DNA of 64,000 nucleotides from Pseudomonadota bacterium. GTDB lineage: Bacteria; Pseudomonadota; Gammaproteobacteria; Burkholderiales; JABEVD01. The stretch is taken from NCBI GenBank assembly GCA_021835845.1, contig JAKBJU010000006.1, positions 59,706 to 123,705 of the forward strand, read 5' to 3'. Positions 1 through 64,000 of the stretch are shown here, piece after piece; positions within the stretch are counted from its first letter, which is position 1; each line of letters opens with the position of its first letter. The notes beneath the pieces are model-generated. The model saw only the letters and a list, made by a program, of their open reading frames with translations, was not told where the DNA came from and did no database searches. A program made the translations under genes and the position numbers.

Positions 1-463
1 CAGCCACGGGATCAAGCCCGAGCAGGGCATAGGCAACCAAGCTGATGATGAAGGCATTGGATGCAAAATCAGCGGGATGGCCGTAGAAGGTCGTCAGCAC
101 CTCGATTCGCGCGGGACTATGGTGTATCTGATGAAAAACCCGCCAGAGCAGATTACTCGCATGCCGCATCCTGTGCCACCAGTAGACCAGAAAGGTCACG
201 CCATAGTATCCGAGCAGTCCCGCAAGCGGCGCGGGCCACGCTGCGACGCGGCGGCTTGCAGTGGGAAAGAGCTTCACTGACTGCAGCCATGGATTGAAAA
301 TTTCCCCGGAAACGGTCATCAGCATCATGCCGAGCAGAACCAGGATCAGTGTGCGCACGATCCAGCGCCAGTCAAACGACTCGCGATGGTTCGGCCACAG
401 TGACTCGACGGCGAGAAGTGTCAGGGTAGCGAGCGCTACGGCCACCTGCGCATATTGATCCAT
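1..463 (-). CDS. Sterol desaturase / fatty acid hydroxylase family protein (3' end outside window)
   Basis: Read directly from the reverse strand; the ORF track misses it because it runs off the left edge. The first 154 residues start MDQYAQVAVALATLTLLAVE, with hydrophobic segments near residues 5-20 and 33-52. They contain HRMRH and, about 20 residues further on, HQIHH. These two histidine clusters (HxxxH and HxxHH) are the di-iron ligands of the integral-membrane hydroxylase superfamily; a third cluster would lie beyond the window. The predicted role is oxygen-dependent hydroxylation or desaturation of a lipid in the inner membrane, with unknown substrate. It is divergent from srkA across 169 bp. 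Family call is firm, substrate is not inferable. Confidence 0.82.
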   Translation of the reverse strand, partial: MDQYAQVAVALATLTLLAVESLWPNHRESFDWRWIVRTLILVLLGMMLMTVSGEIFNPWLQSVKLFPTASRRVAAWPAPLAGLLGYYGVTFLVYWWHRMRHASNLLWRVFHQIHHSPARIEVLTTFYGHPADFASNAFIISLVAYALLGLDPVA

Positions 464-632
464 TCCGGTCTTTCGCTGGGTTTTCAGCGACACCTTAACC
501 AGTACCGGCAATGCAGTCAATATTGTCCCATCCGGTAATATCCATGCAATACAGCTTGCTGCGTTCCCAGCTCATGCTGAAAGAGCTGAGCCGCCAGCAT
601 TCCTCCGGGAGATTGCCCCAGAAGCATGTAAA
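464..632. other. Divergent intergenic region, hydroxylase / srkA
   Basis: This 169-bp gap separates two divergent genes and should hold both promoters. I see no convincing -35/-10 pair, operator palindrome or terminator in it. Confidence 0.4.
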
Positions 633-1619
633 ATGGCGACCATGAATACCCCTTTTTCATCGCTCACGCCGGACGCCATCCTGGACAGCCTGCAAAGTGT
701 TGGGCTGAATGGCAACGGACGTCTGCTCGCCCTCAACAGCTACGAGAACCGCGTCTACCAGGTGGGCATGGAAACGGGGCCTCCCCTGGTCGCGAAATTC
801 TATCGCAGGGGGCGCTGGTCGAATGCAGCCATACTGGAAGAACATGCCTTCATGAACAGCCTCTTTGAGAACGAAATTCCCGCCGTCCCGGCACTCGAGA
901 TAGCAGGAAGAACCCTGCACGAATTCGGAGACTTCAGGTTTGCAGTTTTCGAAAAGCGCGGCGGAAGAGCTCCGGAGCTGGACCGGGAGGACACGCTGGA
1001 GTGGATCGGACGCTTCCTGGGAAGGATACATGCAGTAGGGACGCTCGACGGCTACAAGGCGCGCCCTTCCCTGGAAATCGTCAATTTCGGGGAGGAGCCC
1101 CGTGATTTCCTGCTGTCGAACGGCTTCATTCCGGAAGACCTGACCGAAGCCTACGCGCGCGTTGCAGAACTGGCCATAAATGGCATCCGGCGCGCATTCG
1201 AACGGGCAGGCGACTATTCTTCCATCCGACTACATGGCGACTGCCATGCCGGGAACATGCTCTGGACGGACGACGGTCCCCATTTCGTGGATTTCGACGA
1301 CAGCCTCATGGGGCCGGCGGTGCAGGATCTCTGGCTGATCCTGTCGGGAGACCGCTCGGACATGACGCGGCAGCTCGGGAAAGTGCTTTCCGGCTACGAG
1401 GATTTCTGCGATTTCGACCTGAGGCAACTGCACCTCGTCGAAGCCCTGAGGACATTGCGCCTGATCCACTACAGCGCCTGGCTGGCAAAGCGCTGGGACG
1501 ACCCGGCCTTTCCGGCCGCGTTTCCGTGGTTCAACACGCAACGCTACTGGCAGGACAGGATACTTGAACTGAAAGAGCAGATCTCGCTCATGGATGAAGC
1601 TCCCCTGATGCATTCCTGA
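633..1619 (+). CDS. srkA: Stress response serine/threonine kinase SrkA (YihE/RdoA)
   Basis: 328 residues, the usual SrkA length, with an aminoglycoside-phosphotransferase-type kinase fold. The catalytic loop HGDCHAGNMLW lies at about residue 200, followed by the metal-binding FVDFDD (the DFG equivalent). The N-terminal lobe has the family pattern ENRVYQVG with a lysine in VAKFYR for ATP contact. In E. coli the enzyme protects against envelope and oxidative stress and links to the Cpx/Dsb response. An alternative ATG lies three codons downstream, and neither start has a clear Shine-Dalgarno. It converges on ggt with a 12-bp gap and stands alone as a transcription unit. Confidence 0.88.
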   Translation: MATMNTPFSSLTPDAILDSLQSVGLNGNGRLLALNSYENRVYQVGMETGPPLVAKFYRRGRWSNAAILEEHAFMNSLFENEIPAVPALEIAGRTLHEFGDFRFAVFEKRGGRAPELDREDTLEWIGRFLGRIHAVGTLDGYKARPSLEIVNFGEEPRDFLLSNGFIPEDLTEAYARVAELAINGIRRAFERAGDYSSIRLHGDCHAGNMLWTDDGPHFVDFDDSLMGPAVQDLWLILSGDRSDMTRQLGKVLSGYEDFCDFDLRQLHLVEALRTLRLIHYSAWLAKRWDDPAFPAAFPWFNTQRYWQDRILELKEQISLMDEAPLMHS

Positions 1620-1631
1620 AGAAGAGTGCGC

Positions 1632-3371
1632 TCAGTACCCGAGGACGATGCCCTCCCTTCTCGGATCTGCCCCCCCTTCCCAGCCGGAAGGGATCCTTTC
1701 CACCCCGTGCACCCCGCTGTTGAGATCCATGATGCGAACCTCGTGACCAAGTCTTTCCAGGGGCGCCTTCAGTTTCTCCAGGGCGGTTCCCTTCTCCAGC
1801 AGAACCGGACCGCCGATGCTCCCGACATTGGGCAGGGCTATCGCATCTTCCATGCCGAGATGCCAGTCGACCATGGCACCCAGGGTCTTGGCCACGATAT
1901 CGATGATGAACGGGCCGCCCGGGGAACCCAGGACGGCATAGAGCCGGCCTTTTTCATCGAACACGAAGGTAGGGGACATCGAGCTCCTGGGGCGTTTCCC
2001 GGGTTCTACGCGGTTGGCCACAGGCTTGCCTTCCCGCTCGGGCTCGAAGGAAAAGTCGGTCAGCTCGTTGTTGAGCAGGAAGCCATCCACCATCACGCGG
2101 CTGCCGAAGCCATCCTCGATCGAGGTCGTCATGGAAACCGCATTCCCCCAGCGGTCGACGACAGAAATCTGGCTGGTGGAATGGAATTCCATGGCGCTCC
2201 CCCCTTCGGTCTTCAACCGGGCAGAGCCGGGAGGCTTCCCGGGGTAAACCTGTTCCATGGCCCGCTCATCCCTGATGAGTGCAGCGCGCGACGCGAGGTA
2301 GCCGGGATCGATGAGGCCTGAAAGCGGGACGCTCTCGAAATCGGGATCGGCGAGATAGCGGTCCCTGTCGGCAAAAGCCAACCTTTCCGCCTCCGCCATC
2401 AGGTGCACGGCCTGGAGAGATTCGGGTTGGTTACCCATGTCGAATCGGGACAGCATGCCGAGGATCTGCAATACGGCAACCCCGCCGGAGCTGGGGGGCG
2501 GCATCCCGCACAACCTGTAAGCCCGGTAATTTCCGCAAACCGGGCTGCGCTCGACCGCACGATAGCCCGAGAGATCGGCTTCGGTCATGAGTCCGGGATT
2601 TTTCTGCTGCCCGTGCACTGCAGCCACGATGTCCCGCGCTATCTTTCCATCGTAGAAGGCATCCGCCCCGCCTTTGGCGATTTCCCGAAAGACTCCGGCA
2701 AGTTCCGGATTGCCGAGTTTTTCCCCGACATCCCTGGGACTACCGTCCGCATGGTAGAAGTAAGCCTTCGCTTTTTCCTGGAGCGGCAGAAACTTGTCTC
2801 TCAGAAGCAGGGCATGCAGCCTCGGAGAAACCGGGAAGCCCTGCTCACAAAGTGCAATGGCCGGCCCGAACAATGTCGCCCAGGGCAGTTTTCCGTACTT
2901 CCTGTGGACCGCTTCCAGCATGCGCAAAGTGCCTGGAACTCCAACCGACCTGCCGCCGATCACTGCATCGTAGAATTTCAGGGGCCTGCCCTCTGCATCC
3001 AGGAAAAGGGCCGGGGTGTCCGCAGCTGGCGCGATCTCCCTGCCGTCGAAAGCGGAAATCCTGCCGTCCTTCGAATAATGCAGCAGAAAGGCGCCTCCCC
3101 CGATTCCGGAGGACTGCGGCTCGACAAGATTCAACACCATCTGGACGGCGACCGCCGCATCGACCGCATTCCCCCCGGCTTCCAGCATCGCCATGCCTGC
3201 CTTCACGGCAAGAGGATTGGCTGCCGCGACCATCCCATGCCTTCCCTGAACATGGCCGGCGGGCTTGATGCCGGTAGCGGCTTCCGGAGGGACATACCCC
3301 GCAGCGGATGCGCTTCCCAGCCATACGGCAAGAATCGCCCCAAGAAATAAGCTGAATCTGTCAGGTCTCAT
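1632..3371 (-). CDS. ggt: Gamma-glutamyltransferase (periplasmic, autoprocessed)
   Basis: 579 residues with a Sec signal peptide: MRPDR, a hydrophobic core, then AxA-type cleavage after GSASA. Family features include GGNAVDAAVA near residue 67, SSGIGGGAF near 88 and the nucleophile region HSTSQISVVD, where the threonine becomes the N terminus of the small subunit after autocleavage (E. coli TTHYSVVD). It hydrolyses or transfers the gamma-glutamyl group of glutathione in the periplasm, so it serves glutathione recycling and cysteine supply. Length and order of motifs are normal. It is divergent from the HDOD-GGDEF gene. Substrate range (glutathione versus related gamma-glutamyl compounds) cannot be read from sequence. 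Confidence 0.93.
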   Translation of the reverse strand: MRPDRFSLFLGAILAVWLGSASAAGYVPPEAATGIKPAGHVQGRHGMVAAANPLAVKAGMAMLEAGGNAVDAAVAVQMVLNLVEPQSSGIGGGAFLLHYSKDGRISAFDGREIAPAADTPALFLDAEGRPLKFYDAVIGGRSVGVPGTLRMLEAVHRKYGKLPWATLFGPAIALCEQGFPVSPRLHALLLRDKFLPLQEKAKAYFYHADGSPRDVGEKLGNPELAGVFREIAKGGADAFYDGKIARDIVAAVHGQQKNPGLMTEADLSGYRAVERSPVCGNYRAYRLCGMPPPSSGGVAVLQILGMLSRFDMGNQPESLQAVHLMAEAERLAFADRDRYLADPDFESVPLSGLIDPGYLASRAALIRDERAMEQVYPGKPPGSARLKTEGGSAMEFHSTSQISVVDRWGNAVSMTTSIEDGFGSRVMVDGFLLNNELTDFSFEPEREGKPVANRVEPGKRPRSSMSPTFVFDEKGRLYAVLGSPGGPFIIDIVAKTLGAMVDWHLGMEDAIALPNVGSIGGPVLLEKGTALEKLKAPLERLGHEVRIMDLNSGVHGVERIPSGWEGGADPRREGIVLGY

Positions 3372-3493
3372 GAATCGGTCCGGCGTTCCGATCCATCATC
3401 GTAACATGGATCACATTAGAAAATAATTATTGCACCATTTGGTTATTTTGGAGCTAGAATAATTCCGACAAGAAACAAGAACGGAATTTCTGC
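3372..3493. promoter_or_regulatory. Divergent promoter region, ggt / HDOD-REC-GGDEF
   Basis: A notably AT-rich 122-bp gap between divergent genes. A loose sigma70-like pair is TTGCAC at 3430 and TAGAAT at 3455, with a 19-bp spacer, reading towards the plus-strand gene. The spacer is longer than ideal, so this is only a candidate. Confidence 0.3.
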
Positions 3494-5377
3494 ATGGCGC
3501 AACTCAAGCTTCATTTCGAAGAACTGAAGGCCAGCGGCGACCTCCCTTCCCCGATGGGCGTTGCGCTTGCCATATTCGAGCTTACCCGAAAGCCGGACGT
3601 GTCCCTTTCGGAAATCGCTCATGTGGTGAAAGCCGATCCATCCCTCAGCGGCAAGCTGATCAAAAGCGCAAACGTCCTCAAGGCGGGCACCCGTTCCATC
3701 GCTTCGGTCTCGAGCGCCATCAACCTGCTCGGCCTCGACGCCACAAGGCAGCTCGTGGTCGGGTTCTCCATCCTTGCCGGGAACCGCAGGGGAGCCTGCA
3801 AGCAATTCGACTACATGCGCTTCTGGTCCAAATCCCTGGCGAGCGCCATTATCGCCCAGATGCTCTGCGAGCGGGAGCGCGTCGCACAACCGGAGGAATG
3901 CTTCGTCGGCGCGCTCTTGAGCGACATCGGCACGCTTGCGCTGGCAACCCTTTATCCCGTTGCCTATTCCGAAATCCTCTCGAGCGGACTTTCCCATCAG
4001 GATCAACTGGAGTGGGAGAAGGCCCGCTTCGAGACGGACCATGTCGAGCTGACTGCAGCCCTGCTCGAAGACTGGATGCTCCCCCCGATGTTCGCAGATG
4101 CCGCAAGCCATCACAGGAACCCCGAATCGACCGATTTTCCGGCGGGTTCCAGGGAGCACAGCCTGTGCAGGATATGGCATTTTGCCGACCTGCTCTCGGA
4201 AAAATTCATTTCTGGAGAAAAGGCCATCGTGCGCAGCATGCCGGAACTCATCGACATGGCGGCCAAGTGGGATCTAGATCCTGACGATTTCGCGGCACTG
4301 AGCAACGAAGCCGTCGCCCAATGGCAGGAATGGAGCAGGGTACTCGAGGTTCCGAGCCGGGAGTTGCCCAATTTCGCCGAAATGATCGCCTCCCTGCCTC
4401 AGGACGAACCGAATCACGAAGCAAAGCAGAATTCCCATCCGGAATTCCCGCTGAGGATCATGCTGGCAGGGGACGACATGCCCGCTCTGGGGCGGCTCAG
4501 CCATGAAGTTTCCTCCCTGGGCCATGCCATCGAAATTGCCACCAATTCGAAGGACGCCTTGCAGCTCGCGCTGGACACCGATCCCCAGCTCATCATTTGC
4601 GATCTTTCGGCGGGGCTGGATTTCGTGAAGGCGCTGCGCGAAGTGCCTGCAGGCAGGTTCGTCTACCTGATCCTCCTGATCCCGGGAAAAGGCGAAGAAG
4701 GACTCGTTGCAGCCTTCGGAGTGGGCGCGGATGCCGTGATGACCAAACCCTATGGCGCCATGGAACTTGCCGCCAGGGTGCTGGCCGGGCAGCGCTTCGT
4801 CAGAATGCGCGAAGAGCTGCAAAGCCAGAGCGAGTCGCTGCGCAACGTCGCAGCCGAGCTCGCGGTTGCCAACCGGCGTGCCCAGCGGGCTTCCCTGACC
4901 GACCAGCTATCCGGCCTGCCCAACAGGCGCTATGCGATCGAGCGCCTGGCAACCGAGTGGAAACGCACGCAGATCCTGTCCTGCCTGCTGATCGATATCG
5001 ACAAATTCAAATCTGTCAACGACATTCACGGCCACGACATCGGCGATGAAGTCATCAGCCATCTCGCCCAGACTCTGCGTGGCGCCCTCAGAACCCAGGA
5101 CGCGATCTGCCGCTTCGGCGGAGAGGAATTCCTCGCGATCCTGCCGAATGCCAATGCGACGGCAGCGATGAATTGCGCCGAGCGCTTCAGGGCGGCAGTC
5201 GAAGCCGCGCGTTTCGCCAAGGGCAGCATCAAGCTCAAGCTGACCGTCAGCATTGGCGTGGCATCGAGGCGCCCTGCCATGAAAAACTTCGAGACTCTCA
5301 TCAAGACCGCAGACAAGGCGCTCTATGAGGCGAAAAAAGACGGCCGCAATACCGTCCGATTGGCGAAGAACGGGTAG
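3494..5377 (+). CDS. HDOD - receiver - GGDEF triple-domain signalling protein (diguanylate cyclase)
   Basis: 627 residues with three recognisable modules. Residues about 15-220 are an HDOD domain (LPSPMGVALAIFELTRKP start). Residues about 325-440 resemble a response-regulator receiver, with a candidate phosphoacceptor in LIICDLS and the conserved lysine in VMTKPYG, but the acidic pair near its N terminus is only partly kept (LAGDD). Residues about 465-625 are GGDEF with an intact GGEEF active site and an RTQD inhibitory I-site five residues before it, so c-di-GMP synthesis with product inhibition is expected. There is no membrane segment and no EAL domain. It is single-gene and divergent from ggt. 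The input signal is unknown. Confidence 0.88.
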   Translation: MAQLKLHFEELKASGDLPSPMGVALAIFELTRKPDVSLSEIAHVVKADPSLSGKLIKSANVLKAGTRSIASVSSAINLLGLDATRQLVVGFSILAGNRRGACKQFDYMRFWSKSLASAIIAQMLCERERVAQPEECFVGALLSDIGTLALATLYPVAYSEILSSGLSHQDQLEWEKARFETDHVELTAALLEDWMLPPMFADAASHHRNPESTDFPAGSREHSLCRIWHFADLLSEKFISGEKAIVRSMPELIDMAAKWDLDPDDFAALSNEAVAQWQEWSRVLEVPSRELPNFAEMIASLPQDEPNHEAKQNSHPEFPLRIMLAGDDMPALGRLSHEVSSLGHAIEIATNSKDALQLALDTDPQLIICDLSAGLDFVKALREVPAGRFVYLILLIPGKGEEGLVAAFGVGADAVMTKPYGAMELAARVLAGQRFVRMREELQSQSESLRNVAAELAVANRRAQRASLTDQLSGLPNRRYAIERLATEWKRTQILSCLLIDIDKFKSVNDIHGHDIGDEVISHLAQTLRGALRTQDAICRFGGEEFLAILPNANATAAMNCAERFRAAVEAARFAKGSIKLKLTVSIGVASRRPAMKNFETLIKTADKALYEAKKDGRNTVRLAKNG

Positions 5378-5496
5378 CCTGAACGCCGAAAGGCCCCCCT
5401 TTATAATAAAAAGATATTAATTCGTAACTTCTTAGTATTTCTAGTATTTTCGTTTCGCGGCTAGCATTCAATCCTGTACCCCAGAGGAGGAATGTC
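5378..5496. promoter_or_regulatory. AT-rich leader upstream of the DUF934 gene
   Basis: Between 5400 and 5450 the sequence turns strongly AT-rich with TTAGTATTTCTAGTATTTT, an island of low GC in a GC-rich genome and a likely promoter/UP-element region. AGGAGG at 5485-5490 precedes the DUF934 ATG by six bases and decides its start. Confidence 0.4.
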
Positions 5497-5946
5497 ATGC
5501 TCAAGCTGATCGGAAACGAAAGAAAGCTCCAGGATGCGTGGAAAACGCTCCCCGCAACAGAAACCCCCGGAGAGGCGAAGCTTCCCGTGGGTCCCGTGAT
5601 CGTGCCGCTTTCCGTGTGGCTGGCGCGCCGCGCGGAACTGATCCGCCGCGAATACGACCACGGCTGGCCGCTCGGCGTCTGGCTTGCTGCCGACGAAAGT
5701 GCAGAGGCGATAGCGGCGGATCTGGACGATTTCACGGTAATCGCGATCGAATTCGACAGGTATGGCGACGGTCTGGGTTATTCCAGCGCGCGCATGTTGC
5801 GCAACCGCTTCGGCTTCCGCGGAGAACTCCGCGCCATCGGCGACATCGCCGACAAGATCCCACGGCTTGCGCATTTCGGCTTTGACGCTTTTTCCCCATC
5901 GAGGACGAACCAGCCAACGCCTCTTCGATTCGCCGGAGCACGCTGA
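5497..5946 (+). CDS. DUF934 family protein, normally a sulfite-reductase partner
   Basis: 149 residues. The central part (VPLSVWLARRAELI and FDRYGDGLGYSSARMLRNRFGFRGELRAIGD, quoted in pieces) is typical of DUF934 proteins, which usually lie next to nitrite/sulfite reductase (cysI) and are thought to assist assimilatory sulfite reduction. No cysI or cysH is adjacent, so this copy is an orphan here. The C terminus after FGFDAF looks unlike the family, and the run gctttttcccc just there could hide a one-base shift; the alternative frame reads FFPIEDEPANASSIRR and stops slightly later. Either reading is slightly short for the family. The start is supported by AGGAGG. Confidence 0.75.
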   Translation: MLKLIGNERKLQDAWKTLPATETPGEAKLPVGPVIVPLSVWLARRAELIRREYDHGWPLGVWLAADESAEAIAADLDDFTVIAIEFDRYGDGLGYSSARMLRNRFGFRGELRAIGDIADKIPRLAHFGFDAFSPSRTNQPTPLRFAGAR

Positions 5947-6020
5947 CTCCATCAGGGCGGTAGGCAATCTGCCTGAACGCGGTGCCCGCCACCCTGAAAC
6001 TTTGCCTTGCAATTACTACA

Positions 6021-6191
6021 TCAGGGCTTCTTTGGGGTGGTGTAAGGCACTTCCTTCTGGTGCGGTTCCCAGGTGGTTTCATAGCCCACAAAGAACTGCC
6101 CCGGCACGATCTCCTTCTGACGCGTAGTCACATGGAATGCGTGCCCGTCGGGAACCTTGGGGCGGGTAAAAGGCTTCTTGTCATCACTCAT
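6021..6191 (-). CDS. Small hypothetical protein, 56 aa
   Basis: Found by reading the reverse strand; it is below the ORF-track cutoff. It starts MSDDKKPFTRPKVPDGHAFH and ends in KEVPYTTPKKP, with no membrane segment or cysteine. A good Shine-Dalgarno (AAAGGAGATAG) sits just upstream of the ATG, which is the main reason to call it. It is proline- and lysine-rich and aromatic, so possibly a small soluble binding protein, but I do not recognise it. It is followed at a distance by DUF934 on the other strand and preceded by the HIT gene on the same strand (88-bp gap), so co-transcription with HIT is possible. Confidence 0.68.
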   Translation of the reverse strand: MSDDKKPFTRPKVPDGHAFHVTTRQKEIVPGQFFVGYETTWEPHQKEVPYTTPKKP

Positions 6192-6279
6192 GATCCTATC
6201 TCCTTTGATTGAAGAAAACGGGGGCCTGAAAGCGGGAGGCGCACAACATGCCGCCTAACTGCATAAATTATAATACTAT

Positions 6280-6681
6280 TCAGCGCGTGTAATGTCCCTT
6301 CCCTGGAATCACATGCCGCACCCCCCCCTGGGGATTCTCAGCGTCCCCCTTGTAGCGGGGGATGAGATGAATATGGACATGGAAGACGCTTTGCCCGGCC
6401 GCAGGCCCAACATTGACGCCGACATTGTAGCCATCCGGGCTGAACTCCGTATCAATTTGTTTTTTTTCCTCTTTGATGAGGTCCATGCAGGCGGCCACTT
6501 CTTCCGCTGTCAGGTCGAAAAAGCTGGCGACATGCCGCCGCGGAATGATCAGGGTGTGCCCCGGACTCGCCGGGTAGGAGTCGCGGGCGCTGAAAGCAAG
6601 TTCATGCTGCATCGACACCCCGCGCGGATCCTTGCAAAACAGGCAAGGATTATTGGGATCTCTTTTCACTTCGGAAGACAA
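6280..6681 (-). CDS. HIT family nucleotide hydrolase/transferase
   Basis: 133 residues with the histidine-triad motif HVHIHLIPRY near residue 100 and the family N-terminal CxxC (CLFCKD). HIT proteins of this branch hydrolyse nucleoside phosphoramidates or dinucleoside polyphosphates in the cytoplasm. The chosen start is TTG: the codon preceding SSEVKRD is TTG, with GAGGAGG about seven bases upstream, and no in-frame ATG lies nearby. It is divergent from the DUF4279 gene with a 62-bp gap. Substrate is unknown. Confidence 0.85.
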   Translation of the reverse strand: MSSEVKRDPNNPCLFCKDPRGVSMQHELAFSARDSYPASPGHTLIIPRRHVASFFDLTAEEVAACMDLIKEEKKQIDTEFSPDGYNVGVNVGPAAGQSVFHVHIHLIPRYKGDAENPQGGVRHVIPGKGHYTR

Positions 6682-6743
6682 CAGAACACCTCCTCTTCGG
6701 CCTATGGGTTATACTCCGATGCAGTATCTTCAACGAGGACACC

Positions 6744-7163
6744 ATGTTGGCATCGAACAAGGGGCGGGCCTATTTTGCACTGATGGGTTACCATTTCAAC
6801 CCCGACGACATCACACGCCTGCTCGGGATAGAACCCACCTCCGTCGATGCCGCCGGTGCATACAGCGGCCTGGATAAGCCCGTAATCAGTTCATGGGAGC
6901 TGTCGACGGAGACCTTGACTGGCGAGGTGGACGTATTTGCCTTGACGGACACCATCGTCAAGCAGCTGGAGCCCCTCAAGGAAAAAATCGTTGAAGTCTG
7001 CAAAAGCCACAACCTGTCTCCAAGGCTGGGCGTGGCGCTGACCTTGTCCGTTGACAAAGGCGAATCAAGCCCGGAAATCGGGTTCGGCGCCCGAACGATC
7101 CGTTTCCTCGCAGATACCGGCTCATTCATTGACATGGACTGCAAACTCTCCGGGCGAATTTGA
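6744..7163 (+). CDS. DUF4279 domain-containing protein
   Basis: 139 residues. The N-terminal YFALMGYHFNPDDITRLLGI followed by a WELST block is the characteristic start of DUF4279 proteins, which are small alpha/beta proteins often found as orphan or predicted immunity genes. No signal peptide or membrane segment is present. Its 3' end overlaps the 3' end of the TPR gene on the other strand by 42 bases, so the two transcripts are antisense at their tails. Function is unknown; an immunity-type role is only suggested by what is known of the family. Confidence 0.72.
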   Translation: MLASNKGRAYFALMGYHFNPDDITRLLGIEPTSVDAAGAYSGLDKPVISSWELSTETLTGEVDVFALTDTIVKQLEPLKEKIVEVCKSHNLSPRLGVALTLSVDKGESSPEIGFGARTIRFLADTGSFIDMDCKLSGRI

Positions 7164-8198
7164 TTCGATCCTGTTGCAGTCGGGCGACTTCATCTGCGAC
7201 TGCGCCTTTTTCAGCTGTTCCTGGCAATGCTTCAAACAGAGCGGCTGCAGCGCATGGGGAAAGCATTCCATGATCACTTCGAACTCATCTGCAATTTCTT
7301 CCGCAAGCGCGGCATCCTCTGTCAGTTCGGCAAGTACATTCTGGGCTGTCGCCTTGTTCACTCGGCAGATGACAGCCAGGTGGATGGGCAGCTGCTGCTC
7401 CATGCTCACCGTCCATGCCTTTTCATAAGATCGAATTGCTTCTTCCAGGCGCTGCGGGTTTTCTTCCGACTCGCCGAGATGATGCAGGGCGGCAGCACGG
7501 TTGTTGTGGGTTGCGGTCAATTCCAATGCGTAATTGTCTGCATCGAGTACGGCAAGCGCATTCTTGTAGGCCACGACGGACTTCTGAAATTGCCGGTTGC
7601 CTTTGAGCAGTTTCCCGTAGGCATGCAAGGTGGCACCCAACTGATGCATGGCAGTCATCCAGTCTTCCGGCGACTCGTCTTTCGACCAAACCAGCAGCGC
7701 ATTGGTATAAGCCTCCACGGCGACTTTCAAAGGCTTTGCAGCTTCAAGCAGTCGACCAAGCGCCTGGTTTGCCGTGCCCAGATCGTATTGCGCAGCGGCC
7801 CATTCGAACGGGGTCTTCTCCCGGCTGAATGCCTCCAATGCCTGGTTGAAGCACCGAATAGCCGCGTCAAAGCATTCGGCATCTCTGCGCTGCTGCCCGA
7901 GTGCCGCAAGAATGTTCCCCAGATTGCTCCGGGTCCTGGCCCAGTCCAGCGGGCGATTTCTTGCAATGGATGTGTCTGTCGCCTCGATCGCCTCGCGTAA
8001 CGGCTCGAAAATCTTGGAACTGAAGCAGTGCTGCTCGAAGTTCCCGCGCGTATGGAGAAAGTTGTCGGCCGCAGTCACCTGCCTGTCCGGAGCAGCGGAT
8101 GCCGCCCATTCTTCACCGAGCAGGCCAATAGAGTCGGCGATGGCGCGCTCCAAGGCCCTGTTCTCCGGGTAGATTATGTAACTGTTCGAGAATTTCAT
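7122..8198 (-). CDS. Tetratricopeptide repeat protein
   Basis: 358 residues, mostly helical repeats. At least four TPR-like units begin near WARTRSNLGNILAALG, WAAAQYDLGTANQALG, WMTAMHQLGATLHAYG and LTATHNNRAAALHHLG, each closing with an A..xY.xAL helix. It is a likely protein-binding scaffold in the cytoplasm; no signal peptide or catalytic domain is seen. It overlaps the SlyD-like gene by ATGA, so the pair is translationally coupled, and with the 116-aa gene it forms a three-gene operon. Partner unknown. Confidence 0.78.
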   Translation of the reverse strand: MKFSNSYIIYPENRALERAIADSIGLLGEEWAASAAPDRQVTAADNFLHTRGNFEQHCFSSKIFEPLREAIEATDTSIARNRPLDWARTRSNLGNILAALGQQRRDAECFDAAIRCFNQALEAFSREKTPFEWAAAQYDLGTANQALGRLLEAAKPLKVAVEAYTNALLVWSKDESPEDWMTAMHQLGATLHAYGKLLKGNRQFQKSVVAYKNALAVLDADNYALELTATHNNRAAALHHLGESEENPQRLEEAIRSYEKAWTVSMEQQLPIHLAVICRVNKATAQNVLAELTEDAALAEEIADEFEVIMECFPHALQPLCLKHCQEQLKKAQSQMKSPDCNRIESNSPGEFAVHVNE

Positions 8199-8704
8199 TT
8201 TGCCCGGTCGAGTATTTCGTTCAAGTCGGGATTCGCGTCGACCGCTCCGCCAGCTTCGATTTCTTCATCGGTAGCGTCGCGTATGGACAGAACCTCCAGC
8301 ATGAAAGTGACCTCCCTGCCGCAAAGCGGATTGTTGCCGTCGACGGTCAATGTCTTGTCATCGAATCGGGTCACGATGAAACTTCTGGCTTCACCCTTTT
8401 CATTTTCCATGGTGATGGTCATGCCGATCTCCCGATACGCTTCCGGGACATTTTCAATGCGATCGGTAAACACCAGCGATTCGTCCCGCTCGCCGTACAA
8501 CAGCCTGGTATCGATCGGCATTTCGATGATGTCGCCCACCTTCTTTCCGTACAGTTCATTCGTCACCTGTTCCGACATCACGTCATTCGCGCCATGCACA
8601 TAGCCCAGCGGATAATCCACGGCAACCAGCACGTCACCGGTTTTGGTGTCGATGACCTTGTAACTGAGTTCGACATATTTTTCGTCTTCGATCGTAACTG
8701 ACAT
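8195..8704 (-). CDS. SlyD-like FKBP-type peptidyl-prolyl isomerase
   Basis: 169 residues. The order of blocks matches SlyD/FkpA-type FKBPs with an insert-in-flap: an FKBP half (VELSYKVIDTKTGDVLVA, LLYGERDESLVFTDRIENVP), the IF insert, then VDGNNPLCGREVTFMLEVLS and a DATDEEIEAGG tail. It lacks the histidine-rich metal-binding tail of E. coli SlyD. Predicted role is prolyl isomerase/chaperone activity, perhaps for a neighbour's product. It sits in the middle of the TPR operon, with ATGA overlap downstream and an 18-bp gap upstream. Several FKBP active-site aromatics look altered, so catalytic strength is uncertain. Confidence 0.8.
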   Translation of the reverse strand: MSVTIEDEKYVELSYKVIDTKTGDVLVAVDYPLGYVHGANDVMSEQVTNELYGKKVGDIIEMPIDTRLLYGERDESLVFTDRIENVPEAYREIGMTITMENEKGEARSFIVTRFDDKTLTVDGNNPLCGREVTFMLEVLSIRDATDEEIEAGGAVDANPDLNEILDRAK

Positions 8705-8722
8705 AGCCTAATGATTTGCAGA

Positions 8723-9073
8723 TCAAAACAGAGTGGCGCCGAAAATCTTCACCTTGTCATTCTCATACCCCAGCACCAGCCTGCCCAGCCATTCCCCCTT
8801 GTTTTTCTTGTTGATCACTTTGTACAGGACAGTGACATATTCACCACGTCTTATCATGCCAAGATACGCATAGTCTTCCGACAGGTTTTTCGCCAGATCG
8901 CTTCTCGCAAACTGCTTGCCCATCTCTATCTCGTTTGCACCCCTGATGAACGACGAGGAAAAGTTGCGCGTGAAGGCACCGTAGTTTGCTTCATTCGAGT
9001 ATTTGACCAAATCTGCCCACATGGGATTTGCGATTTCCAATATATCTTCATCCGATTTTTCAAGAATGCTCAT
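8723..9073 (-). CDS. Hypothetical protein, 116 aa (possibly NTF2-like)
   Basis: First gene of the TPR/SlyD-like operon. It begins MSILEKSDEDILEIANPMW and ends in a beta-rich part (GEYVTVLYKVINKKNKGEW, LVLGYENDKVKIFGATLF). Helices followed by strands with this aromatic pattern recall small NTF2-like domains such as DUF3887/DUF4019, but I cannot assign it with confidence. No signal peptide or membrane segment. Confidence 0.6.
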   Translation of the reverse strand: MSILEKSDEDILEIANPMWADLVKYSNEANYGAFTRNFSSSFIRGANEIEMGKQFARSDLAKNLSEDYAYLGMIRRGEYVTVLYKVINKKNKGEWLGRLVLGYENDKVKIFGATLF

Positions 9074-9181
9074 AAGCTCGCGTGCGTTTCATAATGTTAT
9101 CCATGGCGATGCCCGACGGAAAAAGACCAGCACAAAGCATGCCGGTCCTCTTTCAATGCGCAGGAATAAATCAGTGGTTCC

Positions 9182-9454
9182 CTAGGTCCTGTTAACACTT
9201 GACCGATGCGTGCGAACGTGATGAATCAGGTGACAGGGCAAGGCCGGAGCGGCGCGGTTTGGTTATTCCAAACAAGCCGCGAGGAACGCGGCAATGCGCC
9301 TGATTCAACCGTTCCCTTCGGGTTGCGGCAATATGCTGCGTCAACTGCGTTGCGCGTCTTGCGAAGGGCGCAACCATTCGCTGCGCCGCGCGCCTTGTAT
9401 CCATCGGCATCTTGCCGCAACGCATCCCACCGGATAAGTGTTAACAGGCCCTAG
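9182..9454. mobile_element. MITE-like element, 273 bp, terminal inverted repeats
   Basis: The left end reads CTAGGTCCTGTTAACACTT and the right end, on the other strand, CTAGGGCCTGTTAACACTT: 18 of 19 bases match as inverted repeats. The two outer CTAG tetramers may be a target-site duplication or, since CTAG is palindromic, part of the repeats. The interior is GC-rich, has no credible ORF and contains self-complementary stretches such as cccttcggg and TTGCGGCAA-type pairs. Size, repeats and lack of a transposase fit a non-autonomous miniature inverted-repeat element. The right CTAG contains the aprA stop codon, so the insertion abuts the gene exactly. Confidence 0.72.
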
Positions 9455-11343
9455 TGATGCTCCACTGGCGGCGCTTTTTCCACATCGCCCACCAGGTGGT
9501 AGAGCGGCGCCTTCTCCATCGTGTATTCTCCCGTATCGGGATCGCGGCGGGAGACTGTCAGCACATGCCAGTTCTTGTCGTCCAGCTTCATGACATCGCC
9601 GCGATAGTAGTACCCTGGCCAGCGCGTCTCCTTGCGGAACAGCGTATGCTGGAATACGCTCTCGGAAGTCAGGAAGCGATGCTTCAGCTCCCATGCGCGC
9701 AACAGCTCGTGTATGTCGGAAGCGGCGACATTTTCCAGATCCTGCCCCAGGATGTACATTTTCTTGAGGCCGATGTTCAGGAGCTTGTCGTTGGTCATGT
9801 AGTTGACGCCGAAACCGCCGCAGTACTCGTCCATCAGCTTCTGCAGACGATCGAGACCCTGCCTCGGATTGATGAAGTTGGGGTTCACGGTACCGGCAAC
9901 CACTTCGTTGCTGAAGACACGGTAGGTTTCCAGCGGCTTGTATATCTCTTCCCTGCGGCGACTGATCTGAGCTTCGGACACGCGGATGCCCTCTGCCTTG
10001 CCGTCGTCGATGTATTTGCAGGCAGCCTTGGCCGCCAGACGGCCTTCCGTGAAGGAGCCTGACGAGAAGGCGTGAGGCGTACCGCCTACCGCGTCCCCCG
10101 CGCCGAACAGCCCCTCGACGGTCGTCATGCGGTTGTAGCCCCAGAAGTATTCTGGCGGGGACACGTCTTCGGGGCCCGAACACCAGGCGCCGCAACCGGT
10201 TGCATGCGAACCCATGACGTAAGGCTCGGAAGTGGTCAGCTCGGGATTTTCGTACTTGGGATCCACGTCTGTGGCAGCCCAAAGCACCGCCTGGCCGACG
10301 GTCATGCCCAGGAAATTGTGCCAGCCGATCTCCTCAAGATGAGGATCCTGGAAGGCTTCCATGGTGACCATGTGGATAGGACCGCGCCCGGCATTCACTT
10401 CCGAGATGATGGCGTGGTTGCGCAGGCAGGTCGGAATGGGGCGATGGGTCCTGTGCGAGACTTCCGGGTCCAGGTACTCCTTGCCCACCATTTCCTGAAG
10501 CGCAGGGAACCACTTGGACTCGTACTCTTCGCCGTAGGCATTCTGGGTATAGGTCTTGAGATGCAGGAAGTAGGCGCCTACCGGACCGTAACCATCCTTG
10601 AACCGAGCCAGCACGATGCGGTTTTCCATTTGAGTCATCTTCGCGCCAGCCTGGATCATCAGGCCGTATGCAGAGCCCGAAGACCACGGCGCGTACCAGA
10701 CGCGCCCCGCACCTTCACCAACGGAACGCGGCTTGAAGATGTTGGAAGCGCCGCCTGCGCCGCAAATGACGGTCTTGGACTTGAACACATGGTAGTTGCC
10801 GGTGCGAACATTGAAACCCACGGCACCGGCAACACGGTTTTCCCTGGATTCGTCCATCAGGAGGTGCGTCACGCAGATGCGGTTGAAAACCTTGTCTGCG
10901 GACTTCTTGGCCGCTTCGGCGACGATAGGCTTGTAGGATTCGCCATGAATCATGATCTGCCAGCGCCCTTCGCGCAGGAACTTGCCTTTCTTCTCGTCGC
11001 GCATGATGGGAAGGCCCCACTCTTCGAAATTGTGCACCGTGGAGTCTACGTGGCGCGCCATGTCGAACAGCAGGTCTTCGCGCACCATGCCCATCAGGTC
11101 GATGCGTGCATAGCGGACATGATCTTCTGGGTTGTTCTCGCCGAAGCGCGTGCCCATGTAGCAGTTGATCGCATACAGGCCCTGGGCTACCGCGCCGGAA
11201 CGCATGATGTTCGCCTTTTCGGCGATGACGATCTTCTTGTCCTGCCCCCAGTATCTCGCTTCGAACGCCGCACCCGTTCCGCCCAGGCCGGCACCCACGA
11301 CCAGAATGTCGATATCGTCTTCGATGATTGTCTTGTAGGCCAT
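9451..11343 (-). CDS. aprA: Adenylylsulfate (APS) reductase alpha subunit
   Basis: 630 residues. The FAD-binding N terminus ILVVGAGLGGTGAAFEARYW and the fumarate-reductase-like flavoprotein body are typical of AprA. The track's longer ORF adds 77 residues in the aprB frame region; the real start is the ATG at 11343, which overlaps the aprB stop by one base (TGATG) and is preceded by AAGGAAGGGG. In sulfur oxidisers AprBA runs in reverse, joining sulfite to AMP to form APS in the cytoplasm and passing electrons to the membrane. It is the last gene of sat-aprM-aprB-aprA, and its stop codon lies in the edge of a MITE-like element. Assimilatory reductase (CysH) is excluded by family. Confidence 0.96.
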   Translation of the reverse strand: MAYKTIIEDDIDILVVGAGLGGTGAAFEARYWGQDKKIVIAEKANIMRSGAVAQGLYAINCYMGTRFGENNPEDHVRYARIDLMGMVREDLLFDMARHVDSTVHNFEEWGLPIMRDEKKGKFLREGRWQIMIHGESYKPIVAEAAKKSADKVFNRICVTHLLMDESRENRVAGAVGFNVRTGNYHVFKSKTVICGAGGASNIFKPRSVGEGAGRVWYAPWSSGSAYGLMIQAGAKMTQMENRIVLARFKDGYGPVGAYFLHLKTYTQNAYGEEYESKWFPALQEMVGKEYLDPEVSHRTHRPIPTCLRNHAIISEVNAGRGPIHMVTMEAFQDPHLEEIGWHNFLGMTVGQAVLWAATDVDPKYENPELTTSEPYVMGSHATGCGAWCSGPEDVSPPEYFWGYNRMTTVEGLFGAGDAVGGTPHAFSSGSFTEGRLAAKAACKYIDDGKAEGIRVSEAQISRRREEIYKPLETYRVFSNEVVAGTVNPNFINPRQGLDRLQKLMDEYCGGFGVNYMTNDKLLNIGLKKMYILGQDLENVAASDIHELLRAWELKHRFLTSESVFQHTLFRKETRWPGYYYRGDVMKLDDKNWHVLTVSRRDPDTGEYTMEKAPLYHLVGDVEKAPPVEHH

Positions 11344-11825
11344 CAGTATTGCACCCCTTCCTTGATTTCCAAGCCGTTGGATTCCAGCGTATGCAAACCG
11401 CCCTCGTCCATGCGGATGTATTTGGGTTCGTTGAAGAGCAGCTGGCTGTCCCGCATCTCCTTGCTGGGGGCGGGTACCCTGGAGAGGTCCGGCGTTGCCG
11501 AGCCCCAGGGCTTGGTCGTGATGGGCGCCAGGAGCTCCATGTCCTTCTTGCCGTTGCGGAACTTGATGCGCCACGCAATGGTGCCTTTCTCCTCATCGCG
11601 GATCACCCTGACACTGTGTCCAAGCGGAGCGAAGTCGGCATACCCGCGCACATCGATCGCCTGATGCGGGCATGCCTTGACGCAGGAATAGCATTCCCAG
11701 CACATGTTGGGTTCGATGTTGTAAGCACGGCGCAGCTTCTTGTCGATGTGCATGATGTCTGATGGGCAGATGTCGACGCATTCTCCGCAACCATCGCAAC
11801 GCGTCATATACACAAAGGTAGGCAT
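11343..11825 (-). CDS. aprB: Adenylylsulfate reductase beta subunit (2x 4Fe-4S ferredoxin)
   Basis: 160 residues. Two cluster-binding motifs lie in the first 55 residues: CDGCGECVDICP and CWECYSCVKACP, followed by the AprB C-terminal tail that wraps around the alpha subunit. It carries electrons from the AprA flavin towards the membrane acceptor. The start has a strong GAGGAG Shine-Dalgarno. aprA follows with one-base stop/start overlap, which fits the equal stoichiometry of the heterodimer. Confidence 0.96.
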   Translation of the reverse strand: MPTFVYMTRCDGCGECVDICPSDIMHIDKKLRRAYNIEPNMCWECYSCVKACPHQAIDVRGYADFAPLGHSVRVIRDEEKGTIAWRIKFRNGKKDMELLAPITTKPWGSATPDLSRVPAPSKEMRDSQLLFNEPKYIRMDEGGLHTLESNGLEIKEGVQY

Positions 11826-11868
11826 GATATACTCCTCTGTTTCCTATAGATAATCGGTCGAGTCAGCG

Positions 11869-12705
11869 TCAGTAGTGGTTGGGTCTTTCGGCCTTGATGC
11901 AAAGCCCCATGTTCGGCGGGTTCTTGCCCATGTACATGGGAATGTCCGGAAATTTATTCTGCACTTCGGGGGCCGTCAAATCGTAGTCGGGAGGCAGATT
12001 CTCTCTGGAACCATCGGCCCGGGTAATTTTTTTCTGGTAGGCCGCTGCCGGCTTGAAGAACATGTGGGCGAACTTGGACCAGTAAACCCCGCCGAAGAGA
12101 ACCGCGCTCGACAGGATGAACAAGGCAAAGAATACGGTCAATCCGCCGCCAGTGAATGACCAGATCAGCGCGAAAGTAGCGGTGGCAAGAAGCGAGAGGA
12201 TGAACAAATCCGCACGCTCGAACCTGAACCATGGCAGGCCTTCCGCAGAAACATCAACGCGGATGGCAAACCAGAACCAGTAACCTCCTGCGGCCAGCAT
12301 CAGCGCACCGACATGCCAGAGTGCCGGCAGGATGGTCGGCGTGGGCGCATCCGGCGTTGGATAGCAAAAAATCATGATCGCGGTAGTCGCGGCGAAAATG
12401 ATGAATCCGTACATGGTCAGCAGATGCGAAAGCCTGCGTCTCGGGTTGCTGAATTCGCCGGAAGTCAGCACTTCCTTCGCCACCACCGAAGCGGCAATCG
12501 ATGCCTTTTCTCCGCCACTCACTGGCCGCTTTGCGCTCTTCTGCGCCCTTTTCGCATTTTCGAAAAAGTACTGCGCGCTTTTCTTGTGCATCATGTCGAG
12601 TATGGTCCCGCCCATGACCAGCAGGACCATCAGAACGATATAGGCCTGCATAATCGCGGGCGATATCACGCTTGAAAGTTCGGCAAAGAGGTTGCTCGTG
12701 AACAT
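11869..12705 (-). CDS. aprM: Putative membrane anchor of APS reductase, AprM
   Basis: 278 residues with about five hydrophobic segments (near 18-38, 98-117, 128-148, 167-186 and 188-207) and a soluble C terminus. Position between sat and aprB and overall composition match AprM, the proposed membrane anchor or quinone link of AprBA in sulfur oxidisers that lack QmoABC. No qmo gene is present in the window. A good GAGGAGA precedes the ATG. The electron-transfer role is established only by association in the literature, and I see no obvious heme or Fe-S ligand cluster. Confidence 0.85.
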   Translation of the reverse strand: MFTSNLFAELSSVISPAIMQAYIVLMVLLVMGGTILDMMHKKSAQYFFENAKRAQKSAKRPVSGGEKASIAASVVAKEVLTSGEFSNPRRRLSHLLTMYGFIIFAATTAIMIFCYPTPDAPTPTILPALWHVGALMLAAGGYWFWFAIRVDVSAEGLPWFRFERADLFILSLLATATFALIWSFTGGGLTVFFALFILSSAVLFGGVYWSKFAHMFFKPAAAYQKKITRADGSRENLPPDYDLTAPEVQNKFPDIPMYMGKNPPNMGLCIKAERPNHY

Positions 12706-12730
12706 CAGGTTCTCCTCGAAAAATTCAAAT

Positions 12731-13960
12731 TCAAGTCCCCAGCCCTTGGCGTGCCGAGTGGCCGCTCAGCTTCACTTCCACCTTTTCGTGTTCGGCTAGC
12801 CCGGCATAGTAGGCGCGCAGCACTTCAAGCACTTCGGGTCTGCTGAATTCCGCAGGAACTTCGCTCCCCTCGGAGAGCATCTTTCTCAGCTTCGTCCCGG
12901 AAAGGAGGAGTCTGTCGGCGTCTCCGTGCGGACAGGTCCTCGCGCTCGCCATCCCGCCGCAGCGGTAGCACCAGAAGGTCCAGTCGATCTTCAGCGGCTG
13001 GGTCTCCAGAGCGCCTTTCGGTATCTTGTCGAAGATGTGGTGGGCATCGAAAGGGCCGTAATAGCTGCCCACCCCGGCATGGTCACGGCCGACGATGAGA
13101 TGCGAACAGCCGTAGTTCTGCCTGAAAAGCGCATGCAGCAGGGCTTCTCTCGGCCCTGCATAGCGCATGTCGAGCGGATAGCCCGCCTGCACGATGGTCT
13201 TGTCGACGAAATAGTGCTCGGCGAGCGTAGATATCGCCTTGGTCCTGACATCTGCGGGAATGTCCCCGGGTTTGAGCTGCCCGAGAAGCGAATGGATCAG
13301 CATGCCGTCGCTCACCTCGATCGCCACCTTGGCGAGGTATTCGTGGGAGCGATGCATCGGATTTCTGGTCTGGAAGGCCGCCACACGGCTCCACCCGAGG
13401 GATTCGAAGAGCGTGCGGGTCTCCTTCGGCGACATGAAGAGGGAACCGTATTTTTCAGGAAATCCCCCCTGAGAGAGAACCTTGACCGGGCCGGCAAGAT
13501 TGACTTCCCCCTGCTCCATCACCATCCTGACGCCGGGATGCTCAAAGTCCGTCGTGCCGAAAACGGTCGCGCATTCGTGCGCCTTGTCGATTTCGTATTT
13601 CTCGGTAACGGAGAGGATCGCCAGGATATCGCCGTCGTCCTGATCAACGAGGGCGATGTCGGAACCGGTCCTGATCGAATGCGCCGTATCGCGGCCCACC
13701 GAAAGCGTGATCGGTATCGGCCAGAAAAGCCCGTTGGCCGTTTTCATGCCATCGCATACGCTAGACCAGTCCGCATGGGTCATGAAGCCATCCAGCGGCG
13801 TGAAGCCGCCTATGCCGAGCATGATGAGATCGCCCTTCTCGCGCGAGCTCACTCTGACTTTCGGCAGCCCCCCCGCCCTTTTTCTTTCCTCCGAAAGCGA
13901 AGCCCCTTCCAGAAGAAGTGGGTTCAGGGGACCGCCACCGTGCGGACTGACCAGTGCCAT
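12731..13960 (-). CDS. sat: Dissimilatory-type ATP sulfurylase
   Basis: 409 residues from the ATG at 13960, preferred over the track start 28 codons upstream because TATGGAGGTCGGG supplies a Shine-Dalgarno and [10 protein letters not shown] is the usual N terminus. The nucleotide-binding motifs [11 protein letters not shown] and GRDHAGVG are intact, as is a zinc-ribbon-like CYRCGG region near residue 325. It converts APS plus pyrophosphate to sulfate and ATP, the last, energy-conserving step of sulfite oxidation. It is the first gene of the four-gene operon, 25 bp before aprM. Confidence 0.95.
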
Positions 13961-14080
13961 CCCGACCTCCATACTTTGCCTGATTCGTTTAATGCTGGCA
14001 TACGAAACGGGGTACGGCGATACCCCATAATGGTTATTTTCCACCCCCCCTTAAGGTTATAGGTGAAGGCAATGGCTTCT

Positions 14081-14959
14081 TCAAGCCGTGCGCAGGACAG
14101 GGAGAATCGATATCGAAACGCCGCAAAGGACCAGAAATCCTCCCGCCAGTTGCGCTGCCGTGGGAGAAGTGCCGAGCGCCCCCTCGATCAGCAAGGCGAA
14201 AACCGGAACAAGGTTGATAAAAATTGCAGTGCGCGCCGCGCCCAACCGCATGATGCCCATGCTCCAGAACAGATAGGCGAAGACGGTTCCGCCCACGGCC
14301 ATGGCGGCAAGCGCCATGGCCGCCCTGACACCCAGCTCACCCATATGCGCGCCGCTCGCCATTGCCACGCCGAAAAGTATCGCGGCACCCGCCGCCATGA
14401 CAAGCGAGGTATTTCCCAATGCGGAGCCCTTGGGCATGTACTTGTTCCCGAGCACGTTGTAAAGCGCCCATGAAGCATTCGCAGCCAGCATCAACAAATC
14501 CCCTCTCGATACGCTGAAGGAAGCGAGCCTTCCCATGCTTCCGCCGGAAATCACCACGGCGACCCCGGCAAGGGCGACCGGAAGGGCGGCGAGATGGCGC
14601 ATGGTCGGCTTCTCCCCGAGCAATGCGGATGCCAGAAGAGTCGTGAGCAGGGGATTGGTCGCCATGATGAGCGCGGCATTGGCGGCGGAAGTGATGCGCA
14701 GCGCATAAAAGAAGAACAGGTTGAAGGCGGCGATGCCCACCGTGCCGAGCAGCAAGTATGTTCCGGCATGACGGCTCAGCAGCCCTTTCAGGTCTTCCCG
14801 CCTGAACCCGGCGATTGCGATCATCAGGGTGGCGCCCAGCAAGAACCGCAGGGATGCTGCCCAGAGAGGAGGCAGGTCGGCAAGGACGGGGCCGGCCAGA
14901 ACGAAATTGGCCGCCCAAAAGAAGACCGCTGCAGTGACAAGAAGATAGGTTGTTGCCAT
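14081..14959 (-). CDS. EamA / DMT-superfamily transporter
   Basis: 292 residues with ten predicted membrane segments in two EamA repeats (first MATTYLLVTAAVFFWAANFV, second starting SRGDLLMLAANASWALYNVL). Glycine-rich pairs such as GVAVVISGG at the end of repeat one and the repeat-two ending LVLCGVSISIL are typical. It is probably an exporter of a metabolite or amino acid. A GGAG lies just upstream of the ATG. It is divergent from a GcvA-like LysR gene, which may control it. Confidence 0.86.
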   Translation of the reverse strand: MATTYLLVTAAVFFWAANFVLAGPVLADLPPLWAASLRFLLGATLMIAIAGFRREDLKGLLSRHAGTYLLLGTVGIAAFNLFFFYALRITSAANAALIMATNPLLTTLLASALLGEKPTMRHLAALPVALAGVAVVISGGSMGRLASFSVSRGDLLMLAANASWALYNVLGNKYMPKGSALGNTSLVMAAGAAILFGVAMASGAHMGELGVRAAMALAAMAVGGTVFAYLFWSMGIMRLGAARTAIFINLVPVFALLIEGALGTSPTAAQLAGGFLVLCGVSISILPVLRTA

Positions 14960-15058
14960 TGGTTTCTCCGGTTAGCATAATTATGTTAGGATCATTTTAT
15001 GGTCGGCACAACACCCTGAACAAGCAACACTTTGTTCGACACCTGATTAGAAAAACTA
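14960..15058. promoter_or_regulatory. Divergent promoter with candidate LysR operator
   Basis: The 99-bp gap between the EamA transporter and the LysR gene contains the perfect palindrome CATAATTATG (14976-14985), framed by TA on both sides so that it also fits a T-N11-A LysR box. Such a site between divergent regulator and target is the standard arrangement for this family. Candidate only. Confidence 0.4.
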
Positions 15059-15970
15059 ATGCCAAGAAAACTCCCTTCCCTCAATGCGCTGAGGGCGTTC
15101 GAAGCTGCGGCGCGGCACCTTTCCTTCGTTCGTGCCGCCGAAGAGCTGTGCGTCACGCCGGCTGCGGTCAGCCAGCAGGTCAAGCTCCTGGAAGATCATC
15201 TCGAAACCCCCCTCTTCAGGAGGGGGAAGGCCCTGCTTCTGAGCGAGGCCGGGGAAGACATGCTGCCCCTCGTCTCGGAAGCCTTCGACCAGCTGGAGAA
15301 GGCTGTGACGAAGGCCAGGAAGGAAGGCGGCGCGCTCGTCATTTCCGCCCCCCCTGCCTTCGCTGCCAGATGGCTGATCCCGCGGCTGGAGGACTTCAAC
15401 TCCCGCCATCCCGGCATCGAGCTTCGCCTGCTCGCGACACGGCGCCTGGTGGATTTCGGCGTGGAGGACGTGGATGCCGCGATCCGCTTTGGCACGGGCG
15501 CATATCCTGGCCTCGAAATCGACCGACTGATGCTGGAATTCATCGTCCCCGTGGCCTCCCCGCAGCTCGGGGCCACGATCAGAAGCCCGTCCGATCTCGC
15601 GAACCGCGCCCTGCTTGAAGACGAGTGGCATACTTCGAATGGGGTATTCCCGGATTGGAAGACCTGGCTCGCCTCCCTCGGCGTGGAAGCCGGGCCATCA
15701 TTGAAAATCAGACGATTTAGCGACGCCAACCTGACGATCCAGGCGGCTGTTGCTGGAATGGGGGTGGCACTTGCCTGGCAAAGTCTGGTCGAGGGCGACT
15801 TGAAGGCTGGGCGTCTCGTGCGCCTGCCGGAAGGGGCCATCCCTTCCGAGCTCGGCTACCACCTCGTCATGCCCCGCAACCGCGCGGATTCCCAGAAAAC
15901 CCAGATTTTCCGCTCCTGGCTTCTGGAGCAGTGTTCGGATCCCGAGACTCAGCGCCCCAGGGACGGGTGA
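15059..15970 (+). CDS. LysR-family transcriptional regulator, GcvA-like
   Basis: 303 residues. The winged HTH covers residues 5-65 (LNALRAFEAAARHLSFVRAA, then VTPAAVSQQVKLLEDHL), and the effector domain follows from about residue 90. The N terminus strongly resembles GcvA-type regulators, although there is no glycine-cleavage operon here; GcvA-like is a subfamily label, not a target prediction. It is divergent from the EamA transporter. Its 3' end overlaps the next gene on the other strand by 22 bases. Confidence 0.87.
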   Translation: MPRKLPSLNALRAFEAAARHLSFVRAAEELCVTPAAVSQQVKLLEDHLETPLFRRGKALLLSEAGEDMLPLVSEAFDQLEKAVTKARKEGGALVISAPPAFAARWLIPRLEDFNSRHPGIELRLLATRRLVDFGVEDVDAAIRFGTGAYPGLEIDRLMLEFIVPVASPQLGATIRSPSDLANRALLEDEWHTSNGVFPDWKTWLASLGVEAGPSLKIRRFSDANLTIQAAVAGMGVALAWQSLVEGDLKAGRLVRLPEGAIPSELGYHLVMPRNRADSQKTQIFRSWLLEQCSDPETQRPRDG

Positions 15971-16281
15971 AGCTCGATTTCGACGACGCGCGACCAGATT
16001 CCCGACATCCCCTCCCTGCAGGCTTCCCGGTAATAGACGGTTGCCGCTTCCCTGAACGCCTCGAAATCGAAGGGCCCGTCGTAATTGGTAGGGCGGGAAA
16101 TTTCCGGAAGCGCGGATTCGCAAGGGGCATCTTCAGGCTGCAGAATTCTCGCGGAAAGCCCCGTGTTCAGCATGCCGTCTTCTTCCAGGTCAAAATTCAG
16201 GATGGAGACGATATGCCCGTCCTCGCTCCATTCGTAATCCTGGGCGCGCCACTGGATCTCCCTGAAAATCACCCGAATCAT
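15949..16281 (-). CDS. Hypothetical protein, 110 aa, coupled to fumC
   Basis: The track shows this only as the tail of a long out-of-frame ORF. The real start is the ATG at 16281 (MIRVIFREIQWRAQDYEWSE), which overlaps the fumC stop in ATGA. It is a soluble acidic protein with the ending GIWSRVVEIELHPSLGR and no motif I recognise. Stop/start overlap suggests translational coupling to fumC, so a role in the same pathway or in assembly is possible but unproven. Confidence 0.66.
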   Translation of the reverse strand: MIRVIFREIQWRAQDYEWSEDGHIVSILNFDLEEDGMLNTGLSARILQPEDAPCESALPEISRPTNYDGPFDFEAFREAATVYYREACREGMSGIWSRVVEIELHPSLGR

Positions 16282-17675
16282 TTCCCCCCCGGCATCGTCA
16301 TCGACTTGAGATCGAACATCGCCTCCAGCTCCTCGGCTGCAAAAAACCCGGCTGCCGCCTCCCGGATAGAAATGCCCTCGCTGGAAGCCTTTTTCACCAG
16401 GGTGGTCGCCCTGTCGTAGCCGATTATTGGGACGAGGCAGGTTCCCGTCATGAGGGAGCGTCCTGCCAGGGTTTCGCAGCGGCCGCGGTCGACTTCGAGC
16501 CCGGGAAGGAGTTTCTCGCAAAGAAGCCGGGCAGACTCCGAAAGCAGCCTCGAGGATTCGATCAGGGCATCGCCCATGAGCGGCATCGCGACATTGAGTT
16601 CGAGCAGAGACCCCACCCCGCCGAAATCCGACAATGTCGCCGCGAGGTCGTTTGCAACAATCCTGACCGACATCTGGACGACAGCTTCCGGAATCACCGG
16701 ATTCACCTTTCCCGCCATGATCGACGAACCGGGCTGGATCTCGGGCAGAACAAGTTCGCCCAGGCCGCAATCGGGTCCGCTCCCCATCAGCCTGATGTCG
16801 TTGGCGATTTTCGAAAGGCTCGCAGCGACGGTCCTGAGCGCGCCCGAGTAGTGAAGAAGCGCATCCTTCGACCCTTGCGCCTCGAAATGATTTGCCGCTT
16901 CGAAAAACGGCATTCCTGCAGCATCCGAAAGCATTTCCGCGACCCTCGACCCGAATTCCGGATGGGTGTTGATCCCGGTCCCCACCGCGCTTCCCCCTAT
17001 CGCCAGAAACTTCAGCCCGTCGAGAGCAGATTCGATTCGCGCGATGCCCTGCGACACCTGCTCGGAAAAGCCCGAAAAGACCTGCCCCATCCTGACAGGA
17101 GTCGCATCCATGAGGTGCGTCCTGCCCGGCTTCACGACATCGTCCCATTTTACCGCCTTCTCCCTGAGCGCCTGTTTCAACAAGTCAAGCTGGGGCAAAA
17201 GCGTGCCCCTGGCAAAAGCCGAGACTGCGAGATGGAGGGCCGACGGAAATACGTCGTTGCTGGACTGCCCCATGTTCACATGATCGTTGGGATGCACGGG
17301 ATGCTTCGCTCCCCTGGGGATGCCCAGAATCTCGTTCGCCCTGTTCGCGATCACCTCGTTCGCGTTCATGTTGGTGCTGGTGCCCGATCCCGTCTGAAAA
17401 AGGTCCAGCGGGAAATGGTTGTCGAGGCGGCCGGATGAAACCTCTTCGGATGCCTTCACCACCAGCCCGGCGAGCTCCGGATCGAGCTTGCCCAGATCGC
17501 GGTTGGCCGCAGCGCAGCAGCCCTTGACGAGTCCGAGCGCATGGATGACATCGAAAGGGATGGGGCGAGCGCTGTTCGCGAAATTGCGCCTGCAGCGCTC
17601 AGTGCCCGCCCCCCACAGAGCCCACCCGGGCACCGCCACGGGCCCCATGGAATCGGACTCTTCCCTGAATTCCAT
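16278..17675 (-). CDS. fumC: Fumarate hydratase class II
   Basis: 465 residues, the class II length, with N terminus EFREESDSMGPVAVPGWALW aligned to the usual FumC start. It carries the fumarase/aspartase signature GSSIMAGKVNPV (around residue 320), TGSGTSTNMNANEV and the GRTHLMDATPV segment. No Fe-S cysteines are needed in this class. It interconverts fumarate and malate in the TCA cycle. The ATG directly abuts the stop of the 32-aa microprotein, and its stop overlaps the next gene, so three genes are tightly coupled. Confidence 0.95.
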   Translation of the reverse strand: MEFREESDSMGPVAVPGWALWGAGTERCRRNFANSARPIPFDVIHALGLVKGCCAAANRDLGKLDPELAGLVVKASEEVSSGRLDNHFPLDLFQTGSGTSTNMNANEVIANRANEILGIPRGAKHPVHPNDHVNMGQSSNDVFPSALHLAVSAFARGTLLPQLDLLKQALREKAVKWDDVVKPGRTHLMDATPVRMGQVFSGFSEQVSQGIARIESALDGLKFLAIGGSAVGTGINTHPEFGSRVAEMLSDAAGMPFFEAANHFEAQGSKDALLHYSGALRTVAASLSKIANDIRLMGSGPDCGLGELVLPEIQPGSSIMAGKVNPVIPEAVVQMSVRIVANDLAATLSDFGGVGSLLELNVAMPLMGDALIESSRLLSESARLLCEKLLPGLEVDRGRCETLAGRSLMTGTCLVPIIGYDRATTLVKKASSEGISIREAAAGFFAAEELEAMFDLKSMTMPGGK

Positions 17676-17774
17676 TCAGTGTCCCGCAAAAAAGACCAAT
17701 CCGACAAAGGCGAATATCAGGGTCATCAGGATAAAAGCCCATATGCTGCGCAGTGCATCTGTAAATGTTTCCAT
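17676..17774 (-). CDS. Single-span membrane microprotein, 32 aa, upstream of fumC
   Basis: Too short for the ORF track. The sequence METFTDALRSIWAFILMTLI continues FAFVGLVFFAGH. Nearly all of it from residue 11 on is one hydrophobic helix. A strong GGGAGG lies five bases before the ATG, and the TGA stop is immediately followed by the fumC ATG. These two facts make it a probable real gene rather than a chance ORF. Function unknown; small proteins of this type often modulate a membrane partner. Confidence 0.66.
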   Translation of the reverse strand: METFTDALRSIWAFILMTLIFAFVGLVFFAGH

Positions 17775-17905
17775 TTTTTCCTCCCGAAGCAGGTTGATAC
17801 TTCAATAATAGGAGCTTTTCTCAATAACTCAATCCGGCTATGAAATGGGGAATTTTGCGTGTACCATGCCAGATTCGGAAAAGTGGCCGTAGCTTCGTAT
17901 TTGCC

Positions 17906-18829
17906 ATGCCTGCAATCCTGCTGATCAAGACCTCGTCGATGGGGGATGTCATCCACAACCTGCCTGTCGTCAGCGACATCGCGAACCATTATCCGAATGC
18001 AACGATAGACTGGGTGGTCGAGGATGCTTTCGCCGCCATTCCCGCCCTGCATCCCGCCGTTAGAAACGTCATTCCGGTGGCGATCAGGCGCTGGCGGCAT
18101 TGCCCGTTCGGCAGTTCCACGAGAAGCGAATTCGCGCAATTCCGGGAAGCGATCCGGGAAGAACGATACGATCTCGTCATCGACACCCAGGGGCTCTTCA
18201 AAAGCGCGATGATTTCGAAGTTCGCGCAGGGCGCTCGCTGCGGCTTCGACAGGAAAAGCGCGCGCGAGCCCCTCGCATCTTTCTTCTACGACGAGAAGAA
18301 ATTCGTCGAAAAAAGCTTCCATGCCGTAACGAGAAACAGGATGCTCGCAGCTTCCTGCCTCGGCTATTCGGTAGACTCCCCCCCTGACTATGGCATAACC
18401 CTGGGGACGGAAAAGGGGAGTTATGCCGTACTGCTGCATGCCACCAGCCGGGCCGACAAGCTGTGGAAGGAAGCGAACTGGATAGCACTCGGAAGACAAC
18501 TGGGCATGAGGACCGTCCTTCCGTGGGGAAGCCTGGAAGAGAAAATGAGAAGCGAGCGCCTCGCGGCGGCAATTCCCGGCGCTGCCGTCCCCGAAAAACT
18601 GTCATTGCGTGACGCGGCGCAGCTCCTCGCAGGGGCGAGCGTCGCCTTTGGAGTGGACACCGGACTCGCCCATCTCGCGGCGGCCCTGCGCATTCCCGTG
18701 ATCGGCATATACTGTTCGACCGACCCCGGTCTCACCGGAATCCTGACTGCCGGCAAGGGGGTCAATCTCGGCGGCAGAAACGGGCCGCCTTCGGTCGAAG
18801 AGGCGCTCTCTGCCTGGAAAAATCTGTGA
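17906..18829 (+). CDS. waaC: Lipopolysaccharide heptosyltransferase I
   Basis: 307 residues from the ATG at 17906 (MPAILLIKTSSMGDVIHNLP), which is the family N terminus; the track's longer start adds 22 unrelated residues. It is glycosyltransferase family 9, with the GDVIHNLPVV loop, HATSRADKLW and the C-terminal GVDTGLAHLAAAL nucleotide-sugar site. It adds the first L-glycero-D-manno-heptose to Kdo2-lipid A at the inner face of the cytoplasmic membrane. It overlaps waaA by GTGA, so both inner-core enzymes are co-translated. Confidence 0.92.
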   Translation: MPAILLIKTSSMGDVIHNLPVVSDIANHYPNATIDWVVEDAFAAIPALHPAVRNVIPVAIRRWRHCPFGSSTRSEFAQFREAIREERYDLVIDTQGLFKSAMISKFAQGARCGFDRKSAREPLASFFYDEKKFVEKSFHAVTRNRMLAASCLGYSVDSPPDYGITLGTEKGSYAVLLHATSRADKLWKEANWIALGRQLGMRTVLPWGSLEEKMRSERLAAAIPGAAVPEKLSLRDAAQLLAGASVAFGVDTGLAHLAAALRIPVIGIYCSTDPGLTGILTAGKGVNLGGRNGPPSVEEALSAWKNL

Positions 18830-20070
18830 ACCGCTTCCTCTACACCCTGCTGCTCTACGCCATGCTCCCTTTCGCATTGGGGAGACTGCTGCTGCGGGGA
18901 AGAAAGCAGCGAGCCTATCTCTCCCACGTCCAGGAACGTTTCGGCTTCTACGATCCGAAGCCTCCCGGCAGAATCATCTGGCTGCATGCTGTATCCGTTG
19001 GGGAGACGAGGGCCGCAGCTCCGCTCATCGACAAGCTGATCGAATCCAACCCCGATTGCAGCATCCTGATCACCCACATGACTCCGACGGGGCGCGAAAC
19101 CGGCGAGAAGCTCTTCGGGGGGCGGGCATTGATCCGCTACCTGCCTTACGATTATCCTTTTGCAATGCGGCGCTTTCTGAACCATTTCAGGCCCTCGGTC
19201 GGCCTTTTGATGGAAACCGAGCTCTGGTTCAACCTGATCCATTTGTGCAGGGTAAGCGGCATTCCCCTGTTCCTCGTCAATGCGAGGCTTTCCGAGAAGT
19301 CGCTGCAGCGCTACCTGAAATTCGAGAATCTGGCGCGCCGCAGCCTGGCCGAGCTTGCCGGAATCGCCGCCCAGACGAAGGCAGACGCAGAAAGGCTGGC
19401 AATGCTTGGCGCAAAAGACATGGCGATATGCGGCAACCTGAAATTCGATGTGCATCCGCCTCGGGAAATTCCCGACTTCCGGAAACTTCTCGACGAGCGG
19501 CCGGTTTTCCTCGCCGCGAGCACCCGGGAAGGCGAGGAGGAATTGATACTGGATGCATTCGAAAGAAACGAGGGAATCCTGATAATCCTCGTTCCGCGTC
19601 ATCCGCAGCGCTTTACCGAAGTCGAGAACCTGCTGAAGGCCAAAAGAATTTCCTACGTGAAAAGAAGCGAAAACAGGCAGATCAACTCCCGGACACGGGT
19701 CTTTCTCGGAGACAGCATGGGAGAGATGTTCGCGTATTACGCCTCGTCCGACTGCGCCTACGTAGGGGGGTCCCTGCTGCCTCTGGGGGGGCAGAACCTG
19801 ATCGAGGCGGCATCTCTCGGGAAGCCGGTTCTGCTCGGCCCGCACACCTTCAATTTCGAGGAGGCCTCGAAACTGGCGCTGGAAGCCGGTGCCGCAATCA
19901 GGGTCGAAAATGCGGATCAGCTCGCAAGCGAAGCCGCCGCGCTGCTCGGAAATCCGGAGAGGCTTTCGGCAATGGGAAAGGCCGGGCTCGAATTCGCCGA
20001 GCAAAACCGGGGCGCTGCGCAGAAAATCCTGGAACTGATCGAATCCAGCAGAGCCACCGGAAAGTCCTGA
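18826..20070 (+). CDS. waaA: 3-deoxy-D-manno-octulosonic acid (Kdo) transferase
   Basis: 414 residues with a GTG start overlapping the waaC stop (GTGA). The N-terminal membrane-anchoring helix (NRFLYTLLLYAMLPFALGRL) is followed by WLHAVSVGETRAAAPL and, near residue 115, LLMETELWFNL, hallmark WaaA segments containing the catalytic glutamate. The C-terminal half has GGSLLPLGGQNLIEAA for CMP-Kdo binding. It transfers Kdo to lipid A precursor. It converges on cphA with a 4-bp gap. Confidence 0.93.
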   Translation: MNRFLYTLLLYAMLPFALGRLLLRGRKQRAYLSHVQERFGFYDPKPPGRIIWLHAVSVGETRAAAPLIDKLIESNPDCSILITHMTPTGRETGEKLFGGRALIRYLPYDYPFAMRRFLNHFRPSVGLLMETELWFNLIHLCRVSGIPLFLVNARLSEKSLQRYLKFENLARRSLAELAGIAAQTKADAERLAMLGAKDMAICGNLKFDVHPPREIPDFRKLLDERPVFLAASTREGEEELILDAFERNEGILIILVPRHPQRFTEVENLLKAKRISYVKRSENRQINSRTRVFLGDSMGEMFAYYASSDCAYVGGSLLPLGGQNLIEAASLGKPVLLGPHTFNFEEASKLALEAGAAIRVENADQLASEAAALLGNPERLSAMGKAGLEFAEQNRGAAQKILELIESSRATGKS

Positions 20071-20074
20071 CGCT

Positions 20075-22648
20075 TCAGGCCGCCATGAAGCCGCGTTCCG
20101 CAACGCGACAGGCAATATGCTGCAGCGCTTCTTCCACCTGGTCGATCAGGACGAGGCAAACCTCGCCCTGCTTGAGGTGCGAGAACGCATGATCGATGGC
20201 CAGGAATTCGCCTCGTATTTCGCTGACTCTCCTCGTTCTGGATGCGCCGGCAAGCCCTTCCCGGAGCAACTTCAGCACTTCGCCGTCCTCTCGCCCGCGC
20301 TGGCACTTGTCCTGATAGAGCACTACCTCGTCGAAGGCTGCGCCCATAATTTTCGCCTGGTTCCTGATGTCCTCGTCGCGGCGATCGCCGGCTGCGCTGA
20401 TCACGGCCACCCTGCGCCTTGCGGGGATGGCATCCACGGCCTTCACCAGGGCCAGGATCGCATCGGGATTATGACCGTAGTCGGCGATGACCGTGGCGCC
20501 GCGGTAGTCGAACAGATTGAAACGGCCCGGCGTCGTTGCGGGAGCGTTCTCGAACCCGGAAAGCCCGGCCCTGAGAATCTTCCAGTCGATGCCCATCGCC
20601 CAGGCCGCGGCTACCGCAGCCATGGCATTTTCGACCTGGAAGAAAATGGTGCCGTCGCGCGTCAGCGGGACCTCTTGCCACGGAATGAATTCCTCGAATC
20701 CGCCTTCCACGGCATGGATGCCCTTTTCCGTCGAAAAGACCGCGCGCCGTCTTTCGGCGCGATGCGCGGCGATGACCGGGTGATGCGGGTCGCTGCAGAA
20801 ATAGATCACCTGGCCTGGGCAGGAATCGGCCATGGCCGCCACCAGCGGGTCTGCCGCATTCAGCACGGCGGTCCCCCGGGGCGAAACATTTCTCACGATC
20901 ACCTGCTTGACTGCGGCAAGCTCTTCGACGGTGTTGATGTGGGACAAGCCCAGATGATCGCCCATCCCGATATTGGTCACAACTGCGACGTCGCAGCGGT
21001 CGAAAGCCAGCCCTTCGCGCAACACGCCTCCCCTTGCGGTCTCGAGCACGGCCGCATCCACGTCGGGATGGAGGAGAACATTGCGCGCGCTCTTGGGGCC
21101 GCTGCAGTCACCGGTATCGATGCGCCTGCCGTCGATATAGACGCCGTCGGAATTGGTCATGCCGACGCGCAGGCCATTGCTGCCCAGCAGATGCGAAATC
21201 AGGCGCACCGTGGTGGTCTTGCCGTTGGTTCCTGAAACTGCGACCAGCGGAATGCGTCCGGTCTCGCCTTCCGGGAACAAGGCGGAGACGATGGCTTCCC
21301 CCACCGGCCTTCCCTTCCCGAACGAGGGATGGAGATGCATGCGCAGCCCCGGCGCAGCATTGACCTCGACAATGGCGCCCCCCTGTTCTTCCAGCGGGAA
21401 GTGCATGCTGGGGCAAACGATGTCCACGCCGCAAATTTCCAGTCCGACCATCTGGGCAGCTGCGACTGCGCGGGCGGCGATTTCGGGATGAACGTCGTCG
21501 GTCACGTCGGTCGCAGTCCCGCCCGTGGAAAGGTTGGCATTGTTGCGCAGCACGACGCGCTCGCCTTCGCGGGGAATCGAGTCTGCGTCCAGACCGTGGC
21601 GAGCCAACGTGGCAAGCGCGATCTCGTCGAGGCGAATCCGGGTCAGGGAAGTGGCATGGCCGTCGCCCCTCAGGGGATCGCTGTTGATCTTTTCGACGAT
21701 CTGCCGGATGCTGTGCACGCCATCGCCGACGAGATGGGGAGGGTCGCGCCGGGCTGCGGCAACCATGGCATCCCCGACCACCAGAAGGCGGAAATCGCTT
21801 CCGGGCAGATAACGCTCCACCAGAACCTCGTCCCTGACCCGGGAAGCGGCGGCATAGGCGGCCATCACTTCATCCCGGCTGGACACGTTGACGGCTATGC
21901 CCTTCCCCTGGTTGCCGTCGCGGGGCTTGACCACGACAGGGGTGCCTATCTCGCAGGCCGCCGCCCAGGCGTCTTCCGCATCGGAAACAGCCCGTCCTTC
22001 GGGGACCGGCACTCCGGCTGCATCCAGCAGCATCTTGGTAAGTTCCTTGTCTTGCGCGATGGATTCTGCGATGGCGCTGCAGTTGTCCGTTTCCGCAGCC
22101 TGGATGCGGCGCTGGCGGCTGCCCCACCCGAACTGAACCAGGCTGCCTTCGGTGAGCCTGCGGCAGGGAATCCCTCGCTCGACGGCCGCCGAAACGATGG
22201 CGCCGGTGCTGGGACCGAGGCGCACTTCCTCGTCCAGTTCGCGCAGTTCGGCAAGCGCTTCGGCAAGATCGAATGGCGTGTCTTCGAGCGCCGAGCGGCA
22301 AAGATCGGATGCCATGGCGAAGGCCCTGCGTCCGACCGCCTCTTCGCTGTATTCGACCACCACGCGGTAGACACCGGCTTCCATCGTAGGGACGGTGCGG
22401 CTGAAGGTCACCTGACTTCCCACCTGAGCCTGCAGTTCCAGGGCGACAGCCTCCAGAACATGGGCAAGGGTCGCTGTGCCTTCATCGAGTGCGCCCATCG
22501 CAGGGAAACGCTTTCGCAGGCGCGCCTCGAATCCGGGCATGGCCAGAATGGATTCTTCGGAACGAAAACAGGAAACCACGGCCTCGATGGCGGTATGCCT
22601 GCTCCAGAGATTGGGACCCCTCAGAGCCCGAATGCGGGATATGTCCAT
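20075..22648 (-). CDS. cphA: Cyanophycin synthetase
   Basis: 857 residues in three parts: an N-terminal domain (1 to about 160), an ATP-grasp domain with VVKPRDGNQGKGIAV near 240, and a Mur-ligase-like domain with an intact P-loop VSGTNGKTTTVRL near 480 and its full C-terminal lobe (PGRFNLFDYRGATVIADYGH). It makes multi-L-arginyl-poly-L-aspartate from Asp and Arg with ATP, a cytoplasmic nitrogen reserve. It follows cphA' by 9 bp. No cyanophycinase (cphB) lies in the window. Confidence 0.95.
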   Translation of the reverse strand: MDISRIRALRGPNLWSRHTAIEAVVSCFRSEESILAMPGFEARLRKRFPAMGALDEGTATLAHVLEAVALELQAQVGSQVTFSRTVPTMEAGVYRVVVEYSEEAVGRRAFAMASDLCRSALEDTPFDLAEALAELRELDEEVRLGPSTGAIVSAAVERGIPCRRLTEGSLVQFGWGSRQRRIQAAETDNCSAIAESIAQDKELTKMLLDAAGVPVPEGRAVSDAEDAWAAACEIGTPVVVKPRDGNQGKGIAVNVSSRDEVMAAYAAASRVRDEVLVERYLPGSDFRLLVVGDAMVAAARRDPPHLVGDGVHSIRQIVEKINSDPLRGDGHATSLTRIRLDEIALATLARHGLDADSIPREGERVVLRNNANLSTGGTATDVTDDVHPEIAARAVAAAQMVGLEICGVDIVCPSMHFPLEEQGGAIVEVNAAPGLRMHLHPSFGKGRPVGEAIVSALFPEGETGRIPLVAVSGTNGKTTTVRLISHLLGSNGLRVGMTNSDGVYIDGRRIDTGDCSGPKSARNVLLHPDVDAAVLETARGGVLREGLAFDRCDVAVVTNIGMGDHLGLSHINTVEELAAVKQVIVRNVSPRGTAVLNAADPLVAAMADSCPGQVIYFCSDPHHPVIAAHRAERRRAVFSTEKGIHAVEGGFEEFIPWQEVPLTRDGTIFFQVENAMAAVAAAWAMGIDWKILRAGLSGFENAPATTPGRFNLFDYRGATVIADYGHNPDAILALVKAVDAIPARRRVAVISAAGDRRDEDIRNQAKIMGAAFDEVVLYQDKCQRGREDGEVLKLLREGLAGASRTRRVSEIRGEFLAIDHAFSHLKQGEVCLVLIDQVEEALQHIACRVAERGFMAA

Positions 22649-22657
22649 AATGTTCCT

Positions 22658-24862
22658 TTACGCTCCAGCAGTATCGAAAGATTCAAGCCCCGCGCGGATC
22701 AGTTCCGGCGCAAGATCCAGGGCCCAGGCGGCGGCTATTCCGGCCAGCATGGCAGGTTCGCCATCGGGCAGGGATGCGGCGTCGATGAGCGCGGTTTCCG
22801 CGCCCCCCCGAGCCAGCACGACCTTCCCCTCGCGCAGGGTGACTGCGCGCCCTCCCGCCGATAGATGCGCGGCAAGCGGAGACGCTTCCGGGGAAGGAGA
22901 ATAATAGATCACCTCGCCGTCGCAGAATTTCGCCATGTCCGCCACGCGGGGATCGGCAGCATTGAGCACGGCAGCCCCGGTCGGCAGCACCACGTCGACC
23001 TGGGTGCGCAGCGCACTCGCCATCTGGTCGGCATTCAGGATGTCGAATTCTTCCATGCGGAGTTCCGGTGAAATTTCGGTGACGACGCCGACCTGGCAGC
23101 GGTCATAAGCCAACCCCTCCCCGAGCAGGGTGCGCGGGCCGTTCTCGAATACCGCCGCATCCACGCCCGGGTTGAGCAGCACCTTGCGCATGGAGGACCA
23201 GTCGGTGCGATTTCCGCGCTTCACCCATCTGCGCCCCTGGAAAAGCCCCTCTGAGCAAGCCATGCCGACGCGCCTGCCGTCCAGCTGAAGCAGCCATGCG
23301 ACGAGCCTGGCCAGAAGACCGTTGTCGCCTGTGCCGGCAATGCCCACGACAGGAATTCGCCCGAATTCGCCCTCGGGAAAGAGACTGTCCACGATGGCCC
23401 GCCCTACCGGCTGCGGCTCGCCCTCAGCGGGCTTCAGATGCATCAGGAGGCCGGGGCCGGCGTTGACTTCGACGATGGCGCCATTCTGCTCGGCAAGCGG
23501 CCGAGAAATGTCCGTTGCCAGAAGATCCACCCCGGCGATATCGAGCCCGACTATCCTTGCAGCCAGCGCCGCCATTTCGGCGGTTTCCGGGTGAACCTTG
23601 TCCGTCACGTCGAATGCGACGCTGCCGTTGCGCTGGACCAGGACGCGAACGCCCTGGTCTGGCACGGAGTCCGGCTTCAGGTCCTGCCGCTGCAATTCGA
23701 GTCGAGCGGACGAATCCAGGCGCACGAGATTGAGGGGGTGCTCTTCCGAGCTGCCGCGCAGCGGATTGCTGTTGATCTGGATGTCGATCAGTTCGGCGAT
23801 GCTGTCTCGCCCGTTTCCAGTAACGAAGGTTTCCTCCCCGCGTGCAGCAGCGGCAAGGCGTCCCCCAACGATCAACAGGCGATGCTCGATGCCGGGGACA
23901 AAGCGCTCGACGATGACGCCGCTGCCTTCTTCCCTCGCCACTTCGAAAGCCGCCTCGATCTGCTCGCGCGTTTCGAGATCGATGAAAACACCCCTTCCAT
24001 GGTTGCCGTCGGAAGGCTTGACGACGACGGGCAGACCGATTTCCTCGGCTGCCTCCCATGCCTCTTCCAGCGTTCCGACCAGCCTTCCTTCCGGGACCGG
24101 AACGCCGCAATCGCCGAGCAGCCCCTTGGTGAGAACCTTGTCGCGCGAAATGCTCTCGGCTATGGCTGGCGTGGCGTCGGTTTCTGCGGTCCAGATGCGG
24201 CGCTGTCTGGCGCCGTATCCCAGCTGAACCAGATTGCCATCGTTGAGTCGGATGGCGGGGATATCCCTGTCGTCGGCCGCATCCACGATGCAGGCGGTAC
24301 TGGGGCCCAGGCAGAGCGAATCGGCCATTCGGCGCAAACGACGTCTCGTCGCATCGACATCATAGGGATGGTCATATATGGCGGCCATGACGAGATCGCG
24401 CGCCGAATCCAGGCAGGCTCTCGTGAGCGCTTCGTTGAAAGCGCGCACCACGACCTTGTAAACGCCGCGCCTGGAAGTTTCTCGCGCCTTGCCGAATCCT
24501 CCCGGCATTCCCGCAAGCCCTTGCAACTCGAGGGCGACATGCTCCAGGATATGCCCCGGCCAGGTCCCTTCCTTCAGCCTGCGCAGGAATCCGCCGCGCT
24601 CGCCGTAGCTGCAGCGGTGCTCGACGAGCCCGGGCAGCATGATTGACAGGCGCTCGTAGAATCCCGGGATGGTATCGGAGGGGAAATCCTCGAGCCCGCC
24701 GATGTCTACCCAGGCTTCCAGCACGGGACGGTAAGTCCAGATATTGGGGCCTTTGAGATAGCGCACATCGAGGAATTCGATGCTTCCCGAGACTGCCACC
24801 TGCCTTGTCTTTTCTGCCGCAAGCATGTTTTTTGCCTGAAAAATGAAAAATTGTTCATCCAA
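22658..24862 (-). CDS. cphA': Second cyanophycin synthetase-like protein (CphA'), Mur domain degenerate and truncated
   Basis: 734 residues, clearly paralogous to cphA over the N-terminal and ATP-grasp domains (VVKPSDGNHGRGVFIDLE). In the Mur-like part the P-loop position reads GIAGTGDNGLLARL: the GKT of GTNGKTT is lost, so ATP binding there is unlikely. The protein ends at the point where CphA enters its Mur C-terminal lobe, making it about 120 residues shorter. It may be a non-elongating partner or a CphA with only the ATP-grasp (arginine- or aspartate-adding) activity. Start uncertain: an in-frame ATG 12 codons later (MLAAEKTRQV) is equally possible. Confidence 0.88.
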   Translation of the reverse strand: MDEQFFIFQAKNMLAAEKTRQVAVSGSIEFLDVRYLKGPNIWTYRPVLEAWVDIGGLEDFPSDTIPGFYERLSIMLPGLVEHRCSYGERGGFLRRLKEGTWPGHILEHVALELQGLAGMPGGFGKARETSRRGVYKVVVRAFNEALTRACLDSARDLVMAAIYDHPYDVDATRRRLRRMADSLCLGPSTACIVDAADDRDIPAIRLNDGNLVQLGYGARQRRIWTAETDATPAIAESISRDKVLTKGLLGDCGVPVPEGRLVGTLEEAWEAAEEIGLPVVVKPSDGNHGRGVFIDLETREQIEAAFEVAREEGSGVIVERFVPGIEHRLLIVGGRLAAAARGEETFVTGNGRDSIAELIDIQINSNPLRGSSEEHPLNLVRLDSSARLELQRQDLKPDSVPDQGVRVLVQRNGSVAFDVTDKVHPETAEMAALAARIVGLDIAGVDLLATDISRPLAEQNGAIVEVNAGPGLLMHLKPAEGEPQPVGRAIVDSLFPEGEFGRIPVVGIAGTGDNGLLARLVAWLLQLDGRRVGMACSEGLFQGRRWVKRGNRTDWSSMRKVLLNPGVDAAVFENGPRTLLGEGLAYDRCQVGVVTEISPELRMEEFDILNADQMASALRTQVDVVLPTGAAVLNAADPRVADMAKFCDGEVIYYSPSPEASPLAAHLSAGGRAVTLREGKVVLARGGAETALIDAASLPDGEPAMLAGIAAAWALDLAPELIRAGLESFDTAGA

Positions 24863-25096
24863 AGCAAGAACCGGACCAAATAAACATATGCAAATTAATC
24901 ATGGTGATAGCGCTTTTTTTTGGGCAAAGCCCGGGGGGGAATGTCGCCGAATTGAGACAGCATTTTGATCAAAAGCCAGAAAAGTCTTTCTATTCATGGA
25001 TCGATACCTGTCTCCAAACGGCGACATCATGCTTGCCGGCAATCTTGGCGTTATACTGCAGCGCATGAAATACTCCATTTCCGGTCGCATCTCCCG
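24863..25096. promoter_or_regulatory. Divergent promoter region of the cyanophycin locus
   Basis: A 234-bp gap between cphA' and the ABC transporter. The part next to cphA' (24840-24900) is AT-rich with ATAAACATATGCAAATTAA and is the likely promoter of cphA'-cphA. No clear operator palindrome is seen. The track's ABC ORF starts inside this gap, but that N-terminal stretch is not protein-like. Confidence 0.35.
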
Positions 25097-27325
25097 ATGA
25101 CGTCCCCGCTTCCCGAATTCTGGCAAGCCGAGGCGCAAGCTCAACTCGCGCTTGGCGAAGTTGTGCTCGCCTGGCTGGAAACGGACCTGGATGCGCAGCT
25201 GCGGTTTTCCCGCGGCCTGCTGCTCCTGACTGACCGGCGCCTTCTGGCAAGGGAATCGGGCGGCGCCTGGCGCACCTGGACCTGGCACCCAAACCTGAAG
25301 CTTGAGCGGCGCGACTATGCCGGGGTGGGCCACCTCGAACTCACCGACGAAGCTTCCCTGCTCGCCGCCTGGCGCTATACCCTGGGTCTCGACGAATCCG
25401 CCCGCAGGCTGGCGCAATGCTTCCTGGAGCGCAATGCCGCCAGCTCCGGAGGGCGGGAGCCCGAGCCCTGCGCAGTCGAGAACTGTCCCGGATGCGGCCT
25501 GCCCCTGCCCGCCGGACAAGCGCTTTGCAGCGCCTGCGCCATCGAAGCGAACCGCCCTCCCTCCACCTGGACGCTGCTTCGTCTGTGGCGCTTCGCCCGC
25601 CCCTATCGCAACCAGCTCACTGCCGGATTCCTGCTGACTCTGGCATCGACTGCCGCAACCCTGGTGCCGCCCTATCTCACCATGCCGCTGATGGACGATG
25701 TGCTGATCCCCTTCCAGAACGGCACGCCGATCGAACCGGGCAGAGTGGAACTCTATCTGGGAGGGCTGCTTGCCGCTGCGCTGGCGGCATGGGCGCTGGG
25801 CTGGGGAAAAACCTACATCCTGGCGCGCGTCTCCGAACGGATAGGCGCCGACCTGCGCATCACCACCTACCAGCACCTCCAGAGCCTTTCGCTCGAATAT
25901 TTCGGCGGCAAGCGCACCGGGGATCTGGTCGCCCGAATCGGCACCGAAACCGACCGGATCAACGTCTTTCTTTCCCTGCACCTGCTGGATTTCGCCACGG
26001 ATTTGCTGATGATAGGGATGACGGCTGCAATCCTGCTTTCCATCAATCCCTGGCTGGCGCTGGTGACCCTGCTGCCCCTTCCCTTCATCATCTGGATGAT
26101 CCACGTCGTGCGCGACAGGCTGCGCCACGGCTTCGAGCAGGCCGACCGCGTATGGTCGGAGATCACCAGCGTGCTGACCGACACCATACCCGGCATCCGC
26201 GTGGTCAAGGCCTTCGCCCAGGAAAAACGGGAAGTACAGCGTTTCAGCGATGCGAATGCGCGCAATCTGGCCGTGAACGACAGAGTGAACACCGTCTGGT
26301 CGCTTTTCGCACCCAGCGTCACATTGCTGACCGAGATCGGACTCCTGGTGGTATGGATATTCGGCATCTGGCAGGTATCGCAAAAAGCGATCACGGTCGG
26401 CGTGCTGGCCGCATTCCTCGCCTACATCAGCCGCTTCTACGGCCGCCTCGATTCGATGAGCCGCATCGTTTCCGTGACGCAGAAGGCCGCGGCCGGAGCC
26501 AAGCGCATTCTGGACATACTCGATCAGGCCTCCAGCGTGCCGGAAGCGGCCAACCCCGTCCATCCCGGACGGATAGAAGGGGCGATTGCAGTAAGGAATG
26601 CCGGTTTCCGCTATGGCAACCGGACGGTATTGAGCGGCATCGATCTTGCCATCGCGCCGGGAGAGATGATCGGGCTGGTGGGACAGAGCGGCTCCGGAAA
26701 AAGCACGCTCGTCAACCTGATCTGCCGCTTCTACGACGTGGCGCAGGGCGCTATCCTGGTCGATGGAACGGACATCCGTTCCTTTCCGATCGGGGAATAC
26801 CGGCGCAACATCGGCCTCGTGCTGCAGGAGCCGTTCCTGTTTTTCGGCACCATAGCCGAGAACATCGCCTATGGGCGGCCCGAAGCGAGCCGCGAAGACA
26901 TCGTCGCTGCTGCGCGGGCGGCGCATGCGCACGAATTCATCCTGCGCCTGCCGCACGGCTACGATTCGCTGGCCGGGGAGCGGGGGCAGGCGCTTTCCGG
27001 GGGAGAGCGCCAGCGCATCTCGATCGCCCGGGCGCTCCTCATCGATCCGCGCATCCTGATCCTGGACGAGGCGACTTCCTCGGTCGACACGGAAACCGAG
27101 CTGGAAATCCAGGCGGCACTGGAAAACCTGGTCAGGGGGCGCACCACCATCGCCATCGCGCACCGGCTCTCCACCTTGCGCCGTGCGGACCGGCTGGTGG
27201 TGATGGAGCGGGGGAAAATCGTCGAGGTCGGGCGCCACGACGATCTCCTCGAGAAGCAGGGCGCCTACTACCGCCTGTATCAGGCGCAGACGAAGCAGCT
27301 GGAAGGGGAGGAGGACCATGCCTGA
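25097..27325 (+). CDS. Cyanophycin-associated ABC transporter (fused permease-ATPase)
   Basis: 742 residues from MTSPLPEFWQ. Residues 1 to about 120 form a PH-like/unknown domain, followed by a zinc-ribbon-like pair of CxxC motifs (CPGCG ... CSAC) near 135-150. Six membrane segments of a type-1 exporter lie at about 170-460. The ATPase has Walker A VGQSGSGKSTL, the signature LSGGERQRISIARAL and Walker B ILILDEATSS. It acts as a homodimer. Transporters of this architecture with a DUF1854 partner are consistently linked to cphA in Betaproteobacteria, so a role in handling cyanophycin or its precursors is likely, though the substrate is unproven. It overlaps DUF1854 by 8 bp. Confidence 0.88.
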   Translation: MTSPLPEFWQAEAQAQLALGEVVLAWLETDLDAQLRFSRGLLLLTDRRLLARESGGAWRTWTWHPNLKLERRDYAGVGHLELTDEASLLAAWRYTLGLDESARRLAQCFLERNAASSGGREPEPCAVENCPGCGLPLPAGQALCSACAIEANRPPSTWTLLRLWRFARPYRNQLTAGFLLTLASTAATLVPPYLTMPLMDDVLIPFQNGTPIEPGRVELYLGGLLAAALAAWALGWGKTYILARVSERIGADLRITTYQHLQSLSLEYFGGKRTGDLVARIGTETDRINVFLSLHLLDFATDLLMIGMTAAILLSINPWLALVTLLPLPFIIWMIHVVRDRLRHGFEQADRVWSEITSVLTDTIPGIRVVKAFAQEKREVQRFSDANARNLAVNDRVNTVWSLFAPSVTLLTEIGLLVVWIFGIWQVSQKAITVGVLAAFLAYISRFYGRLDSMSRIVSVTQKAAAGAKRILDILDQASSVPEAANPVHPGRIEGAIAVRNAGFRYGNRTVLSGIDLAIAPGEMIGLVGQSGSGKSTLVNLICRFYDVAQGAILVDGTDIRSFPIGEYRRNIGLVLQEPFLFFGTIAENIAYGRPEASREDIVAAARAAHAHEFILRLPHGYDSLAGERGQALSGGERQRISIARALLIDPRILILDEATSSVDTETELEIQAALENLVRGRTTIAIAHRLSTLRRADRLVVMERGKIVEVGRHDDLLEKQGAYYRLYQAQTKQLEGEEDHA

Positions 27326-27779
27326 GTTCGAGCTTGCCCGGAACGCATTCGGGCGACTGGTCCTGAAGAACGACGCAGGCGTTCACGAGGGCGTGGTGCC
27401 GGTCAGGGCCTTCCCCGTCACGGCCCCCGGCGAAGGCGTCGCCCTGGTGAGCGCACAGGGGCGGGAACTCGCCTGGATCGCCTCGCTGGAAGGCTTGCCG
27501 GGTGCGGCGAGAATTCTGCTGGAAGAAGCGCTGCGGGATCGGGAGTTCATGCCAGAAATCCTCCGCTTGGTTTCCGTTTCGGGAAATGCCGCGCCCTGCG
27601 AGTGGAAAGTGAAAACCGATCGGGGAGAAACCGCGTTCACGCTCAAGAGCGAAGACGACATTCGCCGCATTTCTCCTTCCGCCCTGATCCTGACGGACAG
27701 CCATGGCGTGAATTTCCTGATCAAGAATCCTGCAGACCTCGATCGCCACAGCAAAAAACTGCTCGGAAGGTTCCTCTAG
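27318..27779 (+). CDS. DUF1854 family protein, cyanophycin-associated
   Basis: 153 residues, starting inside the end of the ABC gene with a strong GGGGAGGAGG site. The N terminus FELARNAFGRLVLKN and the block RISPSALILTDSHGVNFLIK are typical of DUF1854. No membrane segment. Probably a cytoplasmic partner of the upstream ABC protein, by the coupled start and the conserved pairing. It overlaps the convergent GGDEF gene by 4 bp at the stop codons. Confidence 0.85.
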   Translation: MPEFELARNAFGRLVLKNDAGVHEGVVPVRAFPVTAPGEGVALVSAQGRELAWIASLEGLPGAARILLEEALRDREFMPEILRLVSVSGNAAPCEWKVKTDRGETAFTLKSEDDIRRISPSALILTDSHGVNFLIKNPADLDRHSKKLLGRFL

Positions 27780-28996
27780 GACGCTGCGAGAAGCGGATTT
27801 TGCATCGCGGAATAGGGCTCGACGCGGTTGCGCCCCTGCTGCTTGGCGCGGTATAGCGCCTCGTCTGCAGCGGCGAACAACCCGGAATAATCCGTTCCGG
27901 CATGACGTGAATCGGCCACCCCGATGCTGATGGTGCTCTGGAGCAGCTTTTCCCCGAAACGCAGGCTCATCTCAGAATAGCCATGGCGCAGACGCTCCGC
28001 AAGCACTCCGGACTGCTCCTCGCTGGTATTGGGCAGCAGGATGCAGAATTCCTCTCCGCCGTATCGGGCAAAATAGTCTCCCACCCGAATCGTCTCCCGC
28101 ACGAGCGCCGCGAGGCGGCGCAGCACCTCGTCTCCCGCCGCATGACCGAACCTGTCGTTGATCGACTTGAAATGATCCACGTCGATCATCATCACCGTAA
28201 GGATCTCCCCCACCCGCGAGCAGCGCGCCAGCAACCGCTCCGCCTCGTCTCCCAGGCTGCGCCGATTGAAGGCGCCGGTAAGCGCATCGTGCGCGGCAAG
28301 ATGCTGCAATTCGTCGGCAAGGCGGTAATTCAGCATCAATACGAAGCCGAAGCCCAGGCAAAGCTGGGAAATGCTGCTGACAAGAAACGACATCCGGTTG
28401 ACCGGCATCTGGGCATAGAGGGCGTAGTCGTGTTCAGGGGAAAATGCGATCATCAGCACCCTGACAAGATTGTCCAGCGCGAGTACGGCAAAGGATGCGC
28501 CTGTCAGCCAGGCGGCGGTGCGCAGCGGCTGGCTCGCCGGAACCAGCAGCATCCTTGCGCAAACCGCACTGATGAAAGCGAGTACCGTAGAATTGGCAAT
28601 CGCGCGCGCATTGCTGTTGAAATCGATCAGCACGAACCAGATGGTCTGGGTGGTCATCACCCCGACGACCAGCAGCGGAATGCGCCAGTCGGGAGTCTTG
28701 TCCATGAAGGCCTGTATGCCCACATACTGCAAGCCGGCGCCCGCCGCCAGCAGCGCAGTACCCGCCACAAGCCACCAGCCTGCTGTTGTCGGTACCAATT
28801 GCATGATGGAAAAACCAAGGCCGATGCTGATGCAGAAACTTGCCGCTGCCCAGTGCCCGACCCCGCGCACGAACCGCGTATGAAATCCTGCCAGCGCGAG
28901 CAGCCCCGAAAGCATCAGGGAGAGCCCGGCGATCATGACCATCATGGTATGCGGATCAAGCTTCATGGCATTGCCAGCCGTCTGGAATAACGGCAT
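27776..28996 (-). CDS. Membrane-bound GGDEF diguanylate cyclase
   Basis: 406 residues. About six hydrophobic segments fill residues 15-230, followed by a GGDEF domain with AHDALTGAFNRRSL, an intact GGEEF active site and an RVGD inhibitory site five residues before it. It should make c-di-GMP in response to an unknown membrane signal. The second ATG, ten codons in (MKLDPHTMMV), may be the true start; neither has a clear Shine-Dalgarno. It lies just outside the left border of the predicted island. Confidence 0.87.
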   Translation of the reverse strand: MPLFQTAGNAMKLDPHTMMVMIAGLSLMLSGLLALAGFHTRFVRGVGHWAAASFCISIGLGFSIMQLVPTTAGWWLVAGTALLAAGAGLQYVGIQAFMDKTPDWRIPLLVVGVMTTQTIWFVLIDFNSNARAIANSTVLAFISAVCARMLLVPASQPLRTAAWLTGASFAVLALDNLVRVLMIAFSPEHDYALYAQMPVNRMSFLVSSISQLCLGFGFVLMLNYRLADELQHLAAHDALTGAFNRRSLGDEAERLLARCSRVGEILTVMMIDVDHFKSINDRFGHAAGDEVLRRLAALVRETIRVGDYFARYGGEEFCILLPNTSEEQSGVLAERLRHGYSEMSLRFGEKLLQSTISIGVADSRHAGTDYSGLFAAADEALYRAKQQGRNRVEPYSAMQNPLLAAS

Positions 28997-29024
28997 TTTG
29001 CACCATTATTAAGGCGTTATGGAA

Positions 29025-29049
29025 AAAACCCGCATCGAATGCGGGTTTT
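29025..29049 (-). terminator. Orphan terminator, probably the original tRNA-Met terminator
   Basis: AAAACCCGCAT and ATGCGGGTTTT form a near-perfect hairpin with T-runs on both sides; on the minus strand the U-run is TTTTTT. No minus-strand gene ends here: to its right is only the degenerate tRNA-like segment. This fits the original downstream terminator of tRNA-Met, left behind when the island separated it from the tRNA body, now 19.6 kb away. Confidence 0.75.
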
Positions 29050-29058
29050 TGTATGTGG

Positions 29059-29075
29059 GATAGGTGCCCTTGAAC
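29059..29075. repeat. Candidate far att site (tRNA-Met 3' part copy)
   Basis: GATAGGTGCCCTTGAAC matches GATAGGTGGACTTGAAC in the tRNA-Met gene (48646-48662) at 15 of 17 bases. The segment also forms its own small palindrome CCTTGAACAAGG. The match is imperfect beyond it, so this is an old or chance copy; the adjacent orphan terminator is the stronger argument. Confidence 0.5.
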
Positions 29076-29114
29076 AAGGCGCAAAATCTACCATCCCGGC
29101 GAATTCGTCAGAAA

Positions 29115-29135
29115 GATACCCCCGAAAATACCCCC
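29115..29135. repeat. Integrase arm-type direct repeats, left end
   Basis: GATACCCCC (29115) and ATACCCCC (29128) lie 13 bp apart. The same words in the same orientation occur beside the integrase at the other end of the island. Paired repeats at both ends of an integrated element are what arm-binding sites of a tyrosine integrase look like. Confidence 0.5.
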
Positions 29136-29402
29136 TGAAGCAGTCTCAAGCAAATCCATCACAAGCACACTCATTATACGCTGTCGGTACTTTTTGTACC
29201 AATCCCCTGTAAGAGTTTTCCAGAGGACGGCGGGGTGGCCGACACCTCCCCACCGTAAAAAGATTATCGCGCAAGCGAGGGGTTGTGTCGCACACAATCA
29301 CTTTAATATCAAATAGATATGTTGCTTTTTAAATAATTGTTGGGTATAGTTGAAATCGTCGGCCACCCCCCCGTCAATTTCTCGTAAATTGGCGGAGGTT
29401 CC
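29136..29402. other. Island left intergenic region with inverted repeat
   Basis: No credible gene; the 69-aa ORF on the minus strand has no Shine-Dalgarno or protein-like composition. CGGGGTGGCCGAC near 29231 is repeated inverted, with one or two extra bases, as GTCGGCCACCCCCCG near 29358, bracketing about 115 bp that includes TTGTGTCGCACACAA. It may be the regulatory region of alpA. Confidence 0.4.
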
Positions 29403-29639
29403 ATGAATTCTTCATCAGCAAATGTGGACCAGCTCCAAGTTGAGCTTGAGAAACGAGCGTTGCTTCGTCGACCAAGGGTCCAAGCGATCACTGGCCTGAG
29501 CACGTCGTCACTGTATGACGCAATCAGAGATGGCCGTTTTCCTGCACCAGTCAGGATATTCCCCAACACTCCCAATAAATCCGTTGCTTGGCTAGCCACC
29601 GAAGTTCTGGAATGGCTTGATTCTAGGAGGCACGCATGA
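29403..29639 (+). CDS. AlpA-family excisionase/transcriptional regulator
   Basis: 78 residues. The winged-HTH core LLRRPRVQAITGLSTSSLYD followed by GRFPAPVRI and WLATEVLEWLDSR is the AlpA (CP4-57-type) pattern. Such proteins act as regulators or excisionases for P4-like integrases, which matches the integrase at the other end. GGAGG precedes the ATG by five bases. The stop overlaps the next ATG (ATGA). Confidence 0.87.
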   Translation: MNSSSANVDQLQVELEKRALLRRPRVQAITGLSTSSLYDAIRDGRFPAPVRIFPNTPNKSVAWLATEVLEWLDSRRHA

Positions 29640-30694
29640 GTGAGATCGCGAAGGCTGTTGGTGGTATCAACTATCTAGAACTTGGCGCTCAAAATGATCT
29701 ATCCGTGCTGCGCGTCATTGGCGCCCAAGGATGGGTACGAGAGTATGAGTTAGCCCTTCTTACGGGCTTCCATATCGAAAAAACTGAGCTCATTTGCCGA
29801 AGGCTGGCGAAGAAGGGGCAGATATTTCGGGAAAGAAAGGGGAACGACGGCATTTTCATGCGACTCCGGCAGGCTGGCGCAGACAAAATCAATGGGAGAT
29901 CTGGAAAAGATGTCGAGATCCCCCGAAGCTGGGCTCATGACTGTTTGGCGATTCAATCGTTAAATTTTCTAAAAGGAGAATACAAGTCCAAGCAGATTCA
30001 GACTGAAAGCATGATTCGCACGAGGGGCGGAGAGAAAGGCAAAATTCCCGACGGGGCTCTTCAGGGAGTTGAACTCTTCTTCGAGCAGGAGTGGTCCCGT
30101 AAGAGCGGGAAACTTTTGTCCCGCCAGGTCCACAAGGTAGTGGAGCTGGCGAAAAAACAAATCTCTTCCGTAGTTAGCTATCCGTATCCTGCTACGATAT
30201 GCGGAGGCATTGACCACGAAGTAAGGCACGGCAACGCCATACGAGACCGATTGGGACCGGCGTCGGCTCCTGTTAAATTCCTTCGTTGTCATTTCTTTTC
30301 GGTCAGAACATTTGAGACTGCGAAAGTCGATAGGTTCGAGCTGATTGAACTGCCCGATGTCAAGAAGACCAGGTCCGATGGACAACGGTCTGGACAGTTA
30401 GACGAGATTTCTCGAATTAGACGTAAGTTCCAATGGCACGATAGGTATTCCCGCGAAGGAGGGCTTAATATCTTAGAATCCATCCTTTTTAGGGGCGATC
30501 AAACCGTCGAGAAGGTTAAATTTATCGAGAGCAGCGAATGGGAGTCACCACACATTCTTGTCTGGGGCGAAGAACGGATTGAATCAGATAATGATGATCA
30601 TTTTTCTGATTTTGTCTCGCGGCAAAAAAGGATAGTCGTTGGAGAATTCATCGCACTAGAGATGTCGTGCGATACTAGCCTGGAAGGTGCATAA
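29636..30694 (+). CDS. Replication-relaxation-like / winged-helix nuclease-like protein
   Basis: 352 residues, translationally coupled to alpA. The N terminus (about 20-90) is a winged helix (VREYELALLTGF, LICRRLAKKGQIFRERKG). The middle, AHDCLAIQSLNFL ... KIPDGALQGVELFFEQEWSRKSGK, has the PDG...ExE...K order found in replication-relaxation (Replic_Relax-type) and other PD-(D/E)XK-like proteins of mobile elements. Probably involved in island replication or mobilisation. Family assignment is by pattern only and is tentative. GC content looks lower than in the flanks. Confidence 0.55.
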   Translation: MSEIAKAVGGINYLELGAQNDLSVLRVIGAQGWVREYELALLTGFHIEKTELICRRLAKKGQIFRERKGNDGIFMRLRQAGADKINGRSGKDVEIPRSWAHDCLAIQSLNFLKGEYKSKQIQTESMIRTRGGEKGKIPDGALQGVELFFEQEWSRKSGKLLSRQVHKVVELAKKQISSVVSYPYPATICGGIDHEVRHGNAIRDRLGPASAPVKFLRCHFFSVRTFETAKVDRFELIELPDVKKTRSDGQRSGQLDEISRIRRKFQWHDRYSREGGLNILESILFRGDQTVEKVKFIESSEWESPHILVWGEERIESDNDDHFSDFVSRQKRIVVGEFIALEMSCDTSLEGA

Positions 30695-31068
30695 ATATTC
30701 GGATGCGATGTTTCATCAGAAACCGAGTAATTCTATGGATTTTCAAGCGAAAGCCCCCCACCTCCCACTGGCAGGGAGGAGCATGAAATGGTTGTCAATC
30801 ATGGCGGGTGGCGCACGTCTCGTGGGCCAGACGTGCCAAGTCAGGGAGCAGCCGGTATGGAAGGAATTCATTGCCTGAGTAAAGCCGCCTGCAGACCTGA
30901 ACAAGCAGCTCCTTGACTGGACAGGCGCTGGGCAGAAGAAGCATTACACAGTCTTTGTACTGTTTGACATGTCGGGATTTCGCTAAAATCCCCTGATTTT
31001 GCTTTGCTCCCGTTATCCGGTCAATGGTCCCTTTGGTTGATCACCCCGCCAGGTTTCATGGGAAATGC
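30695..31068. other. Intergenic region, no gene seen
   Basis: The 63-aa ORF at 30687 has no protein-like pattern. A hairpin GGGATTT-cgct-AAAATCCC near 30975 could be a weak terminator. Otherwise I see nothing. Confidence 0.45.
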
Positions 31069-31290
31069 TTACTCGGCATCCTGACGATATTCGAATAGAT
31101 CGCCTACAGCACAATTGAAAAGCTGGCATAACCTATTCATTGCTTCAATATCGACCCTGTTTGCAGTTTCGTTATAAAGCAGGGTAATAGTATTTCTGTG
31201 TAGCCCAGTTTCCCTAGCTACATCGGCGATTTTCATCTTGTGCTCGCCCATCATTCTTGACAGATGGCATCGTATCATTTCACTCACCAC
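31069..31290 (-). CDS. Small HTH regulator, Cro/C1 (XRE) family
   Basis: 73 residues, almost entirely one HTH domain: MKIADVARETGLHRNTITLL, then IEAMNRLCQLFNCAVGDLFEY, the usual end of the YozG-like subfamily. Probably a repressor. It is divergent from the next HTH gene, and a 19-bp palindrome sits seven bases before its start, so it probably represses itself and perhaps its neighbour. Confidence 0.87.
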   Translation of the reverse strand: MVSEMIRCHLSRMMGEHKMKIADVARETGLHRNTITLLYNETANRVDIEAMNRLCQLFNCAVGDLFEYRQDAE

Positions 31291-31296
31291 ATCAAT

Positions 31297-31315
31297 ATAT
31301 CATCCAGAATGATAT
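31297..31315. promoter_or_regulatory. Palindromic operator between divergent HTH genes
   Basis: ATATCATCCAGAATGATAT has perfect 7-bp arms around a 5-bp spacer and lies directly before the start of the 73-aa HTH gene. Related half-sites (TATCATTT inside the gene start and GTCATTCAGGG near 31350) suggest more than one binding site in this AT-rich 138-bp divergent region. Confidence 0.6.
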
Positions 31316-31428
31316 TTATGCTTGCAAGATAGTATTTATTTGCATAAAATGTCATTCAGGGCGACAAAAGACCATTTCAACAGGCTTTTTGAAATTCTGA
31401 ACAGCCCAATTCAAGTAAAGGACATTAC

Positions 31429-31749
31429 ATGAAACACACTGAAAAGGAAATCGAAAACCTCGAACTGATCAACGCCATCCATTCGGAGAACCGGCGGCGC
31501 GGGTGGAATCTTGCCGATCTTGCCAGCCATATGGGCATCAGCCATATCTACATGGCATCCCTGAGCAATGGAGCAAGGCCGATCAGCGCTCTGGGGCTGG
31601 ACAAGAAGCGGCTGCTGGCCGATTACCTCGGCATCTCGCTCGTCGAACTGCTCCTTGATTGCGGGGTGTTGATGAATGAAGACTTCCCCCGGGATCTCGT
31701 CATCACCAAACTGGCGAATCGGAATCCCTTTTCCAGGGTGAGCGCCTGA
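31429..31749 (+). CDS. HTH domain protein upstream of the NucS-like nuclease
   Basis: 106 residues. The central region NLADLASHMGISHIYMASLS followed by LGLDKKRLLADYLGISLVEL is a degenerate XRE-type HTH. It ends one base before the nuclease gene, so the two form an operon, and it is likely that gene's regulator or antitoxin-like partner. No other domain seen. Confidence 0.72.
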   Translation: MKHTEKEIENLELINAIHSENRRRGWNLADLASHMGISHIYMASLSNGARPISALGLDKKRLLADYLGISLVELLLDCGVLMNEDFPRDLVITKLANRNPFSRVSA

Positions 31750-31750
31750 A

Positions 31751-32632
31751 ATGCCGGTCTTCATCTCCAGGGAGGGCCAGCTCCGGACGCTCTCTACCCT
31801 GCCCTGCCGATATGAGAAGGATCTGCAGAAGCTCATCGAAGAGAATCTGATGACGGTTCTCGAGATGCACTACCTGGATTCCCAGTATCCGACCAGCAAC
31901 CGGGGGAAGATCGATACCCTGGCCGTGGATGTGAATGGCGCGCCGGTGATCATCGAATACAAGCGCGACAGGAACAACAACGTCATAAACCAGGCGCTTT
32001 CGTATCTGAAGTGGCTCAAAGCCCAGAAGCCGGAGTTCTTCAGGATGCTGATGCTCACCAAGCTGGATCCCGAGGTATTCGACCGCATCCGGCTGGACTG
32101 GAACAATCCGCGCATCGTGTGCATTGCCGAGTCGTTCAGCCGCTTCGACATGGATACGGCGGAAGTCGTCCCGCTTCGGATCGAGCTCTATCGGTACTGC
32201 CAGTACGAGGAAAGCATCTTCAAGTTCGAGCCTGTCATGATGGGTGAGCGCGGCGAGGAAACCATACCGGTTCGCGGCGACAAAAGCGTGTTCGACGTGA
32301 TGAAGATGCAGTCGCATGCCAATGCGCTGGTGCAGAATCTGTTCGACAAGCTGCGAGAACGGATTCTCTCCCTGGACGAGCACATCATCGAGAAGACCGG
32401 CAAGAAAGGCGTGGCCTATGCGATATCCAAGCACTTCTGCGAGATCCAGATCAAGACCGACATGCTGGTAATCGATCTCAGGCCGGTCGATTACTTCGAT
32501 CCGAGGGAGATGGTGGAGCGGATCGGGGTCGGTTACACAATCACCATGAACCGCCGGATCAGACTGAAGAAAGAAAAGGATCTGGATTACGTCTTCTCGC
32601 TCATCGAGCAGTCGTACCAGAACATCTTGTGA
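31751..32632 (+). CDS. NucS/DUF5655-like PD-(D/E)XK endonuclease
   Basis: 293 residues. The N-terminal half carries GKIDTLAVDVNGAPVIIEYKR, the D...ExK core of a restriction-endonuclease-like fold, preceded by the helical RYEKDLQKLIEENL typical of NucS/DUF91-like nucleases. The C-terminal part (AYAISKHFCEIQIKTDMLVIDL onward) resembles the DUF5655 domain. It is cytoplasmic and probably cuts DNA; its target is unknown. Its coupling to an HTH gene and place in an integrated island suggest a defence or element-maintenance role. Confidence 0.74.
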   Translation: MPVFISREGQLRTLSTLPCRYEKDLQKLIEENLMTVLEMHYLDSQYPTSNRGKIDTLAVDVNGAPVIIEYKRDRNNNVINQALSYLKWLKAQKPEFFRMLMLTKLDPEVFDRIRLDWNNPRIVCIAESFSRFDMDTAEVVPLRIELYRYCQYEESIFKFEPVMMGERGEETIPVRGDKSVFDVMKMQSHANALVQNLFDKLRERILSLDEHIIEKTGKKGVAYAISKHFCEIQIKTDMLVIDLRPVDYFDPREMVERIGVGYTITMNRRIRLKKEKDLDYVFSLIEQSYQNIL

Positions 32633-32715
32633 TGCTCAAGCGAATAGAAGCATAACCGACCGCCATGGCCAGCCTGATCAGGAAAATCACCCAGTCACTA
32701 CGCAAAGGAAAGACG

Positions 32716-33003
32716 ATGAAACAATCCGAGCTCAAGAAATACATGCGTCACTTGAAATATGAAGATGAACGCATCAATCACCTTCTCGGGAATTTCGATG
32801 ACTATGTTCGCTTCATCAAGGACTACGACGAGAATTTCGATCTGGAAGACAAGATACATGAGCCGACGGTACTCGCCGGCTACAGGAACTCGGCATTCGG
32901 CATCCTGTACTCGCTCTTCCAGATGGGCTATCTGACCAGTCAGGATTTCCACATGCGAATGCATGCCCTGAATACCGTCTTCTACGAGAAGGTCGAAGTG
33001 TGA
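32716..33003 (+). CDS. Hypothetical protein, 95 aa
   Basis: The start is set at the ATG with AAAGGAAAG seven bases upstream (MKQSELKKYMRHLKYEDERI); the track start 17 codons earlier lacks one. It is helical and acidic, has no membrane segment, and I do not recognise it. It lies 83 bp after the nuclease gene and may belong to the same operon. Confidence 0.6.
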   Translation: MKQSELKKYMRHLKYEDERINHLLGNFDDYVRFIKDYDENFDLEDKIHEPTVLAGYRNSAFGILYSLFQMGYLTSQDFHMRMHALNTVFYEKVEV

Positions 33004-34156
33004 CCGACGCTAACACTTCTGCAAACCACAGAAATAGGCATGCATGACTTCACAGTCCGCATTTGCGATAGTGCGGGCATGAGTTCAATTCCGGTCCAGC
33101 GGGACGGTGGTCCGACGGCCCTCAGGGCCTAGGAATCGGGTGGTGTGCATTTGTGAGCGCGTCCAGCGCGAATGCCTCACCGGGAGCCGACCTTCGATTC
33201 GTGAGGCCGGCGCTTGCGCCGCCGCCTCGCGAAAACCGCCCCCCAGGGCGGTGGTCGAAGTGTTGGGGTGGGCCGGGCACTTCCCCAAAGCCGGCGAGAG
33301 AGTCATTCGCCGGGCCCCTGTGACGTTCAGGGGCGGGCAAAGCGGTTCGAGCTGGACTCTCAAAAGACATCGCCCCTAGGCGAGGCTTTTAGAGAGGCGC
33401 GAAGAAGCGGCTTGCCCGCCCGTGAAACGGTCGCTCCCTGAGCGAAGGGGAAGTGCCCCTGTCTTTGACTTGCCGATGCTGCGCCCCTAGGCGCAGAGCG
33501 GGTTTGGCGACGTTCAGGAGCCCAAAAACACGCGTCGTCGGATCCCCTCCCCCTCACAAAACAACATAGAAAAAAGTGAGGGAGGAAGGGAGGGCGAGAA
33601 TTGCCGCGCAACGTCCTGCAATCGTTGCTTCAGACAGGTATCGAAAACCACAAGACCCATTGGGCAGGACGCGGGGAGCAGCATCGCAATGTGACTGATT
33701 ACCCGCGGTCATGCATCCCGGCGTGCATGGTTTCGGACGCTCCGTTTGCGCATATGCCGGAATATCGACGTGCCTACGGTCGGCACATGGGGCCGGCATT
33801 TTACTTCTCGACCGAAGGGATTCGTGCCCAAATTACTCTCGGGGTTCATTGACCGATACCACCCCCAAAAACCCCAAACCCGAACTGCCGCTCCTTGCTC
33901 TGGAAGAAGCCATACCATGCAATTCCAAATTCCCGCTGTTCGGCCTTTGCCGCCTGTGGGTAGTATCGTATTGTTGGGCAGAAAGGTGCCAGTAACCAGC
34001 CGCTCAGCTAGCTATTGACGTGAACGGCTGCTTTCTCTTTCGCGGAACTGGTGCTCCGGGTGCCAAAAGCCGCCATCTAAGGTTGCCTTGCAAATAGCGT
34101 TGTGGCACGTGCTAGTATGCTTCTTCTGATCCGTATTTAGCAGTGGAGGCGTTCGC
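33004..34156. other. 1.15-kb gene-free region, palindrome-rich
   Basis: No ORF here has protein-like composition or a ribosome binding site in a suitable place. The first half is the hairpin array listed separately. The second half has further palindromes such as CATGCA-tcccggcg-TGCATG (33710) and GTGCC-tacggtc-GGCAC (33768), then turns ordinary towards the 388-aa gene. Long gene-free DNA is unusual in this otherwise compact window. Confidence 0.6.
33094..33582. ncRNA. Array of GC hairpins, candidate structured non-coding RNA
   Basis: At least ten small hairpins follow each other in 490 bp: for example GGCCC-tca-GGGCC (33117), GGCGC-tt-GCGCC (33209), ACCGCCC-ccca-GGGCGGT (33235), CCGGCGA...TCGCCGG (33291), GCCCCTG...CAGGGGC (33314), TCGCC-ccta-GGCGA (33370), TCGCT-ccctg-AGCGA (33431), AGGGG-aagtg-CCCCT (33446), CTGCGCC-ccta-GGCGCAG (33479) and CCCTCAC...GTGAGGG (33551). 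Stems are 5-7 bp and several loops are CCTA or CCCA tetraloops. The hairpins differ from each other, so it is not a tandem repeat or CRISPR. A structured RNA or a protein-binding DNA region are both possible; the strand is not decidable. Confidence 0.4.
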
Positions 34157-35323
34157 ATGCGAGACAAAATCAATGTCCTGTATTACCCCGACATGTTCGC
34201 TGACCAAACGACTCTGAAAAAGGCGATCCTGTTCTTCGATGAGATTCATTTCATGGATCGTCCGTCATTCACTTTCGATGGCGGACTGGGAACCATAGGA
34301 ATGCAGTCCCCCTTACGGCAGTTCGAACGCCTTTTCCGACGCGATAACGTTCCTATCTATATCCATGAACCTCTGAGTGGACGTCTGCACGGCGATTTTC
34401 TGGATCAGATTTCCGCCGACGTCAACGACCCACGGTTCCTCACTCTATTTCAGGAAGGACTCCGTACGTCCGAGAATTTTCGCCTTCATCACATCCAGCC
34501 AGGCAAATATTCCGACATAGAGACGAATGAAATTTGCACAGAGCGGGAACTCGCCAATTATTTTCTATCTCTCGACACGTCATCTATTGCAGAATCCCAC
34601 GGGAGCGCGATGGCCCTCCTGACGGACGAGCAGATAAGACCATACGGCTTCTCCAATCCAGCATCCTTAATAAAGACATTTGTTTTTACTGCAGCCGTCT
34701 GCTCGGCGAAGATGAACCTCGCCCTTTCGATTGGAAGTGAGGAAGGATTCACGCCCCTTGCGGACGCTGCGCCCTACAGCCACCTGCTCGGCTCTAAGTA
34801 CGCGCGCGCTGTCGGCATACTAGGCGAGGCTGGAGGTCAGGTTCCTCTAACCGATCTGAGTTTCGCGATTTTCGATGAACTGGTGCCGAGCGATGTTCTC
34901 GCCAAGATGACGTTCGAGGATGTAATCCGCTATCGCTTTGAGTCCGAAAAGGCTAGGGATGAGTTCCTTGAGTATCTGAGCGTTCTCCAGCAAAAAATGG
35001 GGCGGATCGAGGACGATGTTAAATACGCGGAAATCATAGAGCGTCTAATTAAAACCGAAATCCTTCCAGCGGCGTCCTCCTTTAAGAACAAACTGAGAAC
35101 TATCAACGAGTCGCTTGCCGGGACACTAACGAAGGGCCTCATGGGCGCTGGCAGCTTTGCTGCTGGCAGTGTGCAAATTTTCGGGGATATGTCCCTGAAT
35201 AAAATTCTCGCACTAGCAGGATTGACATCTGCCTACGTAGGAAGCGCCGCCATTGAAGCTCTCGTTGCACAAAGGGCCGCCACAAGGGAGTGCTCCCTGT
35301 CGTATATACTGTCCTTAGACTAG
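34157..35323 (+). CDS. Hypothetical protein, 388 aa, hydrophobic C-terminal region
   Basis: Starts MRDKINVLYYPDMFADQTTL with a short KAILFFDEIHFMD segment that recalls DUF6236-type proteins; that is only a suggestion. The body is soluble and helical. Two hydrophobic stretches near the C terminus (GLMGAGSFAAGSVQIF, then LNKILALAGLTSAYVGSAAI) could be membrane or pore-forming helices. GGAGG lies 11 bases before the ATG. It stands alone between the hairpin region and the efflux operon. An effector of a defence system is imaginable, but nothing proves it. Confidence 0.62.
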   Translation: MRDKINVLYYPDMFADQTTLKKAILFFDEIHFMDRPSFTFDGGLGTIGMQSPLRQFERLFRRDNVPIYIHEPLSGRLHGDFLDQISADVNDPRFLTLFQEGLRTSENFRLHHIQPGKYSDIETNEICTERELANYFLSLDTSSIAESHGSAMALLTDEQIRPYGFSNPASLIKTFVFTAAVCSAKMNLALSIGSEEGFTPLADAAPYSHLLGSKYARAVGILGEAGGQVPLTDLSFAIFDELVPSDVLAKMTFEDVIRYRFESEKARDEFLEYLSVLQQKMGRIEDDVKYAEIIERLIKTEILPAASSFKNKLRTINESLAGTLTKGLMGAGSFAAGSVQIFGDMSLNKILALAGLTSAYVGSAAIEALVAQRAATRECSLSYILSLD

Positions 35324-35733
35324 GAGTTAATAGCTGAGCGACCAGATAGGGCACAGAATTCCCGTTGTCAGTCGTCACCGAAAGCAGTCAGTGGAAATCT
35401 GCTGGCGAAATTGAATGGCGGCTTTCTCGCATGCCACCGAATTCGTACTCCGTGCCCAATGCCGTCGGTCGAGCAACTAGAGATCAGATGGCAGGTGTCA
35501 GAGTACAGCAGTCGCTCCATGCAGTTGCTCATGGACACAACACATCGGCAAAGCTGTCATGGTATGTCTGCTTCTTATCAGTCCGTTTCCGAACTTTACG
35601 GTCGTTAACATAGATAAAGCACCCGGCGTTAAGGCGGGGTTACAATGCTGTAAGGTTACAGCAACCTTCTGTAAGGGGTCAGCAAGGAAATTTCATTAGA
35701 ATCGCCAGCAATTCTTGAACTTGGGATGATCCC
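35324..35733. promoter_or_regulatory. Upstream region of the efflux operon
   Basis: 410 bp with no credible gene; the short ORFs at 35365 and 35411 are not protein-like. The last 90 bp contain GTTAAC- and GTTAC-containing repeats and the operator listed separately, and should hold the promoter of the efflux operon. Confidence 0.45.
35646..35663. promoter_or_regulatory. Palindromic operator before the RND efflux operon
   Basis: TGCTGTAAGGTTACAGCA is a perfect inverted repeat with 8-bp arms around GG, followed by the related half-site TTCTGTAAGGGGTCAGCA. It lies about 70 bp upstream of the first efflux gene. A repressor or metal-sensing regulator probably binds here, but no regulator gene is adjacent, so it would act from elsewhere. 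Confidence 0.62.
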
Positions 35734-37299
35734 ATGGGACTGCGCTGGGCCTTACCGATCAACCATGCTGTTGTCATGCTGCTTAGCACAGCCTTTCTAT
35801 GCGGCTGCGCGGTCGGTCCTGACTTCAAGCGGCCTGAACCACCTTCTGCCAAAGGCTATTCTCCTGATCCTATTGCAGGCAAGACGACATCTTTTCCTGT
35901 ACGGGATGGGAGGGCACAGCATTTCGATCCGGAAAAGGACGTTCCTTTCGACTGGTGGTCGCTCTTCAAATCGCCCCAGATCAATTCGCTCATAGATAAA
36001 GCATTCAAATCGAACCCAACCATCGATTCGGCTCAGGCTGCCTTGAAGGCAGCCCAGGAGAATGTGATTGCCCAGGAGGGGTTTTTTTACCCGACCATCG
36101 GATTTGCATATTCACCGTCCCGAAACAAGTTGGCTGGAAACATGGGTGGCAACTCTCCTGGGGTACAAGGCAATGGCACTGTCATACAAACTTATTCCAA
36201 TCCACCGCCAGGATCTCCGCCTTATAACGCACCGGTATATTACAATTTTCATACCGCTCAATTGACGGTGGGCTTCACCCCAGACGTCTTTGGGCTCAAC
36301 AAAAGACAAACGGAGTCGCTGCAGGCGCAAGCAGAAGCGCAACGCTTTCAACTGGAGGCAACCTATGTCACGCTTGCATCGAATGTCGTTGCGGCGGCAT
36401 TGCAGGAAGCATCGTTGCGTTCACAGATCGATGCCGTCCGCAAGATGATCAGCATCAATGAAGACCTACTAAAGATACTTCAGGGGCAATTCAAGTATGG
36501 CTTCGTTACCGGGATTGATGTCGCGGTCCAGGAATCTTCTTTGGCCCAGGCCAAGCAGGCTTTGGTTCCATTGGAGAAACAACTTGAGCAGACACGCGAT
36601 CTCATCAGGGCGCTTGTCGGAAATCCCCCCAACGAAGATGTCAGCGAAACATTCGACCTTGCTTCAATTCACTTGCCGCAGGAACTCCCGTTAAGCCTAC
36701 CTTCAAGACTCGTCGAGCAACGCCCAGACGTCCGCATGGCTGAGGCGGAACTTCATTCGGCAGCGGCGCAAGTAGGAGTTGCGGTCGCAAGCAGGTTACC
36801 CCAGTTCGACATTACCGGAATGATTGGTGGAATGGCCTCGGTCCCGAGCCAAATGTTCCGTTCCGGCGGGGGATTCTTCAATCTCATCGGCAATGTCGGG
36901 CAAACGATCTTTGACGGCGGAACCTTGAGCGCAAGGGAACGGGCAGCCGATCAGAACCTGATCCAGGCCCAGGGACAATACAGGGGGACAGTCATCACGG
37001 CTTTGCAAAATGTGGCCGATACATTGCATGCCATCAAGTCCGATGCAGATGCCCTGAAATTTTCAGCCGAAAATGAACAGTCCGCGCAGAAAGCTCTCGA
37101 TATCACCCGCAAGCAATATGAAGCGGGTTACGTGAGCTATCAAGTGCTGCTTGCGGCAGATTTGAACGAGCAACAAGCCATCATCGGCCTTGCCCAGGCC
37201 CAGGTAGCCCGTTTGGGCGACACGGCAGCCTTGTATCAGGCATTGGGAGGGGGATGGTGGAATAGGCATGACGATACGAAAGGAATGGCTGCAAGATGA
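35734..37299 (+). CDS. NodT-family outer-membrane efflux lipoprotein (CzcC/OMF role)
   Basis: 521 residues. The signal peptide ends in the lipobox LCGC, followed by AVGPDFKRPEPP, the standard NodT-type start. The body has two repeats of the outer-membrane-factor family with long helices. It forms the outer-membrane channel of the tripartite pump encoded with the next two genes. It overlaps the adaptor gene by ATGA. Confidence 0.91.
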   Translation: MGLRWALPINHAVVMLLSTAFLCGCAVGPDFKRPEPPSAKGYSPDPIAGKTTSFPVRDGRAQHFDPEKDVPFDWWSLFKSPQINSLIDKAFKSNPTIDSAQAALKAAQENVIAQEGFFYPTIGFAYSPSRNKLAGNMGGNSPGVQGNGTVIQTYSNPPPGSPPYNAPVYYNFHTAQLTVGFTPDVFGLNKRQTESLQAQAEAQRFQLEATYVTLASNVVAAALQEASLRSQIDAVRKMISINEDLLKILQGQFKYGFVTGIDVAVQESSLAQAKQALVPLEKQLEQTRDLIRALVGNPPNEDVSETFDLASIHLPQELPLSLPSRLVEQRPDVRMAEAELHSAAAQVGVAVASRLPQFDITGMIGGMASVPSQMFRSGGGFFNLIGNVGQTIFDGGTLSARERAADQNLIQAQGQYRGTVITALQNVADTLHAIKSDADALKFSAENEQSAQKALDITRKQYEAGYVSYQVLLAADLNEQQAIIGLAQAQVARLGDTAALYQALGGGWWNRHDDTKGMAAR

Positions 37300-38447
37300 T
37301 AAACCTTAATAAGGCACTGTTACTGCTTGTGCTTGCATCGCTTTATGGGTGTGAAAAGCATCAATCGATCAACGAGGTGGACAAGGCATCCAGTAATGGG
37401 CAAAGCATCAGGATTTCCGCCACCCAGCTTAGCCGGTTGAAAATCGGAACAGTTGGTATGCGCCCGTTCCTGCAGCAGAGCGAAGCGGTAGGCACCATTG
37501 CATTTAACGATGAAAGAAACGTCCAGGTATTCCCATCCTATCAGGGCAAAATAAATGGAGTGTTTGCTGAAATCGGCCAAGACGTGAAAAAGGGGAAGGT
37601 TCTCTATACCATCGACAGCCCCGATCTGGTACAAGCCGAGTCCGCGATGATAGCAGCGGCTGGTGTTCGCGAGTTGACAAGCCGGACGCTCGATCGCGCC
37701 AAGTTGCTTTACTCGGAGAAAGGGCTTGCCGAAAAGGACTTGCAGCAAGCCGTATCCGATCAGCAAAGCGCCGAAGGTGCATATCGTGCGGCAGTCAATG
37801 CCGTGCGCATATTCGGTAAATCCGATGCTGAAGTCAGCCGCATTATCGCAGAGCGAAAAGTTGATCGAAACATGCCCGTAAAAAGCCCGATCAATGGGCG
37901 CATTACCGCCATGAATGCGCCGCTTGGTTTTCTTGCGCAACCCGGATCATCTCCTGCCCCATTTACAGTTTCCGATCTTTCGACAATGTGGATGATAGCG
38001 AATGTGCCTGAAAGGGATGTCCCTAAGCTTCACCTTGGTGATGCGGTGGAAGTGAAGGTCGATGCCTATCCTGGCAAGCTCTATCAGGGAAAGGTGACCA
38101 ATATTGGGGCGTCAGTTGATCCCAATACGCATTCTGCAACCGTACGTTCTGAAATCAGCGATCCCAGTCACGAGCTGCATCCCGGTATGTTGGCCACGTT
38201 TACCATCCAGACAGGGGCTCCCGTTCAATCCGTTGCAGTTCCGCTTGACGGCATCGTCAGGGAAGGTGATGGGACGATGATTGTATGGGTAACGAGCGAT
38301 CACCAGAATTTTACTCGAAGGCCGGTTGAAATCGGGTTGCAGCAGGATGGGTACGATCAGATCCTTTCTGGTTTGCACTCTGGCGAAGTGATTGCGACAG
38401 ATGGCGCGATTTTCTTGAGTAATGCTGTGGCCGTCGCCACCCAATAA
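37296..38447 (+). CDS. RND efflux periplasmic adaptor (CzcB/CusB-like lipoprotein)
   Basis: 383 residues with a lipoprotein signal (LLLLVLASLYGC). Contains the lipoyl-like halves (VFPSYQGKINGVFAEIGQDVKKG; MPVKSPINGRITAMNAPLG), a helical hairpin between them and the beta-barrel ending SVDPNTHSATVRSEI. It links the inner-membrane pump to the outer-membrane channel. No methionine- or histidine-rich N-terminal metal site of the CusB type is visible. The next gene follows after 15 bp. Confidence 0.9.
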   Translation: MINLNKALLLLVLASLYGCEKHQSINEVDKASSNGQSIRISATQLSRLKIGTVGMRPFLQQSEAVGTIAFNDERNVQVFPSYQGKINGVFAEIGQDVKKGKVLYTIDSPDLVQAESAMIAAAGVRELTSRTLDRAKLLYSEKGLAEKDLQQAVSDQQSAEGAYRAAVNAVRIFGKSDAEVSRIIAERKVDRNMPVKSPINGRITAMNAPLGFLAQPGSSPAPFTVSDLSTMWMIANVPERDVPKLHLGDAVEVKVDAYPGKLYQGKVTNIGASVDPNTHSATVRSEISDPSHELHPGMLATFTIQTGAPVQSVAVPLDGIVREGDGTMIVWVTSDHQNFTRRPVEIGLQQDGYDQILSGLHSGEVIATDGAIFLSNAVAVATQ

Positions 38448-38462
38448 GCAGTAAGGCATATC

Positions 38463-41400
38463 GTGCTCAAGAATCTTTTATCATTCGCGCTTTCCAGGCG
38501 CCCAATCATCCTGCTTGGCCTAATGGCCTTTATCGGGGCTGGGGCCACTGCATACATTAAACTGAATGTCGAAGCCTATCCCAACCCGGCTCCCGTCATA
38601 CTCGAAATAACCGCGCAAGCCCCCGGGCTTTCCGCCGAAGAGATGGAGCGTTACTATACCATCCCGATGGAAGTGGGCTTGGCCGCGACTCCAGGTATTG
38701 CCAATATTCGGTCCACTTCGTTCTATGGACTTTCGTTCGTGCGGGTAACGTTCAAATACGGCATCGATTATTACTTTGCCAGCACTCAAGCATCGATCAG
38801 CCTGCAGCAGAATGTCAGCCTTCCCAACAATGTCCAGCCTCAGATACAGGGGTCAAGCTTGGTCGGCGAGATTTTTCGCTATCAAGTCGTGGGGCCACCC
38901 CATTTCGGCCTGACCAATTTGCGTTCAATCCAAGACTGGGTTCTGCAGCGGCGCTTGTTGACCGTTCCAGGTGTGGTCCAGGTCAATACCTGGGGCGGCA
39001 CCACCAAGGAGTTCGACGTCCAGGCAGATTTGAATAAACTGCAAGCCTACAACGTGACGATTCAACAATTGGTATCGGCCATCAACAATGCCAATGTCAA
39101 TGTCGGGGGAAGAACGATCAATATCGGCCAGCAATCGGTAAACATCCGTGGGATTGGCCTGATAGACAGCGGCGGAGCCAACGATCTGACAAAAGGTTAC
39201 CGGGTAGCCGATATCAAAAACATCGTGCTCACCCAATCCAATGGCGTTCCGGTATTGGTGAAAGATGTGGCCAGAGTATCTATCGGCCATATGCCGCGAT
39301 TAGGCAAAGCCGGACGTGATGACGATGACGATGTGGTCGCAGCGATTGTTGTCATGAACCGGACCATGCATACCAATGACGTTGTAGCTCGAGTAAAAGC
39401 AGAGGTCGAGAAAATCAACCATGACGGCACCCTCCCCCCCGGAGTTAAGATCGTTCCGTTTTATGACAGAACTTCCCTGGTTTCAGTGACGACGCATACC
39501 GTTCTGCACAACCTGATCTTTGGGTGCTTCTTGGTATTTCTGATTCAGTGGATCTTCCTGGGTGACTTGCGCAGCGCCATTATCGTCGCAGTCAACATTC
39601 CTTTTGCGCTTTTCGTGAGCATCATCATGCTGGTAATCAACGGCGAATCCGCTAACCTGCTTTCTCTCGGCGCAGTGGATTTCGGCATCATCGTGGATTC
39701 GGCCGTCATTCTGGTGGAAAACGTCTTCCGAAATTTTCAAAAGAACCCAAGACAGCAACGTGAAATTCTGGCGGAACATGCCCAGAGCGATAGCCGCGAC
39801 TACACCAGAGGGCCGGGATGGTCTTCGCGTTTGCGCATGATCTTCATCAGCTCGATTCAGGTTGACAGGGCGATCCTGTTTTCCACGGCGATCACGATTG
39901 CCGCCTTCATTCCGCTTTTCACGATGCAAGGCGTGGAAGGGCAGATTTTCGGGCCGATGGCAAGAACCTATGGTTATGCGTTGCTCGGAGCATTGATTGC
40001 GACCTTCACCATTACGCCCGTCCTGTCATCCCTGCTGTTGCCCAAGGAAATCAGGGAAACCGAAACAATCATCGTATCCAAGCTCCGCGTCATGTATTCT
40101 CCCATCCTCCGATGGGCACTCAATCAACGCAAGACGACCGTTGCAATCGGAGCAGTATTCCTGCTCCTGGCCGGCGGGCTTTCTACCCAGTTGGGAACAG
40201 AATTTCTGCCCGCATTGGAGGAAGGCAATTTGTGGATACGTGCGTCCATGCCGCCAACGATTTCTCTTGAAGCTGGCATGTCTAGTGTGACGAGGATACG
40301 TCATATCCTGAAAAGCTACCCGGAAGTCATTACCGTAGTCTCGCAGCATGGCAGACCGGATGATGGTAGTGATGCTTCCAGCTTCGGCAATGCTGAGTTC
40401 TTCGTGCCGCTCAAACCGTTCGACGAGTGGCCAAATGGCATGACGAAAGCCAAGCTGGTTGATGAATTGCAGCAGAAATTTTCAAAGGAATTTACGGGCA
40501 TCGAATTCAATTTTTCCCAGTATATCCAGGACAATGTAGAAGAGGGATTGTCTGGAATAAAAGGCGCGAATTCGGTCAAGATTTTAGGCCCTGACCTGCC
40601 CACGCTTGAGAAACTTGCTAGCGAAGTCATGCACGAGATGGCCGGCGTAAAAGGCGTTGCCGATTTGGGCGTTTTCAGGGTGATGGGGCAACCCAACCTG
40701 GACATCAAGATCGATCGGCTCAAGGCTGCACGCTACGGACTCAATACCGGCGACGTGAATACGGTCATCCAGGCGGCGCTCGGGGGAACACAGGCCACAA
40801 CAGTGCTGGAAGGGGATCGCCAGTTTCCCCTCGTGGTACGGTTATCCCCGGAATACCGCGACAAGTTCGACACCATCCGGAACGTCAAGGTCATGTACCA
40901 GGCTCCTAGTGGGGCCAATGCCTACATTCCGCTCAGCGAACTTGCATCCATTTCGCTGGATACGGGGGCATCGTACATCTATCATGAAAAGAATCAGCGG
41001 TTCATTCCCGTGAAGTTCAGCGTCAGAAACCGGGATCTCGGCAGCACGGTTGCAGAGGCTCAGGAAAGGATTGCCAAGGCGATTCAGCTTCCGCCTGGAT
41101 ATCATATCGAATGGGCGGGTGAATTCCAGGAAATGGAATTGGCAAAGCACCGCCTGGAAATCATTCTTCCTGTCGTCATCGGACTCATACTGATACTGCT
41201 TTATGCATTGTTCAATTCGTTCAGGGACAGCCTCCTGGCCCTTGCAGCCATTCCATTCTCGATTGCCGGCGGCATTGTTGCGCTTTATATCACCGGCCTC
41301 GACATGAGCGTGTCCGCTGCCATCGGCTTCGTGTCGTTGTTCGGCGTGTCGGTCATGAACGGCATTCTGGTGATTTCATACTTCAATCACTTGCGACTGG

Positions 41401-41702
41401 AAGGGATGACGCCAGTAGAAGCCATGTATCAAGCCGCTGAACAAAGGATGAGGCCCATGCTGATGACTGCGTTATCAGCCTGCATTGGATTGCTTCCTGC
41501 TGCCATTTCAACCGGGATCGGCAGCCAGGTTCAGCGACCCTTGGCTACAGTGGTAGTGGGAGGTATGCTGCTGGGACCGATCATGCTTCTGATCGTAGCC
41601 CCCGCCCTTCAGATGATGTTTCTGGGGAAGTCTAAAAACCCAAATGATACGCATGCAATTCAACCTGAAGAAGATATTGAATTCGAATCGAACAAGGACT
41701 AG
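38463..41702 (+). CDS. Heavy-metal efflux RND transporter (CzcA/HME family)
   Basis: 1079 residues, the HME-RND length, with a GTG start after TAAGGCAT. Twelve membrane segments in the usual 1+5+1+5 layout flank two large periplasmic loops. The TM4 motif reads SLGAVDFGIIVDSAVILVEN: this is the DFGxIVD type of divalent-cation pumps (CzcA-like), not the AIGAMVDAA type of copper/silver CusA, and it has serine where VDGA is usual. Proton-driven export of a divalent metal is likely; which metal is uncertain. Gene order OMF-adaptor-pump matches czcCBA. Confidence 0.9.
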   Translation: MLKNLLSFALSRRPIILLGLMAFIGAGATAYIKLNVEAYPNPAPVILEITAQAPGLSAEEMERYYTIPMEVGLAATPGIANIRSTSFYGLSFVRVTFKYGIDYYFASTQASISLQQNVSLPNNVQPQIQGSSLVGEIFRYQVVGPPHFGLTNLRSIQDWVLQRRLLTVPGVVQVNTWGGTTKEFDVQADLNKLQAYNVTIQQLVSAINNANVNVGGRTINIGQQSVNIRGIGLIDSGGANDLTKGYRVADIKNIVLTQSNGVPVLVKDVARVSIGHMPRLGKAGRDDDDDVVAAIVVMNRTMHTNDVVARVKAEVEKINHDGTLPPGVKIVPFYDRTSLVSVTTHTVLHNLIFGCFLVFLIQWIFLGDLRSAIIVAVNIPFALFVSIIMLVINGESANLLSLGAVDFGIIVDSAVILVENVFRNFQKNPRQQREILAEHAQSDSRDYTRGPGWSSRLRMIFISSIQVDRAILFSTAITIAAFIPLFTMQGVEGQIFGPMARTYGYALLGALIATFTITPVLSSLLLPKEIRETETIIVSKLRVMYSPILRWALNQRKTTVAIGAVFLLLAGGLSTQLGTEFLPALEEGNLWIRASMPPTISLEAGMSSVTRIRHILKSYPEVITVVSQHGRPDDGSDASSFGNAEFFVPLKPFDEWPNGMTKAKLVDELQQKFSKEFTGIEFNFSQYIQDNVEEGLSGIKGANSVKILGPDLPTLEKLASEVMHEMAGVKGVADLGVFRVMGQPNLDIKIDRLKAARYGLNTGDVNTVIQAALGGTQATTVLEGDRQFPLVVRLSPEYRDKFDTIRNVKVMYQAPSGANAYIPLSELASISLDTGASYIYHEKNQRFIPVKFSVRNRDLGSTVAEAQERIAKAIQLPPGYHIEWAGEFQEMELAKHRLEIILPVVIGLILILLYALFNSFRDSLLALAAIPFSIAGGIVALYITGLDMSVSAAIGFVSLFGVSVMNGILVISYFNHLRLEGMTPVEAMYQAAEQRMRPMLMTALSACIGLLPAAISTGIGSQVQRPLATVVVGGMLLGPIMLLIVAPALQMMFLGKSKNPNDTHAIQPEEDIEFESNKD

Positions 41703-41705
41703 CTT

Positions 41706-41906
41706 ATGCGATTCCCGCTGATGCTGATCTCGATAGCGCTGATGACCCAGGCCCATGCCCAGCCTCATCCGCAATCCATGCGACAAATCCAGGTAGCGAA
41801 AAAGAATGTGGCGATCAATCCGGTAATCAGCGGATCGGCAAAGACCAAAGTTGTTGCTGGAAGCTCAAACATCAATGGCAAGAATCAGCAAATCAAGCAG
41901 CGATGA
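41706..41906 (+). CDS. Small exported protein, 66 aa, last gene of the efflux operon
   Basis: Signal peptide MRFPLMLISIALMTQAHA, then a short basic, glutamine- and asparagine-rich mature part of about 48 residues without cysteine. It starts 3 bp after the pump's stop, so it is co-translated with it. Possibly a small periplasmic accessory of the pump; not recognised. Confidence 0.66.
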   Translation: MRFPLMLISIALMTQAHAQPHPQSMRQIQVAKKNVAINPVISGSAKTKVVAGSSNINGKNQQIKQR

Positions 41907-41908
41907 TG

Positions 41909-42667
41909 TCAGTCGAATGGGACGCCGATGATGGCTTTTGCGATCCACTGGTCGGAAATGGCATTCAACCCTCTGCCGATCCCGAAGTTGATTGCCCATC
42001 CTGACCAATTCGTGTCCATGACGGTATAAAGTGTCTGGCTGAACTGGTTGAATGGGCCCGGGTTGTTCACATACCCCAATTCATTGTAGCTTTCGAACCC
42101 GAATTTGTAGCGGTCACCATAGGAAACCTTGGTATCCATTTCCAAACTGAGCGGAGTCTGGTAGGGTCCAGCAAGGCTCCAGTCGAGATTGCCATTGAAA
42201 GCGACTGTCCAAAGACCTGTTCTGAAGCCATAGATTCCTTTCAGCTCCGCATTCCAGGGATTGGGCTCAAGACTTGGATCGACCCTGCCCACCTCCAGGT
42301 TAGCTCCCCAGAAATAAGTCTGTCCGGGATCCTTTGGGGCAATGAACTTGATCCGAATCTTTTCTCCGTCCGAGACCACGCCTGAAGCCTGTCTGTACGA
42401 AGTCAGGAAATATGCTCCAAGTTCGATCGAGGGGGTGAGCCCGTATGAAAGTTCGGGCGTCAGGCGGTAGATATGGACGGGCGGTATACCTCCTGGATAG
42501 GACGGCGAGCCACTACCTGAAAAGACATAATTGTTGTGGAGATCAAGCCCGAATTTCCCAGGATCGTTCATCTCGTCCATGTAGACCTGGATTTCCTCAG
42601 GCGCAGCGGAGCAATCAAAACTGATCAGCGCTGCAAGGATAGCAAATCGAGCAATATGAGGTTGCAT
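41909..42667 (-). CDS. Predicted outer-membrane beta-barrel protein
   Basis: 252 residues from the ATG at 42667, chosen because a signal peptide (IARFAILAALISFDCSAAPEE) begins there; the track start lies 27 codons upstream. The mature part alternates polar and aromatic residues (YVFSGSGSPS, ELSYGLTPSIELGAYFLTSY, WTVAFNGNLDW) and ends in GVPFD, near the C-terminal aromatic rule of barrels. It converges on the efflux operon with a 2-bp gap. Probably a porin-like or transporter-associated barrel; substrate unknown. Confidence 0.62.
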   Translation of the reverse strand: MQPHIARFAILAALISFDCSAAPEEIQVYMDEMNDPGKFGLDLHNNYVFSGSGSPSYPGGIPPVHIYRLTPELSYGLTPSIELGAYFLTSYRQASGVVSDGEKIRIKFIAPKDPGQTYFWGANLEVGRVDPSLEPNPWNAELKGIYGFRTGLWTVAFNGNLDWSLAGPYQTPLSLEMDTKVSYGDRYKFGFESYNELGYVNNPGPFNQFSQTLYTVMDTNWSGWAINFGIGRGLNAISDQWIAKAIIGVPFD

Positions 42668-42973
42668 GAGGCAAATCGGCAATTGATCGTGACCGATCTT
42701 GTGTCTTGAGAAATGATAGGATTTTACAGATTTCGAATTGACATTCAAAGCTGTTTGATCGTCAATTCGATTCTATTAACAATCAGTTGGCTAACTGGAT
42801 AAAGCTGCCTTTCGAATGACCGAATCGCAGCGAGAATGAATGACTGCTAGTGGCACGGAGCACGTGTTCACCGAATTGAAAAGCTGACATTCAGGGCAAT
42901 CGGTGAATGAACGACGGGCTATCGGCAGCTTGCTAGCGAAGCAAACTACGTTCCGCTCGTTACTTCACGCGGA

Positions 42974-44923
42974 TCACTGGTCTTGCCAGTCTTCTGGAAC
43001 AAGCGCTGGCGGTTTTGTCCAGGGTTGTTCCACCAATGCTTCTTGGAACCATTGATCACGAAGATTTGCGTGCTCGGTAACTATCAACTGGAAACCTGGA
43101 ACATCCTCTTGGGTGAACTTCAGCAACAGCTCGAACAGTCGGCGCACCGCATCGAGATCGGCATCCATTTCCGTCTTCTGCACCGAGCCATCGGCATCCC
43201 TGTAGATCTGTTCGGACGGAAAGTAGACTTGGGTTGGTTGGTCGATCAGCAGGAAGCGCGGAATCGGCCGGTTGTTCTGCGCCGCGAACAGATGCAAGGC
43301 GAGCAGTGCCGACAGATGGTAGGCCAGATGATTTTCGCCGCCGCCGGTCCGGCTCATCGGCACAGAACGCTCGGGCCGATCGAAGATGATCGTCAACTGC
43401 GGCAGGTTGAGCCGTGCAGGGTAAGGAGCAAATTCGGCGTTGAACTTCTGGATGTATCTCGACACCTGTGCGGAGATGTTGTTGAGGATCGAGGTCAGTC
43501 GCTCGTTGCTGTCGTCGGCACCAATCTGTTCCTCAAGCTGCTTGACTTTATTGTTGAGACGACGATTCTCCGCTTCCAGTTTGGCAATATCCTCATTCGG
43601 GAGGAGCGTTTCCAAGAACAGGCTGATACGGCCGACCACGCGCGCGGCCGCGTTGTTGCGGGTGCCCATCTGGGCGATTACTTCGTTGGCCGAGATCGCC
43701 GCGGACAGTTCCACTTCCTTCTGCTTGATATGGCCCGCAATTCCGTCCGCCTTGCCAGTAAGCTCGGCCAGGTAGGCTTCGAGCTTGGGGCGCTGGCCGG
43801 TGGCGATGCGCAATTCCTTGTCGAGTGATTCCAATTCGTTGAGCAGGACGACGGCGACCGGAGACTCCAGCGCCAAGTTCCGTTCGCTGAACGGCCATTG
43901 CCACTCACCACTGTCGGGGTTCTTCGGCAGCGCCTTGATCGAAGCGAGCCGGTTTATCTGTTCGGCGGCCTCGTTTTCGTAGCCGCCTGCCCGTTTAGCG
44001 AACTGTCGCGCGGCGTCGATCCGGGCCTGAGTGTCGCGGCGATCTTGGCGCAACTGGGCTAGTTCATCCTCCAGAAGCGAAACGCGGCTACCATCGTCGT
44101 CTGGCACTGTTTCGGGCTTCCAAGACAGCGCCGACCTCAATGCCTCGATGACCCCGTCGGCATTCGGGTTCTCGTCGGTGTTGCCGATGACCCCTACCGT
44201 CTTTGCTTCCGAGTAGAGGCCGATAGCCTGTTCATGCGACGTGTCGACGGCGTCGCGCGCCTGTTCCAGCTTCTTATTGCTGATCGTCAAGTCCCGCTTC
44301 GCTATCCGCAACCTGGATTCGAGCTCGTAGCGGTTGTGGGAAGAAACCCCCAAAAGGATCGGAAGCGTGTCTCGGATTGTCTGTGCCGGGTTGTACTCGT
44401 CCTGGCGATAATTGAAAAGCTGATCCTTGTTGGCGACGAGCGTCTGCTTCTGGAAAAGATAGTAGAAAGTGTGTTTGATATTCGCGTCGTAGCTGTCGCG
44501 ACTGTGTTCCAGCGCGACATCAGTTCGGTTCTCTGGAATACCGAGTAGGCGCGACAGCAGTTCGGCGACGCTTTCATCGTCAGTGTTAACGACCAAGTCC
44601 TTGAACTCGGGCACCACCACCTGAGTCCCCCGTCGCAGCATTGCCATGCTACAGCTGGCAGCGCCGCCAAGTGGGAGTGGTTTGGCGATTAGCACCTGCT
44701 CCTTATCGAACTGATAGTTAACAGCGAACCAAGTCACCTTGTCAGTGATGACACCTTCGGCGACATGGAAGGATGAGCGCCCCATGCAGTATTCGATGAT
44801 GTCAGAGATAGCGGACTTGCCAGTTGAGGAGCGGCCGGTGATAACGTTGAGTCCGTCCACCTTAAACTGAATATCTCGGCGCTTACCGTCGTGGCTGTAG
44901 ATGTGGATGGATCTGATTTTCAT
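42974..44923 (-). CDS. ABC-3C system ATPase, DUF3732 (Rad50/SMC-like)
   Basis: 649 residues. Walker A GRSSTGKSAISDII lies near residue 30, a long coiled coil covers about 205-460, the ABC signature region is RTGGGENHLAYHLSALLALH near 525, and Walker B is RFLLIDQPTQVYFP. DUF3732 is the ATPase of the ABC-three-component conflict systems described by comparative genomics. Overlap with the middle-component gene is ATGA, and three genes form one operon. It probably senses or acts on foreign DNA or nucleoprotein; the mechanism is not established. Confidence 0.88.
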   Translation of the reverse strand: MKIRSIHIYSHDGKRRDIQFKVDGLNVITGRSSTGKSAISDIIEYCMGRSSFHVAEGVITDKVTWFAVNYQFDKEQVLIAKPLPLGGAASCSMAMLRRGTQVVVPEFKDLVVNTDDESVAELLSRLLGIPENRTDVALEHSRDSYDANIKHTFYYLFQKQTLVANKDQLFNYRQDEYNPAQTIRDTLPILLGVSSHNRYELESRLRIAKRDLTISNKKLEQARDAVDTSHEQAIGLYSEAKTVGVIGNTDENPNADGVIEALRSALSWKPETVPDDDGSRVSLLEDELAQLRQDRRDTQARIDAARQFAKRAGGYENEAAEQINRLASIKALPKNPDSGEWQWPFSERNLALESPVAVVLLNELESLDKELRIATGQRPKLEAYLAELTGKADGIAGHIKQKEVELSAAISANEVIAQMGTRNNAAARVVGRISLFLETLLPNEDIAKLEAENRRLNNKVKQLEEQIGADDSNERLTSILNNISAQVSRYIQKFNAEFAPYPARLNLPQLTIIFDRPERSVPMSRTGGGENHLAYHLSALLALHLFAAQNNRPIPRFLLIDQPTQVYFPSEQIYRDADGSVQKTEMDADLDAVRRLFELLLKFTQEDVPGFQLIVTEHANLRDQWFQEALVEQPWTKPPALVPEDWQDQ

Positions 44924-45408
44924 GGACGAATCCCGAGAGTCGTGTAAACAGTCGCCCTGTCGGCGATGCGTGCGAATTCTTTTCCTACGATGCGCGCCAC
45001 TTTCTGACAGGAGACGGTTTCGGCGGTTCCATCGACGGTCTTGCGCACCTTCTGGGGAACAGTCTGGATACGACCGTCTTCCACGACAGCGATGCAGCCT
45101 CTTTCCATTAGCAGACCGAACCCCTCGAAGGCATACGGCAGCATCTGCGTAACCCGGTCGGCGAAGCCCACCATAAGTTGCTGGTTCTTCTCCGCAGTCT
45201 TGAGCAGGTAGCTGCGCGGACTGCTGGCGATCACCTCACGCGAATCCTTGTGTAGGCACAGGGGCAGCACAAGCAGCGTCAGCGAGAAGGGCATGCCGCG
45301 GGCGTCTTCTTCCTCATAGCCGTGCAGGGCACGGGACAAAACCAAACCGCAGAACGCAGGGTTGAACAGGTTCCGGATCTCGAAGGGGCGCTGATCCCAT
45401 CGCTTCAC
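44920..45408 (-). CDS. ABC-3C system middle component
   Basis: 162 residues. The N terminus RPFEIRNLFNPAFCGLVLSRAL and the ending VARIVGKEFARIADRATVYTTLGIRP are typical of the small helical middle component that links the ATPase to the effector in ABC-3C systems. It overlaps both neighbours by four bases (ATGA), so all three proteins are coupled. Confidence 0.84.
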   Translation of the reverse strand: MKRWDQRPFEIRNLFNPAFCGLVLSRALHGYEEEDARGMPFSLTLLVLPLCLHKDSREVIASSPRSYLLKTAEKNQQLMVGFADRVTQMLPYAFEGFGLLMERGCIAVVEDGRIQTVPQKVRKTVDGTAETVSCQKVARIVGKEFARIADRATVYTTLGIRP

Positions 45409-46628
45409 GAGGCCACCCCCAGCACCTCGCCAAGACGATCGAGGAATCTGGGATGCCAGTAGACCTTGGGTTCTGGCGTGGCATCCGCCAGGATGTGGAA
45501 GCTGCCGCGAAGGACATAGGGCTCCGTCACCTGTGCGCGGATGCGTAGGGATTCGATCTTCCCGGTCTCAAATTCTGCCCAGTTATAGAGAGCGGCGCCG
45601 GCTTCGCGCAGTGCATCTTCCGCGCTGTCGTCCTTCAGCTTCTCGAAAGCGACATCCTTGTAGCGACCCCACTCATCGGCGAGGCGATCTTCGTACTCCT
45701 CGACCTCTCCCAACGCAAGCAGGTTCTCGCGCGCCCAAGCCGACCGTTGTTCGAAAGCCCGGTAATAATCCAGAATCGCACTCCTGATCCGATTCGAAGA
45801 AATACCGATTTCGCGCAATTGAGCCACGAACAGGCGCGGGTCGGCATCAGTGTTGATCTCGTCAGTGGGCACCTTTCCACGGAAGGTGATAGGCAGGTTG
45901 TCTGCCTTGTATTCCTCGGCGAAGTTCGAGAGTTTGTCCGACACCTCGTAACCGAAGATCGCTTCCGGCCTGGCGCCAGTCAACTGTTTGATCACGGCAT
46001 CGGTCCACCAGCCCTCAAGCCGCTCGAAGACGAACTCGCGGTGCTCGCGCCGGATACTTCGCATGTATTTGTCCTTTATGAGCACCGGGAGCTCGTCGAT
46101 GCGAGGGCTACCATCGAGAATTAGGATGCGTTCGAGAAAATCCTGCTTCTCGGGTTCGCTCAGCTCGTTAAAAGCTGTGGCGATCTGCGCGATAAGTTTT
46201 GATGCGGATCCGGCAAGAGCGGCATCGGCAAGTTCGGTCAGCGTTGTCACATCGATGGAGACGACGGGCTGATCGGGGAGAAAACGGGCTAGGAATGAGC
46301 CGCTCGACACCGTGCCGGTGGTGAACAGGAAGAACCGCAAGTTTGATGTAGCGCGGCCATCCCGCTTGTACCGCGTCAACCAGATGTTGACGGACTTCCA
46401 GAAATCCGTCGACAGGTCGGTCAGCCGATCGCCGATCGCCTTATGTTTGAGTGATGCCAAGGATTTGCCGCCGTCGCCGTCGATGAAGTCGAGGTCGTCG
46501 TCCTTTTCCAGGAAGATGGCAGTGTCTTCCGGTAGTTGGAGCAATTGGAGCAGGGCGAGACGCGCTTGATAGATGTATCCCAAGCCTTGCTCGCCAGCTG
46601 AGAATTGGTCAGTAGTTTTTCCTGTCAT
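45405..46628 (-). CDS. ABC-3C system effector/C-terminal-domain component (nuclease-like N terminus)
   Basis: 407 residues, first gene of the operon. The N terminus AGEQGLGYIYQARLALLQLL, then FLEKDDDLDF and SLASLKHK, has the E...D...K order of a PD-(D/E)XK-like nuclease domain (Cap4-type layout); that is a pattern reading, not an alignment. The remaining helical part matches the ABC-3C C-terminal-domain protein. It probably is the effector that harms DNA when the system is triggered. Confidence 0.8.
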   Translation of the reverse strand: MTGKTTDQFSAGEQGLGYIYQARLALLQLLQLPEDTAIFLEKDDDLDFIDGDGGKSLASLKHKAIGDRLTDLSTDFWKSVNIWLTRYKRDGRATSNLRFFLFTTGTVSSGSFLARFLPDQPVVSIDVTTLTELADAALAGSASKLIAQIATAFNELSEPEKQDFLERILILDGSPRIDELPVLIKDKYMRSIRREHREFVFERLEGWWTDAVIKQLTGARPEAIFGYEVSDKLSNFAEEYKADNLPITFRGKVPTDEINTDADPRLFVAQLREIGISSNRIRSAILDYYRAFEQRSAWARENLLALGEVEEYEDRLADEWGRYKDVAFEKLKDDSAEDALREAGAALYNWAEFETGKIESLRIRAQVTEPYVLRGSFHILADATPEPKVYWHPRFLDRLGEVLGVAS

Positions 46629-47200
46629 CGGCTCAATAGCTACTTAGCATGAGTACACCATCAGCGACGTTACCTTCTTGTCGGCATTATGAAAAGCGCT
46701 TTATTGCAGCCGCAAACCACCAGTGAGCGCAGCCACGGCGCTTCCGGCAGTCGGACTTAACGGCGGTACTATGGGAATTGTAAGCTTGTGGGCGGCGATG
46801 TCAACGGCAACTGCATGATTAGAATGAGTATAAACACAAATTGGGCTGAACCAGCGATCCAGAGTAGGCGCTTTGACTTTGTATTTCCAAGCCAACCACT
46901 CAGATTGTACGAAGGGGCAGCTATCCGACGCATTGCCGTCTGAGGTAACCAGTAACATGAAGGGCCGGAATGGCCGAGATGTTGACGGTGAGTAGTCGCA
47001 GGGAGCGCGCTCTGTCCAGACACTTTGCGCTTCTTGACTGGAAGTTAAATGACTTCCGGAAAGGCCGGAGGCTTATTGGATGAGCGCCTCAAAGGCACCA
47101 GCAACCCCGTGAACCGCCCAAAGCGGCTATCCCCTTGCCGTCGGAGACAGCCAAGAACGTGATGCTCAACGGCAAGTTGCACGATTCCCGCCTTTGCCGC
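46629..47200. other. Upstream region of the ABC-3C operon, no gene seen
   Basis: 572 bp between the ABC-3C operon and the integrase. The short ORFs at 46701 and 46769 look random. The 70 bp next to the operon should contain its promoter, but I see no clear -35/-10 pair or operator. Confidence 0.4.
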
Positions 47201-48460
47201 TCAAGCGGGTTTCCTGAAGGGAATCACGGCAGCTCCGGCCTTCAGGCTATCCAGATAATCGGACCATTCCTGCATCATCTTTCGGCGCTCCGGAAGATAC
47301 ATTTTGTGCTGCTCCCTCTTGTAGGCCGCCTTCACCCTGTTCTGCTCTTCATGTGCCAGCTGGCGCTCAAGCCATTCCTGACGATACCCCATATTGTCGA
47401 GGATCGTGGACGCCATGGCCCTGAAGCCGTGGGGCGTCATCTCTTCTCCAGTCCATCCAAGCCTGCGCATCGCTGAGCGGATGGCATTGTCAGACATCGG
47501 GCGGTTCTTGTCCCGCGCCCCAGGAAAGACAAATTTGTCATTTCCGGTGAGAGGCTGGATTTCTTTCAGCAGCTCTAATGCCTGACTGCTCAGGGGAACC
47601 AAGTGAGGCGCCTGGGTCTTCTTGCCCATCTTGTGGCCCGAAGGCGGAATGGTCAGAATCGCGTCGTCGAAATCGATCCAGTCCCACTGCATTTTTCTGA
47701 GTTCGCCGGGCCGAAGAAAGAGGCGAGGGGCCAATGCAAATGCGCAACGAACCACAATAGTCTTTCCGTAATAGCCGTCGATGTCCCTGAGCAGATCGCC
47801 GACTTTTTTCGGATCGGTTACTGCTGCGAAATGTTTGTCCTTTCTGTAGGGCGGCAGTGCGCCCTTCAGGTCTCCGCTCGGATCGCGTTCCGCAAGGCCG
47901 CTTGCCACTGCGTACCGGAATATCCGGCCGCATTCCGACAGCGCTCTGTGCGCTGTCTCGAGAGCCCCTCGAGCCTCGATACGCCGCATGACGGACAGGA
48001 GTTCGGGGGCTGTGATTTCACTGATCGGACGCTTTCCTATCCACGGTAGAACATCCTTTTCGAGCCGTCCGAGGATCTTGCTCGAGTGGTTTTCAGCCCA
48101 GTCGTTGCTCTTGCTGAACTTCTCGAACCATTCACGGGCAACCGTTTCGAAATTGTTTCCCTGCGCAACGTCGACTTCGATCCTGGCTGCCTTTTCAGCC
48201 TTCTTCTCGGCCATCGGATCGACGCCCTTCCGTATCCTGGCCTTGGCCTCGAATGTCTTTTCCCTGGCTTCCTTTAGGGGTACTTCGGGGTACTGGCCGA
48301 ATGAGAGGAGCTTTTCTTTCCCCTCGAACCTGTATTTCATCCGCCACAGCTTGCTGCCTGTTGTCTTGACAAGAAGATAGAGTCCATCGCCATCAGAGAG
48401 CTTGAAGTCCCTGTCTGCGGCTTTTGCGGCCTGAACGGCCTTGTCGGTGAGCTTTCCCAT
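47201..48460 (-). CDS. P4-type tyrosine integrase of the island
   Basis: 419 residues from the ATG at 48460; the track start 12 bases upstream is a TTG. The N-terminal DUF4102 arm-binding domain (KLTDKAVQAAKAADRDFKLS) is followed by the core-binding domain and a catalytic domain with FLRPGELR (Arg I), TPHGFRAMA (His-x-x-Arg), LAHEEQ and the nucleophile in KAAYKRE. All catalytic residues are present, so it may be active. It points away from tRNA-Met, 178 bp from the tRNA 3' end, the usual arrangement for such elements. Confidence 0.93.
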   Translation of the reverse strand: MGKLTDKAVQAAKAADRDFKLSDGDGLYLLVKTTGSKLWRMKYRFEGKEKLLSFGQYPEVPLKEAREKTFEAKARIRKGVDPMAEKKAEKAARIEVDVAQGNNFETVAREWFEKFSKSNDWAENHSSKILGRLEKDVLPWIGKRPISEITAPELLSVMRRIEARGALETAHRALSECGRIFRYAVASGLAERDPSGDLKGALPPYRKDKHFAAVTDPKKVGDLLRDIDGYYGKTIVVRCAFALAPRLFLRPGELRKMQWDWIDFDDAILTIPPSGHKMGKKTQAPHLVPLSSQALELLKEIQPLTGNDKFVFPGARDKNRPMSDNAIRSAMRRLGWTGEEMTPHGFRAMASTILDNMGYRQEWLERQLAHEEQNRVKAAYKREQHKMYLPERRKMMQEWSDYLDSLKAGAAVIPFRKPA

Positions 48461-48461
48461 T

Positions 48462-48513
48462 GATACCCCCAAAGATTCGGAATTGAATATTGGATACCCC
48501 TAAAGGTACCCCC
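48462..48513. repeat. Integrase arm-type direct repeats, right end
   Basis: GATACCCCC (48462), GGATACCCC (48492) and GGTACCCCC (48506), the same words and orientation as at 29115-29135. They overlap the integrase start region, so integrase binding could also regulate its own expression. Confidence 0.52.
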
Positions 48514-48552
48514 GAGGCGGTCCGGAAGTCAACGGAATCGGTCGGAATCCGT

Positions 48553-48598
48553 CGGAAAACAAAAAACCGGAAACCAGCATAAGCACTTGTTTCCGGTT
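48553..48598 (-). terminator. Terminator downstream of tRNA-Met
   Basis: AACCGGAAAC and GTTTCCGGTT form a perfect 10-bp stem with a 14-base loop; on the minus strand it is followed by TTTTTTGTTTT. It ends the tRNA transcript about 40 bases after its 3' end and lies on the island side, replacing the original terminator left at 29025. Confidence 0.82.
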
Positions 48599-48638
48599 AT
48601 TATTTCCGATTGATTCACAAGGGATCAATTGGATCAAA

Positions 48639-48715
48639 TGGTGGTGATAGGTGGACTTGAACCACCGACCCCAGCGTTATGAGTGCTGTGCTCTAACCAA
48701 CTGAGCTATATCACC
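48639..48715 (-). tRNA. tRNA-Met (anticodon CAT, elongator type)
   Basis: 77 bases including an encoded CCA. Acceptor GGTGATA pairs with TATCACC. The D-arm GCTCAGTTGGTTAGAGC, anticodon loop CTCATAA and T-arm GGTGG-TTCAAGT-CCACC are all intact. The anticodon stem has one A-C mismatch next to the loop. The elongator type is inferred from resemblance to E. coli tRNA-Met (CTCATAA loop) and from the paired acceptor end. An island integrase lies at its 3' side. Confidence 0.9.
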
Positions 48716-48728
48716 GTTGCTGAAACAA

Positions 48729-48754
48729 AAAAGCTGCGATACCGGGCAGCTTTT
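48729..48754 (-). terminator. Hairpin with U-run upstream of tRNA-Met
   Basis: AAAAGCTGC and GCAGCTTTT form a 9-bp stem around an 8-base loop; on the minus strand it is followed by TTTTTT. It looks like a terminator for a minus-strand gene to the right, but none exists, since the neighbour there is on the plus strand. It may be a remnant of a lost gene. Confidence 0.5.
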
Positions 48755-48811
48755 CTGTAAATTCATCAAGTGTGGTATGTTAACGATTTTCTCCGGTTCT
48801 TTCAAGATCAC

Positions 48812-49957
48812 ATGGATTATGACGTCGTCATCGTGGGCGGCGGCCTCGTCGGAGCGAGCCTCGCGCTTTCGCTGAAGGAGAGCGGCCTGAGGCTCGCGCT
48901 CGTCGAAGCGAGGCCCCCTCTGTTCGATGCCGCAGGCTGGGACAGCAGGATCTACGCGATCAGCCCCGGCTCCGCCTCATTCCTCGGGCGCGGCTGGGAA
49001 AGGGCTGACAGTTCCAGAATCAACCCGGTGCGGGAAATGCGCATCTTCGGCGACGACGCTTCCTCCGAACTCAGGTTCAGCGCGGAGGAGGCGGGGCTTC
49101 CCGAACTCGCGCATATCGTCGAGAGCGGGAATCTGCTGCGGGGCATGATGCAGGCAATCGGCACCCCCGAAAACCTCGAGGTATATTGCCCCGCTTCCTG
49201 CAAGGGCCTCCTCTGGACGGATGCCGGGGTCGAGCTCGACCTCGGGGAAGAAAAGCTGCATTCTAAGCTGGTCGTGGGCGCGGACGGGGCCAAATCCTGG
49301 CTGCGTTCCCATGCGGGATTCGAAATCAACCCCAGACCCTACAAGCAGAGCGCGATCGTGGCCAATTTCGAATGCGAAAAGCCGCACTTGGACACCGCAT
49401 GGCAATGGTTCAGGAAGGACGGCATTCTCGCCCTGCTGCCGATGCCGGGAAACCGCGTATCCCTGGTGTGGTCGGTATGGTCGGACGAAGCCGAGAGGCT
49501 GCTGGCTGAGCCGGATTTTCCGGAGCTCGTCGCCGAAGCCTCCTTTCGCAGGCTCGGGGAGCTCAAAATGATCACCGCCCCTGCGGCATTTCCGCTGCGC
49601 CTGATGCGGGTGGATTCCCTGGTGAAGCCCAGGGTCGCCTTGATCGGGGATGCGGCCCACAACACCCATCCGCTCGCGGGGCAGGGGGTCAATCTGGGGT
49701 TCAGGGATGCGCGCGAATTGTCCACGGTATTGCTCGAACGCGGGCCGCAGAAGGACTGCGGCGATTACCCCCTGCTGCGCCGCTTCGATCGGGCAAGGCG
49801 CGAGGACATCCTTTCCATGCAGACCACCACCGACCTGCTGCAGAAGCTTTTCAACAACGAAATTCCCGGCCTGTCCCTCATCAGGAATGCCGGACTCAGA
49901 ATGGTCGAAGGTCAGACCTGGATCAAGAACGCACTGATCCAGCATGCCCTCGCCTGA
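48812..49957 (+). CDS. UbiH/UbiF-type FAD-dependent monooxygenase
   Basis: 381 residues from MDYDVVIVGGGLVGASLALS, the FAD GxGxxG fingerprint; the track start 14 codons upstream is not protein-like. The second FAD motif is VALIGDAAHNTHPLAGQGVNLGF, diagnostic for the UbiH/UbiF/VisC/Coq6 family. It hydroxylates the ring of a ubiquinone precursor; which position cannot be told from sequence. The DsbC gene follows at 19 bp. Confidence 0.88.
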   Translation: MDYDVVIVGGGLVGASLALSLKESGLRLALVEARPPLFDAAGWDSRIYAISPGSASFLGRGWERADSSRINPVREMRIFGDDASSELRFSAEEAGLPELAHIVESGNLLRGMMQAIGTPENLEVYCPASCKGLLWTDAGVELDLGEEKLHSKLVVGADGAKSWLRSHAGFEINPRPYKQSAIVANFECEKPHLDTAWQWFRKDGILALLPMPGNRVSLVWSVWSDEAERLLAEPDFPELVAEASFRRLGELKMITAPAAFPLRLMRVDSLVKPRVALIGDAAHNTHPLAGQGVNLGFRDARELSTVLLERGPQKDCGDYPLLRRFDRARREDILSMQTTTDLLQKLFNNEIPGLSLIRNAGLRMVEGQTWIKNALIQHALA

Positions 49958-49976
49958 TTTAACCTTAGGAAAACCG

Positions 49977-50687
49977 ATGAAGAAACTGTTCGCACGCCTT
50001 GCCCTGACCGCCCTTCTCGCCTCCAACCTCGCGCATGCCGACGTGGCCAGCGTGAAGGCTGCGATGCAGAAAAAATTCCCCAGGGAAAAGATCATCGAAG
50101 TAGTCAAGACGCCCTATTCCGGATTGTACGAAGTCGCCTTCGGAGACAGCATCGTCTATACCGACGAAAACCTGAGCTTCCTCTTCTCCGGCAGCATCTA
50201 CGACATGAAGACCATGCAGAACGTGACGGAAGCGCGGGCGAAGAAGCTCTACGCGATCAAGTTCGATTCCCTCCCCTTCCAGTACGCCCTCAAGGAAGTG
50301 AAGGGCAACGGCAAGCGCAGGATCGCGATCTTCACCGACCCCAACTGCCCTTTCTGCAAGCGCCTGGAAAAGGAAATGCAGCATGTCGACAATGTCACCG
50401 TGTACAGCTTCGTCCTGGCGATACTGCCCGGCTCGCCCGAGAAGGCGAAGAACATCTGGTGTTCTCCCGACCCCGGCAAAGCGTTGCGCAACGCGCTCCT
50501 CGACGGCATCACGCCCCCGAAGGCCAAGCCCTGCGACACCCGCGCCCTCGCCGAAGTGTCCAGACTCGCCGAGAAGCTCAGAATCAACGGCACCCCTGCC
50601 ATCGTTTTCGAGGACGGCACGATGAACCCCGGCCTCATGCCTGCAGACGAGATCGACAGGCAGCTGACCGAATCGGCGAAGAAGTAG
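49977..50687 (+). CDS. dsbC: Thiol:disulfide isomerase DsbC
   Basis: 236 residues from the ATG after TTAGGAAAACC, with a signal peptide (KKLFARLALTALLASNLAHA). N-terminal dimerisation domain, then a thioredoxin fold with active-site CPFC in FTDPNCPFCKRLEKE, the DsbC-typical IWCSPDP and cis-proline in NGTPAIVF. A periplasmic homodimer that corrects wrong disulfides. The track's start lies 11 codons upstream, inside the preceding gene. Confidence 0.9.
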   Translation: MKKLFARLALTALLASNLAHADVASVKAAMQKKFPREKIIEVVKTPYSGLYEVAFGDSIVYTDENLSFLFSGSIYDMKTMQNVTEARAKKLYAIKFDSLPFQYALKEVKGNGKRRIAIFTDPNCPFCKRLEKEMQHVDNVTVYSFVLAILPGSPEKAKNIWCSPDPGKALRNALLDGITPPKAKPCDTRALAEVSRLAEKLRINGTPAIVFEDGTMNPGLMPADEIDRQLTESAKK

Positions 50688-50760
50688 GCATCGCACCGCT
50701 CGGGAGTTTTTGCGATAGAAATGCACGAACCGCCAATTCAATCCAGGTGAAATTTCGCGG

Positions 50761-51636
50761 CTAGCCCCTCTTCTTCGCCCGCGGATGCGCCGCGTCGTAT
50801 ATTTTGGCAAGATGCTGGAAATCGAGGTGGGTGTAAACTTGGGTGGTCGAGATGCTGGCGTGCCCCAGCATCTCCTGCACCGCACGCAAATCCCCGCTCG
50901 ACTGCAGCACATGGGAGGCGAAGGAATGCCGCAGCATATGGGGATGAACATGCCCCGGCATGCCCTGCTTCACGCCCCATGAACTGATGCGGTACTGGAT
51001 GGCGCGCTGGCTGATGGGGCGGCCGCCTCTGTTCAGGAAAAGCGCTTCTTCCCCTTCCCTTGCCAGATTCTTTCGCGCTTCCAGCCATTTCTCGATTGCG
51101 GCAATCGCCATGCGCCCCACCGGAACCACCCGGGTCTTGTTCCCCTTGCCCGTCACGCGCAGCGTCCCCTCGCCGAAATCGATATCGCGGCTTGCCAGAT
51201 GCTTCAATTCCGAAAGCCGCAGCCCAGATGAATAGAACAGCTCGAACATGGCCTTGTCGCGCAGGCTCAACAAGTCTTGCGCATCGCTGGCGAGGAACCT
51301 GCTCGCTTCGTCCGGGGAAAGCGCTTCCGGCAGGTTTTTCGGGGACTTCGGCGGGCGGAGGCCCGCTGCCGGATTGTGGGTGTGCCCATGGTCGCGCACC
51401 AGGTAATTGAAGTAGCTGCGCCAAGCCGAAAGCATCCTGGCAAGGCTTCTTCCGCTCAGCCCCCCGGCATGCAGCCTGGCGATGAAGTGGCGCAGATGGT
51501 GTATCCTGATGTCTTCGAGAGGGGTATCCTGCGCAAGACCGAGCAGCAGGCCCACATCCCTGAGGTAGTTTTCGCAAGTCAATCGGCTCAGGCGCCGCTC
51601 GTTCAGCAGGTGCGACCTGTAGCCCTCGAGATGCAT
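50761..51636 (-). CDS. xerC: Tyrosine recombinase XerC
   Basis: 291 residues. SAM-like N-terminal domain and catalytic domain with SSGLRLSEL (Arg), HPHMLRHSFASH (His-x-x-Arg), LGHASISTTQVYTH (His and the nucleophilic Tyr). It resolves chromosome dimers at dif with XerD. Gene order dapF-DUF484-xerC is conserved in Proteobacteria, which separates it from element integrases. One base after DUF484. Confidence 0.92.
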   Translation of the reverse strand: MHLEGYRSHLLNERRLSRLTCENYLRDVGLLLGLAQDTPLEDIRIHHLRHFIARLHAGGLSGRSLARMLSAWRSYFNYLVRDHGHTHNPAAGLRPPKSPKNLPEALSPDEASRFLASDAQDLLSLRDKAMFELFYSSGLRLSELKHLASRDIDFGEGTLRVTGKGNKTRVVPVGRMAIAAIEKWLEARKNLAREGEEALFLNRGGRPISQRAIQYRISSWGVKQGMPGHVHPHMLRHSFASHVLQSSGDLRAVQEMLGHASISTTQVYTHLDFQHLAKIYDAAHPRAKKRG

Positions 51637-51637
51637 G

Positions 51638-52282
51638 TCAAAAGCGGGAAAGCGCAGCCGCCACCGACTCGCCCAGACGCTTCAGGTGCAGCGTGCCGAT
51701 GTCCGGAGCGAAGCGCTGCGGGTCCTCGGAAGCCAGCACCAGCACCCCCTTCGCCCTTTCGCCTGGCAGCGGCACCAGGGCGAAGGAGCGCAGATGCTCT
51801 CCCGCTTCCCCGAACCAGGCAAGCAGTTCGGGGGCGACATGATGGCCGCAATGGGGCTGGGTCAGGCTCTCCGCAATCTCGATCTCGCTCGCGCCGACCG
51901 GCGAAAATTCCGGAAGATCGGCGCTCGAATCCATTCCCCAGACCCTGAGCGCGACATGGGGGACCTCGAAATCCTCGCGCAGATTGTTTTCCAGGACATA
52001 GAGCAAGGCTTCCATGGAGCGGGCTTTCAGCAGGGCAAGCGACAGCCTGTGCATCTTTTCGCCGATGTCGTCGTTTTCCTCGCCGAACCGGATCAGTTCC
52101 CGCAACCTGGTCTCGATCAGCCGGTTCTTCTCACGCAATGTGATCAGCTGCCTCTCTCCGATGGGAATCGCCCTGCCATCGTGCGGATGGGGCACGTAGA
52201 TGCTCGCCAGAAGATCGGCATAGTGTTCGGCAAACCCCGGGTTCTGCTGCAAATATTGTGCGACTTCCTCAGCTGTCATCAT
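51638..52282 (-). CDS. DUF484 family protein (YigA-like)
   Basis: 214 residues. The start [20 protein letters not shown] and the block [19 protein letters not shown] are characteristic of DUF484, a GAF-like domain protein of unknown function. It lies between dapF and xerC as in E. coli. The start overlaps the dapF stop by ATGA. Confidence 0.87.
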
Positions 52283-53118
52283 GCCTTCCTCAGTTCGATT
52301 TCGCCTTCATAAACGCTGACGGCAGGCCCCGTCATCCAGACCGGATGGCCTTCGCCCTCCCAGCGCACGACAAGATCCCCGCCGCGCGTACTCACCCTGA
52401 CCGCATTGTCGAGCAGCCCCCGCGCAATTCCGGCGACCACTGCCGCGCAGGCGCCCGTGCCGCAGGCGAGCGTCTCGCCCGCTCCCCGCTCGTAAACCCG
52501 CAAGCGGATGGATTTCCTGTCCAAGAGCTGCATGAACCCCGCGTTCACCCGCTTCGGAAAGCGGGGATGGGATTCGATCAATGCGCCCTGAACCGTCACC
52601 GGAGCGGAATCGACATCTAGCACCACCTGCACCGCATGCGGGTTTCCCATGGAAAGGGCGCTGATCTCGACTTCCTTCCCGTCCACGTCCAGCTGGTAGG
52701 TGAGCGCCTTCCTTTCGGCCAGGAAAGGAATTGCGCCCGGCTCGAATTTCGGCTCGCCCATGTTCACGGTGACCTGCCCGTCCTGCTCCAGCCTGGGGGC
52801 AATCATGCCGCCCAGCGTTTCCACCAGGATTTCGCGCTTTTCGGTGAGCTTCTTGTCGTGAACGAAACGCACGAAGCATCTCGCCCCGTTCCCGCATTGC
52901 TCGACCTCGCCGCCGTCCGCATTGAAAATGCGGTACCTGAAATCGGCCTCTTTTCCGGAGGGCTTTTCGACGACCAGAATCTGGTCGCAGCCCACCCCGA
53001 AATGCCTGTCGGCGAGAAACCTGAACTGCCGCGAATCCAGTTCGATCTTCGTGGAAAAGGCGTCGATCACCACGAAATCGTTGCCAAGTCCCTGCATCTT
53101 CGTGAATTCGAGCTTCAT
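52279..53118 (-). CDS. dapF: Diaminopimelate epimerase
   Basis: 279 residues from the ATG at 53118 ([20 protein letters not shown]); the track start 21 codons upstream runs into the tyrS end. The two active-site cysteines are seen in [11 protein letters not shown] and [10 protein letters not shown]. It interconverts LL- and meso-diaminopimelate for lysine and peptidoglycan. It follows tyrS after one base. Confidence 0.94.
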
Positions 53119-53119
53119 T

Positions 53120-54334
53120 TCAGGCGACCACGACCCTGGCATACTTGCGTTTTCCGATCTGCAGCACGGCAGAGCTCCCACGCCCCAGCCTGAGCGCCTT
53201 GTCGCTGACCTTTTCGCCGTCGATCTTCACGCCGCCCTGCCCTATCATCCGGATCGCCTCCGAAGTGCTCGAAGTGAGGCCCGCCTGCTTGAGCACCTGG
53301 ACCAGGGGAATCTCCCCGTCGACAGACTCGATCGTGAATTCGGCGATGTCTTCCGGAATCGCTCCTTCCCTGAATCTCGCCTCGAAATCCGCAAGCGCAG
53401 CCTCCGCGGACTTCCTGTCGTGGAAGCGGGCGATGATTTCCTGCGCGAACATCACCTTGATGTCGCGGGGATTCCGCCCTTCCCCGACCTCCCGGCGCCA
53501 GGCGGCGACGGTTTGCGCGGACTCGAACGAGAGCAGTTCCAGGTAGCGCCACATCAGTTCGTCGGATATCGACATCAGCTTGCCGAAAATCTCCGTGGGC
53601 GCCTCGCTGATGCCGACGTAATTGCCGAGCGACTTGGACATCTTGTTCACGCCGTCGAGGCCTTCCAGAAGCGGCATGGTCAGGACGCACTGCGGCGCCT
53701 GCCCGTAATGCTTCTGCAATTCCCGGCCCATCAGCAGGTTGAATTTCTGGTCGGTGCCGCCGATTTCGAGGTCGGCCTGCAAGGCGACCGAATCGTAACC
53801 CTGAACCAGCGGGTAGAGAAATTCGTGGATGGCGATGGGCTGGTTGGCCTTGTAGCGCTTGCCGAAGTCGTCCCGCTCCAGCATCCTCGCCACGGTGGAA
53901 GCGGAAGCCAGCCGGATCATGCCGGCAGAGCCCAGATCGTCCATCCAGCTCGAATTGAACACCACTTCCGTGCGCTCGGGATCCAGCACCTTGAACACCT
54001 GGTCCGCGTAGGATTTCGCATTCTCCAGGATCTGCTCCCTGGAAAGCGGCGGCCTGGTCGCATTCTTTCCCGTAGGGTCGCCGATCATGCCCGTGAAATC
54101 CCCGATCAGGAAAAGGGCCTGGTGCCCCAGATCCTGCAATTGCCTCAGCTTGTTGAGCAGCACGGTATGCCCGAGATGCAGGTCGGGCGCAGTGGGGTCG
54201 AACCCCGCCTTGATCCGCAGGGAACCCTTTGCGGCGAGCTTTTGCGCGAATTCTTCCTCGACCAGGAGTTCGTCGCACCCTCTCTTGATGATCGCCATGG
54301 CTTCGGCCGGCGTCGCCTGTGTCGTTTTGTCCAA
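53120..54334 (-). CDS. tyrS: Tyrosyl-tRNA synthetase
   Basis: 404 residues. HIGH-type motif [15 protein letters not shown] in [10 protein letters not shown], and a C-terminal S4-like RNA-binding domain ([17 protein letters not shown]). First gene of the tyrS-dapF-DUF484-xerC operon. Divergent from the M23 peptidase gene across 78 bp. Confidence 0.95.
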
Positions 54335-54412
54335 AATTCAATTCACCGAAAAAGTCATATTTCTGTTATTTTTCTGATATCATGCGCCTAATTAGGAAGA
54401 AACGGGACCCCA
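54335..54412. promoter_or_regulatory. Divergent promoter, tyrS / M23 peptidase
   Basis: A 78-bp AT-rich gap containing GTTATTTTTCTGATATCAT towards the peptidase gene. A promoter is expected on both strands, but no hexamer pair is convincing. Confidence 0.3.
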
Positions 54413-55729
54413 ATGCAGCGCTTTAAAGACCTAATTCTAACGCAAAAACCGCTGATCCTTGAACGAAAAATCAAACTGCGCTGGCTGGTTGGCGCATCCA
54501 GCATTCCCCTTTTCGGCATCATTGCAGCTTTCGGTATTGCCCCGAGTTCGCGCTTCGACAATGTCCCGCTTCAGACCGTGGTCGAGAACGTCAAGCTCCC
54601 CAATTTCTCCGAGCAGGAGCAGAGCCTGGTTTTCTGGCGCGAGGAAAGGATTCAGCGGGGAGACACCATAGGCACATTGCTTTCCAGGCTTAAAGTGGTG
54701 GACCCCGAAGCCGCCAGCTTCCTGCGCAACCCGGAAAATTCCCATTCCCTCTACCAGCTGACCCCCGGCAGGACGGTTCAGGCGAAAACCGACCAGAACG
54801 GACTCCTGATCTCGTTGCGCTATCTGGATGCCGCGGGCGACGAACTCACGGTAGAGCGCACTGCCCAGGGATTGCAGTCGAAGGAGCAGTCAGCCTATCT
54901 TGAAACGCGCGTCCTGATGAAATCCGCCGCCATCGGCAGCTCGCTGTTCGCCGCAACGGACAGCGTCGGATTGCCCGATTCCGTCGCGACCCAGATCGCC
55001 GACATGTTCGCCTCCGACATCGACTTCCGCAAGGACCTGCGCAAGGGCGATCATTTCACCGTGGTCTATGAAATGCTTTACAGCAATGGCGAACCCGTCA
55101 AGGTGGGGCGCATCCTGGCCGCGGAATTCGTCAATCAGGGCAAAAGCCACCGCGCCATCTACTTCCAGACCCCCGGGGGCAACGGCGGCTACTACACGCC
55201 GGAAGGAAAGAGCCTGAGGAAAGCCTTCCTGCGCTGCCCGCTGCCGTTTTCCAGGGTTACTTCCGGCTTCACCACGGCCAGGTTCCACCCGTTCCTGCTA
55301 AAGTGGCGGGCGCACAAGGGGGTCGATTTCGGCGCCCCCATAGGCACCCCGGTCAGGGCGACCGCGGACGGGCAGGTTGAATTCAGGGGCGTCCAGCGCG
55401 GCTACGGCAATGTGATCATCCTCCAGCATCAGGGCCGCTTCTCCACCGCCTACGGCCACCTTTCCCGTTTCGCCAAGGGGCTGCACAAGGGCAAAAAGAT
55501 CAGCCAGGGCGAAATCATCGGCTATGTCGGCATGACGGGATGGGCGACAGGCCCCCATCTGCATTACGAATTCCGGATCAACGACAAGCCGGTCGATCCT
55601 CTCAAGGTCGCCTTGCCCGGCGCAAAGCCGCTCGGCGCGCAATATGCCGGCGCCTTCCGTACCGAAGCCAGGCCGCTGGCGGAGAGGCTGGACCTGATGC
55701 GCAGCGTCAACCTCGCCAACCTGGATTGA
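54413..55729 (+). CDS. M23-family metallopeptidase (murein endopeptidase)
   Basis: 438 residues. A membrane anchor lies at about 22-45, a LysM/OapA-like middle region follows, and the LytM domain at about 300-400 has HKGVDFGAPIGTPV (first His and Asp) and TGPHLHYEFR (HxH) for zinc. It resembles E. coli MepM and probably cleaves D,D-crosslinks in the periplasm for cell-wall growth. It overlaps anmK by TTGA, so murein hydrolysis and recycling genes are coupled. Confidence 0.92.
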   Translation: MQRFKDLILTQKPLILERKIKLRWLVGASSIPLFGIIAAFGIAPSSRFDNVPLQTVVENVKLPNFSEQEQSLVFWREERIQRGDTIGTLLSRLKVVDPEAASFLRNPENSHSLYQLTPGRTVQAKTDQNGLLISLRYLDAAGDELTVERTAQGLQSKEQSAYLETRVLMKSAAIGSSLFAATDSVGLPDSVATQIADMFASDIDFRKDLRKGDHFTVVYEMLYSNGEPVKVGRILAAEFVNQGKSHRAIYFQTPGGNGGYYTPEGKSLRKAFLRCPLPFSRVTSGFTTARFHPFLLKWRAHKGVDFGAPIGTPVRATADGQVEFRGVQRGYGNVIILQHQGRFSTAYGHLSRFAKGLHKGKKISQGEIIGYVGMTGWATGPHLHYEFRINDKPVDPLKVALPGAKPLGAQYAGAFRTEARPLAERLDLMRSVNLANLD

Positions 55730-56847
55730 CCGGGATTCCGATCGCAGGTTCTGCCCCGGCCGAATACCATATCGGCCTGATGTCCGGCACCAGCCTCGAC
55801 GGCGCGGATGCGATTCTGGCCGATTTTCGCGCCGGCAAGCCTGAAATCCTGGGCCACGCCCATCTCCCCTATCCCGGCAGCCTGCGCAAAGAACTGCTCG
55901 AACTTCACCGGAGCTCGGACGGCGAGCTTGAAAGGGCCGAGCTGGTTGCAATAAAGCTCTCCCGCCTTTACGCGCAATGCGTTGCCATGCTGCTGGAAAA
56001 TGCCGGCGTCCCAAGGCAGGATATCGCCGCCATCGGCTGCCACGGACAGACCGTCCGCCACAGGCCGGAATCGGGCTACTCGGTGCAGCTCGTCAATTCC
56101 CCCCTGCTTGCCGAACTCACCGGAATTACCGTGGTCTCGAACTTCAGGAACAGGGATATCGCCGCGGGAGGACAGGGCGCCCCGCTCGTTCCGGCATTTC
56201 ATGCCGCGATGCTGCGCAGCCCGAAAGTGCACCGGGCAGTCCTGAATCTGGGCGGAATCGCCAATCTCACCGACCTGCCCGCAACAGGCCCCGTCACCGG
56301 ATTCGACTGCGGCCCGGCGAACATGCTGATGGATGCCTGGATCGAATCGAATCTCGGAAAAACCTACGACGAAGGCGGAAACTGGGCTGCCTCGGGCAAG
56401 GTCATAAACGACTTGCTGGAATCCCTCATGCAGGACGAGTATTTCAGGCAGGCGCCGCCGAAAAGCACGGGGCGGGACAGATTCAATCTCGAATGGCTGA
56501 GAAGCCGCCTCAGAGGTGGCGAAGATCCCGCCGGAGTCCAGGCGACGCTGCTCCAGTTGACTGCCCGAACGATCGCGCAAGCGATCCAGGCGCATTGCGC
56601 AGGCTGCCGGGAAATCTACCTGTGCGGCGGTGGCGCATACAACGCCCTGCTGAGAAGAACCCTGGAAGGCCTGCTGCCCGGGCTTTCATTCGCCCTGACG
56701 GACGAACTGGGAATCGATGCCTGCCACATGGAAGCCGCAGCCTTCGCCTGGCTGGCGAGGCAGGCCATGAAGGGGCTGCCCGGAAACCTGCCTGAGGTTA
56801 CCGGGGCAAGGGGCAAAAGAATCCTCGGGGCGATCCACCCCGCGTGA
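55726..56847 (+). CDS. anmK: Anhydro-N-acetylmuramic acid kinase
   Basis: 373 residues from a TTG start overlapping the previous stop; the track's longer ORF extends out of frame into the peptidase gene, and the first ATG would delete the needed strand before MSGTSLDGAD. ATP-site motifs GFDCGPANMLMDAW and YLCGGGAYNALLR are intact. It phosphorylates anhydroMurNAc from murein turnover for recycling. It converges on erpA with a 1-bp gap. Confidence 0.93.
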   Translation: MTGIPIAGSAPAEYHIGLMSGTSLDGADAILADFRAGKPEILGHAHLPYPGSLRKELLELHRSSDGELERAELVAIKLSRLYAQCVAMLLENAGVPRQDIAAIGCHGQTVRHRPESGYSVQLVNSPLLAELTGITVVSNFRNRDIAAGGQGAPLVPAFHAAMLRSPKVHRAVLNLGGIANLTDLPATGPVTGFDCGPANMLMDAWIESNLGKTYDEGGNWAASGKVINDLLESLMQDEYFRQAPPKSTGRDRFNLEWLRSRLRGGEDPAGVQATLLQLTARTIAQAIQAHCAGCREIYLCGGGAYNALLRRTLEGLLPGLSFALTDELGIDACHMEAAAFAWLARQAMKGLPGNLPEVTGARGKRILGAIHPA

Positions 56848-56848
56848 G

Positions 56849-57193
56849 TCAGACCGAGAAGGAGGAGCCGCAGCCGCAGGTGGACTGGGCATTCGGGTTC
56901 TTGATGATGAACTGGGCGCCTTCCAGCCCTTCCTGATAGTCGATTTCCGCGCCGACCAGATACTGGAAGCTCATCGGATCGATCAGCAGCTGCACGCCGT
57001 TCTTCGACATCATCGTATCGTCCTCGTTGACACTTTCATCGAAAGTGAAACCGTACTGGAAGCCGGAGCAGCCGCCCCCCGTCACGAAAACCCTCAGCTT
57101 CAGCTCGTCGTTGCCTTCCTCCTCGATCAGCTGCTTCACCTTGTTCGCGGCGCTGTCGGTGAAGATCAGCGGCGTTTCAGTCATGGCGTTCAT
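56849..57193 (-). CDS. erpA: Iron-sulfur cluster insertion protein ErpA
   Basis: 114 residues from [13 protein letters not shown], with GGAGAAATTT before this ATG; the track start is nine codons upstream. Cluster-ligand cysteines are in [11 protein letters not shown] and the terminal TCGCGSSF. An A-type carrier that delivers [4Fe-4S] or [2Fe-2S] clusters to targets. Confidence 0.94.
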
Positions 57194-57301
57194 AAATTTC
57201 TCCAGGTGGTTTTGTCCCATTATGCGATTCTGTCAAAGCCCGGTCAACTGGCTTATATTCCCGTTATGACAATGCCGGAATTCAGGAGTTGCAATTTGAG
57301 G

Positions 57302-57307
57302 TATAAT
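57302..57307 (+). promoter_or_regulatory. Candidate -10 box of the RNB ribonuclease gene
   Basis: A consensus TATAAT lies 41 bp before the ATG in the erpA/ribonuclease divergent gap. No good -35 hexamer is seen at 16-18 bp upstream, so it would need an activator or an extended element. Confidence 0.4.
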
Positions 57308-57348
57308 TCCACTCCTATCCGCACAGACCCTCCCCATTCACTATTCTC

Positions 57349-59145
57349 ATGAACGTATTTTACGAGGAAGACGGCGCATTCAAGGCGGGTTCCGTCCTCG
57401 CCGACAACACCACCTCGTTGCAAGTCGAGTCCACCCACGGCAAGCGCAGCAAAATCAAGGCAGCTTCCGTGCTGATCCGGTTCCAGAAACCCGATCTTTC
57501 CGGATTCATGGAGGCCGCCCAGCAGGTGGCTGACGGAATCTCTCCGGACTTCCTCTGGGAATGCTGCTCGGGCGAGGAATTCTCGTTCGATGCATTGAGC
57601 GAGGAGTATTTCGGTCATGCGCCCTCCCCCCTGGAAAGCGCGGGGGTGCTCATCAGGTTGCACCATTCCCCGATGTATTTCTACAAGAAGGGAAAGGGGA
57701 AATACAAGGCCGCTCCGCCGGACGCGCTTAAGGCCGCCCTGGCAGGCCAGGAGAAGAAGCGCAGGCAGGCCGAATTGCAGGCGAGCCTTTCAGAGGAGCT
57801 CAAGAATCGCAGGCTTCCGGACGAATTCGTTCCGATACTGCCGAGCCTGCTGTACGACCCCGACAGGAACAGCATCGCCTACAAGGCGCTCGCTCAAGCC
57901 TGCGAGGCATCCGGGCTTTCCGCCGCCCGCCTGCTCGAAGCATGCGGCGCCCTGCCTTCCAGCCACGACTACCATCTGAACCGCTTCCTGTTCGAGCATT
58001 TCCCGAAAGGCATTCCGGTTCCGGAAGCGTGCGGCATCCCGGAATTGCCCGATCTGCCCATGGGAGACGCGAAAGCATTCAGCATAGACGATGCGGCCAC
58101 GACCGAAATCGACGACGCATTTTCGGTCTCATTCCCGGAGAACGGGAACCTGCGCATCGGCATCCATATCGCCGCGCCTGCCCTCGGCATCCCGGCGGGC
58201 TCCGGCATCGATCTTCATGCGCTCAAGATGCTTTCGACCATCTACATCCCGGGGCGGAAATTCACCATGCTCCCGGAAGAAGGGATCGACGCCTTCACCC
58301 TTTCCGAAGGCGCGATCTGCCCTGTCGTCTCCCTGTATGTCGAAGTGGATGAGAACTTCGAGGTGGTTGCCACGCGCAACGCACTGGAACGGATAGAAAT
58401 CGCCTCCAATCTGAGGCACGAGACCATGGAATCCGACAGGCGCTTCGAAAGGGAGATGGGCATCCTCCTCGACTTCGCCGGCAAGCTGGAGTCCGCCAGA
58501 GGAAAAACCGGCAATATCAATCAGGTCGACTACAATTTCCATGTCGAGAACGACCGCGTTACAATCAGCGAGAGAAAGCGCGGCTCCCCCCTCGACAAGG
58601 TCGTCTCTGAACTCATGATCTACGCCAACACGGAATGGGCGAGGCAGCTCTCCGAAAAGGGACTGCCTGCGATCTACCGTTCGCAGAACAACGGCAAGGT
58701 GCGCCAGGACACAAAACCCGCTCCGCACCAGGGACTGGGCGTTTCGCAGTACGCCTGGACCACTTCCCCCCTGCGCCGCTATGTCGATCTCGTCAACCAG
58801 AGGCAGCTGGTTGCGATGATCGACGGAACCGATCCCGCCTACGAGAAGGGGGGCGACCAGATTCCGGTCATCATGCGCGACTTCGACCAGGCCTACGAAA
58901 TCTACAATGGCTTCCAGCGCACCATGGAGCGCTACTGGTGCCTGAGGTGGCTGCTGCAGGAGAACGTTTCCTCGGCAAGCGGAACCGTCCAGCGCGAAAA
59001 CTGGGTCAAGCTCGACAAGCTCCCCCTCTCCTGCAAGGTGCCCTCCCTCCCCGAGATGGCGCCGGGCAGCCAGGTCGTGCTGGAGATTTCGCATGTCGAC
59101 CTCCTCGAACTCGGCTTCAATGCCAGATTCGCGGAGAGAATCTGA
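57349..59145 (+). CDS. RNB-domain ribonuclease (RNase II family)
   Basis: 598 residues. The catalytic region AFSIDDAATTEIDDAFSVSF near 245-262 carries the conserved aspartates of the RNB domain, and the distal SPLRRYVDLVNQRQL is the RNA-binding arginine motif. There is no cold-shock pair or recognisable S1 domain, so it is the short beta-proteobacterial type rather than RNase R. A processive 3'-5' exoribonuclease is expected. First of a four-gene run with tonB-like, aroE and mtgA. Confidence 0.88.
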   Translation: MNVFYEEDGAFKAGSVLADNTTSLQVESTHGKRSKIKAASVLIRFQKPDLSGFMEAAQQVADGISPDFLWECCSGEEFSFDALSEEYFGHAPSPLESAGVLIRLHHSPMYFYKKGKGKYKAAPPDALKAALAGQEKKRRQAELQASLSEELKNRRLPDEFVPILPSLLYDPDRNSIAYKALAQACEASGLSAARLLEACGALPSSHDYHLNRFLFEHFPKGIPVPEACGIPELPDLPMGDAKAFSIDDAATTEIDDAFSVSFPENGNLRIGIHIAAPALGIPAGSGIDLHALKMLSTIYIPGRKFTMLPEEGIDAFTLSEGAICPVVSLYVEVDENFEVVATRNALERIEIASNLRHETMESDRRFEREMGILLDFAGKLESARGKTGNINQVDYNFHVENDRVTISERKRGSPLDKVVSELMIYANTEWARQLSEKGLPAIYRSQNNGKVRQDTKPAPHQGLGVSQYAWTTSPLRRYVDLVNQRQLVAMIDGTDPAYEKGGDQIPVIMRDFDQAYEIYNGFQRTMERYWCLRWLLQENVSSASGTVQRENWVKLDKLPLSCKVPSLPEMAPGSQVVLEISHVDLLELGFNARFAERI

Positions 59146-59148
59146 ACG

Positions 59149-59973
59149 ATGAGCGCGCGACTGAGGGTCGGCATCTCCACGCTGATATCGGTTCTGCTGC
59201 ACGCGCTCCTGCTTTTCGGCATAGGATTCGGGGTTTCCCGGATGCTGAAGCACGCCGCCCCTCCGCTCGAAATCATCCTGGTCAACAGCAAGACTGCGCA
59301 CAAGCCCGTCAAGGCCGACGCCCTGGCGCAAGCGAATCTTTCCGGAGGCGGGAACGTCGCCGAAAAAAGGCGCGCAAAATCCCCCCTCCCCCCCGTGGAT
59401 ACGAAGGAAGTGCGCTCGGATCAGGTGGAGGCCCGGCAGGAGCAGCTTTCCCAGCTGGAGCGCGAGTCTAAGCACCTGCTGGCTGCGATAAAGGACAGCG
59501 AAACCGTGCAGAGCGACAAAAGAATCGCCGACACGCACGACCTCGCCCAGAAGAGCCTCGAAATCGCCCGCATCGAAGCGCAAATCGACAACGACATGGA
59601 TGCCTACCAGAAAATCCCGAAGGAAACCGATGTCTCGCCTTCCACCCGGGAATACCGCTTTGCCCGCTACGTCGAAGACTGGCGGATCAAGGTGGAGCGG
59701 ATCGGCAGCCTGAATTTCCCGGAGGAAGCCAAGAGAAGGCAGATCTTCGGCAGCCTCCTGCTCAACGTCTGCATCAAGCCGGACGGCTCGCTCGACAGGG
59801 TGGAGATCGTCCGCCCTTCCGGACACGGGATTCTCGACGATGCGGCGATCCGCATCGCCAAACTTGCCGCCCCCTATGCGCCGCTGCCGAAAGACATTCG
59901 CAAGGATACCGACATCCTCTGCATCTACCGTACCTGGATGTTCACGAGATCAAACGAAATGGTGAGCAAATGA
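59149..59973 (+). CDS. TonB family protein
   Basis: 274 residues. One N-terminal membrane helix (STLISVLLHALLLFGIGFG), a charged coiled-coil linker at about 95-165 without the long proline stretch of classical TonB, and a TonB C-terminal domain (RIGSLNFPEEAKRRQIFGSL; VEIVRPSGHGILDDAAIR). It probably transmits force to outer-membrane transporters. No exbB/exbD nearby. It overlaps aroE by ATGA. Confidence 0.85.
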   Translation: MSARLRVGISTLISVLLHALLLFGIGFGVSRMLKHAAPPLEIILVNSKTAHKPVKADALAQANLSGGGNVAEKRRAKSPLPPVDTKEVRSDQVEARQEQLSQLERESKHLLAAIKDSETVQSDKRIADTHDLAQKSLEIARIEAQIDNDMDAYQKIPKETDVSPSTREYRFARYVEDWRIKVERIGSLNFPEEAKRRQIFGSLLLNVCIKPDGSLDRVEIVRPSGHGILDDAAIRIAKLAAPYAPLPKDIRKDTDILCIYRTWMFTRSNEMVSK

Positions 59974-60767
59974 CCGACCGTTATGCCGTCATCGGAAACC
60001 CGATCGCCCACAGCAAGTCCCCCCTGATTCACGCCGAATTCGCGCGGCAGACGAACCAGGACATGACCTACGAGGCGATCCTCGCGCCATTGGAGGATTT
60101 CAGGAAAACTGTCGAAGGATTGAAGAAGGCCGGCTACAAAGGCTGCAACGTGACCGTGCCTTTCAAGCAGGAAGCCTGGCAGTTGGCCGGCGAATTGACG
60201 CCGCGGGCGCAGGACGCCGAGGCCGTCAACACATTGAAATTCGCTGATTCGGCAACCCTGGGCGACAATACCGACGGCGCCGGGCTGGTCGCGGACATCA
60301 CGAGAAACCTGAAATTCGAAATTTCCGGGAAACGCATCCTGCTGATGGGCGCGGGAGGCGCTGCCAGAGGCGTGATCCGCCCGCTGCTCGAAGCAGGCCC
60401 GAAAGAGTTCGTGATCGCCAACAGGACCGCGGCAAGGGCCGATATGCTCGCAGAAAAATTCCGGATCGTCGCGAAAATCTATGCCGACCTCGCTGGCAGC
60501 CAGTTCGACATCGTGATCAACGCCACATCCTCCGGCCTCGAGGACGAGATGCCGCCGCTGCCTTGCGGCCTCTTCGCGAAAGATTCGCTCGCCTACGACA
60601 TGATGTACGGAAGAAAAACGCCCTTCATGGAGTTCGCCGAAAAGGAGGGCGCTTCCAGGATTTCGGACGGGCTCGGGATGCTCGTCGAGCAGGCCGCGGA
60701 ATCCTTCCTGCTGTGGCGCGGCATCCGCCCGCAAACTGCATCCGTGATCGAGAAGCTGAGGACATGA
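59970..60767 (+). CDS. aroE: Shikimate dehydrogenase
   Basis: 265 residues. N-terminal substrate motif VIGNPIAHSKSPLIHAEFA, catalytic lysine in NVTVPFKQEA, aspartate in LGDNTDGAGL and NADP loop LMGAGGAARGV. Reduces 3-dehydroshikimate in aromatic amino acid synthesis. It overlaps both neighbours by ATGA. Confidence 0.95.
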   Translation: MTDRYAVIGNPIAHSKSPLIHAEFARQTNQDMTYEAILAPLEDFRKTVEGLKKAGYKGCNVTVPFKQEAWQLAGELTPRAQDAEAVNTLKFADSATLGDNTDGAGLVADITRNLKFEISGKRILLMGAGGAARGVIRPLLEAGPKEFVIANRTAARADMLAEKFRIVAKIYADLAGSQFDIVINATSSGLEDEMPPLPCGLFAKDSLAYDMMYGRKTPFMEFAEKEGASRISDGLGMLVEQAAESFLLWRGIRPQTASVIEKLRT

Positions 60768-61450
60768 AGCGCTGGATCGAGCGCCTGCTCGCGCTCGGAA
60801 TCCTCTCGATCCTCTTCTACCAGGCATGGCTCTTCGCCCATGTCTGGTACTGGGTGGAGCACAACCCGGATTCCACCGCATTCATGGAGGCTCGTCTCGC
60901 CGAGATGAGGAAAACCGATCCTGATGCCCGTATCGTCCACCAGTGGGTGCCCTACAGCCGCATCTCGAACAACCTGAAGCGCGCGCTGATCGCAGCCGAG
61001 GACGCCAAGTTCCTCGACCACGAGGGATTCGACTGGGAAGGGATACAGAAGGCCTACGAGAAGGACTTGAAGAAGGGCAGGATCGTCGCGGGAGGATCGA
61101 CCATCAGCCAGCAGCTCGCCAAGAATCTCTTTCTTTCCGGGAAGCGATCTCCCTGGCGCAAGGGGGAGGAGAGCGTCATCACCGTCATGATCGAGCACAC
61201 CATGAGCAAACGGAGGATACTGGAACTCTATCTCAACAGCATCGAGTGGGGAAACGGCATTTTCGGGGCGGAAGCCGCAGCCAGGCATTATTACGGGATC
61301 GATGCGGCGAACCTTTCAGCCTTCCAGGCTGCGCGGCTCGCCGCCATGGTGCCCAATCCCCGCTATTACGATGCGCATCGCAATGCCGGCTGGCTCTCGA
61401 AAAAAACCGGCATCCTGCTCGGGCGCATGAATTCAGCGCAAATTCCGTAG
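60764..61450 (+). CDS. mtgA: Monofunctional peptidoglycan glycosyltransferase
   Basis: 228 residues from the ATG overlapping the aroE stop; the track's start is 67 codons earlier in the wrong frame for aroE. One N-terminal membrane helix, then the GT51 motifs AEDAKFLDHEGFDW (catalytic Glu) and GGSTISQQLAKNLFLS. Polymerises lipid II without a transpeptidase domain. Its end overlaps slmA by 18 bp, tail to tail. Confidence 0.93.
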   Translation: MKRWIERLLALGILSILFYQAWLFAHVWYWVEHNPDSTAFMEARLAEMRKTDPDARIVHQWVPYSRISNNLKRALIAAEDAKFLDHEGFDWEGIQKAYEKDLKKGRIVAGGSTISQQLAKNLFLSGKRSPWRKGEESVITVMIEHTMSKRRILELYLNSIEWGNGIFGAEAAARHYYGIDAANLSAFQAARLAAMVPNPRYYDAHRNAGWLSKKTGILLGRMNSAQIP

Positions 61451-62005
61451 CACCTCGTTCCAGGATTCCAGCGGGTCGCGCCTGAATCCGCTCTTGGCGA
61501 ACTGGTGCCAGCGCCCGACCACGAAGCACATCAGGATATTGGCCTGCACCGCTTCATCCCGTCCTCCAGGCAGTTCCCCCTGGGTCACCGCGAAGCGCAG
61601 CGACTGCTTCAGGGTCGCCTCAAGCCTGTCGTGAAGCTGGTTGATCCTGCCCTGCAGCCGCTCGTTCTCGTTGACGAGCGCATCCCCTATCAGGACCCGG
61701 GTCATGCCGGGGTTCTTCTTGGAAAAACCGAGAAGCAGGGAAAGGACGGCCTCGATCTGCTTCAGTCCGCTCTGGTCCTCGGCGGAAATCTTGTTGATGA
61801 TGCCGAAAAGGGTCTGTTCGATGAATTCGATGAGTCCCTCGAACATTTGCGCCTTGCTGGCGAAATGCCGGTAGAGCGCGGCTTCGGAAACATCGAGCCT
61901 TGCCGCGAGGGATGCGGTGGTGATCTTCTCCCCGCTCGGCTGCTGCAGCATTTGCGCCAGGGTTTGCAGGATTTGCAGCTTTCTTTCGCCTGTTTTTGCC
62001 GACAT
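61433..62005 (-). CDS. slmA: Nucleoid occlusion factor SlmA (TetR family)
   Basis: 190 residues. The TetR-type HTH ITTASLAARLDVSEAALYRH spans about 28-47, and the C-terminal body LRFAVTQGELPGG...WHQFAKSGFRRDP matches SlmA. It blocks FtsZ assembly over DNA. Position next to argB and the pyrimidine nucleotidase gene is typical for Betaproteobacteria. Confidence 0.9.
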   Translation of the reverse strand: MSAKTGERKLQILQTLAQMLQQPSGEKITTASLAARLDVSEAALYRHFASKAQMFEGLIEFIEQTLFGIINKISAEDQSGLKQIEAVLSLLLGFSKKNPGMTRVLIGDALVNENERLQGRINQLHDRLEATLKQSLRFAVTQGELPGGRDEAVQANILMCFVVGRWHQFAKSGFRRDPLESWNEVLRNLR

Positions 62006-62013
62006 TTTTTCCT

Positions 62014-62651
62014 CTAGTGGGTTAACCGTCTTCTCGAAAGCGCCCTGATCGACGAAACAGCCATGTCGACATAGGGCGGGCGCCGGGAACAGGAAGTCAC
62101 CCAGACCGTCTTCATCCCCAGCTTCTTGGCCGTCCTGAGATTCTCCAGCACATCCTCGACCATGACGAAGCGGGCGGGATCGATCCCCATTTTCCTGAAA
62201 ATCCTGAAGAATCCGTAGGATTCCGGCTTGGGCCGGTATTTAGAATGCTCTATCGAATACACCCCGTCGAACAGGTCAAGAATCCCGAGAATCTTCAGCA
62301 CATCCCGCGCATAATGCAATGGCGCGTTGGAAAAGACAATCTTTCTCCCGGGAATGGCGCGCAGCGCATGCCTCAGTTGCGGCTCGCGCACCACCATTTT
62401 CGAAAGCTCGGGAAACCGGTGCGTGTGCTCCAGAAAATGCCCGGGCCTGGTGCCGTGGTGGTGCATCATGCCGGAAAGCGTCGCGCCGTAATTTTCCCAG
62501 TAGTGCCGCCGCAGCCTGTCGGCCTCGTCATGCTCGAGATCCAGATGCGTCTTCAGGTATTGCGTCATGCTCCTGTTGATGTGGGGAAAGATGTGCGGGT
62601 TCGCGTCGTGCAGCGTGTTGTCGAGGTCGAATACCCAGATTCTCCCGGCCA

Positions 62652-62652
<1 letters not shown>
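62014..62652 (-). CDS. Pyrimidine 5'-nucleotidase (HAD family)
   Basis: 212 residues from the ATG at 62652, which overlaps the argB stop (TGATG); the track's 563-aa ORF merges it with an out-of-frame read of argB. HAD motifs: VFDLDNTLHDA (I), IVFSNAP (II), KYRPKPESYGF (III) and FVMVEDVLENL (IV). A helical cap follows motif I. It removes phosphate from pyrimidine nucleotides such as UMP or CMP; the exact substrate is inferred from the family. Confidence 0.88.
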
Positions 62653-63789
<1,137 letters not shown>

Positions 63790-64000
63790 TCATGCGGCAT
63801 ACTGGACGCGGGGATCCTGGAAATAAGATTTCACCCGATCGGGGTTGGCTTCGATAAACATCATGTGATCGTAGGCAGCGGCCTGTAGTTTTGCTTTTGT
63901 GCGGACGGGCACCTTGCTGCCGATGGCCTGCTTCAGGTCGGCATTGAGCCGTTCGTCCGGGTTGAGTTCTGGGCTGTAGCTGGGCAGGTAAAAGACCTCG
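63790..64000 (-). mobile_element. IS630-family transposase, C-terminal part (runs off window)
   Basis: Read directly from the reverse strand; the track lacks it because it crosses the edge. It starts inside the gene with EVFYLPSYSPELNPDERLN, the conserved YSPELNPxE block that holds the final glutamate of the DDE triad in IS630 transposases, and ends VKSYFQDPRVQYAA before a TGA. About 69 codons are visible. The left inverted repeat of the element could not be fixed. Confidence 0.9.

Follow-up and report, generated by a model that had tools for sequence, protein, structure and literature searches.

A conserved multi-hairpin element near MobC relaxase genes is probably a single-strand-folding oriT region of MOBC mobilizable elements

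The island and its genes

The window (the whole stretch of 64,000 nucleotides that was analysed) contains an integrative mobilizable island of ~20 kb, which extends from ~29.05 to 48.64 kb. At one end of the island, a tyrosine integrase gene (47201..48472, − strand; Pfam Phage_integrase and Arm-DNA-bind_3) adjoins a tRNA-Met gene (48639-48715). For the left end, only a weak match (17/25) to the tRNA end was found, at 29052, and this boundary is tentative. The island carries genes for an AlpA-type regulator and a MobC relaxase, HTH genes, a gene for a DUF5655 protein, the structured element described below, an RND efflux set, an ABC-three-component-like pair and the integrase. The AlpA-type gene (29403..29639, + strand; PF05930, E = 4.7e-13) adjoins mobC.

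The mobC gene (29636..30694, + strand) encodes a MobC-family (MOBC) relaxase of 352 amino acids with a winged HTH and a PD-(D/E)XK-type motif. It was recognized with an iterative HMM seeded with proteins matching NCBIfam NF041423 ('MobC family replication-relaxation protein'); the seeds matched with strong E-values, and the best of them scored 195 bits, where the curated cut-off is 200. The score of the window ORF was E = 2.2e-7 before inclusion and E = 5.3e-6 with an HMM that left it out, and the invariant residues H101, D139, E150 and E152 are kept in the alignments. In an AlphaFold model (mean pLDDT 61.7), an alpha/beta domain comes after a winged HTH. PDB matches to this model were credible only over the winged HTH, and its nuclease domain had no clear PDB match. 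A mobB homologue was not found within the window. Elements that depend on a helper may lack mobB; its absence lowers the likeness to CloDF13 and is not a defining loss.

The DUF5655 protein (31751-32632), with a NucS-like N-terminal part, matches the PADLOC candidate defence family PDC-S18 (E = 7e-71). Its gene is part of a conserved cassette (HTH_26, HTH, the DUF5655 gene and a 112-aa gene) that is also present in a genome of the same genus, G008. The 112-aa protein was considered as a fixed partner of the element and rejected: in G003:C27 its gene runs straight into sequence resembling the window from 33730 onward and lacks the element, and the G008 copy of the element is found at the opposite side of the operon. 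At a same-genus locus (L012, 1810-1960), the 112-aa gene is directly followed by sequence like that of the window from 33730 onward, without the element, which offers a possible empty-site comparison. Directly after the element, the window encodes a 388-aa protein of no known family (34157-35323), for which no relative was found in the plasmid collection. The RND efflux set (35734-41702) comprises an outer membrane factor, an adaptor-like protein and an AcrB-type pump, and the ABC-three-component-like pair (42974-46628) consists of a DUF3732 AAA protein and a CTD7 protein.

A hairpin array without a gene

The structured element spans 33094..33620 on the + strand, 2.4 kb from mobC and with several other genes between. 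An earlier note on this DNA had described an array of unlike hairpins with no gene in 33094-33582, and the array is real. Nine non-overlapping perfect stems of at least 5 bp with loops of 3-9 nt are found there, while dinucleotide shuffles have a mean of 3.6 (sd 1.6) and none of 500 reaches nine. The ORFs of the stretch are mechanical calls, located on both strands and overlapping each other, and the searches made gave no homology support for any of them. The statement that almost every base can be drawn into stems was too strong for short hairpins alone, which span 151 of 489 bases (59 in shuffled sequences); longer-range stems contribute more. The claim of at least three CCTA or CCCA loops held: three were counted against a shuffled mean of 0.01 (0/500), and they turned out to be hallmark loops of a family. 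We also agree that the hairpins are not copies of one repeat unit.

Folding energies point in the same direction. With RNA parameters (33050-33620), the MFE z-score was −6.75 for the + strand and −3.57 for the − strand; with DNA parameters, over a slightly shorter stretch (33080-33620), the values were −8.07 and −5.14. An Rfam search of the element gave zero matches even at E ≤ 10, including GOLLD, ROOL, OLE and HEARO, and Rfam gave none over the homologous elements.

Several parts can be recognized along the + strand. A GGGTGGT block (33137..33146) is shared with the homologue from the same genus, and a GTCCA-loop hairpin (33157..33169) belongs to the GTNCA-loop class of the family. They are followed by a core three-way junction (33180..33276) made of GGGAGCC, a closing stem and two hairpins. 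The 5′ arm of the closing stem, CCGACCTTCGA (33187..33197), pairs with the 3′ arm, TCGAAGTGTTGG (33255..33266), as supported by core covariation and by a covariance-model match; the third pair is G.T in the window, which is also its most frequent state in the family. Core hairpin 2 (33235..33252) has a CCCA loop, as in most family members. A long-range stem (33275..33458) takes the position of the family's long inverted repeat: its outer arms (33275-33286/33447-33458) are paired at 12 of 12 positions and its inner arms (33326-33348/33404-33426, 23 nt) at 83%, and these two stems enclose the middle of the element. One CCTA-loop hairpin (33370..33383) lies within the long-range stem, and another (33479..33496) lies in the 3′ domain and has CCCTAG-hairpin counterparts in many members. 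Like core hairpin 2, both were detected in the hairpin count.

Homologues of the element

When the window element was compared by BLAST with plasmids, phages and its own order, nothing convincing was obtained, and ~42-bit matches in other genomes were dismissed as chance GC-rich similarity. The neighbouring 112-aa gene was used as a route to G008, whose copy of the element (L026) shows 66% identity with that of the window over 133 columns (E = 4e-5). Further homologues were obtained by BLAST with the G008 copy, and the motif common to them, GGGGAGCCG-(hairpin)-AGGGNGC-(loop)-GCNCCCGGT, was scanned in 84,980 genomes. True members were found in Thiomonas, Gallionellales, Rhodocyclaceae, Hydrogenophilales and other betaproteobacterial MAGs; altogether, homologues occur in beta- and gammaproteobacteria. 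Actinobacterial, archaeal and similar pattern matches, L045 among them, were judged to be chance. Single-mismatch counts made with short flanks were chance-dominated and discarded. Viral contigs of IMG/VR were scanned with a pattern, and no element was detected.

R1, a covariance model built on the core, detected members in 10 of the 399 genomes of the order, among them a further copy on contig C23 of the window's own genome, which harbors another, more divergent, on C17. A second model, R2, added three members elsewhere in the class. Several copies come from one genome or genus and are not independent. With R2, which was built without the window, 33180-33276 was the top match (24.2 bits, E = 0.0032 in 10 kb, the next best having E = 0.74; covariance-model E-values are rough). 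By this match and by its identity to L026, the window carries the covarying three-way junction of the R1/R2 family.

Conservation and covariation of the core

A MAFFT alignment of the first two homologues was misaligned and was replaced by hand-chosen cores and a covariance model. The comparison between L033 and L034 (65% identity) was set aside as unreliable for counting pair changes. Covariation was then counted on 19 collected cores and indicated that pairing is kept: 94.9% of cells are paired in the named structure, both sides have changed at 24 of the 28 pairs, and double-change cells amount to 123, compared with 33 in shuffles. No shuffle out of 500 reached any of the covariation measures, and slid controls were at most 49% paired. 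Because R1 was built from five of the 19 with the named structure, and the alignment was fitted to it, these counts lean toward that structure; despite the fitted alignment, the covariation excess is far above shuffled and slid controls.

Stem sequences are free to vary as long as pairing stays. Conservation is found instead at unpaired positions of the core: GGGGGAG, the CCCA/CCAA loops, an A between the hairpins and a GGT after them. The conserved loops of the family are CCNA, GTNCA and GNA. Outside the core, most members have a long inverted repeat that spans 70-190 nt, GTNCA-loop and CCTA-loop hairpins, and GNA triloops.

A GC-rich intergenic stretch with short spurious ORFs might also be viewed as a decayed coding gene, repeat debris or a chance collection of hairpins. 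Such a view has hardly any probability left: hairpin counts lie above all shuffles, and it is refuted by compensatory covariation in diverse homologues, unmatched in 500 shuffles. What the homologues share is a conserved, covarying structure borne by mobile elements, not a decayed gene.

Linkage to MobC relaxase genes

The element shows near-constant linkage to mobC. Among homologues found through the element itself, 21 of 23 have a mobC gene within a few kb (18/20, plus 3/3 from an independent scan); loci selected through MobC were excluded from these figures. One locus where mobC was not found, L034, lies on a contig of 3.9 kb; at L089, a coupling protein is present and the stretch examined gave no MobC match. 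Genes for MobB-type coupling proteins are near 8 of 20 element-found loci. The orientation of the element relative to mobC varies among members.

The reverse search gave a concordant result. In plasmids picked by MobC alone, the core is present upstream of mobB: the core model matched a 5.5-kb Klebsiella plasmid (L083, E = 7e-12) and an Aeromonas plasmid (L084, E = 4e-8). The match in Thauera L087 was weak (E = 0.0013). In MOBC modules the order is oriT-mobB-mobC, with nic sites within an inverted repeat (PMC2262945). The core of the MobC-picked plasmids is therefore located at the oriT position.

Comparison with known systems

The MOBC modules of CloDF13, pMET1 and HPI-ECOR31 resemble the element described here in that it adjoins MobC genes, and often MobB genes, and contains inverted repeats. 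The nic-type sequence GGGTGGTC occurs in each arm of an inverted repeat in CloDF13 and some relatives, and GTCCA and CCCA hairpins are found on the strand opposite to mobB in CloDF13 and relatives. When R1 was run on CloDF13, the best score fell in the region of these hairpins, yet it was weak (15 bits, E = 0.15). In contrast with those modules, the window copy is chromosomal, is separated from mobC by several genes, lacks mobB and does not have GGGTGGTC in the arms of its long stem. The long stem itself is present, and the GGGTGGT block at 33137..33146, which falls outside its arms, is a possible candidate for a nic-like sequence.

A second relative by analogy is the sgm-sRNA of SGI1, which is structured, adjoins the oriT of an integrative mobilizable island and is required for SGI1 transfer (PMC9299015). 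The comparison was made by description; it differs in that SGI1 uses MpsA, of tyrosine-recombinase type, instead of a MOBC relaxase, and in size (core ~230-280 nt). The ornate RNAs ROOL, GOLLD and OLE are likewise large, with many hairpins, several junctions and conserved loops, but the element has no Rfam match, is linked to a relaxase and has hairpin loops of DNA type. The kind of site, an oriT, is known; the conserved ornate architecture appears to be new. In the literature searched, no description of the three-way junction with its fixed set of loops was found, although parts of the hairpin set may already be drawn in the CloDF13 papers.

DNA or RNA

The + strand is taken as the functional single strand because its MFE is lower than that of the − strand in 21 of 23 members and because G.T exceeds A.C 2-3 fold in stems (19:4 in the core, mostly in one column; 26:8 in the long stems). 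GTNCA-loop hairpins of at least 5 bp are found 30 times in the family set, while none of this class was counted on the − strand. An excess of G.T over A.C would arise with RNA too. Strand asymmetry also counts in favour of a rival explanation, namely that the element is transcribed into a structured RNA of 500-700 nt which acts in mobilization, for instance by bridging MobC, DNA and the coupling protein, in analogy with the sgm-sRNA of SGI1. The multi-way junction, the invariant loops and the covariation are also as seen in ornate RNAs; the sgm-sRNA provides a precedent beside an oriT (PMC9299015), and another handle would be useful to relaxases for which no covalent adduct has been observed (PMC12857230).

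Other properties speak against RNA. The G.U fraction of MFE pairs is 6.9% on both strands, below the 10.4% of shuffled sequences. Hairpin density is 17.8/kb in the family versus 6.0/kb in RNase P, tmRNA and 23S RNA, and long perfect Watson-Crick stems are far denser than in these RNAs. (When helices were called symmetrically, a comparison of G.U rates with RNase P and 23S RNA had no discriminating power and was dropped.) Among 349 family hairpins, 36 have C(GNA)G loops, whereas GNRA loops are nearly absent (8) and UNCG loops are absent; GNA loops form exceptionally stable DNA mini-hairpins (PMC4686876). In addition, no recognisable conserved terminator was seen, the orientation relative to mobC is variable, and Rfam gave no match. 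Because of the GNA-type loops, the near absence of GNRA and UNCG, and the larger z-scores with DNA parameters, we lean toward single-stranded DNA ahead of RNA as the functional molecule. A transcribed structured RNA is possible though unlikely. A bolder version, in which MOBC elements depend on an ornate RNA of 500-700 nt, built into the relaxosome as a structural component and handing DNA over to the secretion channel in place of the covalent protein-DNA link of other relaxases, strikes us as doubtful.

A proposed function at the transfer origin

Altogether, these observations suggest that the stretch is probably an extended oriT region of a MOBC integrative mobilizable element, which folds as single-stranded DNA. 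Three functions had been put forward from the sequence: a large structured RNA, an element-type regulatory RNA and a protein-loading site. The last fits best, as the element tracks the MOBC relaxase gene and sits at the oriT position of MOBC mobilization modules; the two RNA options are less favoured by the loop types and by folding with DNA parameters.

A tentative scheme can be outlined. The + strand would be exposed upon mobilization, first when it is nicked and unwound in the donor and a second time in the recipient, and would then adopt its fold of hairpins, three-way junction and fixed loops. We infer that this folded strand might serve as a handle recognised by MobC and by a coupling protein, whether that of the element or one supplied by a helper. 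MobC would recognise the loops and the junction and nick nearby; the coupling protein may receive the strand with the help of the fold, which may also aid rejoining. A nucleic acid handle is plausible because no covalent adduct with DNA was seen for MOBC relaxases, and the way in which they bring DNA to the secretion channel and join it again is still to be explained (PMC12857230).

A different use of a folded + strand would be a single-strand initiation site, or a Frpo-like ssDNA promoter, located beside oriT and involved in priming complementary-strand synthesis or in early expression in the recipient. Leading-region ssDNA promoters that adjoin oriT exist, and a folded + single strand is compatible with them. 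However, the element is linked to the relaxase gene and not to leading-region genes, no stem resembling −10/−35 sequences was noticed by eye, and several members have long inverted repeats with nic-like arms inside the element. We thus regard this explanation as very unlikely.

If the oriT reading is correct, a conserved single-strand fold beside nearly every MobC gene examined would be a concrete candidate for how MOBC relaxases deliver and rejoin DNA, and its core is resolved to individual base pairs. The covariance model could also locate transfer origins in genomes in which comparing sequences does not reveal them, islands such as that of the window included.

Certain genomes carry more than one copy of the element. 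In G216, two copies with MobC (L074 and L025) are ~89% identical and show compensatory changes between them. In the window's own genome, the copies on C17 (L027, 8000-8800) and C23 (L067, 9671-9752) are each accompanied by mobC and a coupling-protein gene, so that at least three MOBC elements are found in a single genome of 2.2 Mb.
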